A stretch of DNA of 64,000 nt from Cochlodiniinecator piscidefendens. Its GTDB lineage: Bacteria; Pseudomonadota; Alphaproteobacteria; Rhodobacterales; Rhodobacteraceae. Under the pieces are notes generated by a model. The model was given only the letters and a program-made list of their open reading frames with translations. It did not search any database and was not told the origin of the DNA. The stretch's first letter is position 1. Each line of letters begins with the position of its first letter. Positions 1-64,000 of this stretch are shown here, piece by piece. Both the position numbers and the translations under genes were made by a program. The stretch covers positions 88,344-152,343 of the forward strand of contig NZ_JAAOIE010000001.1 in assembly GCF_011326755.1 (NCBI RefSeq). The letters are read 5' to 3'.

Positions 1-441
1 TCAACGGGTCCTGATTGCCTCATACTCGAACAAAACCCTTGGGTTGTTTGCGCTGCTCCCGCTTATCTCGAAAAACATTGCGCTCCTCAAACACCTTCTG
101 ATTTAGAGCTCCATGATTGTCTTGTTCTTGATATTGCGGGCAAAGCGCAGCGGCGTTGGCGATTTCATATGCAGGGTAAGGTGACAGATGTTCAGGTGGA
201 CCCAGCTTTGATCGGGTTTGGCGATACAATCCATTCTGCCGCCCTCAACGGCCAAGGGATTGCGCGCCTAGCATCCTTCTTAGTTCGTCAGGATATTGAA
301 CAAGGCGATCTTGTTCCGGTTCTGACACAGTTTGAAACCAAAGGAAGCAGAGCGATCTGTGCAATGCCGGGAAAAAATGTTGCCCATCTCGCAAAAGTAC
401 GAGCATTTATAGAGTTTGCGTCGCGTTTTTCGCATGACTAA
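1..441 (+). CDS. LysR-family transcriptional regulator, C-terminal part (cut by window start)
   Basis: The frame is open from base 1 and reads like the effector-binding domain of a LysR regulator: PWVVCAAPAYLEKH near the start, a ...GQGIARLASFLV helix, then DIEQGDLVPVL close to the end, which is the usual last strand of the family. The N-terminal helix-turn-helix lies outside the window, so target and ligand cannot be inferred. An ATG at 169 is internal and is not the true start. Nothing on the plus strand downstream looks like a partner gene; the neighbouring minus-strand genes are decayed mobile-element pieces. Confidence 0.85.
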   Translation, partial: STGPDCLILEQNPWVVCAAPAYLEKHCAPQTPSDLELHDCLVLDIAGKAQRRWRFHMQGKVTDVQVDPALIGFGDTIHSAALNGQGIARLASFLVRQDIEQGDLVPVLTQFETKGSRAICAMPGKNVAHLAKVRAFIEFASRFSHD

Positions 442-825
442 AGGTGTGAATGTTCGACGAGGGAGCGAATAAATGAAGCCTCTCGTGTGTGCAGAGCGCT
501 TTTCGATTTTCTGGTCCTGTCTGTTTGCACAGGCGCAAATATCCGGGGGGCAACCTTTGTAGCCCCCCGAGATAGGTTGTTTTGAAAATCTATCTATTCA
601 GAGTCTGATTTCTTTAAAACGGTTATCCCAACTATATTCATGTAAACTAATGATAACCTACTGGAATTGAAGGAATAATTATCCAAAATATAGCGGAGGA
701 GCGTTCCTGATGTAAAGTTTGATCCGCATAGGCGGGTGAAAATGGTGGATAGTTTACGAGCTTTAGTCTTGTTGCATTGACGCGCACATCACTGCTGAAT
801 TCAGCTTGAGGGCAATAGATAGCTC
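442..825. other. Intergenic stretch without a supported gene
   Basis: Apart from the hairpin at 544-569 and a 12-bp palindrome GCTGAATTCAGC at 794-805, just beyond the stop of the decayed accessory gene, I see no coding signal here. Confidence 0.6.
544..569 (+). terminator. Hairpin after the LysR gene
   Basis: Perfect 8-bp arms CGGGGGGC and GCCCCCCG with a 10-nt loop, about 100 nt after the LysR stop. There is no strong T-run directly behind it, so termination is probable rather than certain. Confidence 0.5.
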
Positions 826-1217
826 TTACTTCAGAGTTGTCTCAATAGGGTTATCGTCTAGTTCCGCGAGCGGGATGCCTCGAGCGTAGGTGTTTTTGGC
901 CCAGCGGGCAAACTGCTCTAAAAGTAGATTGTTCTCGTGTTTAAGTCGGACGTTCTCCGCTTTGACAGCTTCATATCGTTCAGTCAAATGGCTAACTTGC
1001 GATGGGCGCGGCTTCTGTGCTGTGTGGTTTTAAGTGCATTGAGGCGAAGTTTGCGAGCGCTTGATAGACGTTCATCTTTGCAAAGTGCCTACCGCGTATA
1101 TGCTTTTCGCAAATGAAATTTAATCTCCAAAACAATACGACTCCAAGACACATCATTTAGGCTGTCGATAATTTGAACGATTTGCTCAATGTCTTTTCCG
1201 GTAAGCTGTTTGATCAT
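826..1217 (-). pseudogene. Decayed small accessory gene of a multi-gene recombinase module (TnpC/DUF6262-like)
   Basis: Minus-strand reading from the ATG at 1217 gives MIKQLTGKDIEQIV...LRKAYTR, then an in-frame TAG, then ALCKDERL. From memory, intact relatives have a conserved YTRQALxKxER stretch here, so the TAG stands for a Gln codon. Further on the frame shifts and resumes as a coiled-coil-like tail (AEN..LKHENNLLLEQFARWA) ending at TAA 826-828. The start overlaps the stop of the recombinase pseudogene as ATGA (1214-1217), the usual coupled layout in Tn554/GInt-like modules. One nonsense codon plus one frameshift make this a pseudogene. The family name is from recollection and is moderately sure. 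Confidence 0.65.
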
Positions 1218-1885
1218 TTCGTTTCTGCCGAATTTTCTAGAAAACTGTGATTATCCCGGCGCGTCGAGGCTTCACTTTGAACGCAAGGCGGCAAGCTGTT
1301 TTGCTCAGATATCGGCCGTATTGTCGTTCCTGCTGGCACGGCAGGATCATCAAGAATTGCGATAAGTTTTTCCAGTTGCTTAAGTGTTTTTTTGTGGTGC
1401 TCACACTAACGACCACCACCCTTATGCCCGGCCTGCATTTTTCTGTCAGCCCGCCTTAGTTGTTCGGCGACTACGCTGTATCGAAGCCGAAGGTTTTTTT
1501 CTGCGCGGAGGTCACCTTTGATACAAATATTGTGACTGCAATTAACGCAGTCTCGCAAAAGCGAGCAGGGCGAGCCTGACCAACTCAAATCGCAATATCC
1601 AAATTCTGTTAAATTGGAGACATCGATGCGGTTTGAAAGAACATCTTGAAGATCGATGGGAGCGGCTTGAGACGTTACGACTGTTTGGTCAAGGACGTCT
1701 TTGGCAGTGCTATCTTCCATGAACCTGCGCGAAACAGAGTGTATTGAGTGATCATATGACGCGTTGTCTTTTATGCGAAACCGGCCCGCATTGCGTGCGA
1801 TGTCAAGTTCATCTGCTCCGCCTTCGACAAGCATTGTTGTCATGGCATGCCGGAATTGATGGGAGGTAACCTTTAACTTCGCTGG
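1214..1885 (-). pseudogene. Large tyrosine recombinase, C-terminal remnant
   Basis: Reading leftwards from about 1885 the frame gives KVTSHQFRHAMTTMLVEGG (box with the catalytic His and Arg), then DIARNAGRF and NASYDH, which carries the nucleophilic Tyr. A Cys-rich DCVNCSHNICIKGD stretch follows, as in large Tn554/GInt-type integrases. An in-frame TAG at 1406-1408 sits where relatives have Trp. The same frame then continues (EHHKKTLKQLEKLIAILDDP) to TGA 1214-1216. The N-terminal DNA-binding part and the first catalytic Arg are gone; upstream the frame runs straight into a reverse transcriptase in another frame, so this looks like a deletion joint near 1880. Not functional as read. Confidence 0.75.
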
Positions 1886-2357
1886 TCAGTTCTTCGGCAT
1901 CTACGGAAGGATAGAATGATTTGATGTCCAACTTGGCCAAAGTGAATGGACATCCTTCTGTGCAAAGGGCTCGCAGCCGCCTTACAATCTCAACCCTGCT
2001 ACCTTGTTTTGCGCCCGTGATCTTTCGAATGTTCTGACAGGCTTTCCTAAGAACGAGCTCGGTAGGATAGTCAGAAATGTTGTAGATCTTCCGACCAGCA
2101 AGATCGTTGATCGACAGGGATGTCGAACCCAAACCCGCTTTTGCAACAGCAACAGCCCGAGTAACTTGGCTGTTACGGAAATTCTCGTTTGTCAGGTTCG
2201 GAATTTTTCGAAAGTCGTGTTTATTTATCTGTCGAGAAATTGTGGTGCTTCCAAATGTCGGATCATACATAAAACTGGCCAAAATAGGTTCCCGCAATCG
2301 CAACCGAGGGTGGTGCACTCTAACTAGCCATAGAAAATTTACTTTGACGATCCACAA
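1886..2357 (-). pseudogene. Reverse transcriptase (retron/group-II-like), N-terminal remnant
   Basis: The minus-strand frame reads DFRKIPNLTNENFRNSQ, ISDYPTELVLRKA and LAKLDIKSFYPSVD. The last is the RT palm motif with the first catalytic Asp. The YxDD motif and everything after it are absent: within about 10 residues the frame passes into recombinase DNA read out of frame and stops at 1809. The start is uncertain; Met at 2270 is an alternative to 2357. The RT class cannot be decided from the N-terminal part alone, so I do not claim retron, group II intron or a defence-type RT. The joint with the recombinase suggests one internal deletion removed the end of one gene and the beginning of the other. 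Confidence 0.7.
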
Positions 2358-2705
2358 AGCGGAATCGCCCGGGATTGGATATTTGAATGATCGGCAATGG
2401 GTTCAGAAATCTGCTATTTTTTCGTCCATGCAGTGATCAAACCATCGTAAAGGCGGGAAACGCTGCGATATTTGAGGTCTACGCGCTTCCCGCCTTTATT
2501 AACGTTGCGAGTTTGAGCTCAGTAGCAACATCATCTTATACTTTTGAGCGATTAAATCTCGCGGCTGAACACCCAAAAGTTTACATACATTTATAGTACC
2601 AGCCTGCGCCCAAATCTCATGTTGTGATTTGAATGTAGTAAGCGCTTAAGTGGCTGATACTATTTGTGTAATTTTGCAGAGTTTACAACTGAAACTTGGT
2701 TGAGA
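2358..2705. other. Intergenic stretch between RT remnant and ssb
   Basis: Holds the inverted repeat at 2449-2497 and otherwise no supported gene. Plus-strand ORFs here are antisense to the RT remnant or have no recognisable content. Confidence 0.5.
2449..2497. repeat. 11-bp inverted repeat upstream of the RT remnant
   Basis: AAAGGCGGGAA (2449-2459) and TTCCCGCCTTT (2487-2497) are perfect inverted arms with a 27-nt loop. It could be a terminator read on either strand or part of a mobile-element end; nothing here decides. Confidence 0.5.
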
Positions 2706-3245
2706 CTAGAACGGAATTTCGTCATCCATATCGTTTGAAGAGGATGGACCACCTTGGTTGCCACCGCCGCCGCCAAAACCGCCGCCTTGATTACCTGAAG
2801 GACCGCTGTCATAGCCGCCACCATATCCACCGCCGCCTTGGCTGCCGCCACCACCGTAGCCGCCGCCTTGATTGCCGCCACCGCCGCCTTCGCCACGTCC
2901 ATCAAGCATGGTTAGGGTCGAACCGAAACCTTGTAGAACAACCTCGGTTGAATAACGGTCTTGGCCGCTTTGGTCTTGCCATTTACGGGTCTGGAGTTGG
3001 CCCTCGATATAAACCTTTGAACCTTTGCGCAGGTATTGTTCGCACACACGCACAAGGCCTTCGCTGAACACGGCGACAGAGTGCCACTCTGTGCGTTCTT
3101 TGCGTTCACCGGTGTTGCGGTCTTTCCATGTCTCAGAGGTCGCAATACGCAAGTTGCATACTTTGCCACCATTTTGGAAGCTGCGGACCTCTGGGTCGCG
3201 GCCTAGGTTCCCGAGTAGGATCACTTTATTTACTGAGCCGGCCAT
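2706..3245 (-). CDS. ssb: Single-stranded DNA-binding protein
   Basis: SSB coats single-stranded DNA in replication, recombination and repair. The first ~110 residues form the OB-fold ([19 protein letters not shown], then [20 protein letters not shown], a classical SSB stretch). A long Gly-rich linker follows (about 115-170), and the last residues DMDDEIPF are the acidic tip that docks partner proteins. Its 179 aa is normal for alphaproteobacteria. It stands alone, divergent from the lytic transglycosylase. No clear LexA-type site was seen upstream. The Gly-rich linker makes the DNA at 2745-2900 look repetitive. Confidence 0.97.
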
Positions 3246-3382
3246 TTGGGTCTCCCTCGAATCTTGTTGTTTGGAGACAGGTTAGACCATTTGCCTTGAG
3301 CGAAGAAAAGCCAATTTACATGCAAACACTGGAAGTGGGCGCGAAAGCTGTTATATTTGCGTCAGAAACGTTGAGGCAGTGT

Positions 3383-3979
3383 ATGAGACAAGTTGTTTTA
3401 CTGATTGCAGGGTTTGCGAGCGCTGCGCCGCATTATACAAATGCGCAGAGCATCGGTTTTTCGAATGCATCCCCGAACAGTTCGAGCGTGTTTCAATCCC
3501 AATTGCGGGTTTTGGATGGGCGTGCTGCGAGCCAATATAACAATTCTGTACGCCTTCAACCGCCCAGCGTGAATACACCGTCACAGGGAAATTTGCCCAA
3601 CTACACAGGGCAGTATCGCGGTGAGTTTTTGCAAATGGCTCGTGACGCTGCACGCCGTCACAATATTCCCGAAGATCTGTTTTTGCGTCTGGTGCAACAA
3701 GAAAGCAACTGGAATCCAAATGCGCGGTCTCATGCAGGGGCGATTGGCCTCGCTCAGTTGATGCCCGGAACCGCACGTTATCTGGGGGTTAACCCGCGTG
3801 TGCCGCGTGAAAACCTCGAAGGCGGCGCGCGTTATTTGCGGGAACAGTATAATACCTTCAGATCGTGGCGTTTGGCTTTGGCTGCATATAACGCGGGGCC
3901 TGGTGCTGTTGAACAGCACGGGGGGGTGCCACCGTACCGTGAAACACGAAATTACGTGCGGCGTATCTTAGGCAGTTAA
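3383..3979 (+). CDS. Soluble lytic transglycosylase (SLT domain)
   Basis: Cleaves the glycan backbone of peptidoglycan in the periplasm. I place the start at ATG 3383 (198 aa), because GAGG lies 6 nt upstream and the product begins with a signal peptide ([16 protein letters not shown]). Larger upstream extensions would read through the ssb promoter region. The SLT fold runs from about residue 75: [10 protein letters not shown] holds the catalytic Glu, followed by [13 protein letters not shown] and [13 protein letters not shown], all family-typical. A low-complexity stretch separates signal and domain. The stop overlaps the convergent monooxygenase-like gene by four bases (TTAA 3976-3979). Confidence 0.9.
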
Positions 3980-4329
3980 TCGCGCCCTTCTGGGCCGCTA
4001 TAGGCCCGTTCTACTTTGGCCACGCGTAGGGTGTAATATTCATACCAACGCGTTTTTCCCAGCTTTTGCGCCAGTAAATGCTCTGAAACTTGTTTCCACT
4101 GGATCAGGGCCTGTTCGTCTTTCCAGTAGCTGATGGTTATTCCAAGCCCGGTTTCATCGCGTGTTGATTCAACGCCAATGTATCCCGGTTGTTCTTGGGC
4201 GAGCTCAACCATGCGATCGGCCATTGCCCCATAACCAAAATCACCTTCAAGGCGCTGAGCGGTGAAAATAACTGCGTAATAGGGTGGATCGGGAAGGGGG
4301 GCGAAACGGTTATTCATTGGGGCTTCCAT
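3976..4329 (-). CDS. Antibiotic biosynthesis monooxygenase (ABM)-fold protein
   Basis: A 117-aa single-domain protein of the ABM/ferredoxin-like alpha-beta-barrel type. It reads [10 protein letters not shown] at the start of the fold, ...[15 protein letters not shown] in the middle, and [19 protein letters not shown], which is the usual ABM helix. Such proteins are small quinol or haem-type monooxygenases or enzymes of unknown substrate, so the exact reaction is open. An internal Met ([12 protein letters not shown], 12 nt further in) is an alternative start. It lies convergent to the lytic transglycosylase and is separated from the ABC operon by a strong terminator. Confidence 0.7.
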
Positions 4330-4339
4330 GTCTCAAAGT

Positions 4340-4369
4340 AAAACGCCCAGTTCTGAAACCGGGCGTTTT
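4340..4369. terminator. Bidirectional terminator at the end of the peptide ABC operon
   Basis: AAAACGCCC (4340-4348) pairs with GGGCGTTTT (4361-4369), giving a GC stem with A/T tracts on both sides, 6 nt after the stop of the ATPase gene at 4376. It fits termination of the minus-strand operon. Confidence 0.85.
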
Positions 4370-4375
4370 GGGATT

Positions 4376-5345
4376 TTATTCTGCAGCGATTTTAATAACC
4401 GGTTCCATTCTCGCCAGAGCTTCCTCTGACAGATGGCATTTAATCTTATGTTTGCCAGGAAGGTTACGCACGGTTGGCACTTCGGTATCGCATAGCCCAC
4501 CGGGTACCTGATCTTTCCAACGACAGCGTGTCTGGAACGGACAGCCCGAAGGTGGGTTCATAGCTGATGGAATATCACCCTCAAGAACAATATGCTGTTT
4601 CTCGATTGATGTGTCCGCAATCGGAACAGCAGATAGCAGGGCTTCGGTGTAAGGGTGATATGGTGGTGCAAAGACCTGGTCCGTGGTGCCAAGTTCAACA
4701 ACATGGCCCAGATACATGACCATCACCCGGTCACTGAGGTATCGAACAATCGACAAATCGTGACTGATGAACAAGAGCGTGGTTTTGTTTTCACGCTGAA
4801 TTTCCATCAGTAGGTCTGTTACAGCCGCCTGAACAGATACATCAAGTGCCGATACGGGTTCATCTGCAACCACGATACGCGCATCACCCGCAAAGGCCCG
4901 TGCAATACCAACGCGCTGTTTTTGCCCACCGGACAACTGACGCGGCATACGATCTGCAAAAGCCCGAGGTAACTTCACCAGATCCAACAGTTTGAGCATC
5001 CGTTCACGGCGTTCATTGTCTGTGTTTCCGATGCCAAACACCTCGAGCGCACGGACGATCTGACGGCCAACTGTCATAGATGGATTCAGAGTATCAAACG
5101 GGTTTTGGAAAACCATCTGGATTGATGAAATCGTATTGGTGTCGCGTTCTTCAATTGGGGTGTCTTGGATTTCAGCATTTCCGAGGGTGATTTTCCCATC
5201 GGTTGCCGTTTCCAACCCCATTAGAACTTTGGCAAATGTTGATTTACCACAACCAGATTCACCGACGATCGCAAGCGTTTCAGATTCACGTGCTTCAAAC
5301 GACAGTGTTTCATTGGCTTTGACGACCTTAGGATCCCCCCCGGAT
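4376..5345 (-). CDS. Peptide ABC transporter ATPase, second (DppF/OppF-like) domain, out of frame with the first
   Basis: From about 5345 downwards one frame reads DPKVVKANETLSF, then IVGESGCGKSTF (Walker A), MVFQNPFDTLNPSMTVG (Q-loop), LSGGQKQRVGIARAF (signature), ARIVVADEPVSALD (Walker B) and an oligo_HPY tail with HPYTEALLSAVP and CPFQTRC. In family members this domain is fused behind the first ATPase in a ~700-aa chain. Here an 11-bp duplication at 5331-5352 puts it in another frame. The only ATG opening it (5219-5221, overlapping the first ORF's TAA as TAATG) would give a 281-aa protein lacking Walker A. So as written this half is probably inactive unless frameshifting restores it. Confidence 0.85.
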
Positions 5346-6471
5346 CCCCCCCACCAAAGAGCGCGTTTGCGGCGACCTCATAGTATTTCTTGAGGTTATC
5401 CATCCGCAAAACAACTTCGCCCGGTTCAGGCTTTTCGGTTTGTTTGCCTACGGTGATGGGGGCGTTCCAATCGATTTCCTCTGATTTCAGGCAGCGCGTT
5501 TCGTGACGATCTACGCCATGCACAGGTGACATTGGGATATAGCCCAGATCACAGCGGCCTTCTTCAAAGTAGTCGCAACGCGGCCCGAAGTTACATCCAT
5601 TGGGGCGTTCATGGGGCAGAGGGAAGTTCCCGGGAATTGCCACAAGTGGCCGCGCATTTTTGTCAGCGCCCGGAAGCGGAATAGAACGGAACAGCGCCTG
5701 TGTATAAGGGTGCTGCATTTCGTCAAACACATCCGCAATTGAACCACGCTCAACCGCTTCGCCGGAATACATCACGCAAAGTTGGTCACAGGTTTCTAGG
5801 ACCAGACCCAAGTTGTGCGAAATAAACAGCATGGATGTGCCGTATTTCTTACCCAAACCTTTGACCAATTGCACGATGCCCGCTTCAACCGTCACGTCAA
5901 GCGCGGTTGTCGGTTCATCGAGGATCAAGAGAGCAGGTTTTGACATCAACGCCATTGCGATAACGATACGCTGCTGCTGACCACCCGACAGTTGGTGTGG
6001 GTAGCTTTCCATCATCCGTTGTGGATCAGGAAGCTTTACGTCTGTCACCGCTTCAAGTGCGATTTTATAGGCGTCTTCTTTACTTAACCCATCGTGGATC
6101 ATCGGCACTTCCATCAGCTGTTTGCCGATTTTCATTGCCGGGTTCAGGGAGGCCATTGGCTCCTGATAGATCATTGCGATTTCATTACCGCGGATGTCAC
6201 GCAGTTCTTCTGGGCTCATCTCCGCGAGGTCGCGACCTTTGAACTTGATTGTGCCGCCAACAACACGACCATTTTTACCCAAATCTTGCATAACTCCGAG
6301 GGCAACAGTGGATTTACCGCAACCAGATTCCCCCACAAGACCAACGGCCTCCCCAGGGCGGACTTTTACAGAGAAGTCCATCACCGCGGGAATTTCGCGT
6401 AATCGAGTGAAAAAGCTGATGGATAGTTTGTCGATCTCTAAGATCGGACCATCATATTCTGTTTTCGCCAT
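5221..6471 (-). CDS. Peptide ABC transporter ATPase, first (DppD/OppD-like) domain of a frameshifted double ATPase
   Basis: Cytoplasmic nucleotide-binding subunit of a dipeptide/oligopeptide-type importer. Walker A GESGCGKST is at residues 47-55, followed by the signature LSGGQQQRI, Walker B LLILDEPTTALD and an oligo_HPY zone (HPYTQALFRSIPLPG, CNFGPRCDYFEEGRCD). A linker leads to the start of the second domain (VVLRMDNLKKYYEVAANALFGGGDP), where the 11-bp duplication sends the frame astray; the last ~35 residues are out-of-frame noise ending at 5221. The first domain itself is complete. The permease genes lie just upstream in the same operon. Confidence 0.88.
   Translation of the reverse strand: MAKTEYDGPILEIDKLSISFFTRLREIPAVMDFSVKVRPGEAVGLVGESGCGKSTVALGVMQDLGKNGRVVGGTIKFKGRDLAEMSPEELRDIRGNEIAMIYQEPMASLNPAMKIGKQLMEVPMIHDGLSKEDAYKIALEAVTDVKLPDPQRMMESYPHQLSGGQQQRIVIAMALMSKPALLILDEPTTALDVTVEAGIVQLVKGLGKKYGTSMLFISHNLGLVLETCDQLCVMYSGEAVERGSIADVFDEMQHPYTQALFRSIPLPGADKNARPLVAIPGNFPLPHERPNGCNFGPRCDYFEEGRCDLGYIPMSPVHGVDRHETRCLKSEEIDWNAPITVGKQTEKPEPGEVVLRMDNLKKYYEVAANALFGGGDPGGILRSSKPMKHCRLKHVNLKRLRSSVNLVVVNQHLPKF
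5331..5352. repeat. Perfect 11-bp tandem duplication causing a frameshift
   Basis: GGATCCCCCCC at 5331-5341 is repeated exactly at 5342-5352. On the coding strand each copy is seven G plus ATCC. Removing one copy joins ...ALFGGGDP directly to KVVKANETLSF and restores one long double-ATPase frame. Two copies shift by +11, hence out of frame. Confidence 0.9.
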
Positions 6472-6488
6472 TCTTTATCTCCTTGCGC

Positions 6489-6535
6489 GCGGGGAGTACC
6501 CCGCTTTGCTTGGCCGCCCCCATATGAGGGGGCGG
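6489..6535. promoter_or_regulatory. Two tandem hairpins between permease and ATPase genes
   Basis: GCGGGG-AGTA-CCCCGC (6489-6504) and CCGCCCCC-ATATGA-GGGGGCGG (6514-6535) are perfect stems in the 70-nt gap. Without T-runs they are more likely transcript-stabilising or attenuating structures than full terminators; this is an inference. Confidence 0.55.
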
Positions 6536-6541
6536 TAGCGA

Positions 6542-7711
6542 TTAGTCCTTTAGGCTCTCTTCGCGTAGGCCATCTGCGAGCAGATTAAGACCTAATACGA
6601 GGCTCAGAAGCGCAACCGACGGAACAACAGCAGGAGCAAGATAAACTGACAATAGCTTGCGTCCTTCGTTGATGGTTGAACCCCAATCTGGGCTTTCTGG
6701 CGAAAGACCTAGGCCAAAGAAACCAAGTGTCCCGAGTAGGATGGTTGTGTAGCCAATCCGCAGGCAGAAATCGACGATCAGCGGGCCACGTGCATTTGGT
6801 AGAATTTCCCAAAGCATAATGTACCACGACCCTTCTCCGCGGGTTTGGGCTGCTGCGACGTAATCACGTGTTTTAATATCCAGCGCGAGACCGCGCACGA
6901 TACGAAACACTGTAGGCGAATTCACGAACACCACCGATACGAACACAACCAAAATGTTTGACGGAACAGAGATAACGCCAAGCGGGTCTGCATCCCATGC
7001 AATACCAAGGTAGAACCAGAGACCAACAACCAAAGTTATACCTAAATATACATTGCGCTTGTCAGGTTGTGTATGGAACCGCGAGTTAAACAGAACACAC
7101 AAGAAAATTACCGGGAATATAAACAGCACCGCGGCCATGTATGTTGGAATACCTGTTGCAACAATTTCTGGTGTTACGAGAAGGTAGAACAGCAGGATCA
7201 CCGGAAACGCGAGGATCAAGTTGGCTGCGAAGGACAAGAGTGTGTCCAAACGACCGCCGAAATACCCAGCAGGCAATCCAAGTGTAATCCCAACCATAAA
7301 GGCAAACAAAGTTGCAAATGGTGCGATTTTGATTACTTCCCAGCTGCCTTTGACCATCCGGCTAAAGACGTCGCGTGCAAGGTTGTCACCGCCCAATAGG
7401 TAATGCGGATATCCCGCAGCCCCTTCAGGCAATGCCGTACCCGGCGCTTTGTTCTTCATCCCGGAAATCACAGAAATTGGGTCGTGCGTTACGATCCAGT
7501 CGAGTGCCCCACCGAAAAAACCGGTAAAGACCCAAAACATGACCAAGGCGAAACCAATCATACCGATCGTGCTATCAAAGAGTTTGCCATATAGGCCGAG
7601 TTTACGTTTGTAGCTGATAGAAACAGCGAACAACGCGATGAGTGCAATCCATACAGGCGTAAAGCGGATTAGGATTTGCAGGATGATACCACCCCAAGTC
7701 AGACTTTCCAT
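6542..7711 (-). CDS. Peptide ABC transporter permease (DppC/OppC-like)
   Basis: Inner-membrane permease of the peptide importer, 389 aa, longer than a typical DppC (~300) because of extra membrane segments in the N-terminal half and middle. About seven or more hydrophobic stretches are visible. The cytoplasmic EAA-type loop reads YVAAAQTRGEGSWYIMLWEI followed by LPNARGPLIV, the contact site for the ATPase. GGDNLARDVFSRMVKGSW near residue 110 is family-typical. It lies 13 nt downstream of the partner permease and upstream of the frameshifted ATPase, so it shares one transcript. Confidence 0.9.
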   Translation of the reverse strand: MESLTWGGIILQILIRFTPVWIALIALFAVSISYKRKLGLYGKLFDSTIGMIGFALVMFWVFTGFFGGALDWIVTHDPISVISGMKNKAPGTALPEGAAGYPHYLLGGDNLARDVFSRMVKGSWEVIKIAPFATLFAFMVGITLGLPAGYFGGRLDTLLSFAANLILAFPVILLFYLLVTPEIVATGIPTYMAAVLFIFPVIFLCVLFNSRFHTQPDKRNVYLGITLVVGLWFYLGIAWDADPLGVISVPSNILVVFVSVVFVNSPTVFRIVRGLALDIKTRDYVAAAQTRGEGSWYIMLWEILPNARGPLIVDFCLRIGYTTILLGTLGFFGLGLSPESPDWGSTINEGRKLLSVYLAPAVVPSVALLSLVLGLNLLADGLREESLKD

Positions 7712-7724
7712 TGCTCAGCCCCCC

Positions 7725-8771
7725 TTATGAAATGCGAATGCGTGGGTTCAAGAACACATAGCCGATATCAGAAATCAGCTGAGTGATCAGAACAACAAAA
7801 ACAGCGACAACAGAACAGCCCAAGAGGAGTTCGATATCGTTGTTCCCTGCCGCTTCGACGAGTGCCCAGCCGAACCCTTTGTAGTTAAACAGGGTCTCAA
7901 CAATCACCACGCCGTTCAGCAACCACGGGAACTGCAGCATGATTACCGTAAACGGAGCAATCAATGCATTACGCAGGGCGTGTTTCATCACGATGTTTTT
8001 GAATGATACGCCTTTTAAACGTGCTGTACGGATGTATTGCGCGGTCATAACTTCGGTCATTGATGCACGTGTCATCCGCGCAATGTAACCCATGCCATAA
8101 AGTGCGATTGTCAGAACAGGCAGCGTGAAGTTGGCAAAGTTCGCGTCGTCCATCGCACTTGCTGCGGTGCCTTTGAACCATTTTAGGCCAACGGCAGAAC
8201 TTGCAAATACAGCGATGAATAGAACGCCGGACACATATTCAGGTGTTGCTGTCGTTAGGATAGAGGCTGTTGAAAGCGTACGGTCAGTTTTTGACCCTTC
8301 TTTCATTCCAGCCAACACACCAATAATCAGAGCACATGGTACCATTACCAGCATGACGAAGAACATCAGTTTGCCGGTTAGCGATAGGCGCGTGCTGACT
8401 ACATCAGAGACCTCTGCACGGAAACGAGTAGAGGTCCCCCAATCGCCTTGGATAACTCCGCAGAAACGGGGCGCCTCTTCAGCGGGTTGACCGTTTTCGA
8501 TGCAGCGTCCAGAAATTTCGCCCTCGTCGTTGGTAAAAGTAAACCCAGGCAAAACACCAAGCCACTCACCGTATTTCACGACAGTTGGTTGAAGGTAGCC
8601 GTTTCGGTTGAGCCAAGAAGAAACCTCAGCGTCAGTCATTCGGTTGTTGCCTTGAGATTTGGCAAGCTTTTCAAGATTTGGATAAAGGTTGGTTAGCGAA
8701 AAGACGATGAACGTCAAGCAGAGCGCTGTTAGGAGCATTACCCCTAAGCGCCGTAAAAAAAACATTCCCAT
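7725..8771 (-). CDS. Peptide ABC transporter permease (DppB/OppB-like)
   Basis: 348-aa permease forming the transmembrane pore with the DppC-like subunit. It starts MGMFFLRRLGVMLLTALCL, a first membrane helix as usual for DppB. The EAA loop reads YIRTARLKGVSFKNIVMKHA followed by LRNALIAPFTVI, and the C-terminus ends near ISDIGYVFLNPRIRIS, the standard DppB end. A periplasmic insert with Cys residues (GRCIENGQPAEEAPRFCG) follows helix 1. The gene is 121 nt after the binding-protein gene, with a hairpin in between. Confidence 0.92.
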   Translation of the reverse strand: MGMFFLRRLGVMLLTALCLTFIVFSLTNLYPNLEKLAKSQGNNRMTDAEVSSWLNRNGYLQPTVVKYGEWLGVLPGFTFTNDEGEISGRCIENGQPAEEAPRFCGVIQGDWGTSTRFRAEVSDVVSTRLSLTGKLMFFVMLVMVPCALIIGVLAGMKEGSKTDRTLSTASILTTATPEYVSGVLFIAVFASSAVGLKWFKGTAASAMDDANFANFTLPVLTIALYGMGYIARMTRASMTEVMTAQYIRTARLKGVSFKNIVMKHALRNALIAPFTVIMLQFPWLLNGVVIVETLFNYKGFGWALVEAAGNNDIELLLGCSVVAVFVVLITQLISDIGYVFLNPRIRIS

Positions 8772-8852
8772 GTGGTCCCCTGTCGGTCATGTCGCGGGCG
8801 TTTTTTAACGTCGTATGGGCTTGAATATATTATATGCCCCCGCGGCTTGAAT

Positions 8853-8877
8853 TCAGGGCCGCGTTTAGCGGCCCTGA
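8853..8877. promoter_or_regulatory. Hairpin between binding-protein and permease genes
   Basis: TCAGGGCCGC (8853-8862) pairs perfectly with GCGGCCCTGA (8868-8877) around a 5-nt loop, 15 nt after the stop of the binding protein. In ABC importer operons such a stem often protects the upstream mRNA or partly stops transcription, giving more binding protein than permease; that role is inferred from family practice. Confidence 0.65.
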
Positions 8878-8892
8878 GCTGTTGAGTCACAG

Positions 8893-10557
8893 TTAGCCGG
8901 TTAGGCCAAGTTTATGAACATGGATCTCAAAGGTTGGGTGCATTTCGGCACCAACAACGTTTTCACCATGGTGACGGTATAGAGAACGCCAATACGGCTG
9001 AATGATAACGCCTTCATCTTGCATGATTTGCTCTAGGCGCAACATTTTTTCACGACGCATATCAACATCAGCGATTGCCATTGCTTCTTCAAGAACAGAG
9101 TCAAACTCTTCGTTATCGAAGCCTGCTTCGTTCCATGGCACACCGCTGCGGTAAGCCAGGGCAAGAACCTGAACACCCAATGGGCGTGGGTTCCAGTTTG
9201 TGGAGGAGAATGGGTATTTCGCCCAGTCATTCCAGAATGTTGAGCCCGGCAAAATGGTGCGGTTTACTTTGAAACCTGCATCACGCAACTGTGCGGCAAC
9301 CGCGTCAGTTGTGTTTTTGCGCCAGTCATCATCAATAGACAATAGCTCGTGCTCATAGTCTTGCATGCCTGCTTCGGTCATCAATGCCATAGCAGCTTCT
9401 GGATCGAATGGAAGCGGTGGCAATTCAGCATAAGCGGGGTGCAGTGGGCTAACGTGGTGGTTTTCCGCCACTGTGCCGCGACCAGAGTAGCCTAGCTCAA
9501 GACAAACAGCGTTGTTTACTGCCATAGCAAGTGCGCGACGAACGCGAGCATCTGCATATGGTTTCACACCGTCAACTTCAGCTTGTTGGTTGGTACGGAT
9601 AACAATCGTTGCTGCTGTTGCAGTTTCAGATGCCACAAAACCGATATCTGTCAACAGGTCTACGAATTCACCAGAAGTGTCGTAGTTCATGTCGATTTCT
9701 TCGGATTCAAACGCAGCTACAGTAGAAGAAGCGTCAGTACCGTAATCCAAGAATTCGATCCGGTCTACAAATGCACCGCCGTAAACTTCGTGGCCCCACC
9801 AAGTGTGGTCTGTGTTGCGCTCAAGAACGACTTTAACGCCAACTTCATCAAGAACTGGAATATATGCACCAGTACCGATTGGGTTCTCAAACGGGCTACC
9901 AGTTTCATAGCTTGAGTGCGTGACAGCGGCTGGATAGTCAGCCATACCTGCAATGATAGTGATGTCTGCACGAGGGAGGTTCAGGCGTACTGTGTGGCCA
10001 TCAACAACTTCGAGAACACCGTCAGCGATCTGACCTGTTTCAGAGTCGATCAATGTGTCCATCCGGGACGCCATTGAGTTACCTTCAACAGATTTATCGC
10101 ACCAGCGTGTGATATTGTTTGCAACGTCAGCAGAGGTGAAGTCGTCGCCGTTGTTCCATTTCACGCCTTGACGAGCGTGCAATGTGTATACGGTTGCGTC
10201 TTCGTTCACTTCCCAGCTTTCGAGCAGCATAGGTGTGAAAGAGCCGTCGCGTTCATATTGAACAAAATACTCTAGGAAACCGCGGCTAACGTTGGCAAGC
10301 TGGCTCCAGTCCCAAGTACGTGGATCTTTGTTGGCAGGAATATCCTGTTGAATGCGGATTGTGCCGCCTTGTTGGGCTTCCATCGCTTTGGCTTCAGGTG
10401 CAACAGCACCGATCAAACCGTAGGCAGCAATGGACGTCGCCCCAAGTGCTGTTGAGCGTGCTAAGAATTCGCGGCGATCAAGTTTGCCAGCTTTGCATTC
10501 CTCAGCATACATCTGAACGGCACTATGTAGAGGTTTTCCATTAATGGTTTGCGTCAT
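8893..10557 (-). CDS. Peptide ABC transporter substrate-binding protein (family 5), Tat-type export signal
   Basis: Periplasmic solute receptor of the importer, 554 aa. I use ATG 10557 because AGGGAGAA lies just upstream; a longer ORF to 10620 has no such site. After a ~25-residue leader comes [21 protein letters not shown], a twin-Arg export signal with a hydrophobic run. The mature part has SBP_bac_5 features: [45 protein letters not shown], and a C-terminal ...[18 protein letters not shown]. Peptides are the default guess, but this family also binds nickel, opines and other solutes. First gene of the operon, downstream of an AraC regulator. Confidence 0.92.
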
Positions 10558-10752
10558 TATTTTCTCCCTGGAGACACACATTATTTTGGTGAGGCGATTA
10601 CGTGACAGCTTACGCCACAACCCGCATTTTTCGGGGTGACCAATTTATTTGATATTTGGTTGCTTGTCCTCACGGGTTCATTCGGCACCACAATTGAACG
10701 AAGGTCAACAGCATTTATCGTCATGTTGGGTGAAAAAAGCGACGTTTTGGTG

Positions 10753-10797
10753 TCTCAAATGGGTATAGTTTTGTATACAATTGTATTCAATTTGAGA
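10753..10797. promoter_or_regulatory. Nested inverted repeats upstream of the peptide ABC operon
   Basis: Outer arms TCTCAAAT (10753-10760) and ATTTGAGA (10790-10797) are perfect inverted repeats. Inside lies a perfect 12-bp palindrome ATACAATTGTAT (10775-10786). The site sits between the AraC-type gene's stop (10820) and the binding-protein start (10557). It is a good candidate operator for that regulator or another factor; binding itself is inferred. Confidence 0.5.
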
Positions 10798-10819
10798 GAT
10801 TCCTGACATTCATGTCGAC

Positions 10820-11611
10820 TCAAATGATTTTGCGAAAAGCGGTAGGGCTCATTCCGGTATGAATTTGAAAAGACCGAGAAAAATATGCCGGCGACGTAAA
10901 TCCAAGCTGTTCAGAAACTTTTTGTACGGGTAACTTTGTTTCGCTGAGTAAGCGTTGCGCTTCATAAATAATACGCTCCGACAATAGGGCTGACGCAGAG
11001 CGACCACAGGCCTTATTACAAATGCGTGATAAGTGCGTTGGGGTAATGTCCAAAGCTTTAGCGTAGTCGGAAACACGACGACCAGAACGGAATTGTTCTT
11101 CGATCATTTGGGTGTAGCGGGCAGTCAATTCCAATGTTTTATTCGAAGACTGAGACGTTTCAATCTGAGCGGTTTTCGCTCGCGCTAAAGTTACTGATAC
11201 CAATCCTATGTGATGCAACGCTGCTGTTTCCCAATTTTCGCCCTTTTGGTCAAATTCACGCTGAATATGTTCAATCAGATTCGTCAATTCTGCTTGGCTG
11301 TGGAGGTTGGGAATTTTCAGATGCTGCATTTCTTTAAAAAACGAGATTCCTAAAGATCTGCTTAGAAACAGCGCAAAGCCGTAAACTTGTGGGCCTGCTT
11401 CAAATCCATGCATCGTACCGGCGGGAATGAAAAATGCAGAATTGGCGCTGTATCCGCGTGTGCGCCCGGCAATGGTAATCCGGCCTTGGCCTTTGGTGAA
11501 CCAGAGTAATACATCTTGGGTGTATCCGCGCATCGCTTCGACCCGCCAGCGGCCTCCTTGGGCCAGTCGGGCAATCGTCACAAGTCGTGTATTTCCTATC
11601 TGTCCTGTCAT
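10820..11611 (-). CDS. AraC-family transcriptional regulator
   Basis: Probable regulator of the downstream peptide importer. I choose Met 11611 (MTGQIGNTRLVTIARL, 263 aa); the frame is open further but the extra part runs into the miaA end and lacks domain character. The N-terminal half is cupin-like (FTKGQGRITIAGRT, FFIPAGTMHGFEAG), the usual effector-sensing part. The C-terminal ~100 residues hold two helix-turn-helices: RVSDYAKALDITPTHLSRIC and QKVSEQLGFTSPAYFSRSF, ending HTGMSPTAFRKII. It is on the same strand as the operon, 262 nt upstream of it. Nested inverted repeats lie in that gap. Confidence 0.88.
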   Translation of the reverse strand: MTGQIGNTRLVTIARLAQGGRWRVEAMRGYTQDVLLWFTKGQGRITIAGRTRGYSANSAFFIPAGTMHGFEAGPQVYGFALFLSRSLGISFFKEMQHLKIPNLHSQAELTNLIEHIQREFDQKGENWETAALHHIGLVSVTLARAKTAQIETSQSSNKTLELTARYTQMIEEQFRSGRRVSDYAKALDITPTHLSRICNKACGRSASALLSERIIYEAQRLLSETKLPVQKVSEQLGFTSPAYFSRSFQIHTGMSPTAFRKII

Positions 11612-11699
11612 TTCACTTCGATAGTTTGTTAACCTTTTGAACCATGCACGGAACGTCACATTTATAAAGGAAAAAGTTAATCGAGGTTGAATTTGCCAC

Positions 11700-12593
11700 T
11701 TAATCCGGCTGGGGTAGCGTAAATGCGTGCCAGTCACGCATGCGTTTGCGGAACCATGTGCGCTGTCGCTTTGCATACTGGCGCGACGCGAGTTTTGCCG
11801 CCTCAATAGCATCCTCAAGGGAAAGTTCATTTTTGAGGTAGGCGATCAGTTCGGGTGCGCCGATTGCTTTTGATGACAAGCGTGTTGCATCCCAATCCGG
11901 CAGCATGTCTGAGGCTTCTTCAATTGCGCCGGCATCCATCATGAGGTCAAAGCGCATATCAATTCGGGCATTGAGCCAGTCGCGATCTGTATTCATGACG
12001 ATCGGATAGCATTTGTTAAGTGGCATGATGGGCGGAGGTGTTTCGTCCTGCCACTGGGCCAAAGGCCGCCCGGTGCTGTGCAACACTTCCCAAGCGCGCT
12101 GAACGCGGGCCGGGTTTTGTATATCGATGCGTTCGCGTGTTTGCAGGTCAACTTGCGACAGCATTTCGCTTAAGCCTTGTTCTGACAACAAAGCATCAGC
12201 TGCGCGCCTAATGTCAGTTGACGGGACTGGAATTTCAGCCAACCCCTCGGTCAGTGCGCGGAAGTATAAACCTGTGCCTCCGACAATAATGGGACGTTGG
12301 TCTAATGTCGGCAATAGCATTTCTACGTCACGCAGCCAGTGCCCAACTGAATAATCGTGTTTGTAATCGACATGACCGTACATCAGATGTGGCGCGCGCT
12401 CTAAATCTGAAATCGGTGGGCGGGCCGTCAAAATGTTCCATCCAGAATAAACCTGTAGCGCATCAGCATTTATGATCACACCGCCATCGCGTTGAGCAAT
12501 TTCCAGCGCCAAGGCCGATTTACCGGACGCCGTTGGACCCGCGATGAGAACAGGTTCATTCGGTGAAATATCTTTTGGGGTTTGGTGTGGCAA
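11700..12593 (-). CDS. miaA: tRNA dimethylallyltransferase
   Basis: Adds the isopentenyl group to A37 of tRNAs that read codons starting with U, the first step to ms2i6A. The P-loop GPTASGKS is at residues 19-26; INADALQVYSGWNILTARP follows, then IIVGGTGLYFRAL and the C-terminal AIEAAKLASRQYAKRQRTWF zone. Its 297 aa is normal. It is divergent from pyrH with 146 nt between. It lies just upstream of the AraC gene on the same strand but looks functionally separate. Confidence 0.96.
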   Translation of the reverse strand: MPHQTPKDISPNEPVLIAGPTASGKSALALEIAQRDGGVIINADALQVYSGWNILTARPPISDLERAPHLMYGHVDYKHDYSVGHWLRDVEMLLPTLDQRPIIVGGTGLYFRALTEGLAEIPVPSTDIRRAADALLSEQGLSEMLSQVDLQTRERIDIQNPARVQRAWEVLHSTGRPLAQWQDETPPPIMPLNKCYPIVMNTDRDWLNARIDMRFDLMMDAGAIEEASDMLPDWDATRLSSKAIGAPELIAYLKNELSLEDAIEAAKLASRQYAKRQRTWFRKRMRDWHAFTLPQPD

Positions 12594-12739
12594 AACTCGG
12601 TCCGTTTTCTACATTTAACCGTGGCTGTGCGGTTCTGTTAAGCATTCATTGCGAATTGACGTGGATTGCCCGTTGAACCTTGGCCAATTTTACGACATTT
12701 TGCACACGATTATATAACTATGCCGGTGGGGGATACCAG

Positions 12740-13477
12740 ATGACGACCGAGGACACAAACCAGCCGCAAACCACCTTTAAACGCGTGATGTTAAAGATTT
12801 CTGGCGAAGCCTTAATGGGTGATCAGGGATTCGGTCTTCACCCGCCTACTGTTGAACGGATCGCGCGAGAAGTGCAAACCGTACAATCTATGGGTGTGGA
12901 AGTGTGTATGGTGATTGGTGGCGGTAACATTTTCCGGGGGCTTCAGGGCTCTGCACAGGGGATGGAGCGAACAACCGCCGACTATATGGGTATGCTGGCA
13001 ACAGTGATGAACGCGTTGGCAATGCAAAGCGCGCTCGAAAGTCTTGGCGTGTTTACGCGGGTTATTTCGGCTATTCCGATGGATCAGGTCTGCGAACCCT
13101 ATATTCGCCGTCGTGCGGTGCGCCACCTTGAAAAGAAACGCGTTTGTATTTTCGCTGCTGGTACGGGCAACCCGTATTTCACCACAGATACCGCTGCCAC
13201 GTTGCGCGCAAATGAAATGTCATGCGAAGCGATCTTTAAAGGCACCAAAGTTGACGGTGTATATGACAAAGATCCAGTGAAACACGATGATGCTAAACGT
13301 TATGATCGTGTGTCTTATGATGAGGTTCTGCAAAAACATCTTGGTGTTATGGATGCATCTGCGATTGCATTGGCACGCGATAACAATTTGCCGATTATTG
13401 TCTTTTCCTTAGATGAACCCGGTGGTTTCCGCGGAATTCTTGGCGGGCAAGGGACCTATACAACCGTGCATGGTTGA
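12740..13477 (+). CDS. pyrH: UMP kinase
   Basis: Phosphorylates UMP to UDP, feeding pyrimidine nucleotides. I take ATG 12740 (245 aa), preceded by GTGGGGGA; the ORF can be extended to 12680 but without family similarity. [14 protein letters not shown] and [11 protein letters not shown]-like [11 protein letters not shown] are the nucleotide-binding loops; [19 protein letters not shown] and [13 protein letters not shown] are typical of PyrH. First gene of a plus-strand row pyrH-frr-uppS-cdsA-dxr-rseP that is widely conserved in proteobacteria. Confidence 0.97.
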
Positions 13478-13527
13478 TTTACCTTAGATGTAAGCCAATA
13501 AAACCACTGAGATAAAAGAGAGAAAAC

Positions 13528-14091
13528 ATGGCTGACGAGTATGAAATTGATCTAGATGATTTGCAGCGTCGGATGGACGGTGCAATGGGGTCGCTTAAAG
13601 TGGAATTCGCTTCGCTTCGAACTGGGCGTGCGTCTGCGTCAATGCTTGAACCTGTGATGGTCGAAGCATATGGGCAACGTACACCAATCAATCAGGTCGG
13701 AACAGTTAACGTACCTGAACCACGGATGGTCACCATCAACGTATGGGATAAATCTATGGTTGGCGCTGTTGAAAAGGCAATTCGTAATTCTGGACTAGGG
13801 ATTAATCCTCAGTTGAACGGCACGATTATTATGCTGCCTATCCCTGAATTGAACGAAGAGCGCCGCCGCGATTTGACCAAAGTTGCAGCGCAATATGCCG
13901 AAAGCGCGCGCGTTTCTATTCGCAACGTGCGTCGTGACGGAATGGATCAGCTGAAAAAGCTTAAAAATGACGGCATGAGCGAAGATGATCATCGCGTCTG
14001 GACCGACGAAGTTCAGGAACTTACCGATGCTGCAATCGCAGGCATCGATAAAGCCCTAGAAGGCAAACAAGAAGAAATCATGCAGGTGTAA
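13528..14091 (+). CDS. frr: Ribosome recycling factor
   Basis: Splits post-termination ribosomes together with EF-G. 187 aa, the usual size. The mostly helical sequence shows the family marks: [20 protein letters not shown] near the start, [18 protein letters not shown] in the middle, and [17 protein letters not shown] and [20 protein letters not shown] in the long helices. It lies 50 nt after pyrH, with a GAGAGAAA ribosome site before the ATG. The following uppS is 36 nt away, so these genes probably share a transcript. Confidence 0.97.
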
Positions 14092-14127
14092 ATCTGCATG
14101 AACCTTTGACCCGGAAGGGAAAGACAT

Positions 14128-14853
14128 TTGTCAAAACTTGATAAGAAACAAGATGGTCCGCGACACGTTGCGATCATCATGGATGGAAATGGCCGATGGG
14201 CGACCCAAAAGGGCCGCCCTCGTATTTTTGGCCATCAAGCCGGCGCAAAACGCGTGCGCGAAATTGTCGAAGCATGCCCGGACAACAACGTTAAATATCT
14301 TACTATTTTTGCTTTTTCGACAGAGAATTGGAAACGGACCCAAACTGAAGTGGCCGGTCTGATGTCGCTTTTTCGGCGTTATATTATCAAAGAAGCTGAA
14401 AACTTTATGAAAGAAGGCGTATGTGTTCGCTTCATTGGGGATCGCATTAAGCTTGATAAAAAACTGCGCAAACTGATGGATGACATCGAAGAGATGACAG
14501 CCAATAACACGCGCACGAACCTGACGATTGCGCTGAATTATGGCGGCCGTGATGAAGTTGCACGCGCAACAAAACGGTTGGCCGAAGATGTTGCCGAAGG
14601 GCGATTGAATCCAAAGGATGTAGATGAAGAAACGCTTCCAAGGTATTTAGATACATATGTTTTACCTGATCCAGATCTTGTGATCAGAACTTCGGGCGAA
14701 GCGCGTATATCTAATTTTCTGTTGTGGCAGTCGGCCTATGCTGAATATGAATTTATCGAGACACTATGGCCAGATTTTACTCCTGACGTGTTCGAGAAAG
14801 TTCTTAAAGGTTACGGAACGCGTGACAGACGTTTTGGCGGAGCACTGGTATGA
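14128..14853 (+). CDS. uppS: Undecaprenyl diphosphate synthase (di-trans,poly-cis)
   Basis: Makes the C55 lipid carrier for peptidoglycan and surface polysaccharides. The start is a TTG (14128) with GGAAGGGA upstream. IIMDGNGRWA includes Asp19, the metal-binding catalytic residue; FGHQAGAKRVREIVE, FAFSTENWKR and the late DLVIRTSGEARISNFLLWQ are all signature blocks. 241 aa. It ends in an ATGA overlap with cdsA, indicating translational coupling of lipid-carrier and phospholipid synthesis. Confidence 0.97.
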   Translation: MSKLDKKQDGPRHVAIIMDGNGRWATQKGRPRIFGHQAGAKRVREIVEACPDNNVKYLTIFAFSTENWKRTQTEVAGLMSLFRRYIIKEAENFMKEGVCVRFIGDRIKLDKKLRKLMDDIEEMTANNTRTNLTIALNYGGRDEVARATKRLAEDVAEGRLNPKDVDEETLPRYLDTYVLPDPDLVIRTSGEARISNFLLWQSAYAEYEFIETLWPDFTPDVFEKVLKGYGTRDRRFGGALV

Positions 14854-15674
14854 ATAATCAATGGGCAGATTTGATGCCGCGCATTGGCTCTGCGATTGTG
14901 ATGGCTATCGTCGGGTTAGGGGCGGTGTTCGCAGGTGGGCTGTGGTTTACCGTATTGGTTTCTGTTCTGGCCGGATTGATGGTCTGGGAATTGTTGCGCA
15001 TGTTGGATGATGATGCGTTTGCCGTTGGATTTGGTTTGCTAAGCGGCGCGTTGATCTTCGTTGCATGCCTCCTACAACATTCTTTTCCAACGTCGGGCGA
15101 GGCATCTTTCATGCAAGCCCGTTTGCCGGGTGTTTTTTCGGTTATTGTTCTCGCTTTGGCGGTTTTTCTCGTTTCCAAGGCCAGTGATGAGCGGAAAAAA
15201 ATACTCACGTATTACAGCGCCGCCATTCTGATCGCGTGTTTCGGCCTGTATTACATACGGCAGAGCATGGGCGTTCAGGCAATATTCTTTATCATTCTCG
15301 TCGTCGTCGCGACGGATATCGCTGGGTATTTTGTTGGACGCATCGTGGGAGGACCCAAATTCTGGCCGGCGATTAGCCCAAAAAAAACATGGTCGGGTAC
15401 GGCGGGGGGCTGGATTGCAGCCTCCATTGTTGCGCTGCTTGTTGGTCCGCCTATCGGTGTTTTCTGGGCGATTTTATCAGGGGTTGTGTTGTCGTTTGGC
15501 TCTCAGCTTGGTGATGTGGTCGAAAGCGCGATAAAGCGTAAAACGGGTGTCAAAGACAGTTCTAACCTCATTCCGGGGCATGGGGGTGTTTTGGATCGCT
15601 TTGATGGGATGATTGGAGCGACGTTGTTGTTTACGGTAATGGTTGTCGCTTTGAACGTAGCATTGTTGGTCTGA
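14850..15674 (+). CDS. cdsA: Phosphatidate cytidylyltransferase
   Basis: Makes CDP-diacylglycerol for phospholipid synthesis in the inner membrane. 274 aa with about eight hydrophobic segments. The C-terminal block SQLGDVVESAIKRKTGVKDS followed by IPGHGGVLDRFDG is the CdsA signature. The ATG overlaps the uppS stop by four bases; dxr starts 2 nt after the stop. Confidence 0.96.
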   Translation: MNNQWADLMPRIGSAIVMAIVGLGAVFAGGLWFTVLVSVLAGLMVWELLRMLDDDAFAVGFGLLSGALIFVACLLQHSFPTSGEASFMQARLPGVFSVIVLALAVFLVSKASDERKKILTYYSAAILIACFGLYYIRQSMGVQAIFFIILVVVATDIAGYFVGRIVGGPKFWPAISPKKTWSGTAGGWIAASIVALLVGPPIGVFWAILSGVVLSFGSQLGDVVESAIKRKTGVKDSSNLIPGHGGVLDRFDGMIGATLLFTVMVVALNVALLV

Positions 15675-15676
15675 AT

Positions 15677-16855
15677 ATGCGCAAAGTATCGATTTTCGGC
15701 GCGACGGGTTCTATCGGGCAAAATACGATTGATTTGATCCGCCGGGATGCCGGGGCCTATCAAACGGTTGCTTTGACCGGGGGGCGCAATATTGAACGCC
15801 TTGCCCAAGATGCCCGTGATTTACGTGCCGAAGTTGCGGTAACAGCCTATCCTGAGTGTTTGAATGATTTGCGTGATGCTCTGGTCGGAAGTGGCGTTGA
15901 GGCAGCGGCCGGTCCTGAAGCATTGATAGAAGCCGCTGATCGTCCTGCAGATTGGATCATGTCCGCGATTGTAGGTGCCGCAGGTTTGGCACCGGGGTTG
16001 GCAGCATTGCGCCACGGGACCACGTTGGCGCTCGCAAACAAAGAAAGCTTGGTCGCAGCCGGTGCGCTTTTACATTCCGAAGTGGCGAAGCATAATGCAC
16101 GTTTGCTGCCGGTGGATAGCGAACATTCGGCTGTTTTTCAGGCGTTGGTTGGTGAAGATATCAACGCGGTTGAGCGTATCATTATCACGGCGTCTGGCGG
16201 GGCGTTTCGCGATTGGCCGTTTGAGGACATCGCAAATGCGACAATTGCGCAGGCTTCTGCGCATCCAAATTGGAACATGGGCCAGCGGATCACCATCGAT
16301 AGTGCCTCCATGTTTAATAAAGCCATGGAAGTCATAGAAACAAAAGAGTTTTTTGGCGTATCTCCTGAGCAAATCGAAGTATTGGTGCATCCGCAATCTA
16401 TGGTGCATGCGCTTGTCGGATTTAATGATGGTGCGCTGATGGCGCACCTGGGTGCGCCAGATATGCGTCATGCAATTGGCTATGCATTACACTGGCCTGA
16501 TCGAAAATTGCTCCCGGTTGAGCGTTTGAATTTGGCGAAGATTGGCCAACTCGAATTCCGCGATCCTGATCTGCGCCATTATCCCGCGTTGCGACTTGCC
16601 CAAGATGTTATGCGCGGAGGCGGATTAATGGGGGCTGTGTTCAACGCGGCCAAAGAACGTGCGTTGGATCATTTTATCGCGGGTCACATAGGGTTTTTGC
16701 AGATGGCTGATGTGGTCGAAGAACTCATGACACTCATGTCAAATCACAGCGAAATTGGCCGAGCGCCAGACGATCTGCAAACTGTACTGACAATGGATGC
16801 CCTGACAAGACAGGGTGCGGATGATGTTGTAACAGCGCTCCGCAAGAAAGGATAA
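15677..16855 (+). CDS. dxr: 1-deoxy-D-xylulose 5-phosphate reductoisomerase
   Basis: Second step of the MEP isoprenoid pathway; it makes 2-C-methyl-erythritol 4-phosphate with NADPH. N-terminal FGATGSIGQNTIDLI binds NADPH. LANKESLVAAGALL, LPVDSEHSAVFQALVG (metal-binding Asp and Glu), TASGGAFRDW, WNMGQRITIDSASMFNKAME and EVLVHPQSMVHALV are all in place. 392 aa. It sits between cdsA and rseP in the conserved row; its product also feeds UppS's substrates. Confidence 0.97.
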   Translation: MRKVSIFGATGSIGQNTIDLIRRDAGAYQTVALTGGRNIERLAQDARDLRAEVAVTAYPECLNDLRDALVGSGVEAAAGPEALIEAADRPADWIMSAIVGAAGLAPGLAALRHGTTLALANKESLVAAGALLHSEVAKHNARLLPVDSEHSAVFQALVGEDINAVERIIITASGGAFRDWPFEDIANATIAQASAHPNWNMGQRITIDSASMFNKAMEVIETKEFFGVSPEQIEVLVHPQSMVHALVGFNDGALMAHLGAPDMRHAIGYALHWPDRKLLPVERLNLAKIGQLEFRDPDLRHYPALRLAQDVMRGGGLMGAVFNAAKERALDHFIAGHIGFLQMADVVEELMTLMSNHSEIGRAPDDLQTVLTMDALTRQGADDVVTALRKKG

Positions 16856-16858
16856 ACA

Positions 16859-18193
16859 ATGGATTTAACCAGCTTTTTACCCAGCTTTGGCGGGGCAAGC
16901 TTTACGATCATCGCCTTTGTTGTGGCTTTGTCCATCATTGTCGCAGTGCATGAATATGGGCATTATATTGTTGGGCGTTGGTCCGGTATCCACGCTGAGG
17001 TGTTTTCGCTTGGGTTTGGTCCGGTTTTGTTTTCCAGACATGATAAGCGCGGCACCAAATGGCAGATCGCTTTGCTTCCGTTTGGTGGATATGTGAAATT
17101 CATGGGCGACGCCAATGCCGCATCCGGCAAAGACGGCGAAGCAATGGAAGGCCTGTCTGAGACTGAACTGCGCCGCACAATGCACGGAGCACCTTTGTGG
17201 GCGCGGGCCGCGACTGTTGCGGCTGGCCCTGTGTTTAACTTTATCTTGTCGTTCTTTGTGTTCGCAGGCGTGTTTCTGTCCCAAGGTGTTGCGGTCGACC
17301 CGCTGACCATTGCATCTGTGCGTGATTATCCTGTGGCGTCCCAAGGCTTGCGCGTTGGCGATGAAGTTCTGTCCATCGCTGGGGTTTCCATTCCTGATGC
17401 TGAAAGCCTAACAGCCGTGAGTGAAACACTGCCCCAGCAGGCACTGCTAGATTACCAAGTGCGCCGTGACGGCGAAGACATCAACGTTAACGCACCGCAT
17501 CCATTTCCGCCGTTCGCATCGTCGATTCAGCCGCGTTCAGCCGCTGCCGAAGCGGGGATCATTCCAGGTGATGTGATTTTATCTGTTGATGGTGCGGACG
17601 TCGAAACATTCGAAGCGTTGCGCACCATCGTTGGGAACTCTGACGGTAATACGCTTTCGGTTTCTGTATGGCGTGAGGGAAACATCGAAGCCCTTACAAT
17701 GACACCAGAGCGTCGTGATCTACCGCTGGCGGATGGGTCTTTTGAAACCCGTTGGTTGATCGGGGTTACGGGTGGGTTGTTCTTTGATGTGCAAACCGAA
17801 ACACCCGGCATTGGCGAAGCGCTGATGGGTGGTGTGACGCAGACTTGGTTTGTGGTGAAGTCATCGCTGTCAGGTTTGTATCACATGGCTACGGGGGCTA
17901 TCAGTTCCTGCAACATTTCCGGACCCATTGGTATCGCGCAAAGTGCGGGTGATATGGCGAGCCTTGGATCGCAATCGTTCATTTGGTTTATTGCGTTGCT
18001 GTCCACAGCTGTTGGGTTACTGAACCTTTTCCCAATTCCAGTATTGGATGGCGGGCATCTCGTGTTTTATGCGTGGGAAGCGGTGACAGGTAAGCCACCC
18101 AACGACAAAGCCCTTCAGATTTTGATGACTATTGGATTGGCGTTGTTGCTGAGCTTGATGGTTTTTGCGCTCACCAATGACTTGTTCTGTTGA
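16859..18193 (+). CDS. rseP: RIP site-2 zinc protease RseP
   Basis: Inner-membrane metalloprotease that cuts anti-sigma factors and clears signal peptides. HEYGH at residues 31-35 supplies two zinc ligands and the catalytic Glu. RSAAAEAGIIPGDVILSVDG belongs to a PDZ domain, preceded by a first PDZ-like part. The C-terminal PIPVLDGGHLVFY is the third-ligand block. 444 aa, with 4 nt between dxr and its ATG. Its place before bamA is the usual proteobacterial order, linking envelope stress proteolysis with outer-membrane assembly. Confidence 0.95.
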   Translation: MDLTSFLPSFGGASFTIIAFVVALSIIVAVHEYGHYIVGRWSGIHAEVFSLGFGPVLFSRHDKRGTKWQIALLPFGGYVKFMGDANAASGKDGEAMEGLSETELRRTMHGAPLWARAATVAAGPVFNFILSFFVFAGVFLSQGVAVDPLTIASVRDYPVASQGLRVGDEVLSIAGVSIPDAESLTAVSETLPQQALLDYQVRRDGEDINVNAPHPFPPFASSIQPRSAAAEAGIIPGDVILSVDGADVETFEALRTIVGNSDGNTLSVSVWREGNIEALTMTPERRDLPLADGSFETRWLIGVTGGLFFDVQTETPGIGEALMGGVTQTWFVVKSSLSGLYHMATGAISSCNISGPIGIAQSAGDMASLGSQSFIWFIALLSTAVGLLNLFPIPVLDGGHLVFYAWEAVTGKPPNDKALQILMTIGLALLLSLMVFALTNDLFC

Positions 18194-18293
18194 GCAAACT
18201 TTAGGAAAATTTGAATTTTTCTGACACGGCATTGCCCTATTCCTGCCCCAATCTGGGGATACTCTGGAAACAGAGGAAATAAGGGGTAGGGCG

Positions 18294-18419
18294 ATGCAAG
18301 CTGTACAAAGTGGATACAAAGGGCTGTCTTTGTTGGTGGATCTGAATTCAGATCGGTTGATTTATTGCGCAACGATCTTTGGCGCTTTGCTATTAGGGGC
18401 GCTGGTCGGGTCACTCTGA
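18294..18419 (+). CDS. Small single-TM protein, 41 aa, between rseP and bamA
   Basis: The ATG at 18294 is preceded by AAGGGGTAGGG, a strong ribosome site. The product starts MQAVQSGYKGLSLLVDLNSD and ends in a hydrophobic run (FGALLLGALVGSL) after YCAT. A strong terminator follows. I recall similar tiny proteins in related genomes, but no function is known to me. It lies 100 nt after rseP and could be its own transcript or the end of the rseP unit. Confidence 0.65.
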   Translation: MQAVQSGYKGLSLLVDLNSDRLIYCATIFGALLLGALVGSL

Positions 18420-18445
18420 TCTTTTAAAATCAAACAGTTATTCAG

Positions 18446-18478
18446 CGCCGGTTTGCCAACAGTGGCAAACCGGCGTTT
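18446..18478 (+). terminator. Terminator between the small membrane gene and bamA
   Basis: CGCCGGTTTGCCA (18446-18458) pairs perfectly over 13 bp with TGGCAAACCGGCG (18463-18475), followed by TTTATCTGTTTT. It ends the pyrH-to-small-gene unit. A TTGACA at 18486-18491 with TATAGT at 18507-18512 (15-bp gap) may start bamA transcription, but the spacing is short. Confidence 0.85.
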
Positions 18479-18549
18479 ATCTGTTTTGACAAGACTTAGT
18501 AGAGGATATAGTGAGTCACCACTAGGGATGTGTTCTGGGACATAAATTG

Positions 18550-20910
18550 ATGACTGCTATTCGTTCAAAAGTATTGCACCGCAAACTCGGCCTAAAGGCG
18601 CATTTGCGCATGGGGGTAACTGCAGTTTTTTGTGTAATGTCAACAGCTTATGTTTATGCACCTCAACCTGTTATAGCGCAACAATACACTTTCAATACTG
18701 TTGAAATCACTGGCAACCAGCGGATTGAGGCCGCAACGATCCTATCTTACATTGGAATCGCCCGTGGTGAACGCGTGTCCGCGGCCCAATTGAATGACGG
18801 TTATCAGCGTCTTATTGAGAGTGGGTTGTTTGAAAACGTCGAATTGATCCCACAAGGTGGCCGTTTGGTAATCAATGTGGTTGAATTGCCGACCGTTAAC
18901 CGAATTAATATCGAAGGCAACAATCGTATTGATGATGATGCGTTGCTTCCTTTGCTTAGATCTGCGCCGCGTCGCGTATTTAACGCCACAATCGCAGAAG
19001 ACGACGCCGCTCGAATTACCCAAGCCTATGTTCAATCTGGGCGTCTAGCCGCGACTGTTGAACCACGGATCATTCGGCGTTCTGACAATCGTGTTGATCT
19101 CGTGTTTGAAGTTACCGAAGGACGGACCGTTGAAATCGAGCGGCTGAATTTTGTCGGAAACCGCGCCTATTCAGATCGCCGTTTGCGCAACGTTCTTCAG
19201 ACCAAACAGGCTGGAATTTTCCGTCAAATCCTCTCGAGCGACACATTCATCGCGGATCGTCTTGAGTTCGACCGCCAAGTCTTGTCAGATTTTTATAGCT
19301 CTCGTGGGTACATCGATTTCGAAATTCAGTCCGTGAACAGTGAACTGTCGCGTGAACGCGACGGTTTCTTTATCACTTTTAATATTCGTGAAGGTCAGCA
19401 ATTCAGCTTTGGTGAAATTACCACCAGCAGCAATTTGCCCGAAGTCGATATTGACCAGTTCCAAGAGGCACTGCGCACGCGCTCCGGGTCGACCTATTCC
19501 CCGATCGAGGTGGAAAACTCTATTTCGCGGCTAGAAGCCTTGGCGCTTCAGTTGGGTCTAAACTTCATTCGCATTGAGCCGCGTATCTCACGCAATGATC
19601 GCGATCTCACACTTGATGTTGAATATGTTCTGTCACGTGGCCCACGTGTTTTTGTTGAGCGTATCGATATTGAAGGCAACACCACCACTTTGGACCGCGT
19701 CGTGCGCAACCAATTCCGTTCTGTCGAGGGGGACCCCTTTAATCCGCGCGAAATTCGTGATGCCGCAGAACGTATTCGCGCAATCGGCTTTTTCTCAAAT
19801 GCTGAGGTGAACGCACGCGAAGGCTCGTCGCCTGATCAGGTTTTGGTTGATGTGAACGTCGAAGAGCAACCCACCGGTAGCCTGTCATTTGGGGCAAGTT
19901 ATTCGCAGGATGATGGCGTCGGGGTAAATGTTGGGTTTTCTGAGCGTAACTTCTTGGGACGGGGGCAAAGCATAGGTTTTAACGTTTCCACGGCAAGCAG
20001 CGATCAATCTTTTGAATTTAATTTTGCCGAGCCTAATTTGCTGGGTCGCGATCTGCGGGCAGGTATTCAACTATCGTATGATACCAGTGAAAATAGTAAC
20101 TCGGACTACTCTTCGCGTATTTCTAGAATATCTCCGACGCTTTCATTCCCGGTCGGCGAAAGAAGTCGACTGCAACTGAGATATGCGCTTCAGAACGCAA
20201 GCGTTTTCGATGTAGACGTCGGTGCTGCGATCCCGTCTCGGATCTTGCGGGCAGAGGAAGCGTTGGATGACCTTTGGACAAGTTCCATTGGCGCGACATA
20301 TAGCTTCGATTCACGCGCAACCGGACTTAGCCCAGATTCAGGCGTTGTGCTGCGTTTTGGTGCTGATATCGGTGGACTGGGTGGAGACCGTGAATTTGTT
20401 AAGCTAAACGCAGCGATTGGCGGTGAAACACGTATCTTTAACGGTGATGTTGCTTTGCGTGCTGAGTTTGAGGCAGGTGCATTGCACATGATTTCTGGCA
20501 ACAGCACGATTACGGAACGCTTTAGAATTGGCTCAAGATTACTGCGTGGCTTTGAGGCCAACGGCATTGGTCCACGTGACCTTGGCGCAACCAACCAGAA
20601 CGCTTTGGGCGGAAATTTCTTTGCTGTCGCACGGTTTGAGGCGGATTTCCCAATCGGTATTCCCGAAGAATACGGTGTGCGCGGCGGTCTGTTCCTTGAT
20701 GTTGGTTCGTTGTGGGGGCTGGATAATACCGAAGGCGCAGTCGCTGGGACATTTGTGGATGATAGCGCAAATCTACGTGCGGTTGTCGGGTTCTCTATCT
20801 TCTGGGAAACTCAATTAGGGCCGTTGCGCTTTAATTTCTCACATCCGCTGAAACAAGAAGACTATGACCGCGATCGCAGCTTTGACTTGACGATTTCGAC
20901 GACGTTCTAA
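18550..20910 (+). CDS. bamA: Outer membrane protein assembly factor BamA
   Basis: Core of the BAM machine that folds beta-barrels into the outer membrane. 786 aa from ATG 18550 (a TTG just before is an alternative). A signal peptide covers about the first 38 residues (CVMSTAYVYAPQPVIAQ). Five POTRA-like modules follow (for example NTVEITGNQRIEAATILSYI; VERIDIEGNTTTLDRVVRNQ), then the barrel from about residue 430 with GLGGDREFVKLN, FRIGSRLLRGFEANGIGPRD and a terminal aromatic residue (TISTTF). One base separates it from skp. Confidence 0.97.
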   Translation: MTAIRSKVLHRKLGLKAHLRMGVTAVFCVMSTAYVYAPQPVIAQQYTFNTVEITGNQRIEAATILSYIGIARGERVSAAQLNDGYQRLIESGLFENVELIPQGGRLVINVVELPTVNRINIEGNNRIDDDALLPLLRSAPRRVFNATIAEDDAARITQAYVQSGRLAATVEPRIIRRSDNRVDLVFEVTEGRTVEIERLNFVGNRAYSDRRLRNVLQTKQAGIFRQILSSDTFIADRLEFDRQVLSDFYSSRGYIDFEIQSVNSELSRERDGFFITFNIREGQQFSFGEITTSSNLPEVDIDQFQEALRTRSGSTYSPIEVENSISRLEALALQLGLNFIRIEPRISRNDRDLTLDVEYVLSRGPRVFVERIDIEGNTTTLDRVVRNQFRSVEGDPFNPREIRDAAERIRAIGFFSNAEVNAREGSSPDQVLVDVNVEEQPTGSLSFGASYSQDDGVGVNVGFSERNFLGRGQSIGFNVSTASSDQSFEFNFAEPNLLGRDLRAGIQLSYDTSENSNSDYSSRISRISPTLSFPVGERSRLQLRYALQNASVFDVDVGAAIPSRILRAEEALDDLWTSSIGATYSFDSRATGLSPDSGVVLRFGADIGGLGGDREFVKLNAAIGGETRIFNGDVALRAEFEAGALHMISGNSTITERFRIGSRLLRGFEANGIGPRDLGATNQNALGGNFFAVARFEADFPIGIPEEYGVRGGLFLDVGSLWGLDNTEGAVAGTFVDDSANLRAVVGFSIFWETQLGPLRFNFSHPLKQEDYDRDRSFDLTISTTF

Positions 20911-20911
20911 G

Positions 20912-21499
20912 ATGCGGTTTTTGCGCCAACTTCTGCTGATGTTTGTTGTGCCGATTTGGTTTGGCGCAACAAATGCGGCCGTTGGGCAAGTATTGACCGT
21001 TGATATTGAACGCGTTTTTTCACAGGCCGACAGTTGGCATACAGTGCTCGAGCAATTGGCAGCAGAAAGCGAAAACTTACGAGAGGAAAATGCGCAAATT
21101 GACCAGCAGCTTTCAACTGAAGAACAAGAGCTGACTGAGTTAAGAGCAACTTTAGATCTGACTGAATTCAGACGCATCGCGGATGATTTTGATCGCCGGG
21201 TTACCGAAATCAGAACCGCCCAAGCCGCCAAAGTACAACGCTTGGCGCGGCAACGCGAAGGTCTGAGACAATCTTTCTACACAGACATCATTCGTCCTGT
21301 ATTGGGCGAACTGGCTCAAGATCGTGGTGTTGATGTTATATTGGACCGGCGTTCTGTTTTACTTGTGGTACAGGACAGCGATATCACCGACGTCTTGATC
21401 GCTGAGATCAATCGCCGAGCATCTATCGAAGAACTGGATGCGATTGACCCTCAAAATTCCCCAGAAGACGCGCCAACTGTATCTACAACAGATGAGTAG
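20912..21499 (+). CDS. skp: OmpH/Skp-family periplasmic chaperone
   Basis: Holds unfolded outer-membrane proteins on their way to BamA. 195 aa with a signal peptide (MRFLRQLLLMFVVPIWFG...NAAVGQ). Mature start VLTVDIERVFSQADSW, then long charged helices (about residues 45-115; heptad-like LAAESENLREENAQIDQQLS) that form the tentacles. PVLGELAQDRGVDVILDRRS is family-typical. An acidic tail follows. Its place directly after bamA supports the call. Confidence 0.92.
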   Translation: MRFLRQLLLMFVVPIWFGATNAAVGQVLTVDIERVFSQADSWHTVLEQLAAESENLREENAQIDQQLSTEEQELTELRATLDLTEFRRIADDFDRRVTEIRTAQAAKVQRLARQREGLRQSFYTDIIRPVLGELAQDRGVDVILDRRSVLLVVQDSDITDVLIAEINRRASIEELDAIDPQNSPEDAPTVSTTDE

Positions 21500-21572
21500 A
21501 GGCATCTTGTTTTCAAATAACTGAGTTGTTACTCAGGGAGTGACACGCCCTTCTGCAAGAAAGGACCCAAAA

Positions 21573-22031
21573 ATGGCCGCGCAGATTACCGAAGCTGATC
21601 TAGACATCATTCAGCGGATTATCCCACATCGTTACCCTTTTCTGTTGATTGATAAGGTACGTGATATCGTTTCCAGCGAAAGCGCTGTTGGTATTAAAAA
21701 CGTCACCTACAATGAACCACAGTTTCAGGGGCATTTCCCCGGCGCGCCAATTTTCCCAGGTGTGATGATCATCGAGGCGATGGCGCAAACGGCTGCGGTT
21801 ATGGTTGGCGTTACGCTTGATTTGATTGATAAGCCTCTTTTGGTTTATTTCATGAGCGTGGATAAAACCAAATTCCGTCGTAAGGTTGTTCCGGGCGATG
21901 TTTTGGAACTGCACGTCAAAGTGAAACGCGCTGGCACAAAAATCTGGAAGTTCGAAGCAACGGCTAAGGTCGGTGACGAAGTTGCGGCGACAGCTGAATT
22001 CGCTGCGATGATTGACCTGTTGGAGGAATAA
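21573..22031 (+). CDS. fabZ: 3-hydroxyacyl-[ACP] dehydratase FabZ
   Basis: Dehydrates 3-hydroxyacyl-ACP in fatty-acid elongation; its substrate also feeds LpxA. The start at ATG 21573 (152 aa) is chosen because AGAAAGGA precedes it and [20 protein letters not shown] matches the family N-terminus; a GTG at 21540 would add 11 residues. Catalytic His is in [20 protein letters not shown] and the Glu is in that same block. Only 74 nt lie between skp and fabZ, leaving no room for lpxD. Confidence 0.96.
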
Positions 22032-22036
22032 CCCAG

Positions 22037-22834
22037 ATGGGGATTCATCCAACCGCAAACATCCACGCGAGCGCCGTTGTCGAAGACGGCGCAACCATTG
22101 GTGAAAATGCCATCGTTGGCCCGTTCTGTGTGATCGGATCAGATGTTGTACTTGGCCCTCGGGTCGAAGTGAAAAGCCATGCCGTGGTCACAGGTTGCAC
22201 CGTGGTTGGTGAAGACACGGTAATTTTCCAGTTTGCCAGTGTTGGTGAAATTCCACAGGATCTGAAGTTCAAAGGTGAAAAAACGCGCCTTGAGATCGGA
22301 AAACGCAATCGCATTCGTGAAGGCGCGACCCTGAACACCGGAACCGAAGGCGGCGGTGGTCTTACCCGTGTGGGCGATGATTGTCTGTTTATGACGGGCG
22401 CACATGTGGGCCATGACGCCATTGTGGGGGATCGCGTTATCGTTGCGAACCAATCCGCGCTGGCAGGTCACTGTGTGGTTGCGGATGATGTGATTATTGG
22501 CGGGTTGTCCGGTATTCATCAGTTTGTTCGGATCGGTCGCGGTGCAATTATCGGCGCTGTCACAATGGTAACCAATGACGTCATTCCTTATGGGCTCGTT
22601 CAAGGGCCGCGCGGTTCACTTGATGGGCTCAACCTTGTTGGGTTGAAACGCAAAGGTGTAGCGCGCTCTGACATTACGGCGTTGCGTGCAGCATTTCAGA
22701 TGCTCGCACAAGGCGAGGGGGCGTTTATCGAACGTGTTAACCGTTTGGGCGGCGAAACCGATAGTGATTATGTGCAGGAAATCGTGCAATTCGTATTGGG
22801 CGATAGCGATCGTTCCTTCCTGACGCCGGGTTAA
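22037..22834 (+). CDS. lpxA: UDP-N-acetylglucosamine acyltransferase
   Basis: First step of lipid A synthesis. 265 aa. The N-terminal two thirds are left-handed beta-helix hexapeptides (IHPTANIHASAVVEDGATIG, ENAIVGPFCVIGSD). FMTGAHVGHDAIVG includes the catalytic His, and IHQFVRIGRGAIIGAVTMV follows. The C-terminal part is helical (NLVGLKRKGVARSDITALR). It starts 5 nt after fabZ and ends 3 nt before lpxI. Confidence 0.97.
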   Translation: MGIHPTANIHASAVVEDGATIGENAIVGPFCVIGSDVVLGPRVEVKSHAVVTGCTVVGEDTVIFQFASVGEIPQDLKFKGEKTRLEIGKRNRIREGATLNTGTEGGGGLTRVGDDCLFMTGAHVGHDAIVGDRVIVANQSALAGHCVVADDVIIGGLSGIHQFVRIGRGAIIGAVTMVTNDVIPYGLVQGPRGSLDGLNLVGLKRKGVARSDITALRAAFQMLAQGEGAFIERVNRLGGETDSDYVQEIVQFVLGDSDRSFLTPG

Positions 22835-22837
22835 TTT

Positions 22838-23659
22838 ATGTATGCAATTATCGCCGGGCAGGGCGTGCTGCCGTTGAATGTTGCGCAGGCTCTGCATGGA
22901 ACTGACACAACCTTTATATGGTGTTGTCTTGAGGGCTTTGAAAACGATGCGCCGTTTGATGCGGCGTTGATGGTTTTCAGAATTGAACAATTGGGAACCT
23001 TTCTATCAGAATTGAAATCGGCTGGGGTGACCAAAGTTTGTTTTGCCGGTGCTATGCATCGCCCCGCGCTTGATCCATCAGCGATAGATGCGGCCACGAT
23101 GCCGCTGGTGCCCCGCATGATGGCTGCACTACAGGCTGGCGACGATGGGGCGCTGCGCACCGTCATTCAGTTTTTTGAAGAGGCCGGTTTTTCTGTTGCG
23201 GCCCCGCACGAACTCGCCCGCGATCTTTTGCCTGCGTCTGGTGTGCTGACACAAAACGGCCCCAATGAGCGTGACCAGAACGACATCGCACGGGGGCATC
23301 AGGTGTTGGATGGTCTTGCTGCATTAGATCTTGGTCAAGGATGTGTGGTGCAGCAGGGGCAGGTGATCTCAATCGAAACCTTGCCCGGCACCGATTGGAT
23401 GCTGTCTCGACTTGCTGATGCACCTTTTGCGGCGCGGCCCAAACCTACAAACGGGCGCGGCGTTTTTGTCAAAAGACCAAAGGTTGGCCAGGACCTGCGC
23501 ATCGATATGCCGGTGATTGGCCCAAATACCGTCGAAGCGGTGAGCAATGCAGGGCTCGGTGGAATTGCGATCAAAGCGGGCGGTGTGATGGTGCTTGAGC
23601 GCGAAAAAACCGTTGAACTGGCGAACGCTGCTGGGTTGTTTATCTTGGTGCAGGATTGA
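22838..23659 (+). CDS. lpxI: UDP-2,3-diacylglucosamine diphosphatase LpxI (DUF1009)
   Basis: Makes lipid X from UDP-diacylglucosamine; alphaproteobacteria use LpxI instead of LpxH. 273 aa. It reads MYAIIAGQGVLPLNVAQAL at the start, CFAGAMHRPALDPSA, then the C-terminal DUF1009 part GQGCVVQQGQVISIETLPGT followed by DWML, VFVKRPKVGQDLRIDMPVIG and GLGGIAIKAGGVMVLER. Its last base overlaps lpxB's ATG. Confidence 0.94.
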   Translation: MYAIIAGQGVLPLNVAQALHGTDTTFIWCCLEGFENDAPFDAALMVFRIEQLGTFLSELKSAGVTKVCFAGAMHRPALDPSAIDAATMPLVPRMMAALQAGDDGALRTVIQFFEEAGFSVAAPHELARDLLPASGVLTQNGPNERDQNDIARGHQVLDGLAALDLGQGCVVQQGQVISIETLPGTDWMLSRLADAPFAARPKPTNGRGVFVKRPKVGQDLRIDMPVIGPNTVEAVSNAGLGGIAIKAGGVMVLEREKTVELANAAGLFILVQD

Positions 23660-24831
23660 TGCGGTTGTTTCTGATCGCTGGCGAAGCATCGGGGGATAAA
23701 CTTGGTGCGGCGTTGATGGTGGGGTTAAAGGCGCTACACCCTGAAATCGAATTCCTCGGCGTCGGTGGCCCATTGATGGAAGCCGAAGGTTTGCAAAGCC
23801 AATTTCCGATGACGGAGCTTTCGGTCATGGGGATTGCGGAAATTGCGCCGAAGTATTTTCATCTTAAACGCCGTATTCGTGAAACTGCTGAGGCCGCTAT
23901 TGCGGCAAGGCCAGATGCGGTGGTTTCGATAGATAGCCCTGATTTTTCGCTTCGTGTGGCCAAACTGATTAAACTGTCCAGTTCCATTCGAACCGTGCAT
24001 TACGTGGCCCCAACCGTTTGGGCATGGCGGCCTGAGCGCGCCGAAAAAATGGCGAAGGTCATTGATCAGGTTTTGGCGCTCTTCCCGTTTGAGCCCCCTT
24101 TTATGGAAGCCGCTGGGATGCGGTGCGACTTTGTTGGGCATCCAGTTGTGGCGGAACCCAAGGTAACGGTCGAGGAGGTGGCTGCGTTTCGCACGCAGTA
24201 TCAATTGGAAGATGATACGCCTTTGATCCTTGCGTTGCCCGGATCACGCAAGGGGGAGGTCTCGCGCCTCTCAGATGTGTTTGGTCAGGCGCTTTCTGAG
24301 GTTAAGCAAAAACACCCAAAGGCCCGTGTGGTGCTGCCCATGGCGCATGGCGTGGCGGGTATTGTGCCAGATTTGGTGCGCCATTGGCCGATCGAGCCAA
24401 TCCTACTCAATCCGACGGGGATGGATGTCATTGAATTTGCGATGCTCAAACGCGCAGCTTTTGCTGCAGCGGATGTTGCCTTGGCAGCGTCAGGCACCGT
24501 ATCACTTGAGCTCGCAGCCACCCAAACGCCGATGGTGATCGCTTATGATATGAATTGGATCACCCGTCAGATCGTTAAGCGCAAACTGCTGATCGATACT
24601 GTGACGTTGGTCAACATCGTTAGCGAAACGCGTGTTGTGCCTGAGTTTTTGGGCGAAAACTGTCAGCCAGCGCCAATTGCCCAAAGCCTGATTGAGACCT
24701 TAGCAGACCCATCGCAGCAACAAGACGCAATGAACGTGACAATGCAGCGTCTTGGTCAAAATGGAGCGGCCCCAGGCATCAGAGCAGCCCAAGCTGTCTT
24801 AGACGGCATTTACGACACCAAGAGTGATTAA
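23659..24831 (+). CDS. lpxB: Lipid-A-disaccharide synthase
   Basis: Joins lipid X and UDP-diacylglucosamine into the disaccharide. 390 aa, GT19 family. LFLIAGEASGDKLGAALM at the start, ISELSVMGIAEI-type block (TELSVMGIAEIAPKYFHLKR), YVAPTVWAWRPERAEKMAK, LPGSRKGEVSRL and AASGTVSLELAATQTPMVIA are all family marks. The ATG at 23659 shares a base with the lpxI stop; a TTG three bases earlier is possible. Last gene of the envelope row. Confidence 0.97.
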   Translation: MRLFLIAGEASGDKLGAALMVGLKALHPEIEFLGVGGPLMEAEGLQSQFPMTELSVMGIAEIAPKYFHLKRRIRETAEAAIAARPDAVVSIDSPDFSLRVAKLIKLSSSIRTVHYVAPTVWAWRPERAEKMAKVIDQVLALFPFEPPFMEAAGMRCDFVGHPVVAEPKVTVEEVAAFRTQYQLEDDTPLILALPGSRKGEVSRLSDVFGQALSEVKQKHPKARVVLPMAHGVAGIVPDLVRHWPIEPILLNPTGMDVIEFAMLKRAAFAAADVALAASGTVSLELAATQTPMVIAYDMNWITRQIVKRKLLIDTVTLVNIVSETRVVPEFLGENCQPAPIAQSLIETLADPSQQQDAMNVTMQRLGQNGAAPGIRAAQAVLDGIYDTKSD

Positions 24832-25335
24832 CTATCGTCGAAACAAACGATTATAGAGATTGATAGGCAGGCTTTTGCCCCGAGCCGACTTCGCGAATTT
24901 GGTCATTGAGTTCAGCAATTTGACGATTGTGCCGGTTATATTTTCTTCATCCAGTTACCAGCATCGTTCGGGCCTATCTGATCTTTTGTTACCAGAATAT
25001 TCGAGGGGATCTGGTCACGGTGGTCGAAAGCAATACCACATTGGGTTGATTAGGCCCCCGTAGATCTACGAAACGAAATCGCGTGTGCATGACTAAGCGG
25101 GTGAGTGGCGTGAGCTTTTCACAAGTTGCGAGGGCTGCGCAAGAAGTAGTCGCTGCCAGAATACGGGGCGAATTTAAGTCTCTAAAGTGGGTGAGGTTTA
25201 GTCTACCTTAGCTTCTAAGCCTACATTTGATATATTCAGCTGTTCAAATCGGCAGTTTGTTTTGGCTGATGAGGGCAGTGAGGGAGCTTGTCCACCGTAT
25301 GTGAACAACTTGATTGAATGGCCCTGTCGTATGTT
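24832..25335. other. 504-nt gap after lpxB with possible gene debris
   Basis: No intact gene. On the minus strand short protein-like pieces appear (NILVTKDQIGPNDAGNWMKK near 25000, and NRQIAELNDQIREVGSGQKP near 24900), in different frames and cut by stops. They might be remnants of older genes but I cannot name a family with any confidence. Confidence 0.3.
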
Positions 25336-25734
25336 TCAAAGTAATAGAAATGCTAGCATGTAACTTAGCAGCATAACGGCCCCAATCAAAGCTAACCAGC
25401 CGAGAACAAGATACAAATCCCTAAAGCGGTTAGCGAAGTGCTCATGCAGTTCTGCACGACCTCGATTTGGTTTGCGCCCTATGTGATCAAGTATCTGTGG
25501 AAAAATTGCTGCCGATACATGGGCGATACCGATCGGAAGCAGAAGAAAAATAATGCTAATACCAACAACACTGCCTGCCACGCCTAGACCTGTCCAAGCA
25601 TAAGAGGAAGCCTCAGTAATTGTCATTAAAATGACAGCAGTGCATAGCAATGTATTGAGGCCCATTAAGACCGCACCGATCCGCTGTACGGGGGTCTTTG
25701 GTGCCGACCTCGCAAGAAAATACAAAATACGCAT
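25336..25734 (-). CDS. Small integral membrane protein, unknown function
   Basis: 132 aa, not recognised. Three or four hydrophobic segments are visible: VLMGLNTLLCTAVILMTI, GLGVAGSVVGISIIFLLLPI and the C-terminal WLALIGAVMLLSYMLAFLLL. Between them lies a charged loop (DHIGRKPNRGRAELHEHFAN). AAGGAC precedes the ATG by about ten bases, which supports a real gene. It stands alone, with debris-like DNA downstream and a LysR gene further right. Confidence 0.6.
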   Translation of the reverse strand: MRILYFLARSAPKTPVQRIGAVLMGLNTLLCTAVILMTITEASSYAWTGLGVAGSVVGISIIFLLLPIGIAHVSAAIFPQILDHIGRKPNRGRAELHEHFANRFRDLYLVLGWLALIGAVMLLSYMLAFLLL

Positions 25735-25895
25735 GACATTAAAGTCCTTTATGGCTGTGGTGCATTGATGCCTTGTGTAGAATAGCGGTTATTGGCGAAA
25801 AACGCAGTATTTAGTGCTCTGGAATGTATAAACGATTTGCCCCCTAAATGCGGGTTGCATGAAACCGAAAGGGATCTGTTTTTCATACAAGCTAC

Positions 25896-26792
25896 TCAAA
25901 TCTGAGCGCGACACTCGTCTAGAAAAGCCCTTACTAGGTGAGTTTCATGAACAGTATTCGTTTGCGCGATCACAATTTTGAAGCGTCCAATATCTTGTGC
26001 GAGCGGGCGTGCTACAATGCTATCCCCTTTGATCGAATAACCTTGTTCTGGTGGAAATCCGACCAGCGTAAATCCCATTCCTTTGCCAACATAGGCCTGC
26101 ACTAATTCCCGTGACTGCGACGTCAGAGGGACTTCTGGATTGAGCCCCGCTGCTTTCAACAGATCGAGATAACTGGGACCAGGGCCAGCGCGTGATACCG
26201 CGATGTAAGGTATATTTGACAAATCGCTCAGCTGCACGTTCTTCGCATTCGCTAAAGGATGTGCTGCCGGAAGCAACACCAATGGTGGTAACTCTTTAAG
26301 GGTTTCGATGAGATAACGTTTAGGATCAAACCCCTGATCAAAGACCAAGAGTGAATCGACGTCACCGGAATCTAGCGCGGCTACAAGACTCGGAAAGTCA
26401 TCTTCGATCACTTCGATGCGAACGCCCGGGTGTTTTTCACGAAAGGTCAGCACTGCCGGGAGAATAATTTTCTGTGCAATTGCATAATGCGTACCGATCA
26501 CGATGCTACCCGCTTTACCTTCGGCCATTTCAGTTGCGCGTTTTCCGAGTGTATTCGCCCGAGTTAACAAATCTTCCGCTTCTGACGCAAACTCAACTCC
26601 GAGGCGGGTTAACCTCATCCCTCGGGCAGGAAAGCGGTCAAATAACATCAGCCCGGTTGTCGCTTCAAGTTTATCGATTGCCGCCGAAATCGCAGCTGCT
26701 GAGACATTTAAGTTTCTCGCTGCTTGCGCGATACCCCCACATCGTGCGGTTTCGGACAGAAATGCAAGCTGGCGCAAAGTAAATTTAACCAT
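25896..26792 (-). CDS. LysR-family transcriptional regulator
   Basis: 298 aa. The N-terminal winged helix-turn-helix reads FTLRQLAFLSETARCGGIAQ, then AARNLNVSAAAISAAIDKLE and LFDRFPARGMRLTRLG. The effector domain has GSIVIGTHYAIAQKIILPAV and a C-terminal GFPPEQGYSIKGDSIVARPL. It is divergent from the TauD-type dioxygenase gene with a 92-nt spacer, the usual arrangement in which the regulator controls its neighbour. The effector cannot be read from sequence. Confidence 0.9.
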   Translation of the reverse strand: MVKFTLRQLAFLSETARCGGIAQAARNLNVSAAAISAAIDKLEATTGLMLFDRFPARGMRLTRLGVEFASEAEDLLTRANTLGKRATEMAEGKAGSIVIGTHYAIAQKIILPAVLTFREKHPGVRIEVIEDDFPSLVAALDSGDVDSLLVFDQGFDPKRYLIETLKELPPLVLLPAAHPLANAKNVQLSDLSNIPYIAVSRAGPGPSYLDLLKAAGLNPEVPLTSQSRELVQAYVGKGMGFTLVGFPPEQGYSIKGDSIVARPLAQDIGRFKIVIAQTNTVHETHLVRAFLDECRAQI

Positions 26793-26884
26793 CAGAAAAA
26801 TCTCTCTTTTGGGTAAATTAATTCAGTTTTTGCGATCTATGGCAATGCTCTAATCTACAACGAGGAGAAAACAGGAGCAATTCA

Positions 26885-27709
26885 ATGGACATCAGGCCAC
26901 TCACCGGCGGACTAGGGGCAGAGATATTTGGGGCCGATATCAGAGACGGTGCGCAATTTGAGGCAATTCACGAAGCTTTTGCCAAGCATTCAGTCATCGT
27001 CCTCAGAGGGCAGAGCGTAAGCCCGGATGAGCATCTTGAGTTTGCCCGACGTTTCGGTCCGATTAACATCAACCGTTTCTTTAAGCCAGTACATGGGTAT
27101 CCCGAGATAGCTATGGTCCTAAAAGAAAAGGATCAGAAAGATGCCGTTGGTGAAGGTTGGCATACTGATCATTCCTATGATCAAATCCCTGCAATGGGTT
27201 CAATCCTATCTGCCCTCGAGATGCCTCCCTATGGTGGTGATACGCTCTTTGTTTCGATGGGGGCTGCTTATGATGCTCTGTCGCCTGTGATGCGCGAATT
27301 CCTTGGCGGATTGTGGGCCGTGCATTCGTCTCGGCATGTCTTTGGTGTCACAACGCTCGACAGCGAAGCCGCCAAGAGCGGTAGGCTCAGTAATGCTTCA
27401 GCCGCCACTCAGGACGCGCGCCATCCGCTAGTCATAACTCACCCATTAAGCGGACGTCGTGGGTTGTTCGTGAACCCGGTTTTCACAACCCATATCGAGG
27501 GGCTTAATGCTGAAGAGTCTGCCGCAATTCTCGAGTTTCTTTATGAGCATTGCAAACAACCTGAGTTTCAATGTCGCATTCACTGGCAGGCGGGTGATGT
27601 TACCGTTTGGGACAATCGGGCCACCTGGCATAAGGCGATCAATGACTATCATGGGTTTAGGCGTTTAATGCATAGAATTACGGTGGAAGGTGTCGCTTTG
27701 TCGAGTTAG
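26885..27709 (+). CDS. TauD/TfdA-family Fe(II)/2-oxoglutarate dioxygenase
   Basis: Oxidises an unknown substrate with O2 and 2-oxoglutarate. 274 aa. Iron ligands: His93 and Asp95 in GWHTDHSY and His249 in RATWHKA; Arg264 in RLMHRITVEG is the 2-oxoglutarate clamp. The N-terminus (MDIRPLTGGLGAEIFGADIR) is typical of TauD relatives. Substrates in the family include taurine, aryloxyacids and alkyl sulfates; nothing here picks one. AGGAGCAA lies before the ATG. Probably controlled by the divergent LysR. Confidence 0.9.
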   Translation: MDIRPLTGGLGAEIFGADIRDGAQFEAIHEAFAKHSVIVLRGQSVSPDEHLEFARRFGPININRFFKPVHGYPEIAMVLKEKDQKDAVGEGWHTDHSYDQIPAMGSILSALEMPPYGGDTLFVSMGAAYDALSPVMREFLGGLWAVHSSRHVFGVTTLDSEAAKSGRLSNASAATQDARHPLVITHPLSGRRGLFVNPVFTTHIEGLNAEESAAILEFLYEHCKQPEFQCRIHWQAGDVTVWDNRATWHKAINDYHGFRRLMHRITVEGVALSS

Positions 27710-27859
27710 GGTTCAAGCGTGGATCGCTTTGGTTTTGGTCGCGCGGTGATGTCAATTTAGACGTGGGGAAGGGAGCATTGGCTTGGCAAAGTATGCCAAA
27801 GCGGTGCAGCTATTTGGCGTTATCGTATTCTTCGCCGGTTCTATGTTCATAAATGGTGA

Positions 27860-28495
27860 TCAAAGAGAACACTTGGCGGCGTTCAATGCTGCGTGCCATT
27901 CTGGTTGGGTCATTTCTGTTGGGTTTACATCACCAAGGCCTACGCTGGGAATAATCACATCCGCCTGAATGTTTTTTAACAACTCCAGAGATTGGGTCAG
28001 TGTGTGTTTGTCCCCACCGTGGCTTTGCATTACCAACGCGCGCCACGCTCCTTGATCTGGATATATAATATCCCCGACAAACAAATAGGTCTTTCCATGG
28101 GGCGAGACGTAGCGAAAGCAGGTGCTGTTATCTGTGTGGCCCGGCACATATATCACCTCAAGCCCACTTGGCTGCGTTTCAGTTCCATCTGGGGTTAATG
28201 CGAGATCAAGCGCAAGGTTTTCTGGGAAAAATTTATCCATTTTATAATGACCAGTCAGCGTGGCACTGAGATTGGATTTCACGTCATTTAGCGTATCAAC
28301 GATATCATGGTTGTGGCTGAGATAGAGATGTTCAATCCCATCCATTGCAATGATTTTTCTATGGGTATCCACATTTTCAGGAACATAAATCAAATCACGA
28401 CCTTGTCTGTGTTCAAGCAAATAAGCATGGGAACGCAATGTGCCAAAACGCATTTCGACTGGGGTTTGCCATAGATCTGGGTAAAGCTGTTTCAT
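27860..28495 (-). CDS. Metallo-beta-lactamase-fold protein with altered metal motif
   Basis: 211 aa, MBL superfamily by layout: strand-rich N-terminus (SHAYLLEHRQGRDLIYVPEN), a histidine stretch LYLSHNHDIVD, YVPGHTDNSTCF (third His block), YLFVGDIIYPDQ (bridging Asp) and a C-terminal His. The usual HxHxDH is replaced by HNHDIVD, so one metal site may be weakened or rearranged. It is the last gene of the SoxR-controlled unit, 4 nt after the MFS gene. Detoxification of a redox-active or thioester compound is conceivable but unproven. Confidence 0.75.
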   Translation of the reverse strand: MKQLYPDLWQTPVEMRFGTLRSHAYLLEHRQGRDLIYVPENVDTHRKIIAMDGIEHLYLSHNHDIVDTLNDVKSNLSATLTGHYKMDKFFPENLALDLALTPDGTETQPSGLEVIYVPGHTDNSTCFRYVSPHGKTYLFVGDIIYPDQGAWRALVMQSHGGDKHTLTQSLELLKNIQADVIIPSVGLGDVNPTEMTQPEWHAALNAAKCSL

Positions 28496-28499
28496 CTGA

Positions 28500-29930
28500 T
28501 TAGCTCCTTTCTTTGTTGATAAGCGCGCGGCTGGTGATGACCGCTAACACAGCCACAATGCCAAATGTTGTAAAGATCCAGGTGGCCGAGTTCGAAATAG
28601 AAGACAGGTTTTCCACGTCGTTAAATCCACTTAGGTTACCGACCAGTCCCGCTAGAGCTGTGCCAAAAGCAACTGAAAACATCTGAACTGTTGAAAGGGC
28701 AGAAGCTGCCATATCCCGTTCATCTTCGGCGGCAAATGTCAGTGCAAAGGTATTGAGATGCGGCCAGCCAATTCCGATGCCAACCCCAAGCCCGACCAAT
28801 CCAACCATAAGCGCGATAAGGACGGCTACGGATCCACTTGTTATGGGGGTCGCTATGGCAAGGATCATGCAAGACAGCAGCATGATAATGGGCCCCGCCA
28901 TAATTGCGCGGTGTTTTGCGCGACCTGTGAAGCGTGCGGCGTATACTTCAGACCCGGCCCAACCAAAAGATACCATAGCCGCCACATATCCAGCCATCAA
29001 AGGAGACATGTCATGCAAGCGTTGCAGGAAATATGGCATGAAAAATTCCGCATTGATGCAAAAGATCAGCAGAGCCATAACGGCAAAGCTTAGAAATAAT
29101 GGGTGTCCAGGGGTTGCGGTTCCGCGAGGGAAAAGTCGGGTATCGAGGGACGCTTCGCGACGCAAGAGCAGCACAACCAGCGATACTGAGATAGCGAACG
29201 ATATCAATGATATGCCTGCCGACGGGGCGATGCTGCCTAACGAAATCACTAGAATGGACCCGGCTAAGAGTGCCAGCTGACCATAAGAAATCGATGCAGG
29301 AGGGGCATCGTCACGCGTTGCTTTGGGTAAAACGCGCAAGGTCAGTAAAACGAAAATAGCGACGGCGGGAAGCATGATGCCAAACCCCATACGCCATGCA
29401 TTGATTTCAGCAAAAATACCGCCTACTGCTGGACCAAACAGCATCATAATGCCCCAAGTCCCCGATAAGAGCGCCATCGCCCGTGACCAGAGTTGCTCGG
29501 GATACACGAGTACAATCATGGAATAACACAGCGTAAATAAGATGCCTCCGCCAGCCCCCTGCACAACACGTGCCAGAAGCATCATTGGCATATTTACGGC
29601 CAATGCTGCGATTAAGCAGCCCATAGCAAAGATCACACCCGAAATCCCAAAGCCAACGCGTGCACCGGTACGGCGCAACAGTTTTCCGGTCACGGCTGCG
29701 CTTAGAATAGCGGCTAGTGTGGCCAGGGTGGAGGTCCAAGCATATAGTTCTTGACCGCCGATTTCAGTTACGATTGAGGGCAACATTGTCGCCGTGATGG
29801 TCAAATTGATTGCATGAAGTGCGATCCCACCTGATAACACCGCTGACACGACCGCATATTCGCCGCTTAGAATATCCCGCCATCCGCCGGGTTCTGCCGT
29901 TTTAGTATTTGGATCTGTGCTTGCCGACAT
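28500..29930 (-). CDS. MFS efflux transporter (DHA2-like)
   Basis: 476-aa inner-membrane exporter with about 14 hydrophobic segments. GTWGIMMLFGPAVGG is the antiporter motif C, LLRRTGARVGFG resembles motif A, and LARVVQGAGGGILFTLCYS resembles motif B. It lies in the unit DUF1330-MFS-MBL behind a SoxR box. By analogy with SoxR regulons of non-enteric bacteria, where pumps and small monooxygenase-like proteins handle redox-cycling dyes and antibiotics, export of such compounds is likely. Substrate unknown. Confidence 0.9.
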   Translation of the reverse strand: MSASTDPNTKTAEPGGWRDILSGEYAVVSAVLSGGIALHAINLTITATMLPSIVTEIGGQELYAWTSTLATLAAILSAAVTGKLLRRTGARVGFGISGVIFAMGCLIAALAVNMPMMLLARVVQGAGGGILFTLCYSMIVLVYPEQLWSRAMALLSGTWGIMMLFGPAVGGIFAEINAWRMGFGIMLPAVAIFVLLTLRVLPKATRDDAPPASISYGQLALLAGSILVISLGSIAPSAGISLISFAISVSLVVLLLRREASLDTRLFPRGTATPGHPLFLSFAVMALLIFCINAEFFMPYFLQRLHDMSPLMAGYVAAMVSFGWAGSEVYAARFTGRAKHRAIMAGPIIMLLSCMILAIATPITSGSVAVLIALMVGLVGLGVGIGIGWPHLNTFALTFAAEDERDMAASALSTVQMFSVAFGTALAGLVGNLSGFNDVENLSSISNSATWIFTTFGIVAVLAVITSRALINKERS

Positions 29931-29951
29931 TTTATTTTCCTATTTTGCAGG

Positions 29952-30323
29952 TTAATTTTTGGTGTTGTAGGCGTGATCGGGGTGATGTTGGGCCCATTCC
30001 TCCGGATCAAATCCTTCGACAGCAAAGGTGAAATTGGGCGGTATAGCGTTGGTGCGCAGGTGCTTAATGGCTTGGTAATCATCTGAGTTCCAAAAGGATT
30101 GTAGCGCTTGCATAGAGGGGAATTTGAACATGGTGAATTTTGCACCATCGCTCCATGATCCCTCATAGTGATCCATGAATTGATCAGTTTCCCCTGCGAC
30201 CAGAAGTGTGCCGCCCCATTTCTCCATGATCGGGTGGGTCGCTTCGCCGTAAGCGTCCAGCGGCCCGTGACCTTCAGGCATGAAAGAACTGGCAATCAGA
30301 TAAGCTGGCTTAGGTATCGACAT
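29952..30323 (-). CDS. DUF1330 (dimeric alpha-beta barrel) protein, first gene of the SoxR unit
   Basis: 123 aa from ATG 30323 (MSIPKPAYLIASSF); GGAA lies about 8 nt upstream. A TTG at 30335 could add four residues. DUF1330 marks: AYGEATHPIMEKWGGTLLVA, then GETDQFMDH and MFKFPSMQALQSFWNSDDYQ. The fold resembles small monooxygenases, yet no reaction is established. The gene directly follows the SoxR-type promoter and leads the MFS and MBL genes (21 and 4 nt gaps), so it should be the most strongly induced member. Confidence 0.85.
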   Translation of the reverse strand: MSIPKPAYLIASSFMPEGHGPLDAYGEATHPIMEKWGGTLLVAGETDQFMDHYEGSWSDGAKFTMFKFPSMQALQSFWNSDDYQAIKHLRTNAIPPNFTFAVEGFDPEEWAQHHPDHAYNTKN

Positions 30324-30360
30324 GATGGTTTCCAATATTTGATTCGTGTTTCTTCTTGCA

Positions 30361-30391
30361 TTGCTACTTCCTCAACTTAAGTTGAGGTCAA
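30361..30391 (-). promoter_or_regulatory. SoxR box inside a 19-bp-spacer promoter
   Basis: CCTCAACTTAAGTTGAGG (30370-30387) is a perfect 18-bp palindrome that differs from the E. coli soxS operator only at the centre. On the minus strand it lies between TTGACC (-35, 30386-30391) and TAGCAA (-10, 30361-30366) with a 19-bp spacer. That overlong spacing is the hallmark of MerR/SoxR-activated promoters. It drives the DUF1330-MFS-MBL genes; soxR starts 28 nt away on the plus strand. Confidence 0.9.
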
Positions 30392-30414
30392 TGGGTGAAA
30401 ATGGAGAATTGAAG

Positions 30415-30876
30415 ATGCACAACAAGGGGGGCTTGAGCGTCGGAGACGTGGCAGAGCGCAGTGGGATCGCGGTATCCGCAGTACATTTTTATGAACGAAA
30501 AGGTTTGATCGGTTCACTGCGTAACAGCGCAAACCACCGTCGTTATTCACCCACTGTCCTGCGTAAAATCGCGATTATCCAAGTGGCCCAACGCGCTGGG
30601 GTACCTTTACGTGAAATTGGTCAAGCGATGGAATTTCTTCCTGTGGAGGCCAAAGTTACTGTTAAGCATTGGGAAAAACTATCGTCTCGATGGACTGAAG
30701 AACTAGACGACCGCATCGCCCGCTTACAGCGTCTGCGCGACGGGATGGCTGGGTGTATCGGATGTGGATGTCTGTCGATTGATGTGTGCAAATTGGTCAA
30801 TCCGGACGACCAAATGGGTAAAAATGGACCTGGACCAAGATTTCTCGAAGAAGATGCAGCTGATTACGACGTATGA
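30415..30876 (+). CDS. soxR: Redox-sensitive transcriptional activator SoxR
   Basis: MerR-family activator with a [2Fe-2S] sensor. I use ATG 30415 (153 aa), preceded by GGAGAA; Met at 30391 is an alternative. The winged helix reads LSVGDVAERSGIAVSAVHFY, then ERKGLIGSLRNSANHRRY. Four Cys at 114, 117, 119 and 125 (GCIGCGCLSIDVC) have the same spacing as in E. coli SoxR and hold the cluster. It is divergent from its likely target operon with the perfect box in between. No soxS is nearby, so it should act directly. Confidence 0.95.
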   Translation: MHNKGGLSVGDVAERSGIAVSAVHFYERKGLIGSLRNSANHRRYSPTVLRKIAIIQVAQRAGVPLREIGQAMEFLPVEAKVTVKHWEKLSSRWTEELDDRIARLQRLRDGMAGCIGCGCLSIDVCKLVNPDDQMGKNGPGPRFLEEDAADYDV

Positions 30877-30965
30877 CATATAGTGGCCTATGCCTGTGAA
30901 GGACGCAGTAATTTGACCCTTACAGCGTAATTTTCCCGAAATTACCTTTGATACCTTTGTAAACC

Positions 30966-33900
30966 TTAATGAAAATCGCGGCTGGGAAAGAGGCGTTTTG
31001 CTTGTTCGCGAGGATGGCGGGCGCTTGATCGTTGAGGGCGGGGGGCATCGTCAGCCTCGGGGCGAGTAACGCCGATGGCATCGTCCATAGGATGGCCCAA
31101 ATCTGTCAGGTGATGAGACATATCCTCGATGTTTTGCGCAATCAGATGTACGACGATGCCTTCGCGTTGCAGATATCCATTCACCCGTAATAATCTGCCA
31201 CCCATCACGATCCGGCGGAATTGCTTATACACCTTAGGCCAGACGACAATATTGGATACGCCTGTTTCATCTTCCAGCGTTAGAAAAATTACACCAGATG
31301 CGGTGCCAGGGCGCTGGCGAGTGATGACAAGACCGCAGACGCTGGTACGGCCCAGAGGTACGTGTTGCAGTTGATCATGTGGTGTCAGGCCGAAGATCAC
31401 AGGGCGCAAAAGTTCCATGGGGTGGGCGCGCAGGGTCAGGCGGGTTGAAACGTAATCCTCAACGACCTCTTCGCCCAGATGCATGGTGGGCAGGCTGATA
31501 GTGGGTTCGTGGATACTTTCGCCGTCAATAGGATCGCTGAACAATGGCAACGGTGTTTGGCTGCGGATTGCTTTCACTCGCCATAGCGCTTCACGCCGCG
31601 TAAGCCCCATGCTTATAAAAGCATCGGCCTCGGCCAAACGTTCTAGCACTGCTGGCGCTACGCCAGAACGCAACCAAACGCTTTCGGGATCTGGATAACC
31701 GTTGCCGCGTGCTGCTTCGATCCAACCGGCATCTTCTTCGCGGAAACCTTTGATTTGGCGAAACCCTAAACGCATGGCTAAAACGCCATCCATGCGGCGT
31801 TCAAGCGCATTATCCCACGCGCTGGCATTGACGCAGATTGGTCGGACTTCGACCTGATGCTCGCGGGCGTCGCGTACGATCTGGGCTGGGGCGTAAAACC
31901 CCATCGGTTGGGAATTCAGCAAAGCACAGGCAAAGATCGCGGGATGATGGCATTTCAGCCAGGCGGAAACATAGGCCAGCATGGCAAAGGCTGCGGCGTG
32001 GCTTTCGGGGAAACCATACTCGCCGAAGCCTTCGATCTGGCTGAAACACTGATTGGCAAAGGCTTCGGTATAGCCACGATCAAGCATGCCATTTACGAAC
32101 CGATCACGGAAGGTGCCAATGGTCCCCATCTTGCGGAAGGTCGCCAGAGATCTGCGCAATTTATCGGCCTCTTCCGGGGTGAAGCCCGCGCCGACCACAG
32201 CGATCTGCATGGCTTGTTCCTGAAATAAGGGTACACCAAGGGTTTTGCCCAGAACATCGCGCAAGGCCTCTGATGGAAATTTGGTCTTTTCGCGCCCTTG
32301 CCGTCGATTAATATAAGGATGCACCATGCCGCCTTGAATTGGGCCGGGGCGTACGATGGCAACCTCAATCACCAGATCATAAAATTTGCGCGGCTCCATG
32401 CGAGGCAAGAAGTTCATTTGCGCCCGGCTTTCGACCTGGAACACACCAATCGCATCGGCCACACACAACATGTCATAGGTCTCAGTATCATCTTGAGGTA
32501 CGGTTGCGATGCTCAAATTCTGGTGTTCATGTTGTGTCAAAAGATCAAAGCTTTTGCGGATACAGGTCAGCATTCCAAGGCTAAGAACATCAACTTTCAG
32601 GATGCCAAGCGCATCGATATCATCTTTGTCCCATTCAATAATCGTACGATCTTCCATGGCGGCGTTTTCAATTGGGCACAGCTCATCTAGGCGTCCTTTT
32701 GTGATGATAAAACCACCGACGTGTTGTGATAAATGACGGGGAAAGCCGATGATTTCGCCGATCAATTTTATCGTTTGGGCAAGGCGACGGTCGTTTAAAT
32801 CTAAGCCCAATTCGCGAATGCGTTCAGGGTCTGCCCCGCCATCCGACATCCCCCAAATCTGACCAGATAATCCGGCGGTGATATCCTGTGATAGACCCAT
32901 AACCTTACCCACTTCGCCAATGGCTGCACGAGACCGGAAATGAATGACCGTCGCACAGAGGCCAGCCCGGTGGCGGCCATATCGCTTATAGATCCATTGG
33001 ATCACTTCTTCGCGGCGCTCATGTTCAAAATCTACATCAATATCCGGTGGTTCCCCCCGGTGTTCAGAGACAAAACGTTCCACCACCATGGTAATCGCTT
33101 CGGGGCTGACGTCGGTGATGCCCAACAGATAACAAATGATCGAATTTGCAGCTGATCCGCGCCCTTGACACAGAATGCCCTGACTGCGCGCGTACTGGAC
33201 AATATCATGCACGGTTAGGAAATAAGCGGGGAATTTGAGCTTAGCGACCAGTTTCAGTTCCTTCTCCAACTGCGCTTTGGCTTTTTCAGTTGCCCCTTGC
33301 GGATAGCGCTTGACGAGTCCCGTGCGCGCCAGACGTTCCAGGCGCACCATGGGGGTTTCACCATCGGCGATCTCATCGGGGTATTCGTAGCTTAGCTCAC
33401 TGAGATCAAAGCCACAGCGCGCAACGATTTCCATTGTGCGTCTGATTGCTGCCGGATGATGGCGAAACAGACGCGCCATATCTGTATGCCCTTTTAGGCG
33501 GCGTTCGGCATTAGGCAAAGCACGGGTGCCTATCTGATCAATGGTGATGTGGTGGCGCATGCAGGTCAGAACATCCGCCAGCTGTTTGCGTTTCCCGTGG
33601 TGCATCAAGATATCGCCGACAGCCACCATCGGTGTCGAACAACGCAAGGCCAGATCGGCGCAGGCTGTAAAGTAGCTCTGATCACTGCCATCATATTGCG
33701 GAGCGGCACCTAGAAAAACATGCCCGGGAAAATGACGTTGAACTGATTGAATATCGTGTGGCGCCGTTTTTAGATCGCGGGGCAATGCAATCAGGATTAT
33801 CCCAATGCCATGCTCCATCATATCCTTTAGATCAAGATGACACTCTCCTTTGGGGGCACGCCGTTTCCCTAAAGTCAGAAGCCGTGTCAGGCGCTGATAG

Positions 33901-34178
33901 GCTGCACGATTTGTTGGCAGAGCCAGCCATTCGACATTGCTGTTACGTAACACCAGACGGCAACCCGTGATTAATTTGGGTAGGGCTGCGTCGGGGGTCT
34001 CTTCTTTTAGGACTCTTAGCGCCGAATAGGCTCTCACGACACCGGCCAGAGAATTGCGGTCTGTGATTGCAATTGCACCCAGGCCCAGACTTGCAGCACG
34101 GGTGATCAGTTCTTCCGGGTGGGAGGCTCCGGTCAGAAACGTAAAATTACTTGTGGCGCAGAGTTCAGCATAGGTCAT
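30966..34178 (-). CDS. dnaE2: Error-prone DNA polymerase DnaE2 (ImuC)
   Basis: Translesion C-family polymerase of the SOS mutasome. 1070 aa from ATG 34178 (MTYAELCATSNFTFLTGASH); the start is fixed by its ATGA overlap with imuB. An N-terminal PHP domain (LGLGAIAITDRNSLAGVVRA) is followed by polymerase blocks GRGSAANSIICYLLG, PPDIDVDFEHERREEVIQWI, and GYGFPESH-like GEYGFPESHAAAFAMLAYV. A C-terminal OB-fold part holds TSVCGLVITRQRPGTASGV. It works with ImuB (clamp adaptor) and ImuA, the two genes upstream. Confidence 0.96.
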   Translation of the reverse strand: MTYAELCATSNFTFLTGASHPEELITRAASLGLGAIAITDRNSLAGVVRAYSALRVLKEETPDAALPKLITGCRLVLRNSNVEWLALPTNRAAYQRLTRLLTLGKRRAPKGECHLDLKDMMEHGIGIILIALPRDLKTAPHDIQSVQRHFPGHVFLGAAPQYDGSDQSYFTACADLALRCSTPMVAVGDILMHHGKRKQLADVLTCMRHHITIDQIGTRALPNAERRLKGHTDMARLFRHHPAAIRRTMEIVARCGFDLSELSYEYPDEIADGETPMVRLERLARTGLVKRYPQGATEKAKAQLEKELKLVAKLKFPAYFLTVHDIVQYARSQGILCQGRGSAANSIICYLLGITDVSPEAITMVVERFVSEHRGEPPDIDVDFEHERREEVIQWIYKRYGRHRAGLCATVIHFRSRAAIGEVGKVMGLSQDITAGLSGQIWGMSDGGADPERIRELGLDLNDRRLAQTIKLIGEIIGFPRHLSQHVGGFIITKGRLDELCPIENAAMEDRTIIEWDKDDIDALGILKVDVLSLGMLTCIRKSFDLLTQHEHQNLSIATVPQDDTETYDMLCVADAIGVFQVESRAQMNFLPRMEPRKFYDLVIEVAIVRPGPIQGGMVHPYINRRQGREKTKFPSEALRDVLGKTLGVPLFQEQAMQIAVVGAGFTPEEADKLRRSLATFRKMGTIGTFRDRFVNGMLDRGYTEAFANQCFSQIEGFGEYGFPESHAAAFAMLAYVSAWLKCHHPAIFACALLNSQPMGFYAPAQIVRDAREHQVEVRPICVNASAWDNALERRMDGVLAMRLGFRQIKGFREEDAGWIEAARGNGYPDPESVWLRSGVAPAVLERLAEADAFISMGLTRREALWRVKAIRSQTPLPLFSDPIDGESIHEPTISLPTMHLGEEVVEDYVSTRLTLRAHPMELLRPVIFGLTPHDQLQHVPLGRTSVCGLVITRQRPGTASGVIFLTLEDETGVSNIVVWPKVYKQFRRIVMGGRLLRVNGYLQREGIVVHLIAQNIEDMSHHLTDLGHPMDDAIGVTRPEADDAPRPQRSSARHPREQAKRLFPSRDFH

Positions 34179-35662
34179 GCAAACTCTCCTTGCACGAACC
34201 AGGCCGGATTTTGCGGCGTGAAAAACAGCCAGAGCCTGCGTCCCTGTCGTGTTTCGACCCGCCAATAATCGCGCACCCCTGAACGCCAGTATTCATCTGC
34301 CATCCACCATTCCGGCGCAATACGTTCTGGGCCATGTCTGCGTCCGATGGTTAAAGCCATACGCCGCCAGTAAAAATGATCAGGTGGTTGTGGTGTATGG
34401 CCCGCAATGGCTTCTGGTGGAAATAGATGAAGTGGGCGAGGTCGTGACATGGTCCATGCGTCATCCGCCTTAGAAAATGCTGCCGGGGCAATAATAAAAC
34501 TGCGTTCAGGAATATGGCTGTCAGCGGGCAGAAAACGTTGGATGCTTTCTAAGCCGATCCGCGCCCCCAATCGTGTGATCAGATCATCAAGCTGATCTTT
34601 CCCGCTGTTTGAAACATGGCTGATTTGTTGTACGGGCAGCGTTTCCACCTGAGTTGCCATTAGCCGTAATTGATCAATGCCAAACCCTGCATCGACATCA
34701 TCCACACCGCGTTGAAACAGCGGCAAAATACGCGCAGAGTCATGTAATGCGCGAGCCAAGCGCAGCTCAACCTCCTGCGCTTCACGATCAACGCGGCGCA
34801 GGGTCAACACTAACACGCGCGCCCCAATACCGTCTGCAGCCAGCTTATGACAGAGCTGGGACAACAGGCGTTCGACCCCGGCCATGACATCGGCACAGAG
34901 ACCAATTGGCTCTGGCAATGTCATACGCACAGCGTAATGGGGGGGATCTTTCAATGGCGTGATACTTTCAGGTTGAACCCCAAGAACCTGATCCAATCGC
35001 AATAGTAAATTTGTACCAAAACGCCGGGCGAGAGGCCCGCGTTCCGTAGCGATGAGATCACCGATTGATCGAAGGCCAAGCCGCTGTAGTGCTACATCTG
35101 TTTTGTGGTCAATTCGCAAAGCGGCGACAGGCAAAACCGCAAGGGTGGCCTGCATGTCATCGGGCACGGGGGCATCACTATAATGTGCCAACGCCCAAGC
35201 TGCTCCGCGGCTGGTTCCTACCCCGAAACACGCAGTAATGCCTGCATGCGCCAAGCGTTGCTGCATATCCGAAATCATGGTGGCTTCATTGCCAAAGAGA
35301 TGGGTGGAACCCGTGGCATCAAGAGTCAGCCCGTCATTTCCTTCCAGTCCGATCCAAGGAGAATATCGGTTTGCCCATCGCCGCAGTGTCCGCAAAAAAT
35401 GCTGATCTGCGTGCGGATCAGCAGGCATGCTGTGTAGGCTTGGGCAAAAGGCACAGGCATCTGAAAACGGCATACCTCGGTACAAACCCTGTTGTTCAGC
35501 GGCTTTGTTCAGGCAATAAATTCGATTGGCGTTGTTTTCCTTTAGAGTCAGGACAAAAGGCCCATCTATTGGACGTGCCCGCAGAATCCGGTCACTTGCC
35601 AGGCGGGGAAACCACAGCGAGACGATCTGCCGGGTTGGCTTGATTTGGGTTCCAACAAACAT
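34175..35662 (-). CDS. imuB: Y-family-like mutasome protein ImuB
   Basis: Non-catalytic Y-family relative that bridges ImuA, DnaE2 and the sliding clamp. 495 aa from ATG 35662 (MFVGTQIKPTRQIVSLWFPR). QGLYRGMPFSDACAFCPSL and LGLRSIGDLIATERGPLARR are Y-family-like; catalytic acidic residues of true Pol IV are not evident. RPLHLFPPEA near residue 415 resembles the clamp-binding motif usual in ImuB. It overlaps imuA by 71 nt and dnaE2 by four, so the three are translated as one unit. Confidence 0.93.
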   Translation of the reverse strand: MFVGTQIKPTRQIVSLWFPRLASDRILRARPIDGPFVLTLKENNANRIYCLNKAAEQQGLYRGMPFSDACAFCPSLHSMPADPHADQHFLRTLRRWANRYSPWIGLEGNDGLTLDATGSTHLFGNEATMISDMQQRLAHAGITACFGVGTSRGAAWALAHYSDAPVPDDMQATLAVLPVAALRIDHKTDVALQRLGLRSIGDLIATERGPLARRFGTNLLLRLDQVLGVQPESITPLKDPPHYAVRMTLPEPIGLCADVMAGVERLLSQLCHKLAADGIGARVLVLTLRRVDREAQEVELRLARALHDSARILPLFQRGVDDVDAGFGIDQLRLMATQVETLPVQQISHVSNSGKDQLDDLITRLGARIGLESIQRFLPADSHIPERSFIIAPAAFSKADDAWTMSRPRPLHLFPPEAIAGHTPQPPDHFYWRRMALTIGRRHGPERIAPEWWMADEYWRSGVRDYWRVETRQGRRLWLFFTPQNPAWFVQGEFA

Positions 35663-36164
35663 ACCAATCACATAATGTTCCTGATTTGTTCTTAATAAGT
35701 GACCACCGCATGAGAGTCGAGTCAGACCTTTCGGAATCAAACACCGGATTGCACCGCCAGCGGGTCTCAGCTGCGTTGCTGCCCATTCCGTCAGGAATGA
35801 CGCAAAGCCCAGTTGTACCACCCGTCTTTGCCGCCAATTGCAATCGTCGCCCGGCTGTCAGATCAAGCGGTTGATCAAGCTCAACAATTACCGAGGGGAC
35901 ACTGCCATCGCGCAAGGCTTCCTCCATCATAGCCAAGCCTTCCATCTGATCTTTGACCTGAGCCAGTAAGATGCGAGAAGGGCTGCAAAACGCAGACAAT
36001 CCAGCCGGATTTAGGCGATCCGAACGCCACGCCTGACGTATCCAAAGCGTGTATTCCGAGCTTTGCCCTGCAACAATCGCACAAAAATTCAACGCCGCAT
36101 TACCACAAATTTCGTGAACACGGGCCTTGCATAGAGGGAAATGAAAAGTGAGATCAGGTAACAT
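35592..36164 (-). CDS. imuA: Mutasome protein ImuA (RecA-like, degenerate)
   Basis: 190 aa, shorter than some ImuA proteins (~240). RILLAQVKDQMEGLAMMEEA, LRDGSVPSVIVELDQPLDLT and AGRRLQLAAKTGGTTGLCVI are the RecA-like core of the ImuA family, and RWRCNP...LMRWSLIKNKSGTLCDW is the tail typical of alphaproteobacterial members. ATG 36164 follows an in-frame GTG (36170); AGGG stands 8 nt before the ATG. First gene of the SOS cassette. Only a half-matching LexA motif is seen upstream (see rejected items). Confidence 0.88.
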   Translation of the reverse strand: MLPDLTFHFPLCKARVHEICGNAALNFCAIVAGQSSEYTLWIRQAWRSDRLNPAGLSAFCSPSRILLAQVKDQMEGLAMMEEALRDGSVPSVIVELDQPLDLTAGRRLQLAAKTGGTTGLCVIPDGMGSNAAETRWRCNPVFDSERSDSTLMRWSLIKNKSGTLCDWYVCWNPNQANPADRLAVVSPPGK

Positions 36165-36474
36165 AAACACACCCTAAAGGAACGCGTTCCCCATTTCAAT
36201 TTGGTGTAGCGCGGTCTTTTTAAGCTTTCACAAAATATTCAATCGCCGCGCTAAGGTCGTATATGGGCACCCTGCGTTTTCATCCAATGACTATTTTGGG
36301 CAGTGGACGGTTACCATCGAAAATTTACACGGGCGCGCAACCGGTTTGGGCCTGTCTTGCATTCATGCGGCGTTGCTGAGAAAGTCTGTTAAGAAAAACA
36401 TGTAGTATCAACTTGAATTAATTACAGCCGAGAAATGCTTTCTTAAGTTTAACTTTATTGGAAAATACAATCGT
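36165..36474. other. Divergent intergenic region between imuA and the amine oxidase gene
   Basis: Contains a 12-bp palindrome GGAACGCGTTCC at 36179-36190 close to the imuA start and an A/T-rich leader before 36475. No gene or RNA recognised. Confidence 0.5.
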
Positions 36475-37812
36475 ATGACTCTGACACGGCGCAACACGTT
36501 AAAAATGGGCATCGCTGCTTTACTTGCAAATGTCGCAAGTAAAACCTCGGCCCAAGACATGACCGGAACAAAGGTCGTTGTGGTGGGGGCAGGGATTGCA
36601 GGGCTGGCTGCCGCAAAACAGTTACAATTGCAGGGGGCAGAGGTTCTTGTGATGGAGGCTGGCGACTATATCGGTGGGCGCATTCGCACGGATATGAGTT
36701 TAGGCGCACCCTTTGAATATGGCGCAGGATGGATACACGGACCAAGCGGAGAAAATCCAATTCAGGACCTCGCGCAGCGGGTCGATGCAAACACCTTTGT
36801 CACCGACGATGACAGCCTTGAGGTTTTTGATATACACGGGGAGCCGCTTACAAATGAAGATTACGAACGTCTTGATGACATGTATGTCAGCTTGCAGCGA
36901 AAGCTTTATTCACGTGTAGGTCGTAGGGACACACGTAGTATTCATGAGGTTATCGAAGACATTGAACCGGATGTATTGAATGATCCCATGGGGCGTTGGA
37001 TGTTATCCGCGTTTACAGAATTTGATATCGGGGCAGGGATCGAAGATATCTCTGCTGCGAACGCTTTTGCGGATACGGCCTTTGACGGCGAAGACGTAAT
37101 CTTAACCGGAGGGTATGATACCATCTTAGCGCCCCTCATTGATGGGCTTGATATTCGATTGAACAGTGCTGTCTCACAAATTTCGTATGGCGAAGATGGT
37201 GTTGAAGTGGATGGCATTCATGCAGATTACGTGATTTGCGCTGTGCCGTTGGGGGTATTAAAGGCGGGAAAAATTGACTTCATTCCAGCGCTGCCGCAAA
37301 CCACTCAGAGCGCGATCGATGAGATCGGCTTTGGCACAGTTACAAAAATCGCCCTAAAGTTCGACAGGCCATTTTGGAATGCGGAAACTCAATATTTTGG
37401 AATTATGACCGAACCTAAAGGGCGTTGGAATTATTGGTTGAATTACCTCACATTTAGCAATGAAAATATCCTCTTAGGGCTTTCATTTGGTCAATACGCA
37501 CCTATCGCAGATCGCATGACCCAAGATGAGATGACTGAAGATGCGATTGAGGTACTTCGATCCGTTTGGGGGGATGCTGTCGGTACGCCTCAGACAGTGT
37601 TAACGACCCATTGGGCTGAAGATCCAAATTTCAAAGGAGCCTATTCTTACCCACAAGTCGGAGGCTCAATTGCTCAATACGATAGCTTTGGGGAGCCAAT
37701 TGCGGATCGCTTGTTAATGGTTGGTGAACATACAATTTTTGACTATCACAGTACCACGCATGGTGCCCTAATGTCTGGTCGTAGAGCAGCCGTGGCCATT
37801 TCTGAGCTGTAG
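36475..37812 (+). CDS. Flavin monoamine/polyamine oxidase family protein
   Basis: 445-aa FAD enzyme that oxidises an amine, substrate unknown. The N-terminus MTLTRRNTLKMGIAALLANV looks like a twin-Arg export signal, so it may act in the periplasm. VVVVGAGIAGLAAAKQLQLQ is the dinucleotide fold, EAGDYIGGRIRTD the second FAD block, and FEYGAGWIHGP follows. GAYSYPQVGGS and LLMVGEHTIFDYHSTTHGAL close the FAD site. Family members include lysine-, tryptophan- and spermidine-oxidising enzymes. It stands alone. Confidence 0.9.
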   Translation: MTLTRRNTLKMGIAALLANVASKTSAQDMTGTKVVVVGAGIAGLAAAKQLQLQGAEVLVMEAGDYIGGRIRTDMSLGAPFEYGAGWIHGPSGENPIQDLAQRVDANTFVTDDDSLEVFDIHGEPLTNEDYERLDDMYVSLQRKLYSRVGRRDTRSIHEVIEDIEPDVLNDPMGRWMLSAFTEFDIGAGIEDISAANAFADTAFDGEDVILTGGYDTILAPLIDGLDIRLNSAVSQISYGEDGVEVDGIHADYVICAVPLGVLKAGKIDFIPALPQTTQSAIDEIGFGTVTKIALKFDRPFWNAETQYFGIMTEPKGRWNYWLNYLTFSNENILLGLSFGQYAPIADRMTQDEMTEDAIEVLRSVWGDAVGTPQTVLTTHWAEDPNFKGAYSYPQVGGSIAQYDSFGEPIADRLLMVGEHTIFDYHSTTHGALMSGRRAAVAISEL

Positions 37813-38180
37813 AGATAACGAGACCGGCAAGTTGGCCAAGGCGGCTTAGATCGTTTTATTCGATTTTGCAAAATTCGTTAATACCTTAATTCAACCGATA
37901 TCCTAAGGGTAACGACTGCTTTTGGCAGGTGGTGTGCTTTGTAAACCTTTATCTAATTCGAAAACTGGAATCTGTACTCACTTAGGTCTGACACAGAGAG
38001 TACTGGTTCTGAAATGGTTACAGGCGTCATTCGAAATTGGGCCTGAATACCCCCCGGCTTACGCGCGCTTATCTTGCTTGATTTACTGGTTGGTGCGCAA
38101 GCGGGGGCGATCTTTCATTCCTTTCTTGTGAGGCTTGTTTTAGAGAGCGTGAATGTGCCCATTGAGGCCCTGAAGAGACG
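37813..38180. other. Intergenic stretch with a possible small membrane ORF
   Basis: 368 nt without a clear gene except the interrupted reading 38014-38184 listed separately. A plus-strand ORF at 37922-38131 in another frame has no protein character. Confidence 0.5.
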
Positions 38181-38184
38181 TTAG
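38014..38184 (+). pseudogene. Interrupted small membrane ORF
   Basis: From ATG 38014 one frame reads MVTGVIRNWA, a TGA at 38044-38046, then IPPGLRALILLDLLVGAQAG and AIFHSFLVRLVLESVNVPIE to TAG 38182-38184. The part after the TGA is a credible hydrophobic protein. Its stop overlaps the convergent lipoprotein stop as TTAG, the same end-to-end overlap seen at 3976-3979 and 47644-47647. The TGA may be a recent nonsense change, or a non-ATG start may lie after it. Confidence 0.35.
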
Positions 38185-38741
38185 TGCTGGCGCTGTGTCA
38201 TGCCGCGCAGCAGCTCCTCAATGACAGGAAGCGCCGCATGTGCGATTTTCAAAGTGACAGGATCTAAGCGCGCAGGGTTTCGAATTCGCCCACCCCAAAA
38301 ACCACGCCGCCCGCCTGTTGGTGATACCGCTTGTGCTGTCGCCATTACACCCCCTGAGCCGGTGTGATAGACAATAATATCAGCTGCTCCGGTCGTAGGA
38401 TGCATTTGCACGAGGATTAGATAATTAAAGCGTTGTTGGCGGGCGGTTTCTATTAAATTGGCCGCCCTGCCGTGGGTGCGAAGTTGTACGCCACCTACAA
38501 GCGGTGAAAAGTTACCAAGACTTTCCGCACGTTCGGCTAAATTCTCCCACAGCTCCATTTCTTCAGCCCCGGCTGTCTGTGGCGAACCGTAAACAGTACG
38601 CGCAAATGCAAAGCGCGCAGGAAGCTCGAAATGTTCCGGTGTCTGAGACGTTACAGGAATGGGGCGTGCATCACCAACAAAGCTTGGATTGTTACACGCA
38701 CCAAGCAAGACGGCGAGGCACAGCATCAGTATGATTTTCAT
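38181..38741 (-). CDS. Predicted lipoprotein, unknown function
   Basis: 186 aa from ATG 38741. MKIILMLCLAVLLGACNNPS is a lipoprotein signal with lipobox LGAC, so the mature protein is probably anchored at Cys16. The rest has a strand/helix mix (NLIETARQQRFNYLILVQMH, GAADIIVYHTGSGGVMATAQ) without a family I can name. Divergent from the DUF6502 gene; two inverted repeats lie in the 89-nt gap. Confidence 0.75.
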   Translation of the reverse strand: MKIILMLCLAVLLGACNNPSFVGDARPIPVTSQTPEHFELPARFAFARTVYGSPQTAGAEEMELWENLAERAESLGNFSPLVGGVQLRTHGRAANLIETARQQRFNYLILVQMHPTTGAADIIVYHTGSGGVMATAQAVSPTGGRRGFWGGRIRNPARLDPVTLKIAHAALPVIEELLRGMTQRQH

Positions 38742-38764
38742 TGTTTCGATCCGGTTATGATTTA

Positions 38765-38785
38765 AAATGTGTAATATGCACATTT
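38765..38785. repeat. Inverted repeat in the lipoprotein/DUF6502 spacer
   Basis: AAATGTG-TAATATG-CACATTT, perfect 7-bp arms. Candidate operator in a divergent promoter region. Confidence 0.5.
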
Positions 38786-38814
38786 ATCTTTTTGATTTGC
38801 GTTGTCAATGGGGG

Positions 38815-38829
38815 TGTGCAAAATGCACA
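38815..38829. repeat. Inverted repeat just before the DUF6502 start
   Basis: TGTGCA-AAA-TGCACA, perfect 6-bp arms, ending one base before the ATG at 38831. Shares the TGCACA core with the repeat about 47 bp away (centre to centre), so the two may be paired sites for one protein. Confidence 0.5.
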
Positions 38830-38830
38830 T

Positions 38831-39577
38831 ATGCAATGGCTTGATCCAATCCTTAGACCTCTCGCCCGGCTTTCGATCCGCAAAGGGTGGTTGTTTCCAA
38901 TTGTAGCGCAACGCTTGCGCCACGCTTATATTGAAGCAGCCGAAGCTTCTGCTGACGGTGGCGTGACGGATAGTAGAATTAGCATTGTGACCGGATTGCA
39001 GAGACGCGATATCGCACGATTGCGCAAAGAGGTTTCGCCGCCGCAAATTCAACGCCAGCCTTTGGCTGAGATTGTTGCGCGTTGGTGGGAGGACCCTTCT
39101 TATGACGTGAAGGGCATCCCAGCGCAGGGAGATGGCGTTAGTTTTACAACTTTGGCACGCAGCGTTCGCCAGGATGTTCATCCGCGCACGTTTTTAGATG
39201 TTTTGATTGAAAATGGTGCCGTTACGCAAGACGGCGAAAATGTTATCCTTCATACACGCAGTTACAAACCATTGTCAGGGTCAGATGATCAATTGGCGTA
39301 TTTGGCGGCGAACGTAGGTGATCATTTGGAAACGGCTGTTTCAAATGTCGTGAGTGGAGCGGGCAACTATGACATGGCCGTACACTACGAAGGTTTATCT
39401 TCTGAATCGATCGAAAAACTGAACACCCACTATCGAAATCAGATGAAACACCTGCTTCACGAAATAGACACGATGGCGCGTTCGCTGCCTGACACTGCCA
39501 ATGGACCCCATCGCTTTCGTGCAGGGGGATATTTTTTTAATGATCTACAGAGCAAGGCCGATTCAAATGATCCGTAA
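38831..39577 (+). CDS. DUF6502-family protein, probable regulator
   Basis: 248 aa from ATG 38831; the ORF is open further up but only this start matches the family beginning (MQWLDPILRPLARLSIRKGW). DUF6502 marks: RLRHAYIEAAEASADGGVTD, then SRISIVTGLQRRDIARLRKE, which looks like a winged-helix DNA-binding part, and SVRQDVHPRTFLDVLIENGA. I infer a DNA-binding role from this shape; no function is established. Divergent from a lipoprotein gene; the next small lipoprotein gene starts inside its end. Confidence 0.75.
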   Translation: MQWLDPILRPLARLSIRKGWLFPIVAQRLRHAYIEAAEASADGGVTDSRISIVTGLQRRDIARLRKEVSPPQIQRQPLAEIVARWWEDPSYDVKGIPAQGDGVSFTTLARSVRQDVHPRTFLDVLIENGAVTQDGENVILHTRSYKPLSGSDDQLAYLAANVGDHLETAVSNVVSGAGNYDMAVHYEGLSSESIEKLNTHYRNQMKHLLHEIDTMARSLPDTANGPHRFRAGGYFFNDLQSKADSNDP

Positions 39578-39716
39578 AATAGCTATTCTCGTTGTATTAC
39601 TTGCCCTGACTGCATGCGTGTCCAGCACAGTGTCGCATACAAATGAATGCCCGCGCGAAGGTGGCATCGGTGGTACAGGAAACGGCTGCCCGATTGAGCA
39701 ACCGCTGACTTCATAA
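39567..39716 (+). CDS. Small predicted lipoprotein, 49 aa
   Basis: ATG 39567 overlaps the end of the DUF6502 gene by 11 nt. MIRKIAILVVLLALTACVSS is a lipoprotein signal with lipobox LTAC. The short mature part is Gly-rich with two Cys (NECPREGGIGGTGNGCPIEQ). Translational coupling to the regulator gene and a second lipoprotein across the divergent promoter suggest the three act together. Confidence 0.7.
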   Translation: MIRKIAILVVLLALTACVSSTVSHTNECPREGGIGGTGNGCPIEQPLTS

Positions 39717-39731
39717 CAATTGTTTTACGGC

Positions 39732-40880
39732 TTAGTTCCCTTTCCAGATCCATCCACCGCCAAAGATGCGGCTGCTGTCTGGGTCGTAAAACACGCAGGC
39801 CTGACCGGGGGAGACGCCTTCTTCTGGGACAACCAATTCGACTTCGGCTTCTGTTGCTGAAATTGGGCGAATGATGGCGTCGCGTGGGGGACGGGTTGAA
39901 CGTACCTTGACCATCACATGCCATTCTTTGCGGCTGGTAAGGTCTTCATCACCAAGCCAATTGATTTCACGCACAGGAACAACGCGCGTCGCGAGCATTT
40001 CTTTTGGCCCAACGATAACATGCTTTGCCTCGACATCCAGTTTCACAACGTAAAGCGGATCTGCCAGACCACCGATACCCAATCCACGGCGTTGTCCGAC
40101 CGTATAATGCAGCACACCTTTGTGTTGGCCTAAAACATTGCCATCGACATCAACAATATCACCGGGCTCAGCGGCACCTGGGCGCAGCTTTTCGATGATC
40201 GCTGCGTAATTGCCATCGGGGACAAAACAGATATCCTGACTGTCGGGTTTATCTGCAACGGGCAGACCGAATTTCGCGGCCAAGGCACGCGTCTCCGCCT
40301 TTGACGGCAAATGCCCTAAAGGAAAACGTAGATAATCGAGTTGCTCTTGGGTGGTTGAAAAGAGGAAATAGCTTTGGTCGCGATTGGCGTCCGCCGCTGA
40401 ATGCAATTCCGCGCCATTCTCACCCATTTTGCGTTGGATATAATGCCCGGTTGCCATGCAGTCCGCCTCGAGATCCTTGGCCGTGGCCAGTAGATCTTTG
40501 AACTTCACCCGCTCATTGCAACGAATGCAGGGTACAGGGGTCGCACCTGCAAGATAGCTGTCGGCAAATTCATCGATGACCGCGTCCTTAAAGATGTTCT
40601 CATAGTCGAGAACATAATGAGGAAATCCCATTTCTTGGGCGACGCGGCGCGCATCGTGAATATCGCGACCGGCACAGCAAGCACCCTTTTTCGCCAAAGC
40701 CGCCCCGTGATCATAAAGTTGGAGCGTAACGCCGACCACATCGTAGCCTTCTTCAGCCAGCTGCGCCGCCACAACAGAGCTATCAACCCCGCCTGACATT
40801 GCCACAACAACGCGGGTGTCTGCCGGGCTTTTTGCAAAGCCAAGAGAATTAAGGGGATGTGTTTTTGCGTCGACGGTCAT
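39732..40880 (-). CDS. mnmA: tRNA-specific 2-thiouridylase
   Basis: Puts sulfur on U34 of tRNAs for Lys, Glu and Gln. 382 aa. The PP-loop SGGVDS is at residues 29-34; [31 protein letters not shown] (first catalytic Cys), [14 protein letters not shown] (second Cys), and [12 protein letters not shown] follow. Normal length. Convergent with the small lipoprotein gene and divergent from sciP. Confidence 0.96.
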
Positions 40881-41002
40881 CTGCGTGCTCCTGATATAGA
40901 TCGGAATATATGAAAATGCGAACTAACAACAAGGGGCGGTTTCATCTTCTCTTAAGCAGCTTTGGGCAGATTCAGTTCAGATGTGAGAATGAGGGAAAAA
41001 CC

Positions 41003-41281
41003 ATGTTTCTGAAAAAAGTAGAAGGGCCGCGATCCGTAACTTTGCCTGATGGCACTATAATGACGCGCGCAGATTTACCACCACAGAAGACCAGACGCTG
41101 GGTCGCAAGCCGCAAAGCCGCCGTGGTAAAAGGAATCGCATATGGGCTGATTTCTGAAAAAGAAGCTGTAGAAAAGTATAATTTATCGTCCGAAGAATTA
41201 AACTCTTGGCGCGATGCAATTAGCAATTTTGGGGAAAACGCCTTGAAAACAACGGCATTACAACGGTATAGACAACCTTAA
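41003..41281 (+). CDS. sciP: SciP-like CtrA inhibitor (DUF1153)
   Basis: 92 aa from ATG 41003 (MFLKKVEGPRSVTLPDGTIM). In Caulobacter SciP binds DNA at CtrA promoters and blocks activation. TRWVASRKAAVVKGI-like RRWVASRKAAVVKGIAYGLI and SEKEAVEKYNLSSEELNSWR form the helix-turn-helix of this family. An upstream extension to 40910 lacks similarity. It lies 93 nt before ctrA, a neighbourhood kept in many alphaproteobacteria. Confidence 0.9.
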   Translation: MFLKKVEGPRSVTLPDGTIMTRADLPPQKTRRWVASRKAAVVKGIAYGLISEKEAVEKYNLSSEELNSWRDAISNFGENALKTTALQRYRQP

Positions 41282-41318
41282 GTTGTTCCTGCTACCCTCC
41301 GAGTATAGTAACCGGGAG

Positions 41319-41343
41319 TTAACCATTTTTCGCCAAAGTTAAC
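41319..41343. promoter_or_regulatory. Candidate CtrA sites upstream of ctrA
   Basis: TTAACCAT at 41319-41326 matches the known CtrA half motif; a second TTAAC lies at 41339-41343. The gap is 16 nt rather than the canonical 7, so this is two half-sites rather than a full box. Autoregulation is plausible because CtrA controls its own promoter in Caulobacter. No GANTC methylation site was seen here. Confidence 0.45.
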
Positions 41344-41374
41344 ACTCGATAGGGGATACTAATGGAGAACAACA

Positions 41375-42088
41375 ATGCGCGTATTGCTGGTTGAGGACGA
41401 CCCAACAACAGCCAAAAGCATCGAGTTGATGCTGACACATGCGAATCTGAACGTCTATTGCACTGACATGGGCGAAGAAGGCATAGATCTGGCGAAACTA
41501 TATGATTACGATTTGATCCTTTTAGATCTAAATTTACCTGACATGAATGGGCACGAAGTGCTGCGTCAATTGCGACTCGCACGCATTGATACACCTATTT
41601 TGATTTTATCTGGGGCGGATGATCCAGAAAATAAGATCAAAGGATTCGGTTTTGGTGCGGATGACTATCTAACCAAGCCCTTCCATCGGGAAGAATTGGT
41701 TGCGCGTATTCATGCGATTATTCGCCGATCCAAAGGGCATTCGCAGTCTGTGATCAAAACAGGCCGTATTTCCGTAAACTTGGATGCGAAAACAGTCGAT
41801 GTCGAAGGTAAAACCGTTCATTTGACCGGTAAAGAATACCAGATGTTGGAATTGCTGAGCCTTCGCAAAGGCACAACTTTGACCAAAGAAATGTTTTTGA
41901 ATCACCTATACGGTGGCATGGATGAACCAGAATTGAAAATCATCGATGTGTTTATCTGTAAACTTCGCAAGAAATTGACCGAAGCGACAGATGGCGAAAA
42001 CTATATCGAAACGGTTTGGGGACGCGGGTATGTTTTACGCGATCCACAGCCTGTTGAACTCGCAGAGCCTATTGCAGTAGGCGCGTAA
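41375..42088 (+). CDS. ctrA: Cell-cycle response regulator CtrA
   Basis: OmpR-type regulator that controls cell cycle, motility and gene transfer agents in Rhodobacterales. 237 aa. Receiver domain with acidic pocket VEDDP, phosphoacceptor Asp51 in [10 protein letters not shown] and Lys in [16 protein letters not shown]. The C-terminal winged helix includes [40 protein letters not shown] and [13 protein letters not shown], all near-identical to CtrA as I recall it. AATGGAGAA precedes the ATG. A terminator-like hairpin follows. Confidence 0.97.
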
Positions 42089-42094
42089 AATTTT

Positions 42095-42144
42095 GGTCCC
42101 CTAGGGCAGTTTCAGTTCCCTCCTGCTGAAACTGCCTATGGACC
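42095..42144 (+). terminator. Long hairpin after ctrA
   Basis: GGCAGTTTCAG (42105-42115) pairs perfectly with CTGAAACTGCC (42126-42136); outside it GGTCC (42095-42099) pairs with GGACC (42140-42144). Only a short T-rich stretch follows. Likely ctrA terminator. Confidence 0.7.
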
Positions 42145-42184
42145 TTGTTGATCTAGCCTCATATCACAGAATAAACTGCGCTAA

Positions 42185-46401
<4,217 letters not shown>

Positions 46402-46409
46402 GTATTTTT

Positions 46410-46454
46410 GTTCTCATAAGTTCACAAATGTTCTTAAAAAGTTCTTTACAGAAC
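46410..46454. promoter_or_regulatory. Phased GTTC repeats with one exact LexA-type box
   Basis: GTTC occurs at 46410, 46420, 46430 and 46441, and its complement GAAC at 46451. The pair 46430/46441 is GTTC-N7-GTTC, the LexA box consensus of alphaproteobacteria; the others have N6 spacing. A further GAAC lies at 46468. The array stands between recG and the 40-aa membrane gene at 46507. Confidence 0.7.
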
Positions 46455-46506
46455 GTTGGGAATTTGAGAACAAATAGGCAACAAACATGAGAGTAGGAGC
46501 CAACAC

Positions 46507-46629
46507 ATGCTGAAAGATGTTAAAACCGTTGCCGCCCGTTCCGCTGGAACACTGGTACAGGATGCTGTTGGTCTCTGCGCTTTGATTGTTATGCTCGTAG
46601 CGGGCCTTTACCTACCGGGGTCGCTTTGA
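46507..46629 (+). CDS. Small single-TM protein, 40 aa, downstream of LexA-like sites
   Basis: ATG 46507 with GAGAGTAGGAG before it. The product reads MLKDVKTVAARSAGTLVQDA followed by a membrane helix (LCALIVMLVAGLYLPG) and a two-residue tail. I recall similar tiny proteins near this locus in relatives but know no function. The upstream GTTC array suggests DNA-damage control. In Caulobacter the 29-aa membrane protein SidA is an SOS-induced division inhibitor, so a comparable role is a testable guess, not a claim. Confidence 0.65.
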   Translation: MLKDVKTVAARSAGTLVQDAVGLCALIVMLVAGLYLPGSL

Positions 46630-46745
46630 ACACTGCCTGCGTCTATCCGCGGTTGATCGCATTCATTCCCTAAACCATGCGTTGGCGATATTGCCTCTTT
46701 CGCCACGGGCCTCGCCCGAAAACCCGATACACAGACGTTACTTTG

Positions 46746-46781
46746 CCGCCGCTTTCCCTCAAGGATCGCGGCGGTTTTTTT
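46746..46781 (+). terminator. Intrinsic terminator after the 40-aa gene
   Basis: CCGCCGC (46746-46752) pairs with GCGGCGG (46768-46774), followed directly by a T-run. It serves the plus-strand small gene; the convergent NifU-like gene ends at 46780 within the T-run. Confidence 0.85.
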
Positions 46782-47220
46782 ATTGATTTTCTATTTGTTC
46801 AGTCGCTTCTAAAGAGGCCTCGAGCGCGAGTAAAATCGATGCATGACGATTTTTGAATTCTCGGGCGGGTTCTAAGACCTTCAGGCCATCAAATGGGGTG
46901 CTTGGGGCAGGGCCATCTGATTTCAACATATCGCGTAATTGGTCACGTGCGGTTTTTATCTGCGCCGCAGATGTACCGACAATATTTGCCCCGACCACTG
47001 ATGCCGCAGCCTGCCCAAGCGCGCAAGCTTTGACATCCTGCGCAAATGCGCTGACATGGCCATCACTCAAATTCAGATCAACCGTCACGGTGGATCCACA
47101 CAAAGGCGCACGTTTTTTTACACTTGCCTGAGGTGTCTCTAAACGTTCCGTCATTGGTATATCTGCTGCAAGCGCCAAAATACGGGTGGAATAAAGGTTC
47201 ATGAGGTCGCTGTCGGCCAT
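46780..47220 (-). CDS. NifU/IscU-N-type iron-sulfur scaffold family protein
   Basis: 146 aa from ATG 47220 ([20 protein letters not shown]); the ORF extends upstream but into the hisI promoter. [20 protein letters not shown] and [20 protein letters not shown] carry two of the scaffold Cys. Later [20 protein letters not shown] lacks a clear third Cys, so cluster binding may be partial. It may help assemble Fe-S clusters, but the missing ligand leaves its role open. Divergent from hisI. Confidence 0.8.
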
Positions 47221-47287
47221 AAGCGCTTTCCCTTCAGAATGCTTCGCTTTAGATAGGGGAGAGTTTCCCCCAGTGAAAGCCCTGAAT

Positions 47288-47647
47288 ATGTCTTTTGATC
47301 CCGCACAGCTGAAATTTGATAACAATGGGTTGATCCCTGCGATCGCTCAGGACAACGAAACAGGCGAAGTGTTGATGATGGCGTGGATGAATGCTGAGTC
47401 GATTCAAAAAACGCTTGAAACCAGACGCGTCACCTATTGGTCGCGCTCGCGACAAAGCTTTTGGATCAAAGGTGAAACATCAGGACATACGCAGGAGCTT
47501 GTTGATTTTCGGTTTGATTGCGACAAAGACTGCATTTTGGTGATGATCAATCAGGTTGGCCCTGCCTGTCACACCAATCGTCGCAGTTGTTTTTACACAG
47601 CCGTAAGAGACGGAGCTGAGGTCGAATTAAGCAAACCGATGCACTAA
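47288..47647 (+). CDS. hisI: Phosphoribosyl-AMP cyclohydrolase
   Basis: Third step of histidine synthesis. 119 aa from ATG 47288 ([20 protein letters not shown]); upstream Met at 47201 would overlap the divergent gene. [40 protein letters not shown] and [20 protein letters not shown] hold the zinc Cys and magnesium Asp residues. No fused HisE domain, as usual in alphaproteobacteria. Stop overlaps the convergent gluQ stop by four bases. Confidence 0.95.
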
Positions 47648-48507
47648 AGGCCAACCATCCGCCTGATATCATCTGGGCTCGCGCCTTCGTCCCGAAAAAG
47701 TCGGATCGCGCGGGCGTCATCCCGTTTTGCAAGCCTTTTGCCCTCTGCGTCACGGATCAATTGATGATGGTGATAAGTCGGGGTTGGAAGGTCAAGAAAG
47801 TGTTGCAAAACAACGTGGATACGCGTCGCATCAAATAAATCCTGACCTCGAACGACATGAGTAATATCCTGTGCTGCGTCGTCCAGAACCACGGATAAAT
47901 GGTAAGACGTTCCCATATCACGCCGCGCAACCACAATATCCCCGAGGCCAGAGCGCGCATACTCTCCATCAAAGCATATAAAACCTGTTTCTCGGTTCGG
48001 CCCAGCCCCGGTTTCCTCGAATGAAAACTGATTATTGGCAGGGATTACTACGCTATCCATGTTCAACCTTAGCGCCATTGTACGCGGACGTTCATTTGGC
48101 TGAGGCTTCACAGAGCATGTGCGTGGATAGATAATGCCATCGGGGCCTATTGGTTGCTCTACGCCTTCCTGCGGAGCCGACATGGCGGCTTGGATATCCT
48201 TACGATTGCAGCTGCATCCATACAGGATGCCTTTGCCCCAAAGCTGCTCAAGCGCTGCTTCATAAGATTCCAATTCATCCGATTGACGCCGAATATCCGC
48301 GTCCCAACCTAGCCCCAACCATTTTAGGTCGTCATAAATCTGAGCTTCCCACTCTGGGCGGGCGCGACTTTGATCTATGTCTTCTATCCTGAGGATGAAA
48401 TCCCCATGACAGGCGCGCGCCATGTCATGGGCAAGTATCGCGGAATAGGCATGCCCAAGGTGTAATGGTCCAGTCGGAGATGGGGCAAATCGTGTGCGAA
48501 ATGTCAA
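47644..48507 (-). CDS. gluQ: Glutamyl-Q tRNA(Asp) synthetase
   Basis: Attaches Glu to queuosine at position 34 of tRNA-Asp; a shortened GluRS without anticodon-binding domain. 287 aa. [20 protein letters not shown] is the HIGH region; [20 protein letters not shown] and [15 protein letters not shown] (KMSKS-like) follow. [10 protein letters not shown] marks the zinc site. The start is TTG 48507, overlapping the upstream methyltransferase stop. The C-terminus ends soon after the KMSKS loop, which separates it from full GluRS. Confidence 0.93.
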
Positions 48508-49115
48508 TTTTTTTCAATCACATAAACCATGGACTTCATGTCAATACCGGGTAGGTGGTCACCGTATTCACGTACTAAAAGACTCGCAAATCCGCAATCG
48601 GTATATTCCATTACTTTCGCTTCAAAAATAGGATCAGCTAGAGCATGGTCATTGAAGGAAAACGCCAGTTTCCCTTTAGGTGCCAACGCGTTCATGAGTG
48701 TGTCAAAAACCTCAATTGGAGCGGCGCCAACGCCTATAACACCGCAGGCCGTAATCGCGTCGTAGGTTCCCGTTTCAAAATCCAGCGGGGCGTCTGCCTG
48801 TACCCGCCATAGGTCTTTGTAAATCCCTTTGGCTTGAGCCCCCTTAAGCATTTCATCCGATAAATCCGCGCCGTCAATATTAGTGAGCCCAACGCTGCGC
48901 AGCGCCATTCCGCACAATCCAGTGCCACAACCAAAATCCAGTATTCGAGTGTCTGGCGCGACATGTTGGGCGATCGCGGTGGCGAGTCGAAGCGGTGTAG
49001 CATAGCCATTCTCACCAACTTCATCTTCGTAACTTTTGGACCATGCATCATAAAGTGCTTTGGTATCTTCAGCGGTTTCCAGCGCGTAGGCTTTGTCTAA
49101 AAAATTTTCTACCAT
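48504..49115 (-). CDS. Class I SAM-dependent methyltransferase
   Basis: 203 aa from ATG 49115 (MVENFLDKAYALETAEDTKA). The SAM site is RILDFGCGTGLCGMALRSVG with the acidic partner in NIDGADLSDEMLKGAQ. CGVIGVGAAPIEVFDTLMNA and APKGKLAFSFNDHALADP complete a Methyltransf_11-like fold. The substrate is unknown; the N-terminal DTKALYDAWSKSYEDE block occurs in WBSCR27-like members. It lies between trmFO and gluQ, coupled to gluQ, so a tRNA link is possible but not shown. Confidence 0.85.
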   Translation of the reverse strand: MVENFLDKAYALETAEDTKALYDAWSKSYEDEVGENGYATPLRLATAIAQHVAPDTRILDFGCGTGLCGMALRSVGLTNIDGADLSDEMLKGAQAKGIYKDLWRVQADAPLDFETGTYDAITACGVIGVGAAPIEVFDTLMNALAPKGKLAFSFNDHALADPIFEAKVMEYTDCGFASLLVREYGDHLPGIDMKSMVYVIEKN

Positions 49116-49134
49116 GGACAAAGCATAGTAATAA

Positions 49135-50475
49135 TTACTGGGGGCCGTCCAGCCATTGCTGCCAGTTTTCTTTGGCGCGATCCGTATAAATCTTATAGCG
49201 AACTTTGCGGTTTTTACGGCCCGTTTTGGCATCCACCGGGGGAAATAGGCCAAAGTTCACGTTCATGGGCTGGAATGTTTTTGCCTCCGCACCACCTGTG
49301 ATGTGATGGACCAAACAGCCCATGGCCGTGACTTGTGGTGGTGTTTCGATTGGCTGCCCTAGAATATCGGCTGCCGCAAAACGACCTGCCAAGAGACCCA
49401 TCGCCGCGGATTCAACATAGCCTTCGACACCTGTGATTTGCCCAGCGAAACGGATGCTGGGGCGCGATTTCAGGCGCATCTGATCATCCAGTAAAGTGGG
49501 TGAATTCAAAAACGTATTGCGATGAATCCCGCCCAAACGTGCGAAGGACGCATTTTCCAGCCCTGGGATCATCGTAAGCACATCAGTTTGTGCACCGTAT
49601 TTCATTTTTGTCTGAAATCCCACGATGTTATAAAGCGTTCCTAATGCATTGTCGCGACGCAGCTGAACAACAGCATACGCTTTGTTTTCAGGGTCGTGGG
49701 CATTTGTGAGGCCGACTGGTTTCATCGGGCCAAACCGCAACGTTTCGCGTCCGCGTTCAGCCATAACCTCAATCGGAAGGCAGCCGTCAAAATACTTGGC
49801 GGTTTCGCCTTCGTGAAATTCGGTTTTGTCCGCCTCTAATAACGCATCAATGAACGCCTCGTATTGCTCTTTATTCATCGGGCAGTTGAGGTAGGCTTTT
49901 TGCTCTTCTTCGGTTTCGCCTTTATCGTACCGCGATTGCATCCACGCTTTGCTCATGTCGATGCTGTCCGCATAAACGATAGGCGCAATTGCATCAAAAA
50001 ACGCAAGGCTGTCAGCGCCGGTTTCTTTGGCAATGCTTTCCCCAAGCGCGGTTGATGTCAACGGACCAGTGGCAATGATCCAATGTCCTTCGGTTGGTAG
50101 TTCGGTGATTTCTCCGTACTCAACCGTGATATTTGGATGTGCGTTGATCACTTCGGTCACAGAGGCCGCAAAGGCTTCGCGATCCACGGCCAATGCGCCA
50201 CCCGCCGGAAGGCGGTGTTTTTGGGCCATCCGCATAATTAAACCATTCGCTGCCCGCATTTCCCAATGCAAAAGGCCAACGGCGTTTTGTTCATCATCAT
50301 CAGAACGAAAAGAATTCGAACATACCATTTCAGCAAAATCGCCACCCTGATGGGCGAAGGTTTCGACCTGTGGCCGCATTTCGTGCAAGATAACTTTTAC
50401 ACCAGCCTCCGCTGCCTGAAATGCTGCCTCAGAGCCCGCAAGCCCACCACCAATGATATGTAATGTGTTTTCCAT
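49135..50475 (-). CDS. trmFO: Folate/FAD-dependent tRNA (uracil-54) methyltransferase TrmFO
   Basis: Makes m5U54 in tRNA using methylene-tetrahydrofolate. 446 aa from ATG 50475 ([20 protein letters not shown]); a longer ORF to 50502 is less likely. [20 protein letters not shown] is the FAD fold; [20 protein letters not shown] and [20 protein letters not shown] and the late [20 protein letters not shown] are family blocks. Single gene between gyrA and the methyltransferase. Confidence 0.96.
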
Positions 50476-50506
50476 GTGGGGGATGTAGCGCCGTTGTATC
50501 AAAAAG

Positions 50507-50537
50507 AAAAGCCACCCCGGGATGGGATGGCCTTTTA
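50507..50537 (-). terminator. Terminator after gyrA
   Basis: On the minus strand GGCCATCCC and GGGGTGGC form an imperfect stem flanked by AAAAGG and TTTTTC tracts, 20 nt after the gyrA stop. Confidence 0.7.
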
Positions 50538-50557
50538 TTCTAACGCGTATGCTGAGA

Positions 50558-53311
50558 TCAGCTTTGCTCAGTTACAGTTTCTTCAACTGTTTCGGCGTCT
50601 TCCACTTCATCTTCGTCACGTTCAGCAATCCATGCAACCGAAACAACGGTTTCATTGCGGCCCGTATCAAACACTTTGACACCACCGGCAGAGCGAGAAC
50701 GGAACGAAATGCCGTTCACCGGGCAACGGATGGACTGCCCTTTGGAGGTCGCCAACATGATCTGATCACCGAGTTCAACCGGGAAGCAGGCCACGATAGC
50801 GCCGCCTTTCATCGCGGCGACACCTTGACCACCACGCCCGCTGACACGGTAATCATGGCTAGATGTTAGGTTACCTGCGCCACCTTCGTTCAATGTCACC
50901 AAGAGGTTATTCGCCTCTAACATTTCCTGATAACGAGATTCGTCCAATGCACCTTCGATGTCGTCGGCACCTTCGTCATCGGCGACGTCATTGCCAAACT
51001 CACTGCGGAAACGCTTGATAAAGGCGCCGCGTTCATCCGGTGTGGCGTCAAAGTGGCGAACAACAGACATTGACACAACTTCATCATCGCCAGACAATTT
51101 CACGCCACGCACCCCAACAGAGGAACGAGAGTTAAACACCCGGACATCAGTGGTCGGGAAACGAATGGCGCGACCGGATTTGGTAACCAGCATCACATCA
51201 TCATCATCCGAGCAAATGCGCGCATTGATCAGGCGCGTTTCAGCATGATCTTCTTCAAATTTCATCGCAATTTTACCGTTGCGCATGACATTGGTGAAAT
51301 CAGACAATTTGTTCCGACGTACGGTCCCGGCAGAGGTTGCGAAGACGATTTGTAGGTTGGCCCATTCGGTATCTGGAACATCAACCGGCATAATGGCCGC
51401 AATGGAAACACCTGTCGGGATCGGCAGAATGTTTACAATCGCCTTACCTTTGGCAGTGCGGCCACCTTGGGGCAGACGCCAAGTTTTCAGTTTATAAACC
51501 ATGCCATCTGTGGTGAAGAACAACAGCTGTGTATGGGTGTTCGCCACAAACAGGTTGGTAACAACATCCTCTTCTTTGGTTTGCATCCCCGATAGACCCT
51601 TGCCGCCGCGTTTTTGGGCGCGGAAATCAGCAAGAGGCGTGCGTTTGATGTACCCACCAGAGGTCACGGTCACGACCATGTCTTCTTTTTCGATCAGGTC
51701 TTCGTCGTCCATATCACCGGACCAATCGACAATCGTGGTGCGGCGCGGAACAGCGAATTTTTCGCGAACTTCGCGTAGTTCATCACCGATAATACCCATG
51801 ATACGTTCACGCGACCGCAGAATATCCAGATATTCCCGAATGTTAGCGGCAAGAACTTGCAGTTCATCTGTGACTTCTTTAACGCCCATCGCAGTAAGGC
51901 GTTGAAGACGTAGTTCCAGAATGGCACGGGCCTGTGTTTCGGACAGGTTATAAGTGCCATCGTCATTCATCTTATGGGTCGGATCATCGATCAACTGAAT
52001 ATATTCAGCGATATCCTGTGCGGGCCATCTGCGTGTCATCAGTTTATGGCGGGCTTCAGCCGGATCAGCGGAAGAGCGAATAGTTGCGACGATTTCATCC
52101 ACGTTGGATACAGCAACCGCCAAACCACATAGGATGTGGCTGCGTTCACGCGCTTTGCGCAATTCAAACGCTGTGCGGCGTGCAACTACTTCTTCGCGGA
52201 AATCGATGAACGACGTTAAGAAACGGCGAAGGGTCAGTTGCTCAGGACGGCCACCATTCAGGGCCAACATGTTACAGCCGAAGTACGTCTGAGCCGGGGA
52301 AAAGCGGAAGAGCTGGTTCAACACGACTTCTGGGGTTGCGTCACGCTTTAGTTCAACAACAACGCGCACACCGTTTCTATCCGATTCATCCTGAACATGC
52401 GCGACACCTTCGATCTTTTTATCGCGGACTTGTTCAGCGATTTTTTCGATCATCGAGGCCTTGTTCACTTGATATGGGATTTCATCCATAACAATGGCAT
52501 AGCGGTCTTTCCTAATCTCTTCGACGCGTGTTTTTGCACGAATAACAACAGAGCCGCGTCCTTCTAGGTAGGCTTTGCGCGCGCCAGAGCGACCCAACAT
52601 GATCCCACCCGTTGGGAAATCAGGGCCAGGGACATAATCGATCAATTGCTCAGACGTCAGATCAGGGTCATCAATCAACGCGAGCGTCGCATCGATAACT
52701 TCACCGAGGTTGTGTGGCGGAATATTGGTCGCCATACCAACCGCAATACCACCAGCACCATTGACCAGCATATTCGGGAAACGGGAGGGCAGAACCGTCG
52801 GTTCACGGTCTTTGCCGTCGTAGTTGTCTTGGAAATCGACTGTGTCTTTATCGATGTCGGCCAAAACGAATGCGGCAGGTTTGTCCATGCGGACTTCGGT
52901 ATAACGCATCGCAGCGGCGTTATCGCCGTCCATAGAACCAAAGTTCCCCTGACCATCAAGCAATGGCAAAGACATCGAGAAATCCTGCGCCATGCGCACC
53001 AATGCGTCATAGATCGCGGAATCGCCGTGCGGGTGATATTTACCCATAACATCGCCAACAGGACGCGCGGATTTACGGTAGGATTTATCGTGAGTATTCC
53101 CGGTTTCATGCATCGCATAAAGAATACGGCGGTGAACCGGTTTTAATCCATCACGTAGATCAGGAATCGCACGGCTCACGATCACGCTCATTGCGTAATC
53201 GAGATAAGAGGTGCGCATTTCATCTGTTATAGAAACCACAGGTCCATCATATGTGGATTGCGCTGTGGGGTTTTCATCATTTGTTTCAGGCGTTTCTGGG
53301 GTGTCGTTCAC
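50558..53311 (-). CDS. gyrA: DNA gyrase subunit A
   Basis: Cuts and rejoins DNA in supercoiling. 917 aa. [20 protein letters not shown] starts the winged-helix part; catalytic Tyr is in [10 protein letters not shown]. The quinolone region [20 protein letters not shown] keeps Ser98 and Asp102, the residues (Ser83 and Asp87 in E. coli) whose loss gives resistance. [13 protein letters not shown] is the GyrA box at the start of the C-terminal pinwheel, which ends in an acidic tail ([20 protein letters not shown]). Stands alone. Confidence 0.97.
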
Positions 53312-53504
53312 GTTATTGTCCGCTCTGATCTTTTGGTTCTACATTTAGTTCCCCTACTTATACAGGAGGGCATATGAAGTGTGCAATGCTTATCCTTAAA
53401 GTGGCAGAAATGCGCGTTCACGCTACGCTAACATACTGTTTACACGAAAGATTAACATGACCTGTGCTATACTGTTAACCAGAAGCAGTGAAAGAGGTCA
53501 AAAG

Positions 53505-53774
53505 ATGGAACATTCTGAAACCGAACTGGTGCTTAAAGGATATGGGTTAACCACGGCTGAAATGTATTATCACATGCCGGATTATCCCCATGTTTTAAAT
53601 AGCTTTATCTGGCAGGAATATGATCTGGCACCGGATCATGAAAAGTTGTTTGAATTTATAGAATTTTGGCATGATGAAATTGAAGGGCTGCTGCATTCGG
53701 TGCGGTTTACCCATCGCAAATTGATCCGGCCTGGCGAATGGCGCAATGTGGTCGGGGAATTCATAGTCCATTAA
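53505..53774 (+). CDS. usg: Usg-family protein
   Basis: 89 aa from ATG 53505 (MEHSETELVLKGYGLTTAEM); GAAAGAGG lies upstream. The family was named for a gene upstream of trpF in Caulobacter. YYHMPDYPHVLNSFIWQEYD and LHSVRFTHRKLIRPGEWRNV are the conserved blocks. No biochemical role is known to me. Here it is not next to trp genes but lies between gyrA and the arginine-degradation genes, with its own terminator. Confidence 0.85.
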   Translation: MEHSETELVLKGYGLTTAEMYYHMPDYPHVLNSFIWQEYDLAPDHEKLFEFIEFWHDEIEGLLHSVRFTHRKLIRPGEWRNVVGEFIVH

Positions 53775-53799
53775 AAAAGGCGCCCCTTGGGCGCCTTTT
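53775..53799. terminator. Bidirectional terminator between usg and ornithine cyclodeaminase gene
   Basis: AAAAGGCGCCC and GGGCGCCTTTT form an 11-bp perfect stem with a CTT loop, serving both convergent genes. Confidence 0.9.
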
Positions 53800-53805
53800 C
53801 GAACG

Positions 53806-54858
53806 TTATGATTTGGCGCGTTGGACCATGCCAAACAAATCGCGGGGATCATCAGGATCCGCGAGCATATCAAGCTGCTGGAACAGGCCCGTTTCATGCA
53901 GTTTATCGCGAACATACCGCAGGGCGGAAAAGTCTTCGGTTGCAAAGCCAACGCCATCAAATAGCGTGATCTGACTGTCGCTGGTCCGCCCCTTGGCTGT
54001 GCCGTTTATGACTTGCCACATCTCAGTTACGGCGAAATCTTCGGGCATTTGTTGAATTTCACCCTCAATGCGTGTCTGAGGCGGAAATTCTACAAACACA
54101 TCCGAACGCAGCAAAATATCTTTGTGCAATTCGGTTTTGCCAGGGCAATCGCCGCCAATCGCGTTAATGTGGACACCAGCCCCAACCATATTGTCCGAGA
54201 GGATCGTCGCGCATTGTTTGTCGGCGGTGCAGGTGGTTATGATTTGCGCGCCTTGAATGGCTTCTTCTGGAGTGGCACAGGCCGTTAGGGTGAAACCCCA
54301 ACCTTGCAAATTGCGCATCGCCTTTTCGGTGGCATTACTGTCTATATCATAGAGACGCAGGTGATCGACCCCGTTCAATGCCTTCATCGCCAGTGCCTGA
54401 AATTCAGATTGCGCGCCATTGCCAATCATCGCCATTGTGCGTGCGCCCTTCGGGGCCAAATGCTTTGCTACCATGGCAGAGGTCGCAGCAGTACGCAGCG
54501 CGGTCAGAATGGTCATTTCTGACAGCAAAACAGGATAACCAGTGTAAACATCGGCAAGCAGGCCAAACGCAGTAACGGTTTGCAAACCTTCTTTGGTGTT
54601 TTTTGGGTGACCGTTGACGTATTTAAAACCGTAAACTTCGCCGTCTGAGGTCGGCATGAGTTCGATCACGCCTTCCTTTGAGTGTGACGCAACGCGGGGC
54701 GTTTTATCAAACAGTTCCCAGCGATGAAAATCGGCTTCAACGTATTCTGCGATACCGCGCAACATCGTTTCTATGCCGATGTGATGCACGAGTTGCATCA
54801 TGTGATCAACGCTGACAAAAGGCACATAGGCCAGATCTGAAGGGGTCGGGGCGCTCAT
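53806..54858 (-). CDS. ocd: Ornithine cyclodeaminase
   Basis: Converts ornithine to proline and ammonia with bound NAD. 350 aa, mu-crystallin family. LLSEMTILTALRTAATSAMV, MIGNGAQSEFQALAMKALNG (NAD site) and GGDCPGKTELHKDILLRSDV are typical; the acid pair lies in HINAIGGDCPGKTE. It follows arginase by 11 nt, so arginine would flow to ornithine and then straight to proline without an aminotransferase. Confidence 0.95.
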   Translation of the reverse strand: MSAPTPSDLAYVPFVSVDHMMQLVHHIGIETMLRGIAEYVEADFHRWELFDKTPRVASHSKEGVIELMPTSDGEVYGFKYVNGHPKNTKEGLQTVTAFGLLADVYTGYPVLLSEMTILTALRTAATSAMVAKHLAPKGARTMAMIGNGAQSEFQALAMKALNGVDHLRLYDIDSNATEKAMRNLQGWGFTLTACATPEEAIQGAQIITTCTADKQCATILSDNMVGAGVHINAIGGDCPGKTELHKDILLRSDVFVEFPPQTRIEGEIQQMPEDFAVTEMWQVINGTAKGRTSDSQITLFDGVGFATEDFSALRYVRDKLHETGLFQQLDMLADPDDPRDLFGMVQRAKS

Positions 54859-54869
54859 GTGGAACTCCT

Positions 54870-55796
54870 TTAAAAAGTGCGGGTAGGGCGTTCAAACACG
54901 CGACGCCCAAGCAATGATGCTGTTAGGTCAACCATAAGGCTGGCAGTGCGACCGCGTTCATCTAAAAATGGATTTAGCTCAACCAAATCAAGCGAAGTGA
55001 CAAGGTTGCTATCGTGCAAAATCTCCATCACCAGATGAGCTTCGCGGAAGGTCGCGCCACCGGGAACTGTCGTACCAACGGCAGGCGCGATTTCAGGATC
55101 CAGAAAATCAACATCGAGCGAAACGTGCAGTTGACCGTTTGCCTTCGCAACCTTCTCAAGAAACAACCTCAACGGTTTTGCAATGCCATGTTCATCAATC
55201 GCGCGCATGTCGTAAGCATGCATTTCGCTTTTGTTCAAAGCTTCGTTTTCTTCGGCATCAACGGAACGCAGGCCAATCAAGCACACGTTTTCTTCGGGGA
55301 CTGTTGCAGGTAATTCAGGGAAGTTATCAAATCCAGAACGTCCAGTCAGATAACCCAAAGGCGTGCCGTGTAAGTGGCCTGAACCGCTGGTCAGCGGAGT
55401 ATGATAGTCTGTGTGTGCATCCAACCATAAAACAAATTGAGGGCGGTTGATTTTACGAGCGTGTGCAGCAACCCCAGCAACAGAACCAAGCGAAAGCGAA
55501 TGATCACCACCCAAGAAGATAGGGAAACCTTCGCCAACGGCTTTTTCGCCCGCGTCACAAAGCGCTTTGGTCCAGCCTATCGTTTCGCTGAGAGCATGGA
55601 CGCGGTCATTTGGCGCCTTAATTTCACCCATTTCAACAGGCTGGACATTTCCAAGATCTTCGACCGTATGCCCTAGTTCCGCAATCATTTCGGCAATGCC
55701 TGCGGTGCGATAGGCATCCGGCCCCATCAGACAGCCTTGGCGGCGTTTTCCGCTATCGACTGGGGCACCTATTAATAGGCAGTTTTGAGGTGTCAT
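54870..55796 (-). CDS. rocF: Arginase
   Basis: Cuts arginine to ornithine and urea with two Mn ions. 308 aa. Metal ligands: FLGGDHSLSLGSVAGV, VLWLDAHTDYHTP and HVSLDVDFLDPEIAP; TSLDLVELNPFLDERGRTA closes the site. Ornithine made here is the substrate of the next gene. Its start region faces the divergent Lrp-type regulator with 113 nt between, suggesting control by that protein. Confidence 0.96.
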   Translation of the reverse strand: MTPQNCLLIGAPVDSGKRRQGCLMGPDAYRTAGIAEMIAELGHTVEDLGNVQPVEMGEIKAPNDRVHALSETIGWTKALCDAGEKAVGEGFPIFLGGDHSLSLGSVAGVAAHARKINRPQFVLWLDAHTDYHTPLTSGSGHLHGTPLGYLTGRSGFDNFPELPATVPEENVCLIGLRSVDAEENEALNKSEMHAYDMRAIDEHGIAKPLRLFLEKVAKANGQLHVSLDVDFLDPEIAPAVGTTVPGGATFREAHLVMEILHDSNLVTSLDLVELNPFLDERGRTASLMVDLTASLLGRRVFERPTRTF

Positions 55797-55909
55797 GGGG
55801 GCTCCGTTTAATATTCAACTCTATTATTTATGCAAATCGGATTTGATTTAAGTGCCAAACTGGTTAAAACGAATGCCATGTGATCAAAACGGAAGGTATT
55901 TGACGCGAT

Positions 55910-56350
55910 ATGGATGACATGGATCGAAAATTGATCGCAGCGCTGCGTCGCGATTCCCGACAGTCGTTGTCAGAGCTTGCCGCAGTGTTGAACCTTTCAC
56001 GTACCACCGTACGGTCCCGGATGGAAAAGCTTCAGGAGCGTGGGGTGATTTTGGGCTTTAGTGTTGTTTTAAAAGGCGATTTGCAACGCAATCCCGTTAG
56101 AGGTCATACCATGTTGGGTATTGAGGGGCGCGGCACCGATAAAATTGTACATAAACTCTATGGGTTTGCTGCGGTCGAAGCTGTGCATTCTACCAATGGG
56201 AAATGGGATTTGATTGTTGAACTGGGGACGAAAACGCTTGAGGAGCTTGATCAAGTTCTCGCTGAAATCCGTAAAATTGAGGGTGTCATGACCAGCGAAA
56301 CAAATTTGCTGCTGGCCACAAAACCCAGTGGTCGAGCTAGGCGCGTCTAA
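55910..56350 (+). CDS. Lrp/AsnC-family regulator, probable controller of arginine catabolism
   Basis: 146 aa. The helix-turn-helix reads RRDSRQSLSELAAVLNLSRT followed by TVRSRMEKLQERGVI; the C-terminal RAM/AsnC domain holds AVEAVHSTNGKWDLIVELGT. Such proteins sense amino acids. Divergence from arginase suggests it switches the rocF-ocd pair in response to arginine or ornithine; ligand inferred. Its end overlaps the convergent dsbB end by 14 nt. Confidence 0.92.
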   Translation: MDDMDRKLIAALRRDSRQSLSELAAVLNLSRTTVRSRMEKLQERGVILGFSVVLKGDLQRNPVRGHTMLGIEGRGTDKIVHKLYGFAAVEAVHSTNGKWDLIVELGTKTLEELDQVLAEIRKIEGVMTSETNLLLATKPSGRARRV

Positions 56351-56792
56351 GTGCGATAACCCAAATGCCAAACAGTGTGAACGACATGATACCGTTCCAA
56401 GTTGCCATAGATAGCGCAAGGAAATCCCAAGGAATTTCATCACAACGCACCAGCGGAGCGGTCATGATTTGATTGAGCAATTCATCGGGCGTTAGAGCAC
56501 CAACAGGGCTAGAGGTGCATGAATTTGGACCTTCCCACCATTTTTGCTCAACACCGGAATGGTAAAAACCAATTGCGCCACTGACGAAAGCGGCTGCAGC
56601 ACCTAGATACCCCCAGACACGTTGCCCAAAAGCGTAAATCATGACCCCCGCAAATATCGCAATACCGTGCGGCCAGCGTTGCCAAATACATAATTTGCAG
56701 GGGGCCATGTCCCCGATATATTGAAAGCCAAAGGCGCTAAAAAGAAGCGCGAATGATCCAGCGGCGGCGATTAAGGCAAGTGTTCTATTCAT
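56337..56792 (-). CDS. dsbB: Disulfide bond formation protein B
   Basis: Quinone-linked membrane oxidase that recharges DsbA. 151 aa with four hydrophobic helices. First redox pair Cys32/Cys35 in APCKLCIWQRWPHGIA; second pair in GPNSCTSSP and LVRCDEIPW. Starts inside the end of the YqaA-type gene (ATGA 56789-56792), so the two are co-translated. Confidence 0.93.
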   Translation of the reverse strand: MNRTLALIAAAGSFALLFSAFGFQYIGDMAPCKLCIWQRWPHGIAIFAGVMIYAFGQRVWGYLGAAAAFVSGAIGFYHSGVEQKWWEGPNSCTSSPVGALTPDELLNQIMTAPLVRCDEIPWDFLALSMATWNGIMSFTLFGIWVIALRRA

Positions 56793-57367
56793 AGGAACTT
56801 CACCACATAAAAGCCGCCAAACAAGATAACCACAAAGAGAATAAACATGAGGCCCAAACGCTTTTCAATGAATTCTCTGATGGGGGCGCCAAATTTCCAC
56901 AGGAGCGCAGCAACGATAAAGAACCGTAGTCCCCGTGCAATGATTGCTGCAATTGTAAAGATGGTGAGCGACAGTCCAGTCGAGCCCGACAAAATGGTTA
57001 TCACTTTGAAAGGGAAGGGCGTGATGCCGGCCATCAAGACAGCCCAAGCACCCCATTCGTTATAACGCGCTGCGAATTCGTCAAAATAGGCGTCTTTGCC
57101 GTAGAATTCGAGGACGGGGCGGCCCACAGTTTCAAACAAACCAGCACCGATGTAATAGCCCAAAAATGCACCCAACACCGACGCCACCAACGCAACCAGC
57201 GCAATGAGCCACGCTTTCGACGGGCGTGCGAGGATCATTGGGATCATCAGAATGTCGGGGGGAATTGGAAAGAACGAACTTTCGGCGAAAGATACAAAGG
57301 CCAGCGCCCAAAGCGCATAGCGGCTTTCGGCGAGGGATAAAGTCCAATTATAAAGAGCGCGTAACAT
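56789..57367 (-). CDS. YqaA-family (DedA-like) membrane protein
   Basis: 192 aa from ATG 57367 (MLRALYNWTLSLAESRYALW); Met at 57382 is an alternative. AFVSFAESSFFPIPPDILMI is the re-entrant motif of the DedA/SNARE-associated family. ASVLGAFLGYYIGAGLFETV and WAVLMAGITPFPFKVITILS follow. Several membrane segments. DedA relatives act in membrane lipid flipping or proton balance; the exact role of the YqaA branch is unknown. Operon with dsbB. Confidence 0.9.
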   Translation of the reverse strand: MLRALYNWTLSLAESRYALWALAFVSFAESSFFPIPPDILMIPMILARPSKAWLIALVALVASVLGAFLGYYIGAGLFETVGRPVLEFYGKDAYFDEFAARYNEWGAWAVLMAGITPFPFKVITILSGSTGLSLTIFTIAAIIARGLRFFIVAALLWKFGAPIREFIEKRLGLMFILFVVILFGGFYVVKFL

Positions 57368-57477
57368 GCGCCCAACGAACATGCCCGGCCTATAGGGTCA
57401 AGACGATTCCGATTGAGGCATGGCGCTTTTGGCGTGATATTGCGTATGAGACCGTAACAGCACGAGGAAACATTCGT

Positions 57478-58335
57478 ATGAAATGGCAGGGACGACGCAG
57501 AAGCCGCAATATCGAAGATCGCCGAGGGCGGGCAGGCCGTACGAGGCGCAGCGCTGGGGGTATTGGCGGTGTAGGATTGATTGTCGTTCTTGTGGTTGGT
57601 TACTTCCTTGGTATTGATGTGACACCTTTGCTGAATTCTCAAGGCGGCGCACCTGTTCAGCAAAGTACGAACGACCTGAGCGTTGCCGACCAGCAGGCCG
57701 GTGAATTTGTGTCTGTCACACTCGCAGATACCGAAGAAGTCTGGGCCAGCATTTTTGACAGTCAGGTCGGACGTGATTATCAGCCTGCGACCTTGGTTCT
57801 GTTTAAAAACGCAACGCAATCTCCGTGTGGTAGCGCCAGTGGTGCGACCGGCCCATTCTACTGCCCCGCAGATCGCAAAGCCTATTTGGACACGGCTTTT
57901 TTCACGACGTTGTCGCGTCAGTTAGGGGCTTCGGGTGATTTTGCCGCCGCATATGTCGTGGCCCATGAAATTGCGCATCATGTGCAAAATGAATTGGGAA
58001 TATTGGGGCAGGCCAACCAAATTCGCCGACAAGTCAGCGAAGTGGAAAGCAATGCAATCTCTGTTAGGATCGAACTTCAGGCAGATTGTTACTCAGGGAT
58101 CTGGGCGCGTGAAGCGCAAGCACGGTTCGGTTCGATTGAACGCGGTGACTTAGAAGAGGCCGTAAATGCAGCCCGTCAAATTGGGGATGATACGTTGCAA
58201 CGCAACGCTGGACGTCGCCCAATGCCGCATACTTTTACACACGGAACCTCAGCGCAACGCGCAGCGTGGTTTCAGCGAGGGTATCAAAGTGGTCGCTTAG
58301 AAGATTGCGATACGTTTGGTGCGAGCCAGCTATAG
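57478..58335 (+). CDS. Neutral zinc metallopeptidase (YpfJ family)
   Basis: 285 aa from ATG 57478 (MKWQGRRRSRNIEDRRGRAG), with CGAGGAAA before it. A basic N-terminus leads to one membrane helix (GGVGLIVVLVVGYFLGIDVT), leaving the enzyme outside. VVAHEIAHHVQNELGI is the HExxH zinc site; IELQADCYSGIWA gives the third ligand region. CGSASGATGPFYCPADRKAY includes a probable disulfide. The natural substrate is unknown. Divergent from the YqaA gene. Confidence 0.9.
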   Translation: MKWQGRRRSRNIEDRRGRAGRTRRSAGGIGGVGLIVVLVVGYFLGIDVTPLLNSQGGAPVQQSTNDLSVADQQAGEFVSVTLADTEEVWASIFDSQVGRDYQPATLVLFKNATQSPCGSASGATGPFYCPADRKAYLDTAFFTTLSRQLGASGDFAAAYVVAHEIAHHVQNELGILGQANQIRRQVSEVESNAISVRIELQADCYSGIWAREAQARFGSIERGDLEEAVNAARQIGDDTLQRNAGRRPMPHTFTHGTSAQRAAWFQRGYQSGRLEDCDTFGASQL

Positions 58336-58453
58336 ATTACATGTTTAGTTTATTGTTTTTGAATGAGAATTCATAAAGTTTCCAAAAAAACAAAAAAACT
58401 GCAAAAAGCCTATGGACGTTCCCGAGCACTAACGCTAAACCGTGCTCATCAGT

Positions 58454-58539
58454 GCCCAAGTGGCGGAATGGTAGACGCAGGGGATTCAAAATCCCCCGCC
58501 TTAACGGGCGTGCCGGTTCGAGTCCGGCCTTGGGTACCA
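58454..58539 (+). tRNA. tRNA-Leu (anticodon CAA)
   Basis: 86 nt with encoded CCA. Acceptor GCCCAAG pairs with CTTGGGT (one G-U at the end); anticodon loop TTCAAAA inside GGGGA/TCCCC gives CAA; a variable arm and a GGTTCGAGTCC T-arm follow. It reads UUG codons. An eroded integrase lies 77 nt behind it, so its 3' end may have been an attachment site. Confidence 0.96.
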
Positions 58540-58551
58540 ATTACATTCCTA

Positions 58552-58583
58552 AGCCCATGTTTTTAGAAATAAAAACATGGGCT
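58552..58583. terminator. Perfect hairpin after tRNA-Leu
   Basis: AGCCCATGTTTTTA pairs over all 14 bases with TAAAAACATGGGCT around a GAAA loop, 12 nt after the tRNA. Probably a terminator or processing stem; no separate T-run behind it. Confidence 0.65.
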
Positions 58584-58616
58584 ATGGGACCGCACTGGAA
58601 GCAGATCGGGCCCACA

Positions 58617-59347
58617 TCACAATCTAAACCCCGAAATTGAATGCATAGCTTCAGTAGCCATAGCCCGTCTTTCTGCGCCTTTTGTGTTGATGGCTGACGT
58701 GCTTGGCTCGGTGTGAGATAACACCGACATTATCTGGTGCTCGCAGCACCCTTCTTCCGCCAAAAGTTCTGCCATTGCTTTGCGAACGCGATGCCGTAAT
58801 CGGTCCACAACACCGGATTCATCGCACCTCATTATTAGCCAATTCCAGTAGCTGTCGGCTGTCTAGAATGGACGAACGTGTTCGTTAAAAAGATAGGTGT
58901 CTCCAATTCGAGCTACAGCTTCAATTGCGTCACGCAATGATAGGGCTATGGGAATCTCGACTATGCTACCTCGTTTATTCAGTTGCCATCCAAGCCAAAA
59001 TAGCATCGTTGGATCTTGCTGCGGTGGATCTTCTTTATACCAACAAGTGGATTAGCACTGGTGTACCTGGAATCACATGCCCACTTGTACATTGATCGGC
59101 CAGCTTTCATCATGTTATTTGTCTCCGCTGGTGTAGCTGCACACGCATCTCTAACCCTAACGAAGGCGACGGTAGGGGTATTCAAAGTCATCGCCCCATA
59201 CTTGTCGTCATTATCGGTTTCATGTTCACATAAGCGCGTCAGAAGGCTTTTTTGCCGAAGGGTCGTTGGTGGTGCTTGGCCTCCAGTCACCATGCGATCA
59301 AAATGCAGGAGGTATTTGATGGCGTCGGAGGTCGTTGCTGGTGTCAT
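58617..59347 (-). pseudogene. Phage-type tyrosine integrase, decayed
   Basis: Pieces of one integrase read leftwards on the minus strand. The core-binding part comes first (VRVRDACAATPAETNNMMKA, SRYTSANPLVGIKKIHRSK). Then comes a middle part in another frame (NKRGSIVEIPIALSLRDAIE, TYLFNEHVRPF and a stop), and after another shift the catalytic part (WNWLIMRCDESGVVDRLRHR, AEEGCCEHQIMSVLSH, ending in AMATEAMHSISGF). Box II His-Arg are altered (RLRHRVRKAMA) and the catalytic Tyr is not evident in the degraded TEPSTSAINTKGA end. A deletion removed much between core-binding and catalytic parts. Its place next to tRNA-Leu suggests an old tRNA-integrated element. Confidence 0.75.
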
Positions 59348-59640
59348 GGGGACTCGTGGCCGTCCGGTGCAATTGTCAGAGCGTCAAATGATGCGTCGCA
59401 TGCGGCAATGGGGTGGCAAAAAGATCTCCGCGAGTGCTTTTGAAAGGGATGAAATCGAATGTGCATTTTTCCGTTGGAGATAAGGCGCGCATTGTTGATG
59501 GCCCCTTGGAAGGAAGCGAGATCCGCATCGTTGAAATGGATGGGGGATCGGCAACGTCGTTCCTGAAATTGTTGGGTCGTGAGGTCAAAGTGAAAATCGA
59601 AACTGAGTTGCTCTCGCTTGTCTTGTTGCCTGTTTGTTAA
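59319..59640 (+). pseudogene. NusG-like (KOW) C-terminal remnant, frameshifted
   Basis: One frame reads VMGTRGRPVQLSERQMMRRM and RQWGGKKISASAFERDE, then loses sense. A +1 shift at the T-run near 59465 continues as FSVGDKARIVDGPLEGSEIR followed by IVEMDGGSATSFLKLLGREV, a KOW-type NusG C-terminal fold. Removing one T from the run joins both. The N-terminal NGN domain is missing; the remnant abuts the integrase debris. Specialised NusG paralogues of this kind often travel with phages or islands. As read it is broken. Confidence 0.6.
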
Positions 59641-59928
59641 GTTGGGGGCTGAGTTTGTTAAGCCAAAAGAAAATTTGTTAAGGGGAGTTGACGCTTAACT
59701 AAATCCGATGTTAGGCGCGTTGCGTGGATGACCGTAGTCCCTTACCCCGGCAATGCGAGAGGGTGACACTTGGCCCCCAGCAGGTTGATGATGCAATAGC
59801 TAATCAGCCACTAAAATTAAGAGATATATTGTAAACAAGCCCGGCGGAAACGTTCGGGCTATTTTTTGTGTGACGTCTCGTAATGCCAGAAACATTCCCT
59901 TTTGTTGATCGAAAGAGATATCGATGCT
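59641..59928. other. Intergenic stretch with a terminator
   Basis: No gene seen. The only clear signal is the terminator at 59838-59867; whether it ends the NusG-like remnant or a small RNA cannot be told. Confidence 0.5.
59838..59867 (+). terminator. Intrinsic terminator
   Basis: AGCCCG (59838-59843) and CGGGCT (59855-59860) form a stem followed by ATTTTTT. Confidence 0.75.
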
Positions 59929-61389
59929 TTACCTTGGTAGCTTCCAATATTTTCCTTCATCACTCGTAACCGTCACAGCGGTTGGGGTTCGATGATCTGG
60001 AGGGCGTACACCAGTACGCAGCAGTAGACCTAAGTCATTTAGTAAATTTCGAGATGTCGCGACTTTACTGTGATTGAGCGAAAAAAAGGACGTGTCTATT
60101 TCAGAGACGTCGATGGTGTCGATACCTTCTACTACCACTGGTCCGGTCTCGGTAGGAACATCACCAGCTCGTGGATTCCCTTTCCTAATTATTTGTGATA
60201 TCCGGAGGGCAATGTCGTTTCGAGCAGCATACAATGTTACGCCTTTTCCAAAGCTAACAAAATGATCCGATGTTTCCCGAAAGATCTGAAGATCGAGGTC
60301 GGGTGCAGCTAGTATTAATTGCGAAAATTCAGTTTTTGCGGAAGGTTCTATGTACGGGTTTTCTGGAGAGACCAAGTTGCCCAAAGCGACATTGCCCATC
60401 GAATGAGCAACAATGTGGATCTTGTCGACCCCCTTAGTATTAGAAATCAAATTCAAAAATTCACTAAAGTGAGGTAACGTTATCCGAGTGCTGTCCATAT
60501 CGTAAACATAGTCAAACGTCGTCCCACCGCTTGGCCAACTGTAGGCGTATACGGGGCCATCAAAGCCTATATCGAATGCAATTTGCGCTGCTGTGAAGAT
60601 AGCCGTTTTAAATGAGACGTTGAATCCATGAACAAAAACAAATGCAGTTCGTTCATACTTTTCCGAAACAAGTGCCCTCAATGACCCATTGGTTTTGAAA
60701 TCTATTTCTGAAAGAAGCTTGTTGCGAGTTTCAGTGAAATGAAACAGGTTGTTTTCAGGAAACTGTAACAAATCATAACCGAACACTCCAAGGTGAAAAG
60801 GGCGCTCAATTTTCCCTATTCTATGGTGTATTGGTATATTCACCATTGCTTCTCCGAGAAGTAACTGCCCACTTCGATCAGCTGAAAATATCCGACTTTT
60901 CTTCTGATCAAAGTGGGTTTCTCTGTCTGTACCGTACAAGATTGGCATTAATACACTTGGTGAGATAGGTTTCGTGAGGCTTTGATGTCGTTGTTTTTTG
61001 TTTAGTTTCGACGCATTGGTTCTACGAATATTTTTTCGACGTAGCGCTCTCTCTTTCGCATCAGTGTCGCCCAAAGTGAGGGCCGCTTTTTTTGAGTAAA
61101 GTTTGAGAGTAGTTGTTTTTTCTAGGTCGTTAATGCGAACTATAGGTGTTTCTGGTACTCTGTTTAATTCGCGTTCGTCATTGTTTGACGGTGCAATCTC
61201 ATCGTTCCCGTCATTGTTTGGCGGTAAGATTTCATCATCATCACCTTCGGGCGGGCTATTTTCGTCTGCACAGGATGAATCCGAGTGGGCGTCTAAAACA
61301 GCCAATAGCAAAGCGCTTACAAAGATAACGAAGAAAGCCACTGACTGCGGAGTCAAATGAGAATAAGCGCTTTTTAAAAACTCTAACAA
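59929..61389 (-). CDS. Alpha/beta hydrolase, DUF900 type, with N-terminal membrane segment
   Basis: 486 aa. An N-terminal hydrophobic run (SVAFFVIFVSALLLAVLDAH) is followed by a long acidic/low-complexity stretch with repeats of NND (about residues 38-80) and a basic zone. The hydrolase core begins near residue 150: MPILYGTDRE, TAFVFVHGFNVSFKTAIFTA, YAYSWPSGG, and IHIVAHSMGNVALGNLV with the nucleophile Ser. LAAPDLD and the late NHSKVA offer Asp and His. DUF900 members have no settled substrate. The DNA is visibly more A/T-rich than flanking housekeeping genes and lies among phage remnants, so it may be imported cargo. Confidence 0.85.
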   Translation of the reverse strand: MLEFLKSAYSHLTPQSVAFFVIFVSALLLAVLDAHSDSSCADENSPPEGDDDEILPPNNDGNDEIAPSNNDERELNRVPETPIVRINDLEKTTTLKLYSKKAALTLGDTDAKERALRRKNIRRTNASKLNKKQRHQSLTKPISPSVLMPILYGTDRETHFDQKKSRIFSADRSGQLLLGEAMVNIPIHHRIGKIERPFHLGVFGYDLLQFPENNLFHFTETRNKLLSEIDFKTNGSLRALVSEKYERTAFVFVHGFNVSFKTAIFTAAQIAFDIGFDGPVYAYSWPSGGTTFDYVYDMDSTRITLPHFSEFLNLISNTKGVDKIHIVAHSMGNVALGNLVSPENPYIEPSAKTEFSQLILAAPDLDLQIFRETSDHFVSFGKGVTLYAARNDIALRISQIIRKGNPRAGDVPTETGPVVVEGIDTIDVSEIDTSFFSLNHSKVATSRNLLNDLGLLLRTGVRPPDHRTPTAVTVTSDEGKYWKLPR

Positions 61390-61584
61390 ATCGCAGTACC
61401 ATTCCTAATAACGTAAAACTGTCGAGCGAGCGAACATCAAAAATCGGGGAGGGGCATAAGTCTGTCTGTCAAATCTCGTACGATATTTATCACGAATAAA
61501 ATTGGTCTATGCAATCTGCAAATTCGAACTGGATTACTAGAACTTCCTTTTTTTCTTTCATTCACCAGAGTAAATGCAGGGAAG

Positions 61585-62154
61585 TTGGTGTTTAAGGTTG
61601 GAGAGACAGACATCAGTGGCCTGAAGCGGTTTGAAAACCAATTTGGCGCTTTGGGTAACGATGGTGCCAGGGTCCAAGTGCACGCGTTAAATCGTGTTGG
61701 GGATATGGCGAAAACCCGTGCTGTCAGGGAGATCGCTAGCCAAACTGGATTGACGCAAAAGACGGTTCGAAATTCTGTCTCGAGTGTCAAAGCCAGCGAG
61801 AAAAACCTAGAATACCAATTGAGATCTTCTGGGGCGGATATGTCGCTTAAATACTTCAAAGCACGTGAAACCCAAAAGGGGGTCACAGCGTTAGTACGCG
61901 GCTCACGAGAACTATTTGAGGGGGCGTTTATCAAAGGTGGTAGCTTCGGCACTGGTCGCGTTGAATTGCGCTTAGGTGGTCATGTGTTTCAGCGAATGGG
62001 TGATGATCGGTTGGAAATTGAGAAGGTCACTTCATGCGTTGTTATTCCTCTTGAGATGGTAAAGCCAGAAACGGCAGACGCATTTAATGATCTGGTCGTT
62101 GATGTTTTGCCGCGCGGTGTCAGTCATGAAATCAACCGAATACTGAAGGTTTGA
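61585..62154 (+). CDS. Phage minor-tail-like protein (GPZ family)
   Basis: 189 aa, start at ATG 61585 uncertain (the frame may have begun further up). VQVHALNRVGDMAKTRAVRE and IASQTGLTQKTVRNSVSSVK followed by a C-terminal HVFQRMGDDRLEIEKVTSCV and PLEMVKPETADAFNDLVVDV match my memory of prophage minor tail protein Z. No other tail genes are nearby, so it is a stranded prophage gene; whether it is expressed is unknown. Confidence 0.65.
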   Translation: MVFKVGETDISGLKRFENQFGALGNDGARVQVHALNRVGDMAKTRAVREIASQTGLTQKTVRNSVSSVKASEKNLEYQLRSSGADMSLKYFKARETQKGVTALVRGSRELFEGAFIKGGSFGTGRVELRLGGHVFQRMGDDRLEIEKVTSCVVIPLEMVKPETADAFNDLVVDVLPRGVSHEINRILKV

Positions 62155-62228
62155 AGGCGTAAAATAGCCTTTAGCGGACCCAAAAAATCAAGGGACCGTA
62201 GACCCGATTTCCCATCCACGGTGGTGAA

Positions 62229-62267
62229 AGCCCCCGGGGGTTTCTTCGGGACTCATACTCCCGAAGC
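62229..62267. repeat. Two adjacent hairpins behind the phage tail gene
   Basis: A GCCCCCGGGGG stem near 62231-62241 is followed by CTTCGGGA (62245-62252) paired perfectly with TCCCGAAG (62260-62267). A short T-run lies about 20 nt on. Possibly the phage gene's terminator. Confidence 0.45.
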
Positions 62268-62377
62268 GTTGAGGATGTTCTCGTTTTTTCCCGGATGCTC
62301 AATTCAAAAAATGATCACGATTTGATCTAACTATGTGTTATATGGTTGTATATAAAGGGAAATTTTAAGAGAAGTGC

Positions 62378-62451
62378 TGGAGCGGGTGAAGGGAATCGAA
62401 CCCTCGTATTCAGCTTGGGAAGCTGCTGCTCTACCATTGAGCTACACCCGC
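62378..62451 (-). tRNA. tRNA-Gly (anticodon CCC)
   Basis: 74 nt with encoded CCA. On the minus strand the acceptor GCGGGTG pairs with CACCCGC, D-arm GCTC..GAGC, anticodon loop TTCCCAA giving CCC, T-arm GAGGGTTCGATTCCCTT. It reads GGG codons. Confidence 0.95.
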
Positions 62452-62526
62452 ATTGAAGGAGCTTTAGCATTGCCGTGTTGGGGTCCGCAAGCGATGTTTC
62501 ACTGTGCAATGAATTCATCCAAATTC

Positions 62527-62706
62527 TCAGATGGCGTTAACAATCGAAGCTAGGGAAAAATCATATTCTGAAAGATTCGCGCCGGACAAATCGCATCCAG
62601 CGCAACTGTTGCCATTTGCGATTGTAGCGACTTGCGCAGGATCATACGCAAACGCGGGGCTACATATCAAAATTAATAGGGCGGAACTCTGTGCAACAAG
62701 TTGCAT
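62527..62706 (-). CDS. Small secreted protein with pentapeptide-like end
   Basis: 59 aa from ATG 62706, preceded by GAAGGG at 8 nt. MQLVAQSSALLILICSPAFA is a signal peptide. The mature part YDPAQVATIANGNSCAGCDL followed by SGANLSEYDF looks like the start of a pentapeptide-repeat protein, then ends. Beyond the stop another frame continues with NLDEFIA and further stops, so this may be a truncated gene. It sits between tRNA-Gly and the ASKHA gene. Confidence 0.5.
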   Translation of the reverse strand: MQLVAQSSALLILICSPAFAYDPAQVATIANGNSCAGCDLSGANLSEYDFSLASIVNAI

Positions 62707-62790
62707 GTGCAATCCCTTCAACATATCGAAGCGACTTACACATGCTTCACCGATTGTTACAACTTAGCAAGAAATTTCCACCCCATTCAA

Positions 62791-64000
62791 TTACTTGCGG
62801 CGACGGCGACGGCGACCGCCACCTTCGTTGTTGTCGTCACCACCACTGTTAAAGTTCAGGTCTGGCAACGTCACTATAGACGCCAAAATCGGGAACGGAT
62901 CAGACGAATTTGGGATTGCCGAGGCATTTACAAAATGCTCTTGAAACTTTGGTTCAACGGCCGTTTCGATTTTATGAATATCGCGAACAGTTTGTTCAAT
63001 CTCGGTACGGGCTTTGGTATTGAGCAACGCAATGCGTGCGCCAGTGCCCGCCGCGTTACCGGCTGATGTTACTTTATCCAATTCGCAATCCGGGATCATA
63101 CCCAGAACCATCGCGTGTTTGGGCGAGATATGAGCACCGAATGCACCAGCCAATACCACGCGATCAACTGTTTCAACTTCGAATTTGTCCATCAACAACC
63201 GTGCACCTGAATAAAGCGCGGCTTTGGCCATCTGAATGGCGCGGATGTCTGGGTTGGTCACCGTGATTTTTGGACCACCTTGGGCGGAGCCATCCCAAAT
63301 GGTGTAGGAATGCGTCCGACCATCCAAGAAGCAACGCTCTGTTCCGGTTTGTTCGGGGGATCCGATCAAGCCTGCCTGATCCAATAGGCCAGAAATACGC
63401 ATCTCTGCGACAGCTTCGATGATGCCAGAACCACAGATACCCGTGATACCAGTTGTTGCGATAGCGTCGCTGAAGCCGTCTTCATCGGACCAAATTTCAG
63501 AACCAATCACCCGGAACCGCGGCTCTTTGGTAACAGGGTCAATTTCAATACGTTCGATCGCGCCAGGCGCAGCACGTTGACCTGAGCTAATCTGTGCGCC
63601 TTCAAATGCTGGGCCTGTCGGGGAGGAGCAGGCCAAAACCTTATCTTTGTTTCCAAGCAGGATTTCTGCGTTTGTCCCAACATCCACAACCAACACGAGG
63701 TCTTCAGATTTGTCCGGGGCCTCTGACAGCGCAACAGCGGCCGCATCTGCACCAACGTGACCCGCAATACAAGGCAGCAGGTAAACCCGCGCAGCAGGGT
63801 GAATTGTCAGGTCAAGCTCATGCGCACGTAGGTTCAATGAATCTGATGTTGCTAATGCAAATGGCGCCTGACCCAGTTCAAACGGATCAATACCTAGGAA
63901 CAGGTGGTGCATCACCGGGTTGCACACAAAAACTGCGTCCATAATCAGTGCTTTGTCGATTTCCGCCTCTGAAGCGATCTGAACAAATAGTGCGTTCATA
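62791..64000 (-). CDS. ASKHA-domain corrinoid activation protein (RACo-like), C-terminal part cut by window end
   Basis: ATP-driven reductive activator of a corrinoid methyl-transfer protein, by family. The visible 402 residues cover the ASKHA part: VLVVDVGTNAEILLGNKDKV (phosphate-binding), SSPTGPAFEGAQISSGQRAA, GITGICGSGIIEAVAEM and VDRVVLAGAFGAHISPKHAM. The N-terminal [2Fe-2S] domain would lie beyond 64000; the Met at the window edge is internal. The tail ends with a Gly run and six Arg plus Lys. In Rhodobacterales such genes often lie near methylamine- or betaine-type methyltransferases, which are not in this window. Confidence 0.88.
   Translation of the reverse strand, partial: MNALFVQIASEAEIDKALIMDAVFVCNPVMHHLFLGIDPFELGQAPFALATSDSLNLRAHELDLTIHPAARVYLLPCIAGHVGADAAAVALSEAPDKSEDLVLVVDVGTNAEILLGNKDKVLACSSPTGPAFEGAQISSGQRAAPGAIERIEIDPVTKEPRFRVIGSEIWSDEDGFSDAIATTGITGICGSGIIEAVAEMRISGLLDQAGLIGSPEQTGTERCFLDGRTHSYTIWDGSAQGGPKITVTNPDIRAIQMAKAALYSGARLLMDKFEVETVDRVVLAGAFGAHISPKHAMVLGMIPDCELDKVTSAGNAAGTGARIALLNTKARTEIEQTVRDIHKIETAVEPKFQEHFVNASAIPNSSDPFPILASIVTLPDLNFNSGGDDNNEGGGRRRRRRK

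Follow-up and report, generated by a model that had tools for sequence, protein, structure and literature searches.

A small membrane peptide gene beside recG in Rhodobacteraceae and its predicted LexA control

In the window, that is, the whole 64-kb stretch of DNA analysed here, an array of GTTC units is placed between the recG stop codon (46401) and a small open reading frame (ORF, 46507-46629). The question raised by this locus is whether the array is a LexA operator and what a peptide of 40 residues might do in the SOS response. An initial annotation had described four GTTC units at 10-11-bp steps, one exact GTTC-N7-GTTC pair and a well-signalled 40-codon ORF adjoining recG, and all three are found again: the units start at 46410, 46420, 46430 and 46441 (steps of 10, 10 and 11), the exact pair covers 46430-46444 and an AGGAG precedes the ORF. 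From the window by itself the meaning of the array could not be decided, since the pair is expected about twice in it (1.96) and was found twice; in the same genome, GTTC-N7-GTTC occurs 84 times vs 108 for the reversed control pattern, with no genome-wide enrichment. This chance level of the pair is what speaks for a small ORF that arose at random next to GTTC repeats with no link to it, an explanation already refuted by the conservation of both peptide and promoter across genera and to which we give practically no weight. The features of the locus are as follows.

44311..46401, plus strand: recG (helicase), upstream neighbour; Pfam RecG_wedge, DEAD, Helicase_C and RecG_dom3_C
46410..46413, plus strand: outermost GTTC, unconserved in the profile over 100 loci
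46420..46423, plus strand: additional conserved GTTC, N6 ahead of box 1 (88/104 loci)
46428..46446, plus strand: predicted LexA box 1, core GTTC-N7-GTTC at 46430-46444, matrix score 17.5; abuts the putative -35
46445..46450, plus strand: putative -35, TTTACA; conserved at 1.4-2.0 bits, final base 0.8 (100 loci)
46465..46473, plus strand: putative extended -10 region TGAGAACAA; conserved, 17 bp past TTTACA, weak match to TATAAT
46466..46484, minus strand: predicted LexA box 2, GAAC-N7-CAAC on the plus strand, score 15.9; one core mismatch, over the putative -10/+1
46495..46499, plus strand: Shine-Dalgarno AGGAG, seen in the sequence
46507..46629, plus strand: gene of the 40-aa peptide, predicted single-TM; profile match, codon-position identity and predicted helix
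46745..46782, plus strand: intrinsic terminator, hairpin and U-run; -20.7 kcal/mol, z -5.0, about 115 nt past the peptide stop

We infer the -35 (TTTACA) and -10 assignments; a search for a sigma-70 consensus promoter ahead of the peptide gene found none, and the -10 matches sigma-70 poorly. The initial annotation had also given the gene a terminator of its own. A hairpin with U-run is present at 46745-46782, but it may be common to the peptide gene and a convergent ORF on the opposite strand, because the latter ends at 46780. A simple terminator scan reported no terminator downstream of the peptide gene, a miss that we think is due to its loop limit.

Conservation of the peptide and of its promoter

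A single-sequence search found relatives of the peptide in 107 of 149 same-family genomes, and a 30-row profile (A1) found it in 255 of 295, every genome being from another genus (226 of 260 among the high-quality genomes alone). The draw at order level gave 216 of 244 genomes and 95 of 101 genera; because all rows listed belong to the same family, it adds species rather than families. In the class draw, 6 of 289 genomes matched at E 0.01, of which four were strong matches from the same family, while the kinship of 263 non-matching genomes is not given and diverged members could escape there. The two class-draw matches from other families (E 0.003 and 0.010) sit within a 290-aa and a 526-aa frame and were taken as chance. 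In all 30 loci checked recG is immediately upstream of the peptide gene, and downstream of it a convergent ORF is present in 21 and hisI in 19. The significance of the gene lies in this spread through the family combined with the lack of any Pfam match, none of the 30 members of A1 hitting a family at E 0.1. The window peptide, the only one compared with NCBIfam, gave one match at E 0.075, far under the family cut-off, and the PADLOC profiles matched 1 of the 30 members (E 0.053). A mobile or phage origin was considered and rejected, with no occurrence of the promoter pattern in viral_contigs and none of the peptide in plasmids.

The promoter was compared in 104 loci from 104 genomes, selected on the score of the peptide without regard to the motif. 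They comprise 30 loci from the single-sequence search, 14 from the profile search and 60 fetched additionally; 13 of the 27 new profile-search loci were omitted as repeats of genomes already included, the order-draw loci were not used, and profile matches without listed coordinates were left out, so that weak members are under-sampled. Within 220 bp upstream of the peptide, GTTC-N7-GTTC is present in 101 of the 104 loci, all 30 first loci included, and in 0 of 220 control windows, which lie further upstream and mostly inside recG. GTTC-N6-GTTC-N7-GTTC is found in 88 loci. GAAC-N7-[GC]AAC, which corresponds to box 2, is found in 92 (control windows 0/440); there the exact GAAC-N7-GAAC occurs in 6 of 104 loci, most genomes having one core mismatch. 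Over 100 loci, the profile reads tGTTC.CaaATGTTCT.AaAAAGTTCTTTACa, about 13 weakly conserved bases, then aTGAGAACAAAg.ggCAACAaa, and carries about 84 bits over 90 positions. The inner units of the four-unit array that had been proposed are thus conserved, but the outermost one at 46410 is not (positions -20 to -17, 0.1-0.6 bits). GTTC-N6-GTTC-N7-GTTCTTTAC, that is the triple GTTC with TTTAC, is present as a single copy in 22 of 41 genomes; its reversed control was not found. Starting from the promoter, a scan of genome_contigs with 21 fixed bases gave at least 118 stretches; among the matches listed, 117 of 118 are followed by the peptide within 320 bp and the remaining locus ends 57 nt past the motif.

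Among the same listed matches, 116 of 118 promoter-first loci yield a peptide of 36-48 codons; the residue counts given here use the 75 relatives of exactly 40 aa and omit 41 peptides of other lengths. Identity at codon positions 1, 2 and 3 is 0.54, 0.69 and 0.40 in these 75 relatives, a pattern that fits a protein under selection. D19, G22, L34 and P37 are found in 75, 75, 74 and 74 of the 75. The 40-aa peptide has a 19-residue hydropathy maximum of 2.2, and its single-sequence AlphaFold2 model is one helix over residues 2-35 (mean pLDDT 82). The peptide is therefore predicted to be a very small single-pass membrane protein.

TisB of E. coli is an SOS-regulated single-TM membrane toxin paired with an antisense RNA. 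A similar role could be imagined here, in which an SOS-induced toxin of the TisB/DinQ type would perturb the membrane and slow metabolism without docking on the divisome, and size, single TM and SOS control would all fit. Against this role, the invariant D19 and G22 and the near-invariant L34 and P37 look like docking residues in the 75 relatives listed, and the net charge of the peptides is mostly -1 to +1 in the listed promoter-first loci. The leader between TTTAC and the start codon, 49-111 nt with a median of 60 among the matches listed, is unconserved outside the boxes and offers little space for an antitoxin of the antisense-RNA kind, and no Rfam family reached threshold at the locus. 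An RNA element was rejected, the Rfam search giving only two sub-threshold matches, one per strand, to the microRNA family mir-4477. Taken together, we regard the toxin as quite improbable.

Predicted LexA boxes and the genomes that seem to have lost lexA

As a yardstick, GAAC-N7-GAAC stands before lexA in 27 of 27 same-family loci and before recA in 24 of 30 (25 once the short flank of locus L121 is counted); a partial lexA locus (L110) and the recA of genome G014, which has no locus, are omitted. The LexA matrix was built from these lexA/recA boxes, 61 in all, with training scores of 13.0-26.1. Boxes 1 and 2 of the window score within this range, as do their medians across loci (18.9 and 15.6). 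Sites scoring at least 13 are present in 102 of 104 upstream regions of the peptide vs 1 of 264 control windows. The refuting outcome named by the initial annotation, a conserved peptide without a conserved array, thus did not occur. The SOS-type promoter claimed by the initial annotation is strongly supported at the sequence level by this matrix, by conservation, by the promoter-first scan and by the lexA-loss comparison described below. Box 2, in the opposite orientation, is a second LexA-like box that had been overlooked; sites of at least 10 are found on both strands in 98 of 104 loci, spaced 38 bp apart in 83. The two loci without a site of at least 13 are those of G071, which retains GTTC-N7-GTTC with an unusual flank, and G157, which keeps the peptide and has no detectable lexA gene and no LexA box at recA. 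We consider it very probable that the gene is under LexA control, and the two boxes make this directly testable.

Other promoters of this genome and family also carry more than one LexA-like site. The recA promoter of the same genome (L136) has a second plus-strand site, scoring 17.5, at a distance of 27 bp from the main one (21.8), a two-box layout that resembles that of the peptide promoter. Overlapping GAAC-N7-GAAC-N7-GAAC with 11-bp steps is seen in 10 of 27 lexA loci (L083-L109), including that of the same genome (L084).

Five sites of at least 13 occur in the 64-kb window: boxes 1 and 2, one ahead of the probable start of imuB and two within ORFs, which we take to resemble cdsA and gyrA. 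The third belongs to an imuA-imuB-dnaE2-like SOS mutagenesis operon (30966-36170, minus strand) about 10 kb from the peptide gene. In this operon a 548-aa ORF has IMS and IMS_C domains (Pfam), a 1099-aa ORF is presumably dnaE2-like and a 192-aa ORF, for which Pfam gave no match, is taken to be imuA-like by its sequence. The site (18.7, at 35675-35693) falls within the imuA-like ORF, a short way ahead of where imuB probably starts (about 35662), while upstream of the imuA-like ORF (36101-36475) the best site scores just 3.2.

The array might instead serve as operator for a dedicated regulator distinct from LexA, which would read GTTC at N6 and N7 spacing together with the A-tract. Such a regulator would explain why conservation around the boxes exceeds that of a LexA box, why a genome has a single copy of the full pattern, ahead of the peptide, and why the N6 pair 46420/46430 scores no more than 1.0 as a LexA box. 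Moreover, the base that precedes the second GTTC is A in the consensus of box 1, whereas lexA and recA boxes have T there at 0.78 and 0.96; box 1 fits the published Caulobacter consensus (T/A)TGTTC-N6-TGTTC save for this A replacing the second T (PMC13384398). On the other hand, boxes 1 and 2 fall within the lexA/recA score range in most loci, diverged relatives show other spacers and the usual T, and no LexA-quality box is left in three genomes that lack the recA box and seem to have lost lexA. A dedicated regulator is thus very improbable. LexA control remains our reading, and a second factor may bind around the boxes, since the conservation there is higher than a LexA box accounts for.

Of the 295 genomes, 13 gave no lexA match at E 1e-10; the search for recA succeeded in 11 of these, G069 and G159 being the two others. 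In G008, G029, G157 and G167 recA has no good LexA box (best scores -1.6, 1.7, 7.7 and 5.7), and because the recA box is also absent, lexA is probably truly gone there. These are four genomes of one family that seemingly lost lexA and the recA operator together. The box at the peptide locus is absent in all three that could be evaluated (G008, G157 and G167); G029 has no readable recG locus, and a match regarded as a relic of the peptide in it (E 0.076) was rejected, as no recG lies beside it. For the other nine lexA-negative genomes an assembly gap may hide lexA. Eight of them have the box (G028, G033, G069, G147, G158, G159, G160 and G196), and it is absent in G195, which keeps its recA box. 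The comparison of 0/3 with 8/9 gives a Fisher p of 0.018, for small groups that were defined with the results in view. In G157 the peptide persists without any operator, in a frame that extends beyond position 40. G028, with an intact array and no lexA found, was considered as evidence against LexA; it decides nothing, because its recA box has one core mismatch (score 11.4) and the genome is 86% complete.

Of 28 profile-negative genomes, 24 have a full recG (G014, G029, G059 and G095 were dropped). Reading behind recG showed that the peptide is not simply absent there: 16 of the 24 have LexA-type boxes (best score at least 15.7) and a small membrane ORF, 15 recognised by rule and G090 by eye. 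D/E-x-x-G/A/C stands at the membrane border in 15 of these 16 diverged ORFs, G090 lacking the motif, and it is their boxes that differ in the spacers and show the usual T ahead of the second GTTC (for example G033, G101, G365 and G428). Behind recG, neither box nor such an ORF was found in the remaining eight (G008, G017, G054, G056, G109, G167, G195 and G302); an ORF of G302 that passes the crude rule is unlike the family and was discounted. As lexA is present in G017, G054, G056 and G109, its loss does not explain the missing locus in these four. Since 16 of 24 loci retain boxes and ORF, the operator and the seat behind recG are often still in place where the protein sequence is no longer recognised. 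This suggests that the peptide evolves fast while its position within the SOS response stays constant. Thus, a small gene can be traced by its operator and neighbour once its protein sequence is too diverged for detection.

A possible brake on division

The reading that we prefer, at a rough probability of 0.52 for the whole, is that of an SOS-induced single-pass inner-membrane peptide with two-box LexA control that pauses division through the septal complex. In the undamaged cell LexA would sit on both boxes, abutting the -35 and over the -10/+1, and keep the gene off. RecA-triggered cleavage of LexA would free both boxes and allow a short mRNA to be made. The peptide would then insert in the membrane N-in/C-out, with K6 and R11 of its N-terminal part inside and a TM of about residues 20-37, placing D19-x-x-G22 at the border on the inner side of the membrane and L34-x-L-P37 at the outer end. 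The conservation of D19, G22, L34 and P37 suggests docking to a specific partner, so that the TM might dock on a membrane protein, the likeliest being the septal wall-synthesis complex FtsW/FtsI/FtsN, and constriction would pause during repair. This complex is put first because known SOS-induced bitopic peptides elsewhere act there and because the Caulobacter lexA mutant filaments through SidA (PMC12700426). Given LexA control, division inhibition in the manner of SidA is, by analogy, slightly the better bet for the function.

The same sequence data would suit any intramembrane partner, and the peptide could be an SOS-induced regulator of another membrane protein, such as a protease, a transporter or the DNA-uptake or gene-transfer-agent (GTA) machinery. 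Its retention in G157 after box loss would agree with this, as would in silico LexA sites in Dinoroseobacter that precede recombination, GTA, flagellar and pilus genes (PMC6473078). The neighbours described above (recG, convergent ORF, hisI) offer no linked partner gene, and among SOS-induced inhibitors the small membrane proteins that PMC13396833 reviews hit late division steps; we therefore hold another target to be unlikely, if somewhat less so than a toxin. The septal brake could be extended, more tentatively and with some doubt on our part, to a family-wide SOS checkpoint, in which a fast-drifting intramembrane division brake with a fixed recG seat and LexA boxes would replace SulA/SidA in Rhodobacteraceae and, in at least one lineage that abandoned LexA control (G157), would have been retained for a second role.

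Rhodobacteraceae are among the common marine bacteria, and we know of no mechanism for SOS division arrest in alphaproteobacteria outside Caulobacter. If the brake is real, the peptide would offer a 40-residue handle on septal wall synthesis. Overall, what the initial annotation had observed holds and is stronger than was visible from the window alone, and its interpretation, a counterpart of SidA, is partly supported.

Comparison with known systems

Among the titles and abstract openings covered by full-text searches of the literature, none describes such a gene. The peptide is placed as a candidate among the SOS-induced small membrane peptides and is not classed as SidA. SidA, a 29-aa inner-membrane protein, is the main SOS division inhibitor of Caulobacter and interacts with FtsW (PMC4211646). 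The two share an alphaproteobacterial host, the GTTC-N7-GTTC LexA consensus and a tiny single-TM peptide (PMC4211646, PMC12700426). The present peptide differs from SidA, by description and not by sequence, in its 40 aa, its other order and its pair of boxes, usually at a distance of 38 bp; in Caulobacter, by contrast, a single LexA box is the rule in about 97% of the SOS promoters (PMC12700426). DidA is another small membrane protein of Caulobacter that is damage-induced and inhibits the FtsW/I/N complex; it is SOS-independent and driven by DriD (PMC4211646), while the peptide gene has predicted LexA boxes instead.

TisB and DinQ resemble the peptide as SOS-regulated (here predicted) single-TM peptides; they are toxins paired with antisense RNAs, a kind of partner of which the Rfam search and the short leader gave no sign at the peptide locus. 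DinQ is the toxic, SOS-regulated example from E. coli for which antisense RNAs are described in PMC3567139. YneA, ChiZ and SosA of Gram-positive bacteria are likewise SOS-induced, as is predicted here, and have one TM helix; YneA and ChiZ carry an outer LysM domain and SosA an extended helix, whereas the present peptide appears to end at the membrane. YneA binds TM7 of FtsW, and low-confidence models put ChiZ, SosA and SidA there too (PMC13396833).
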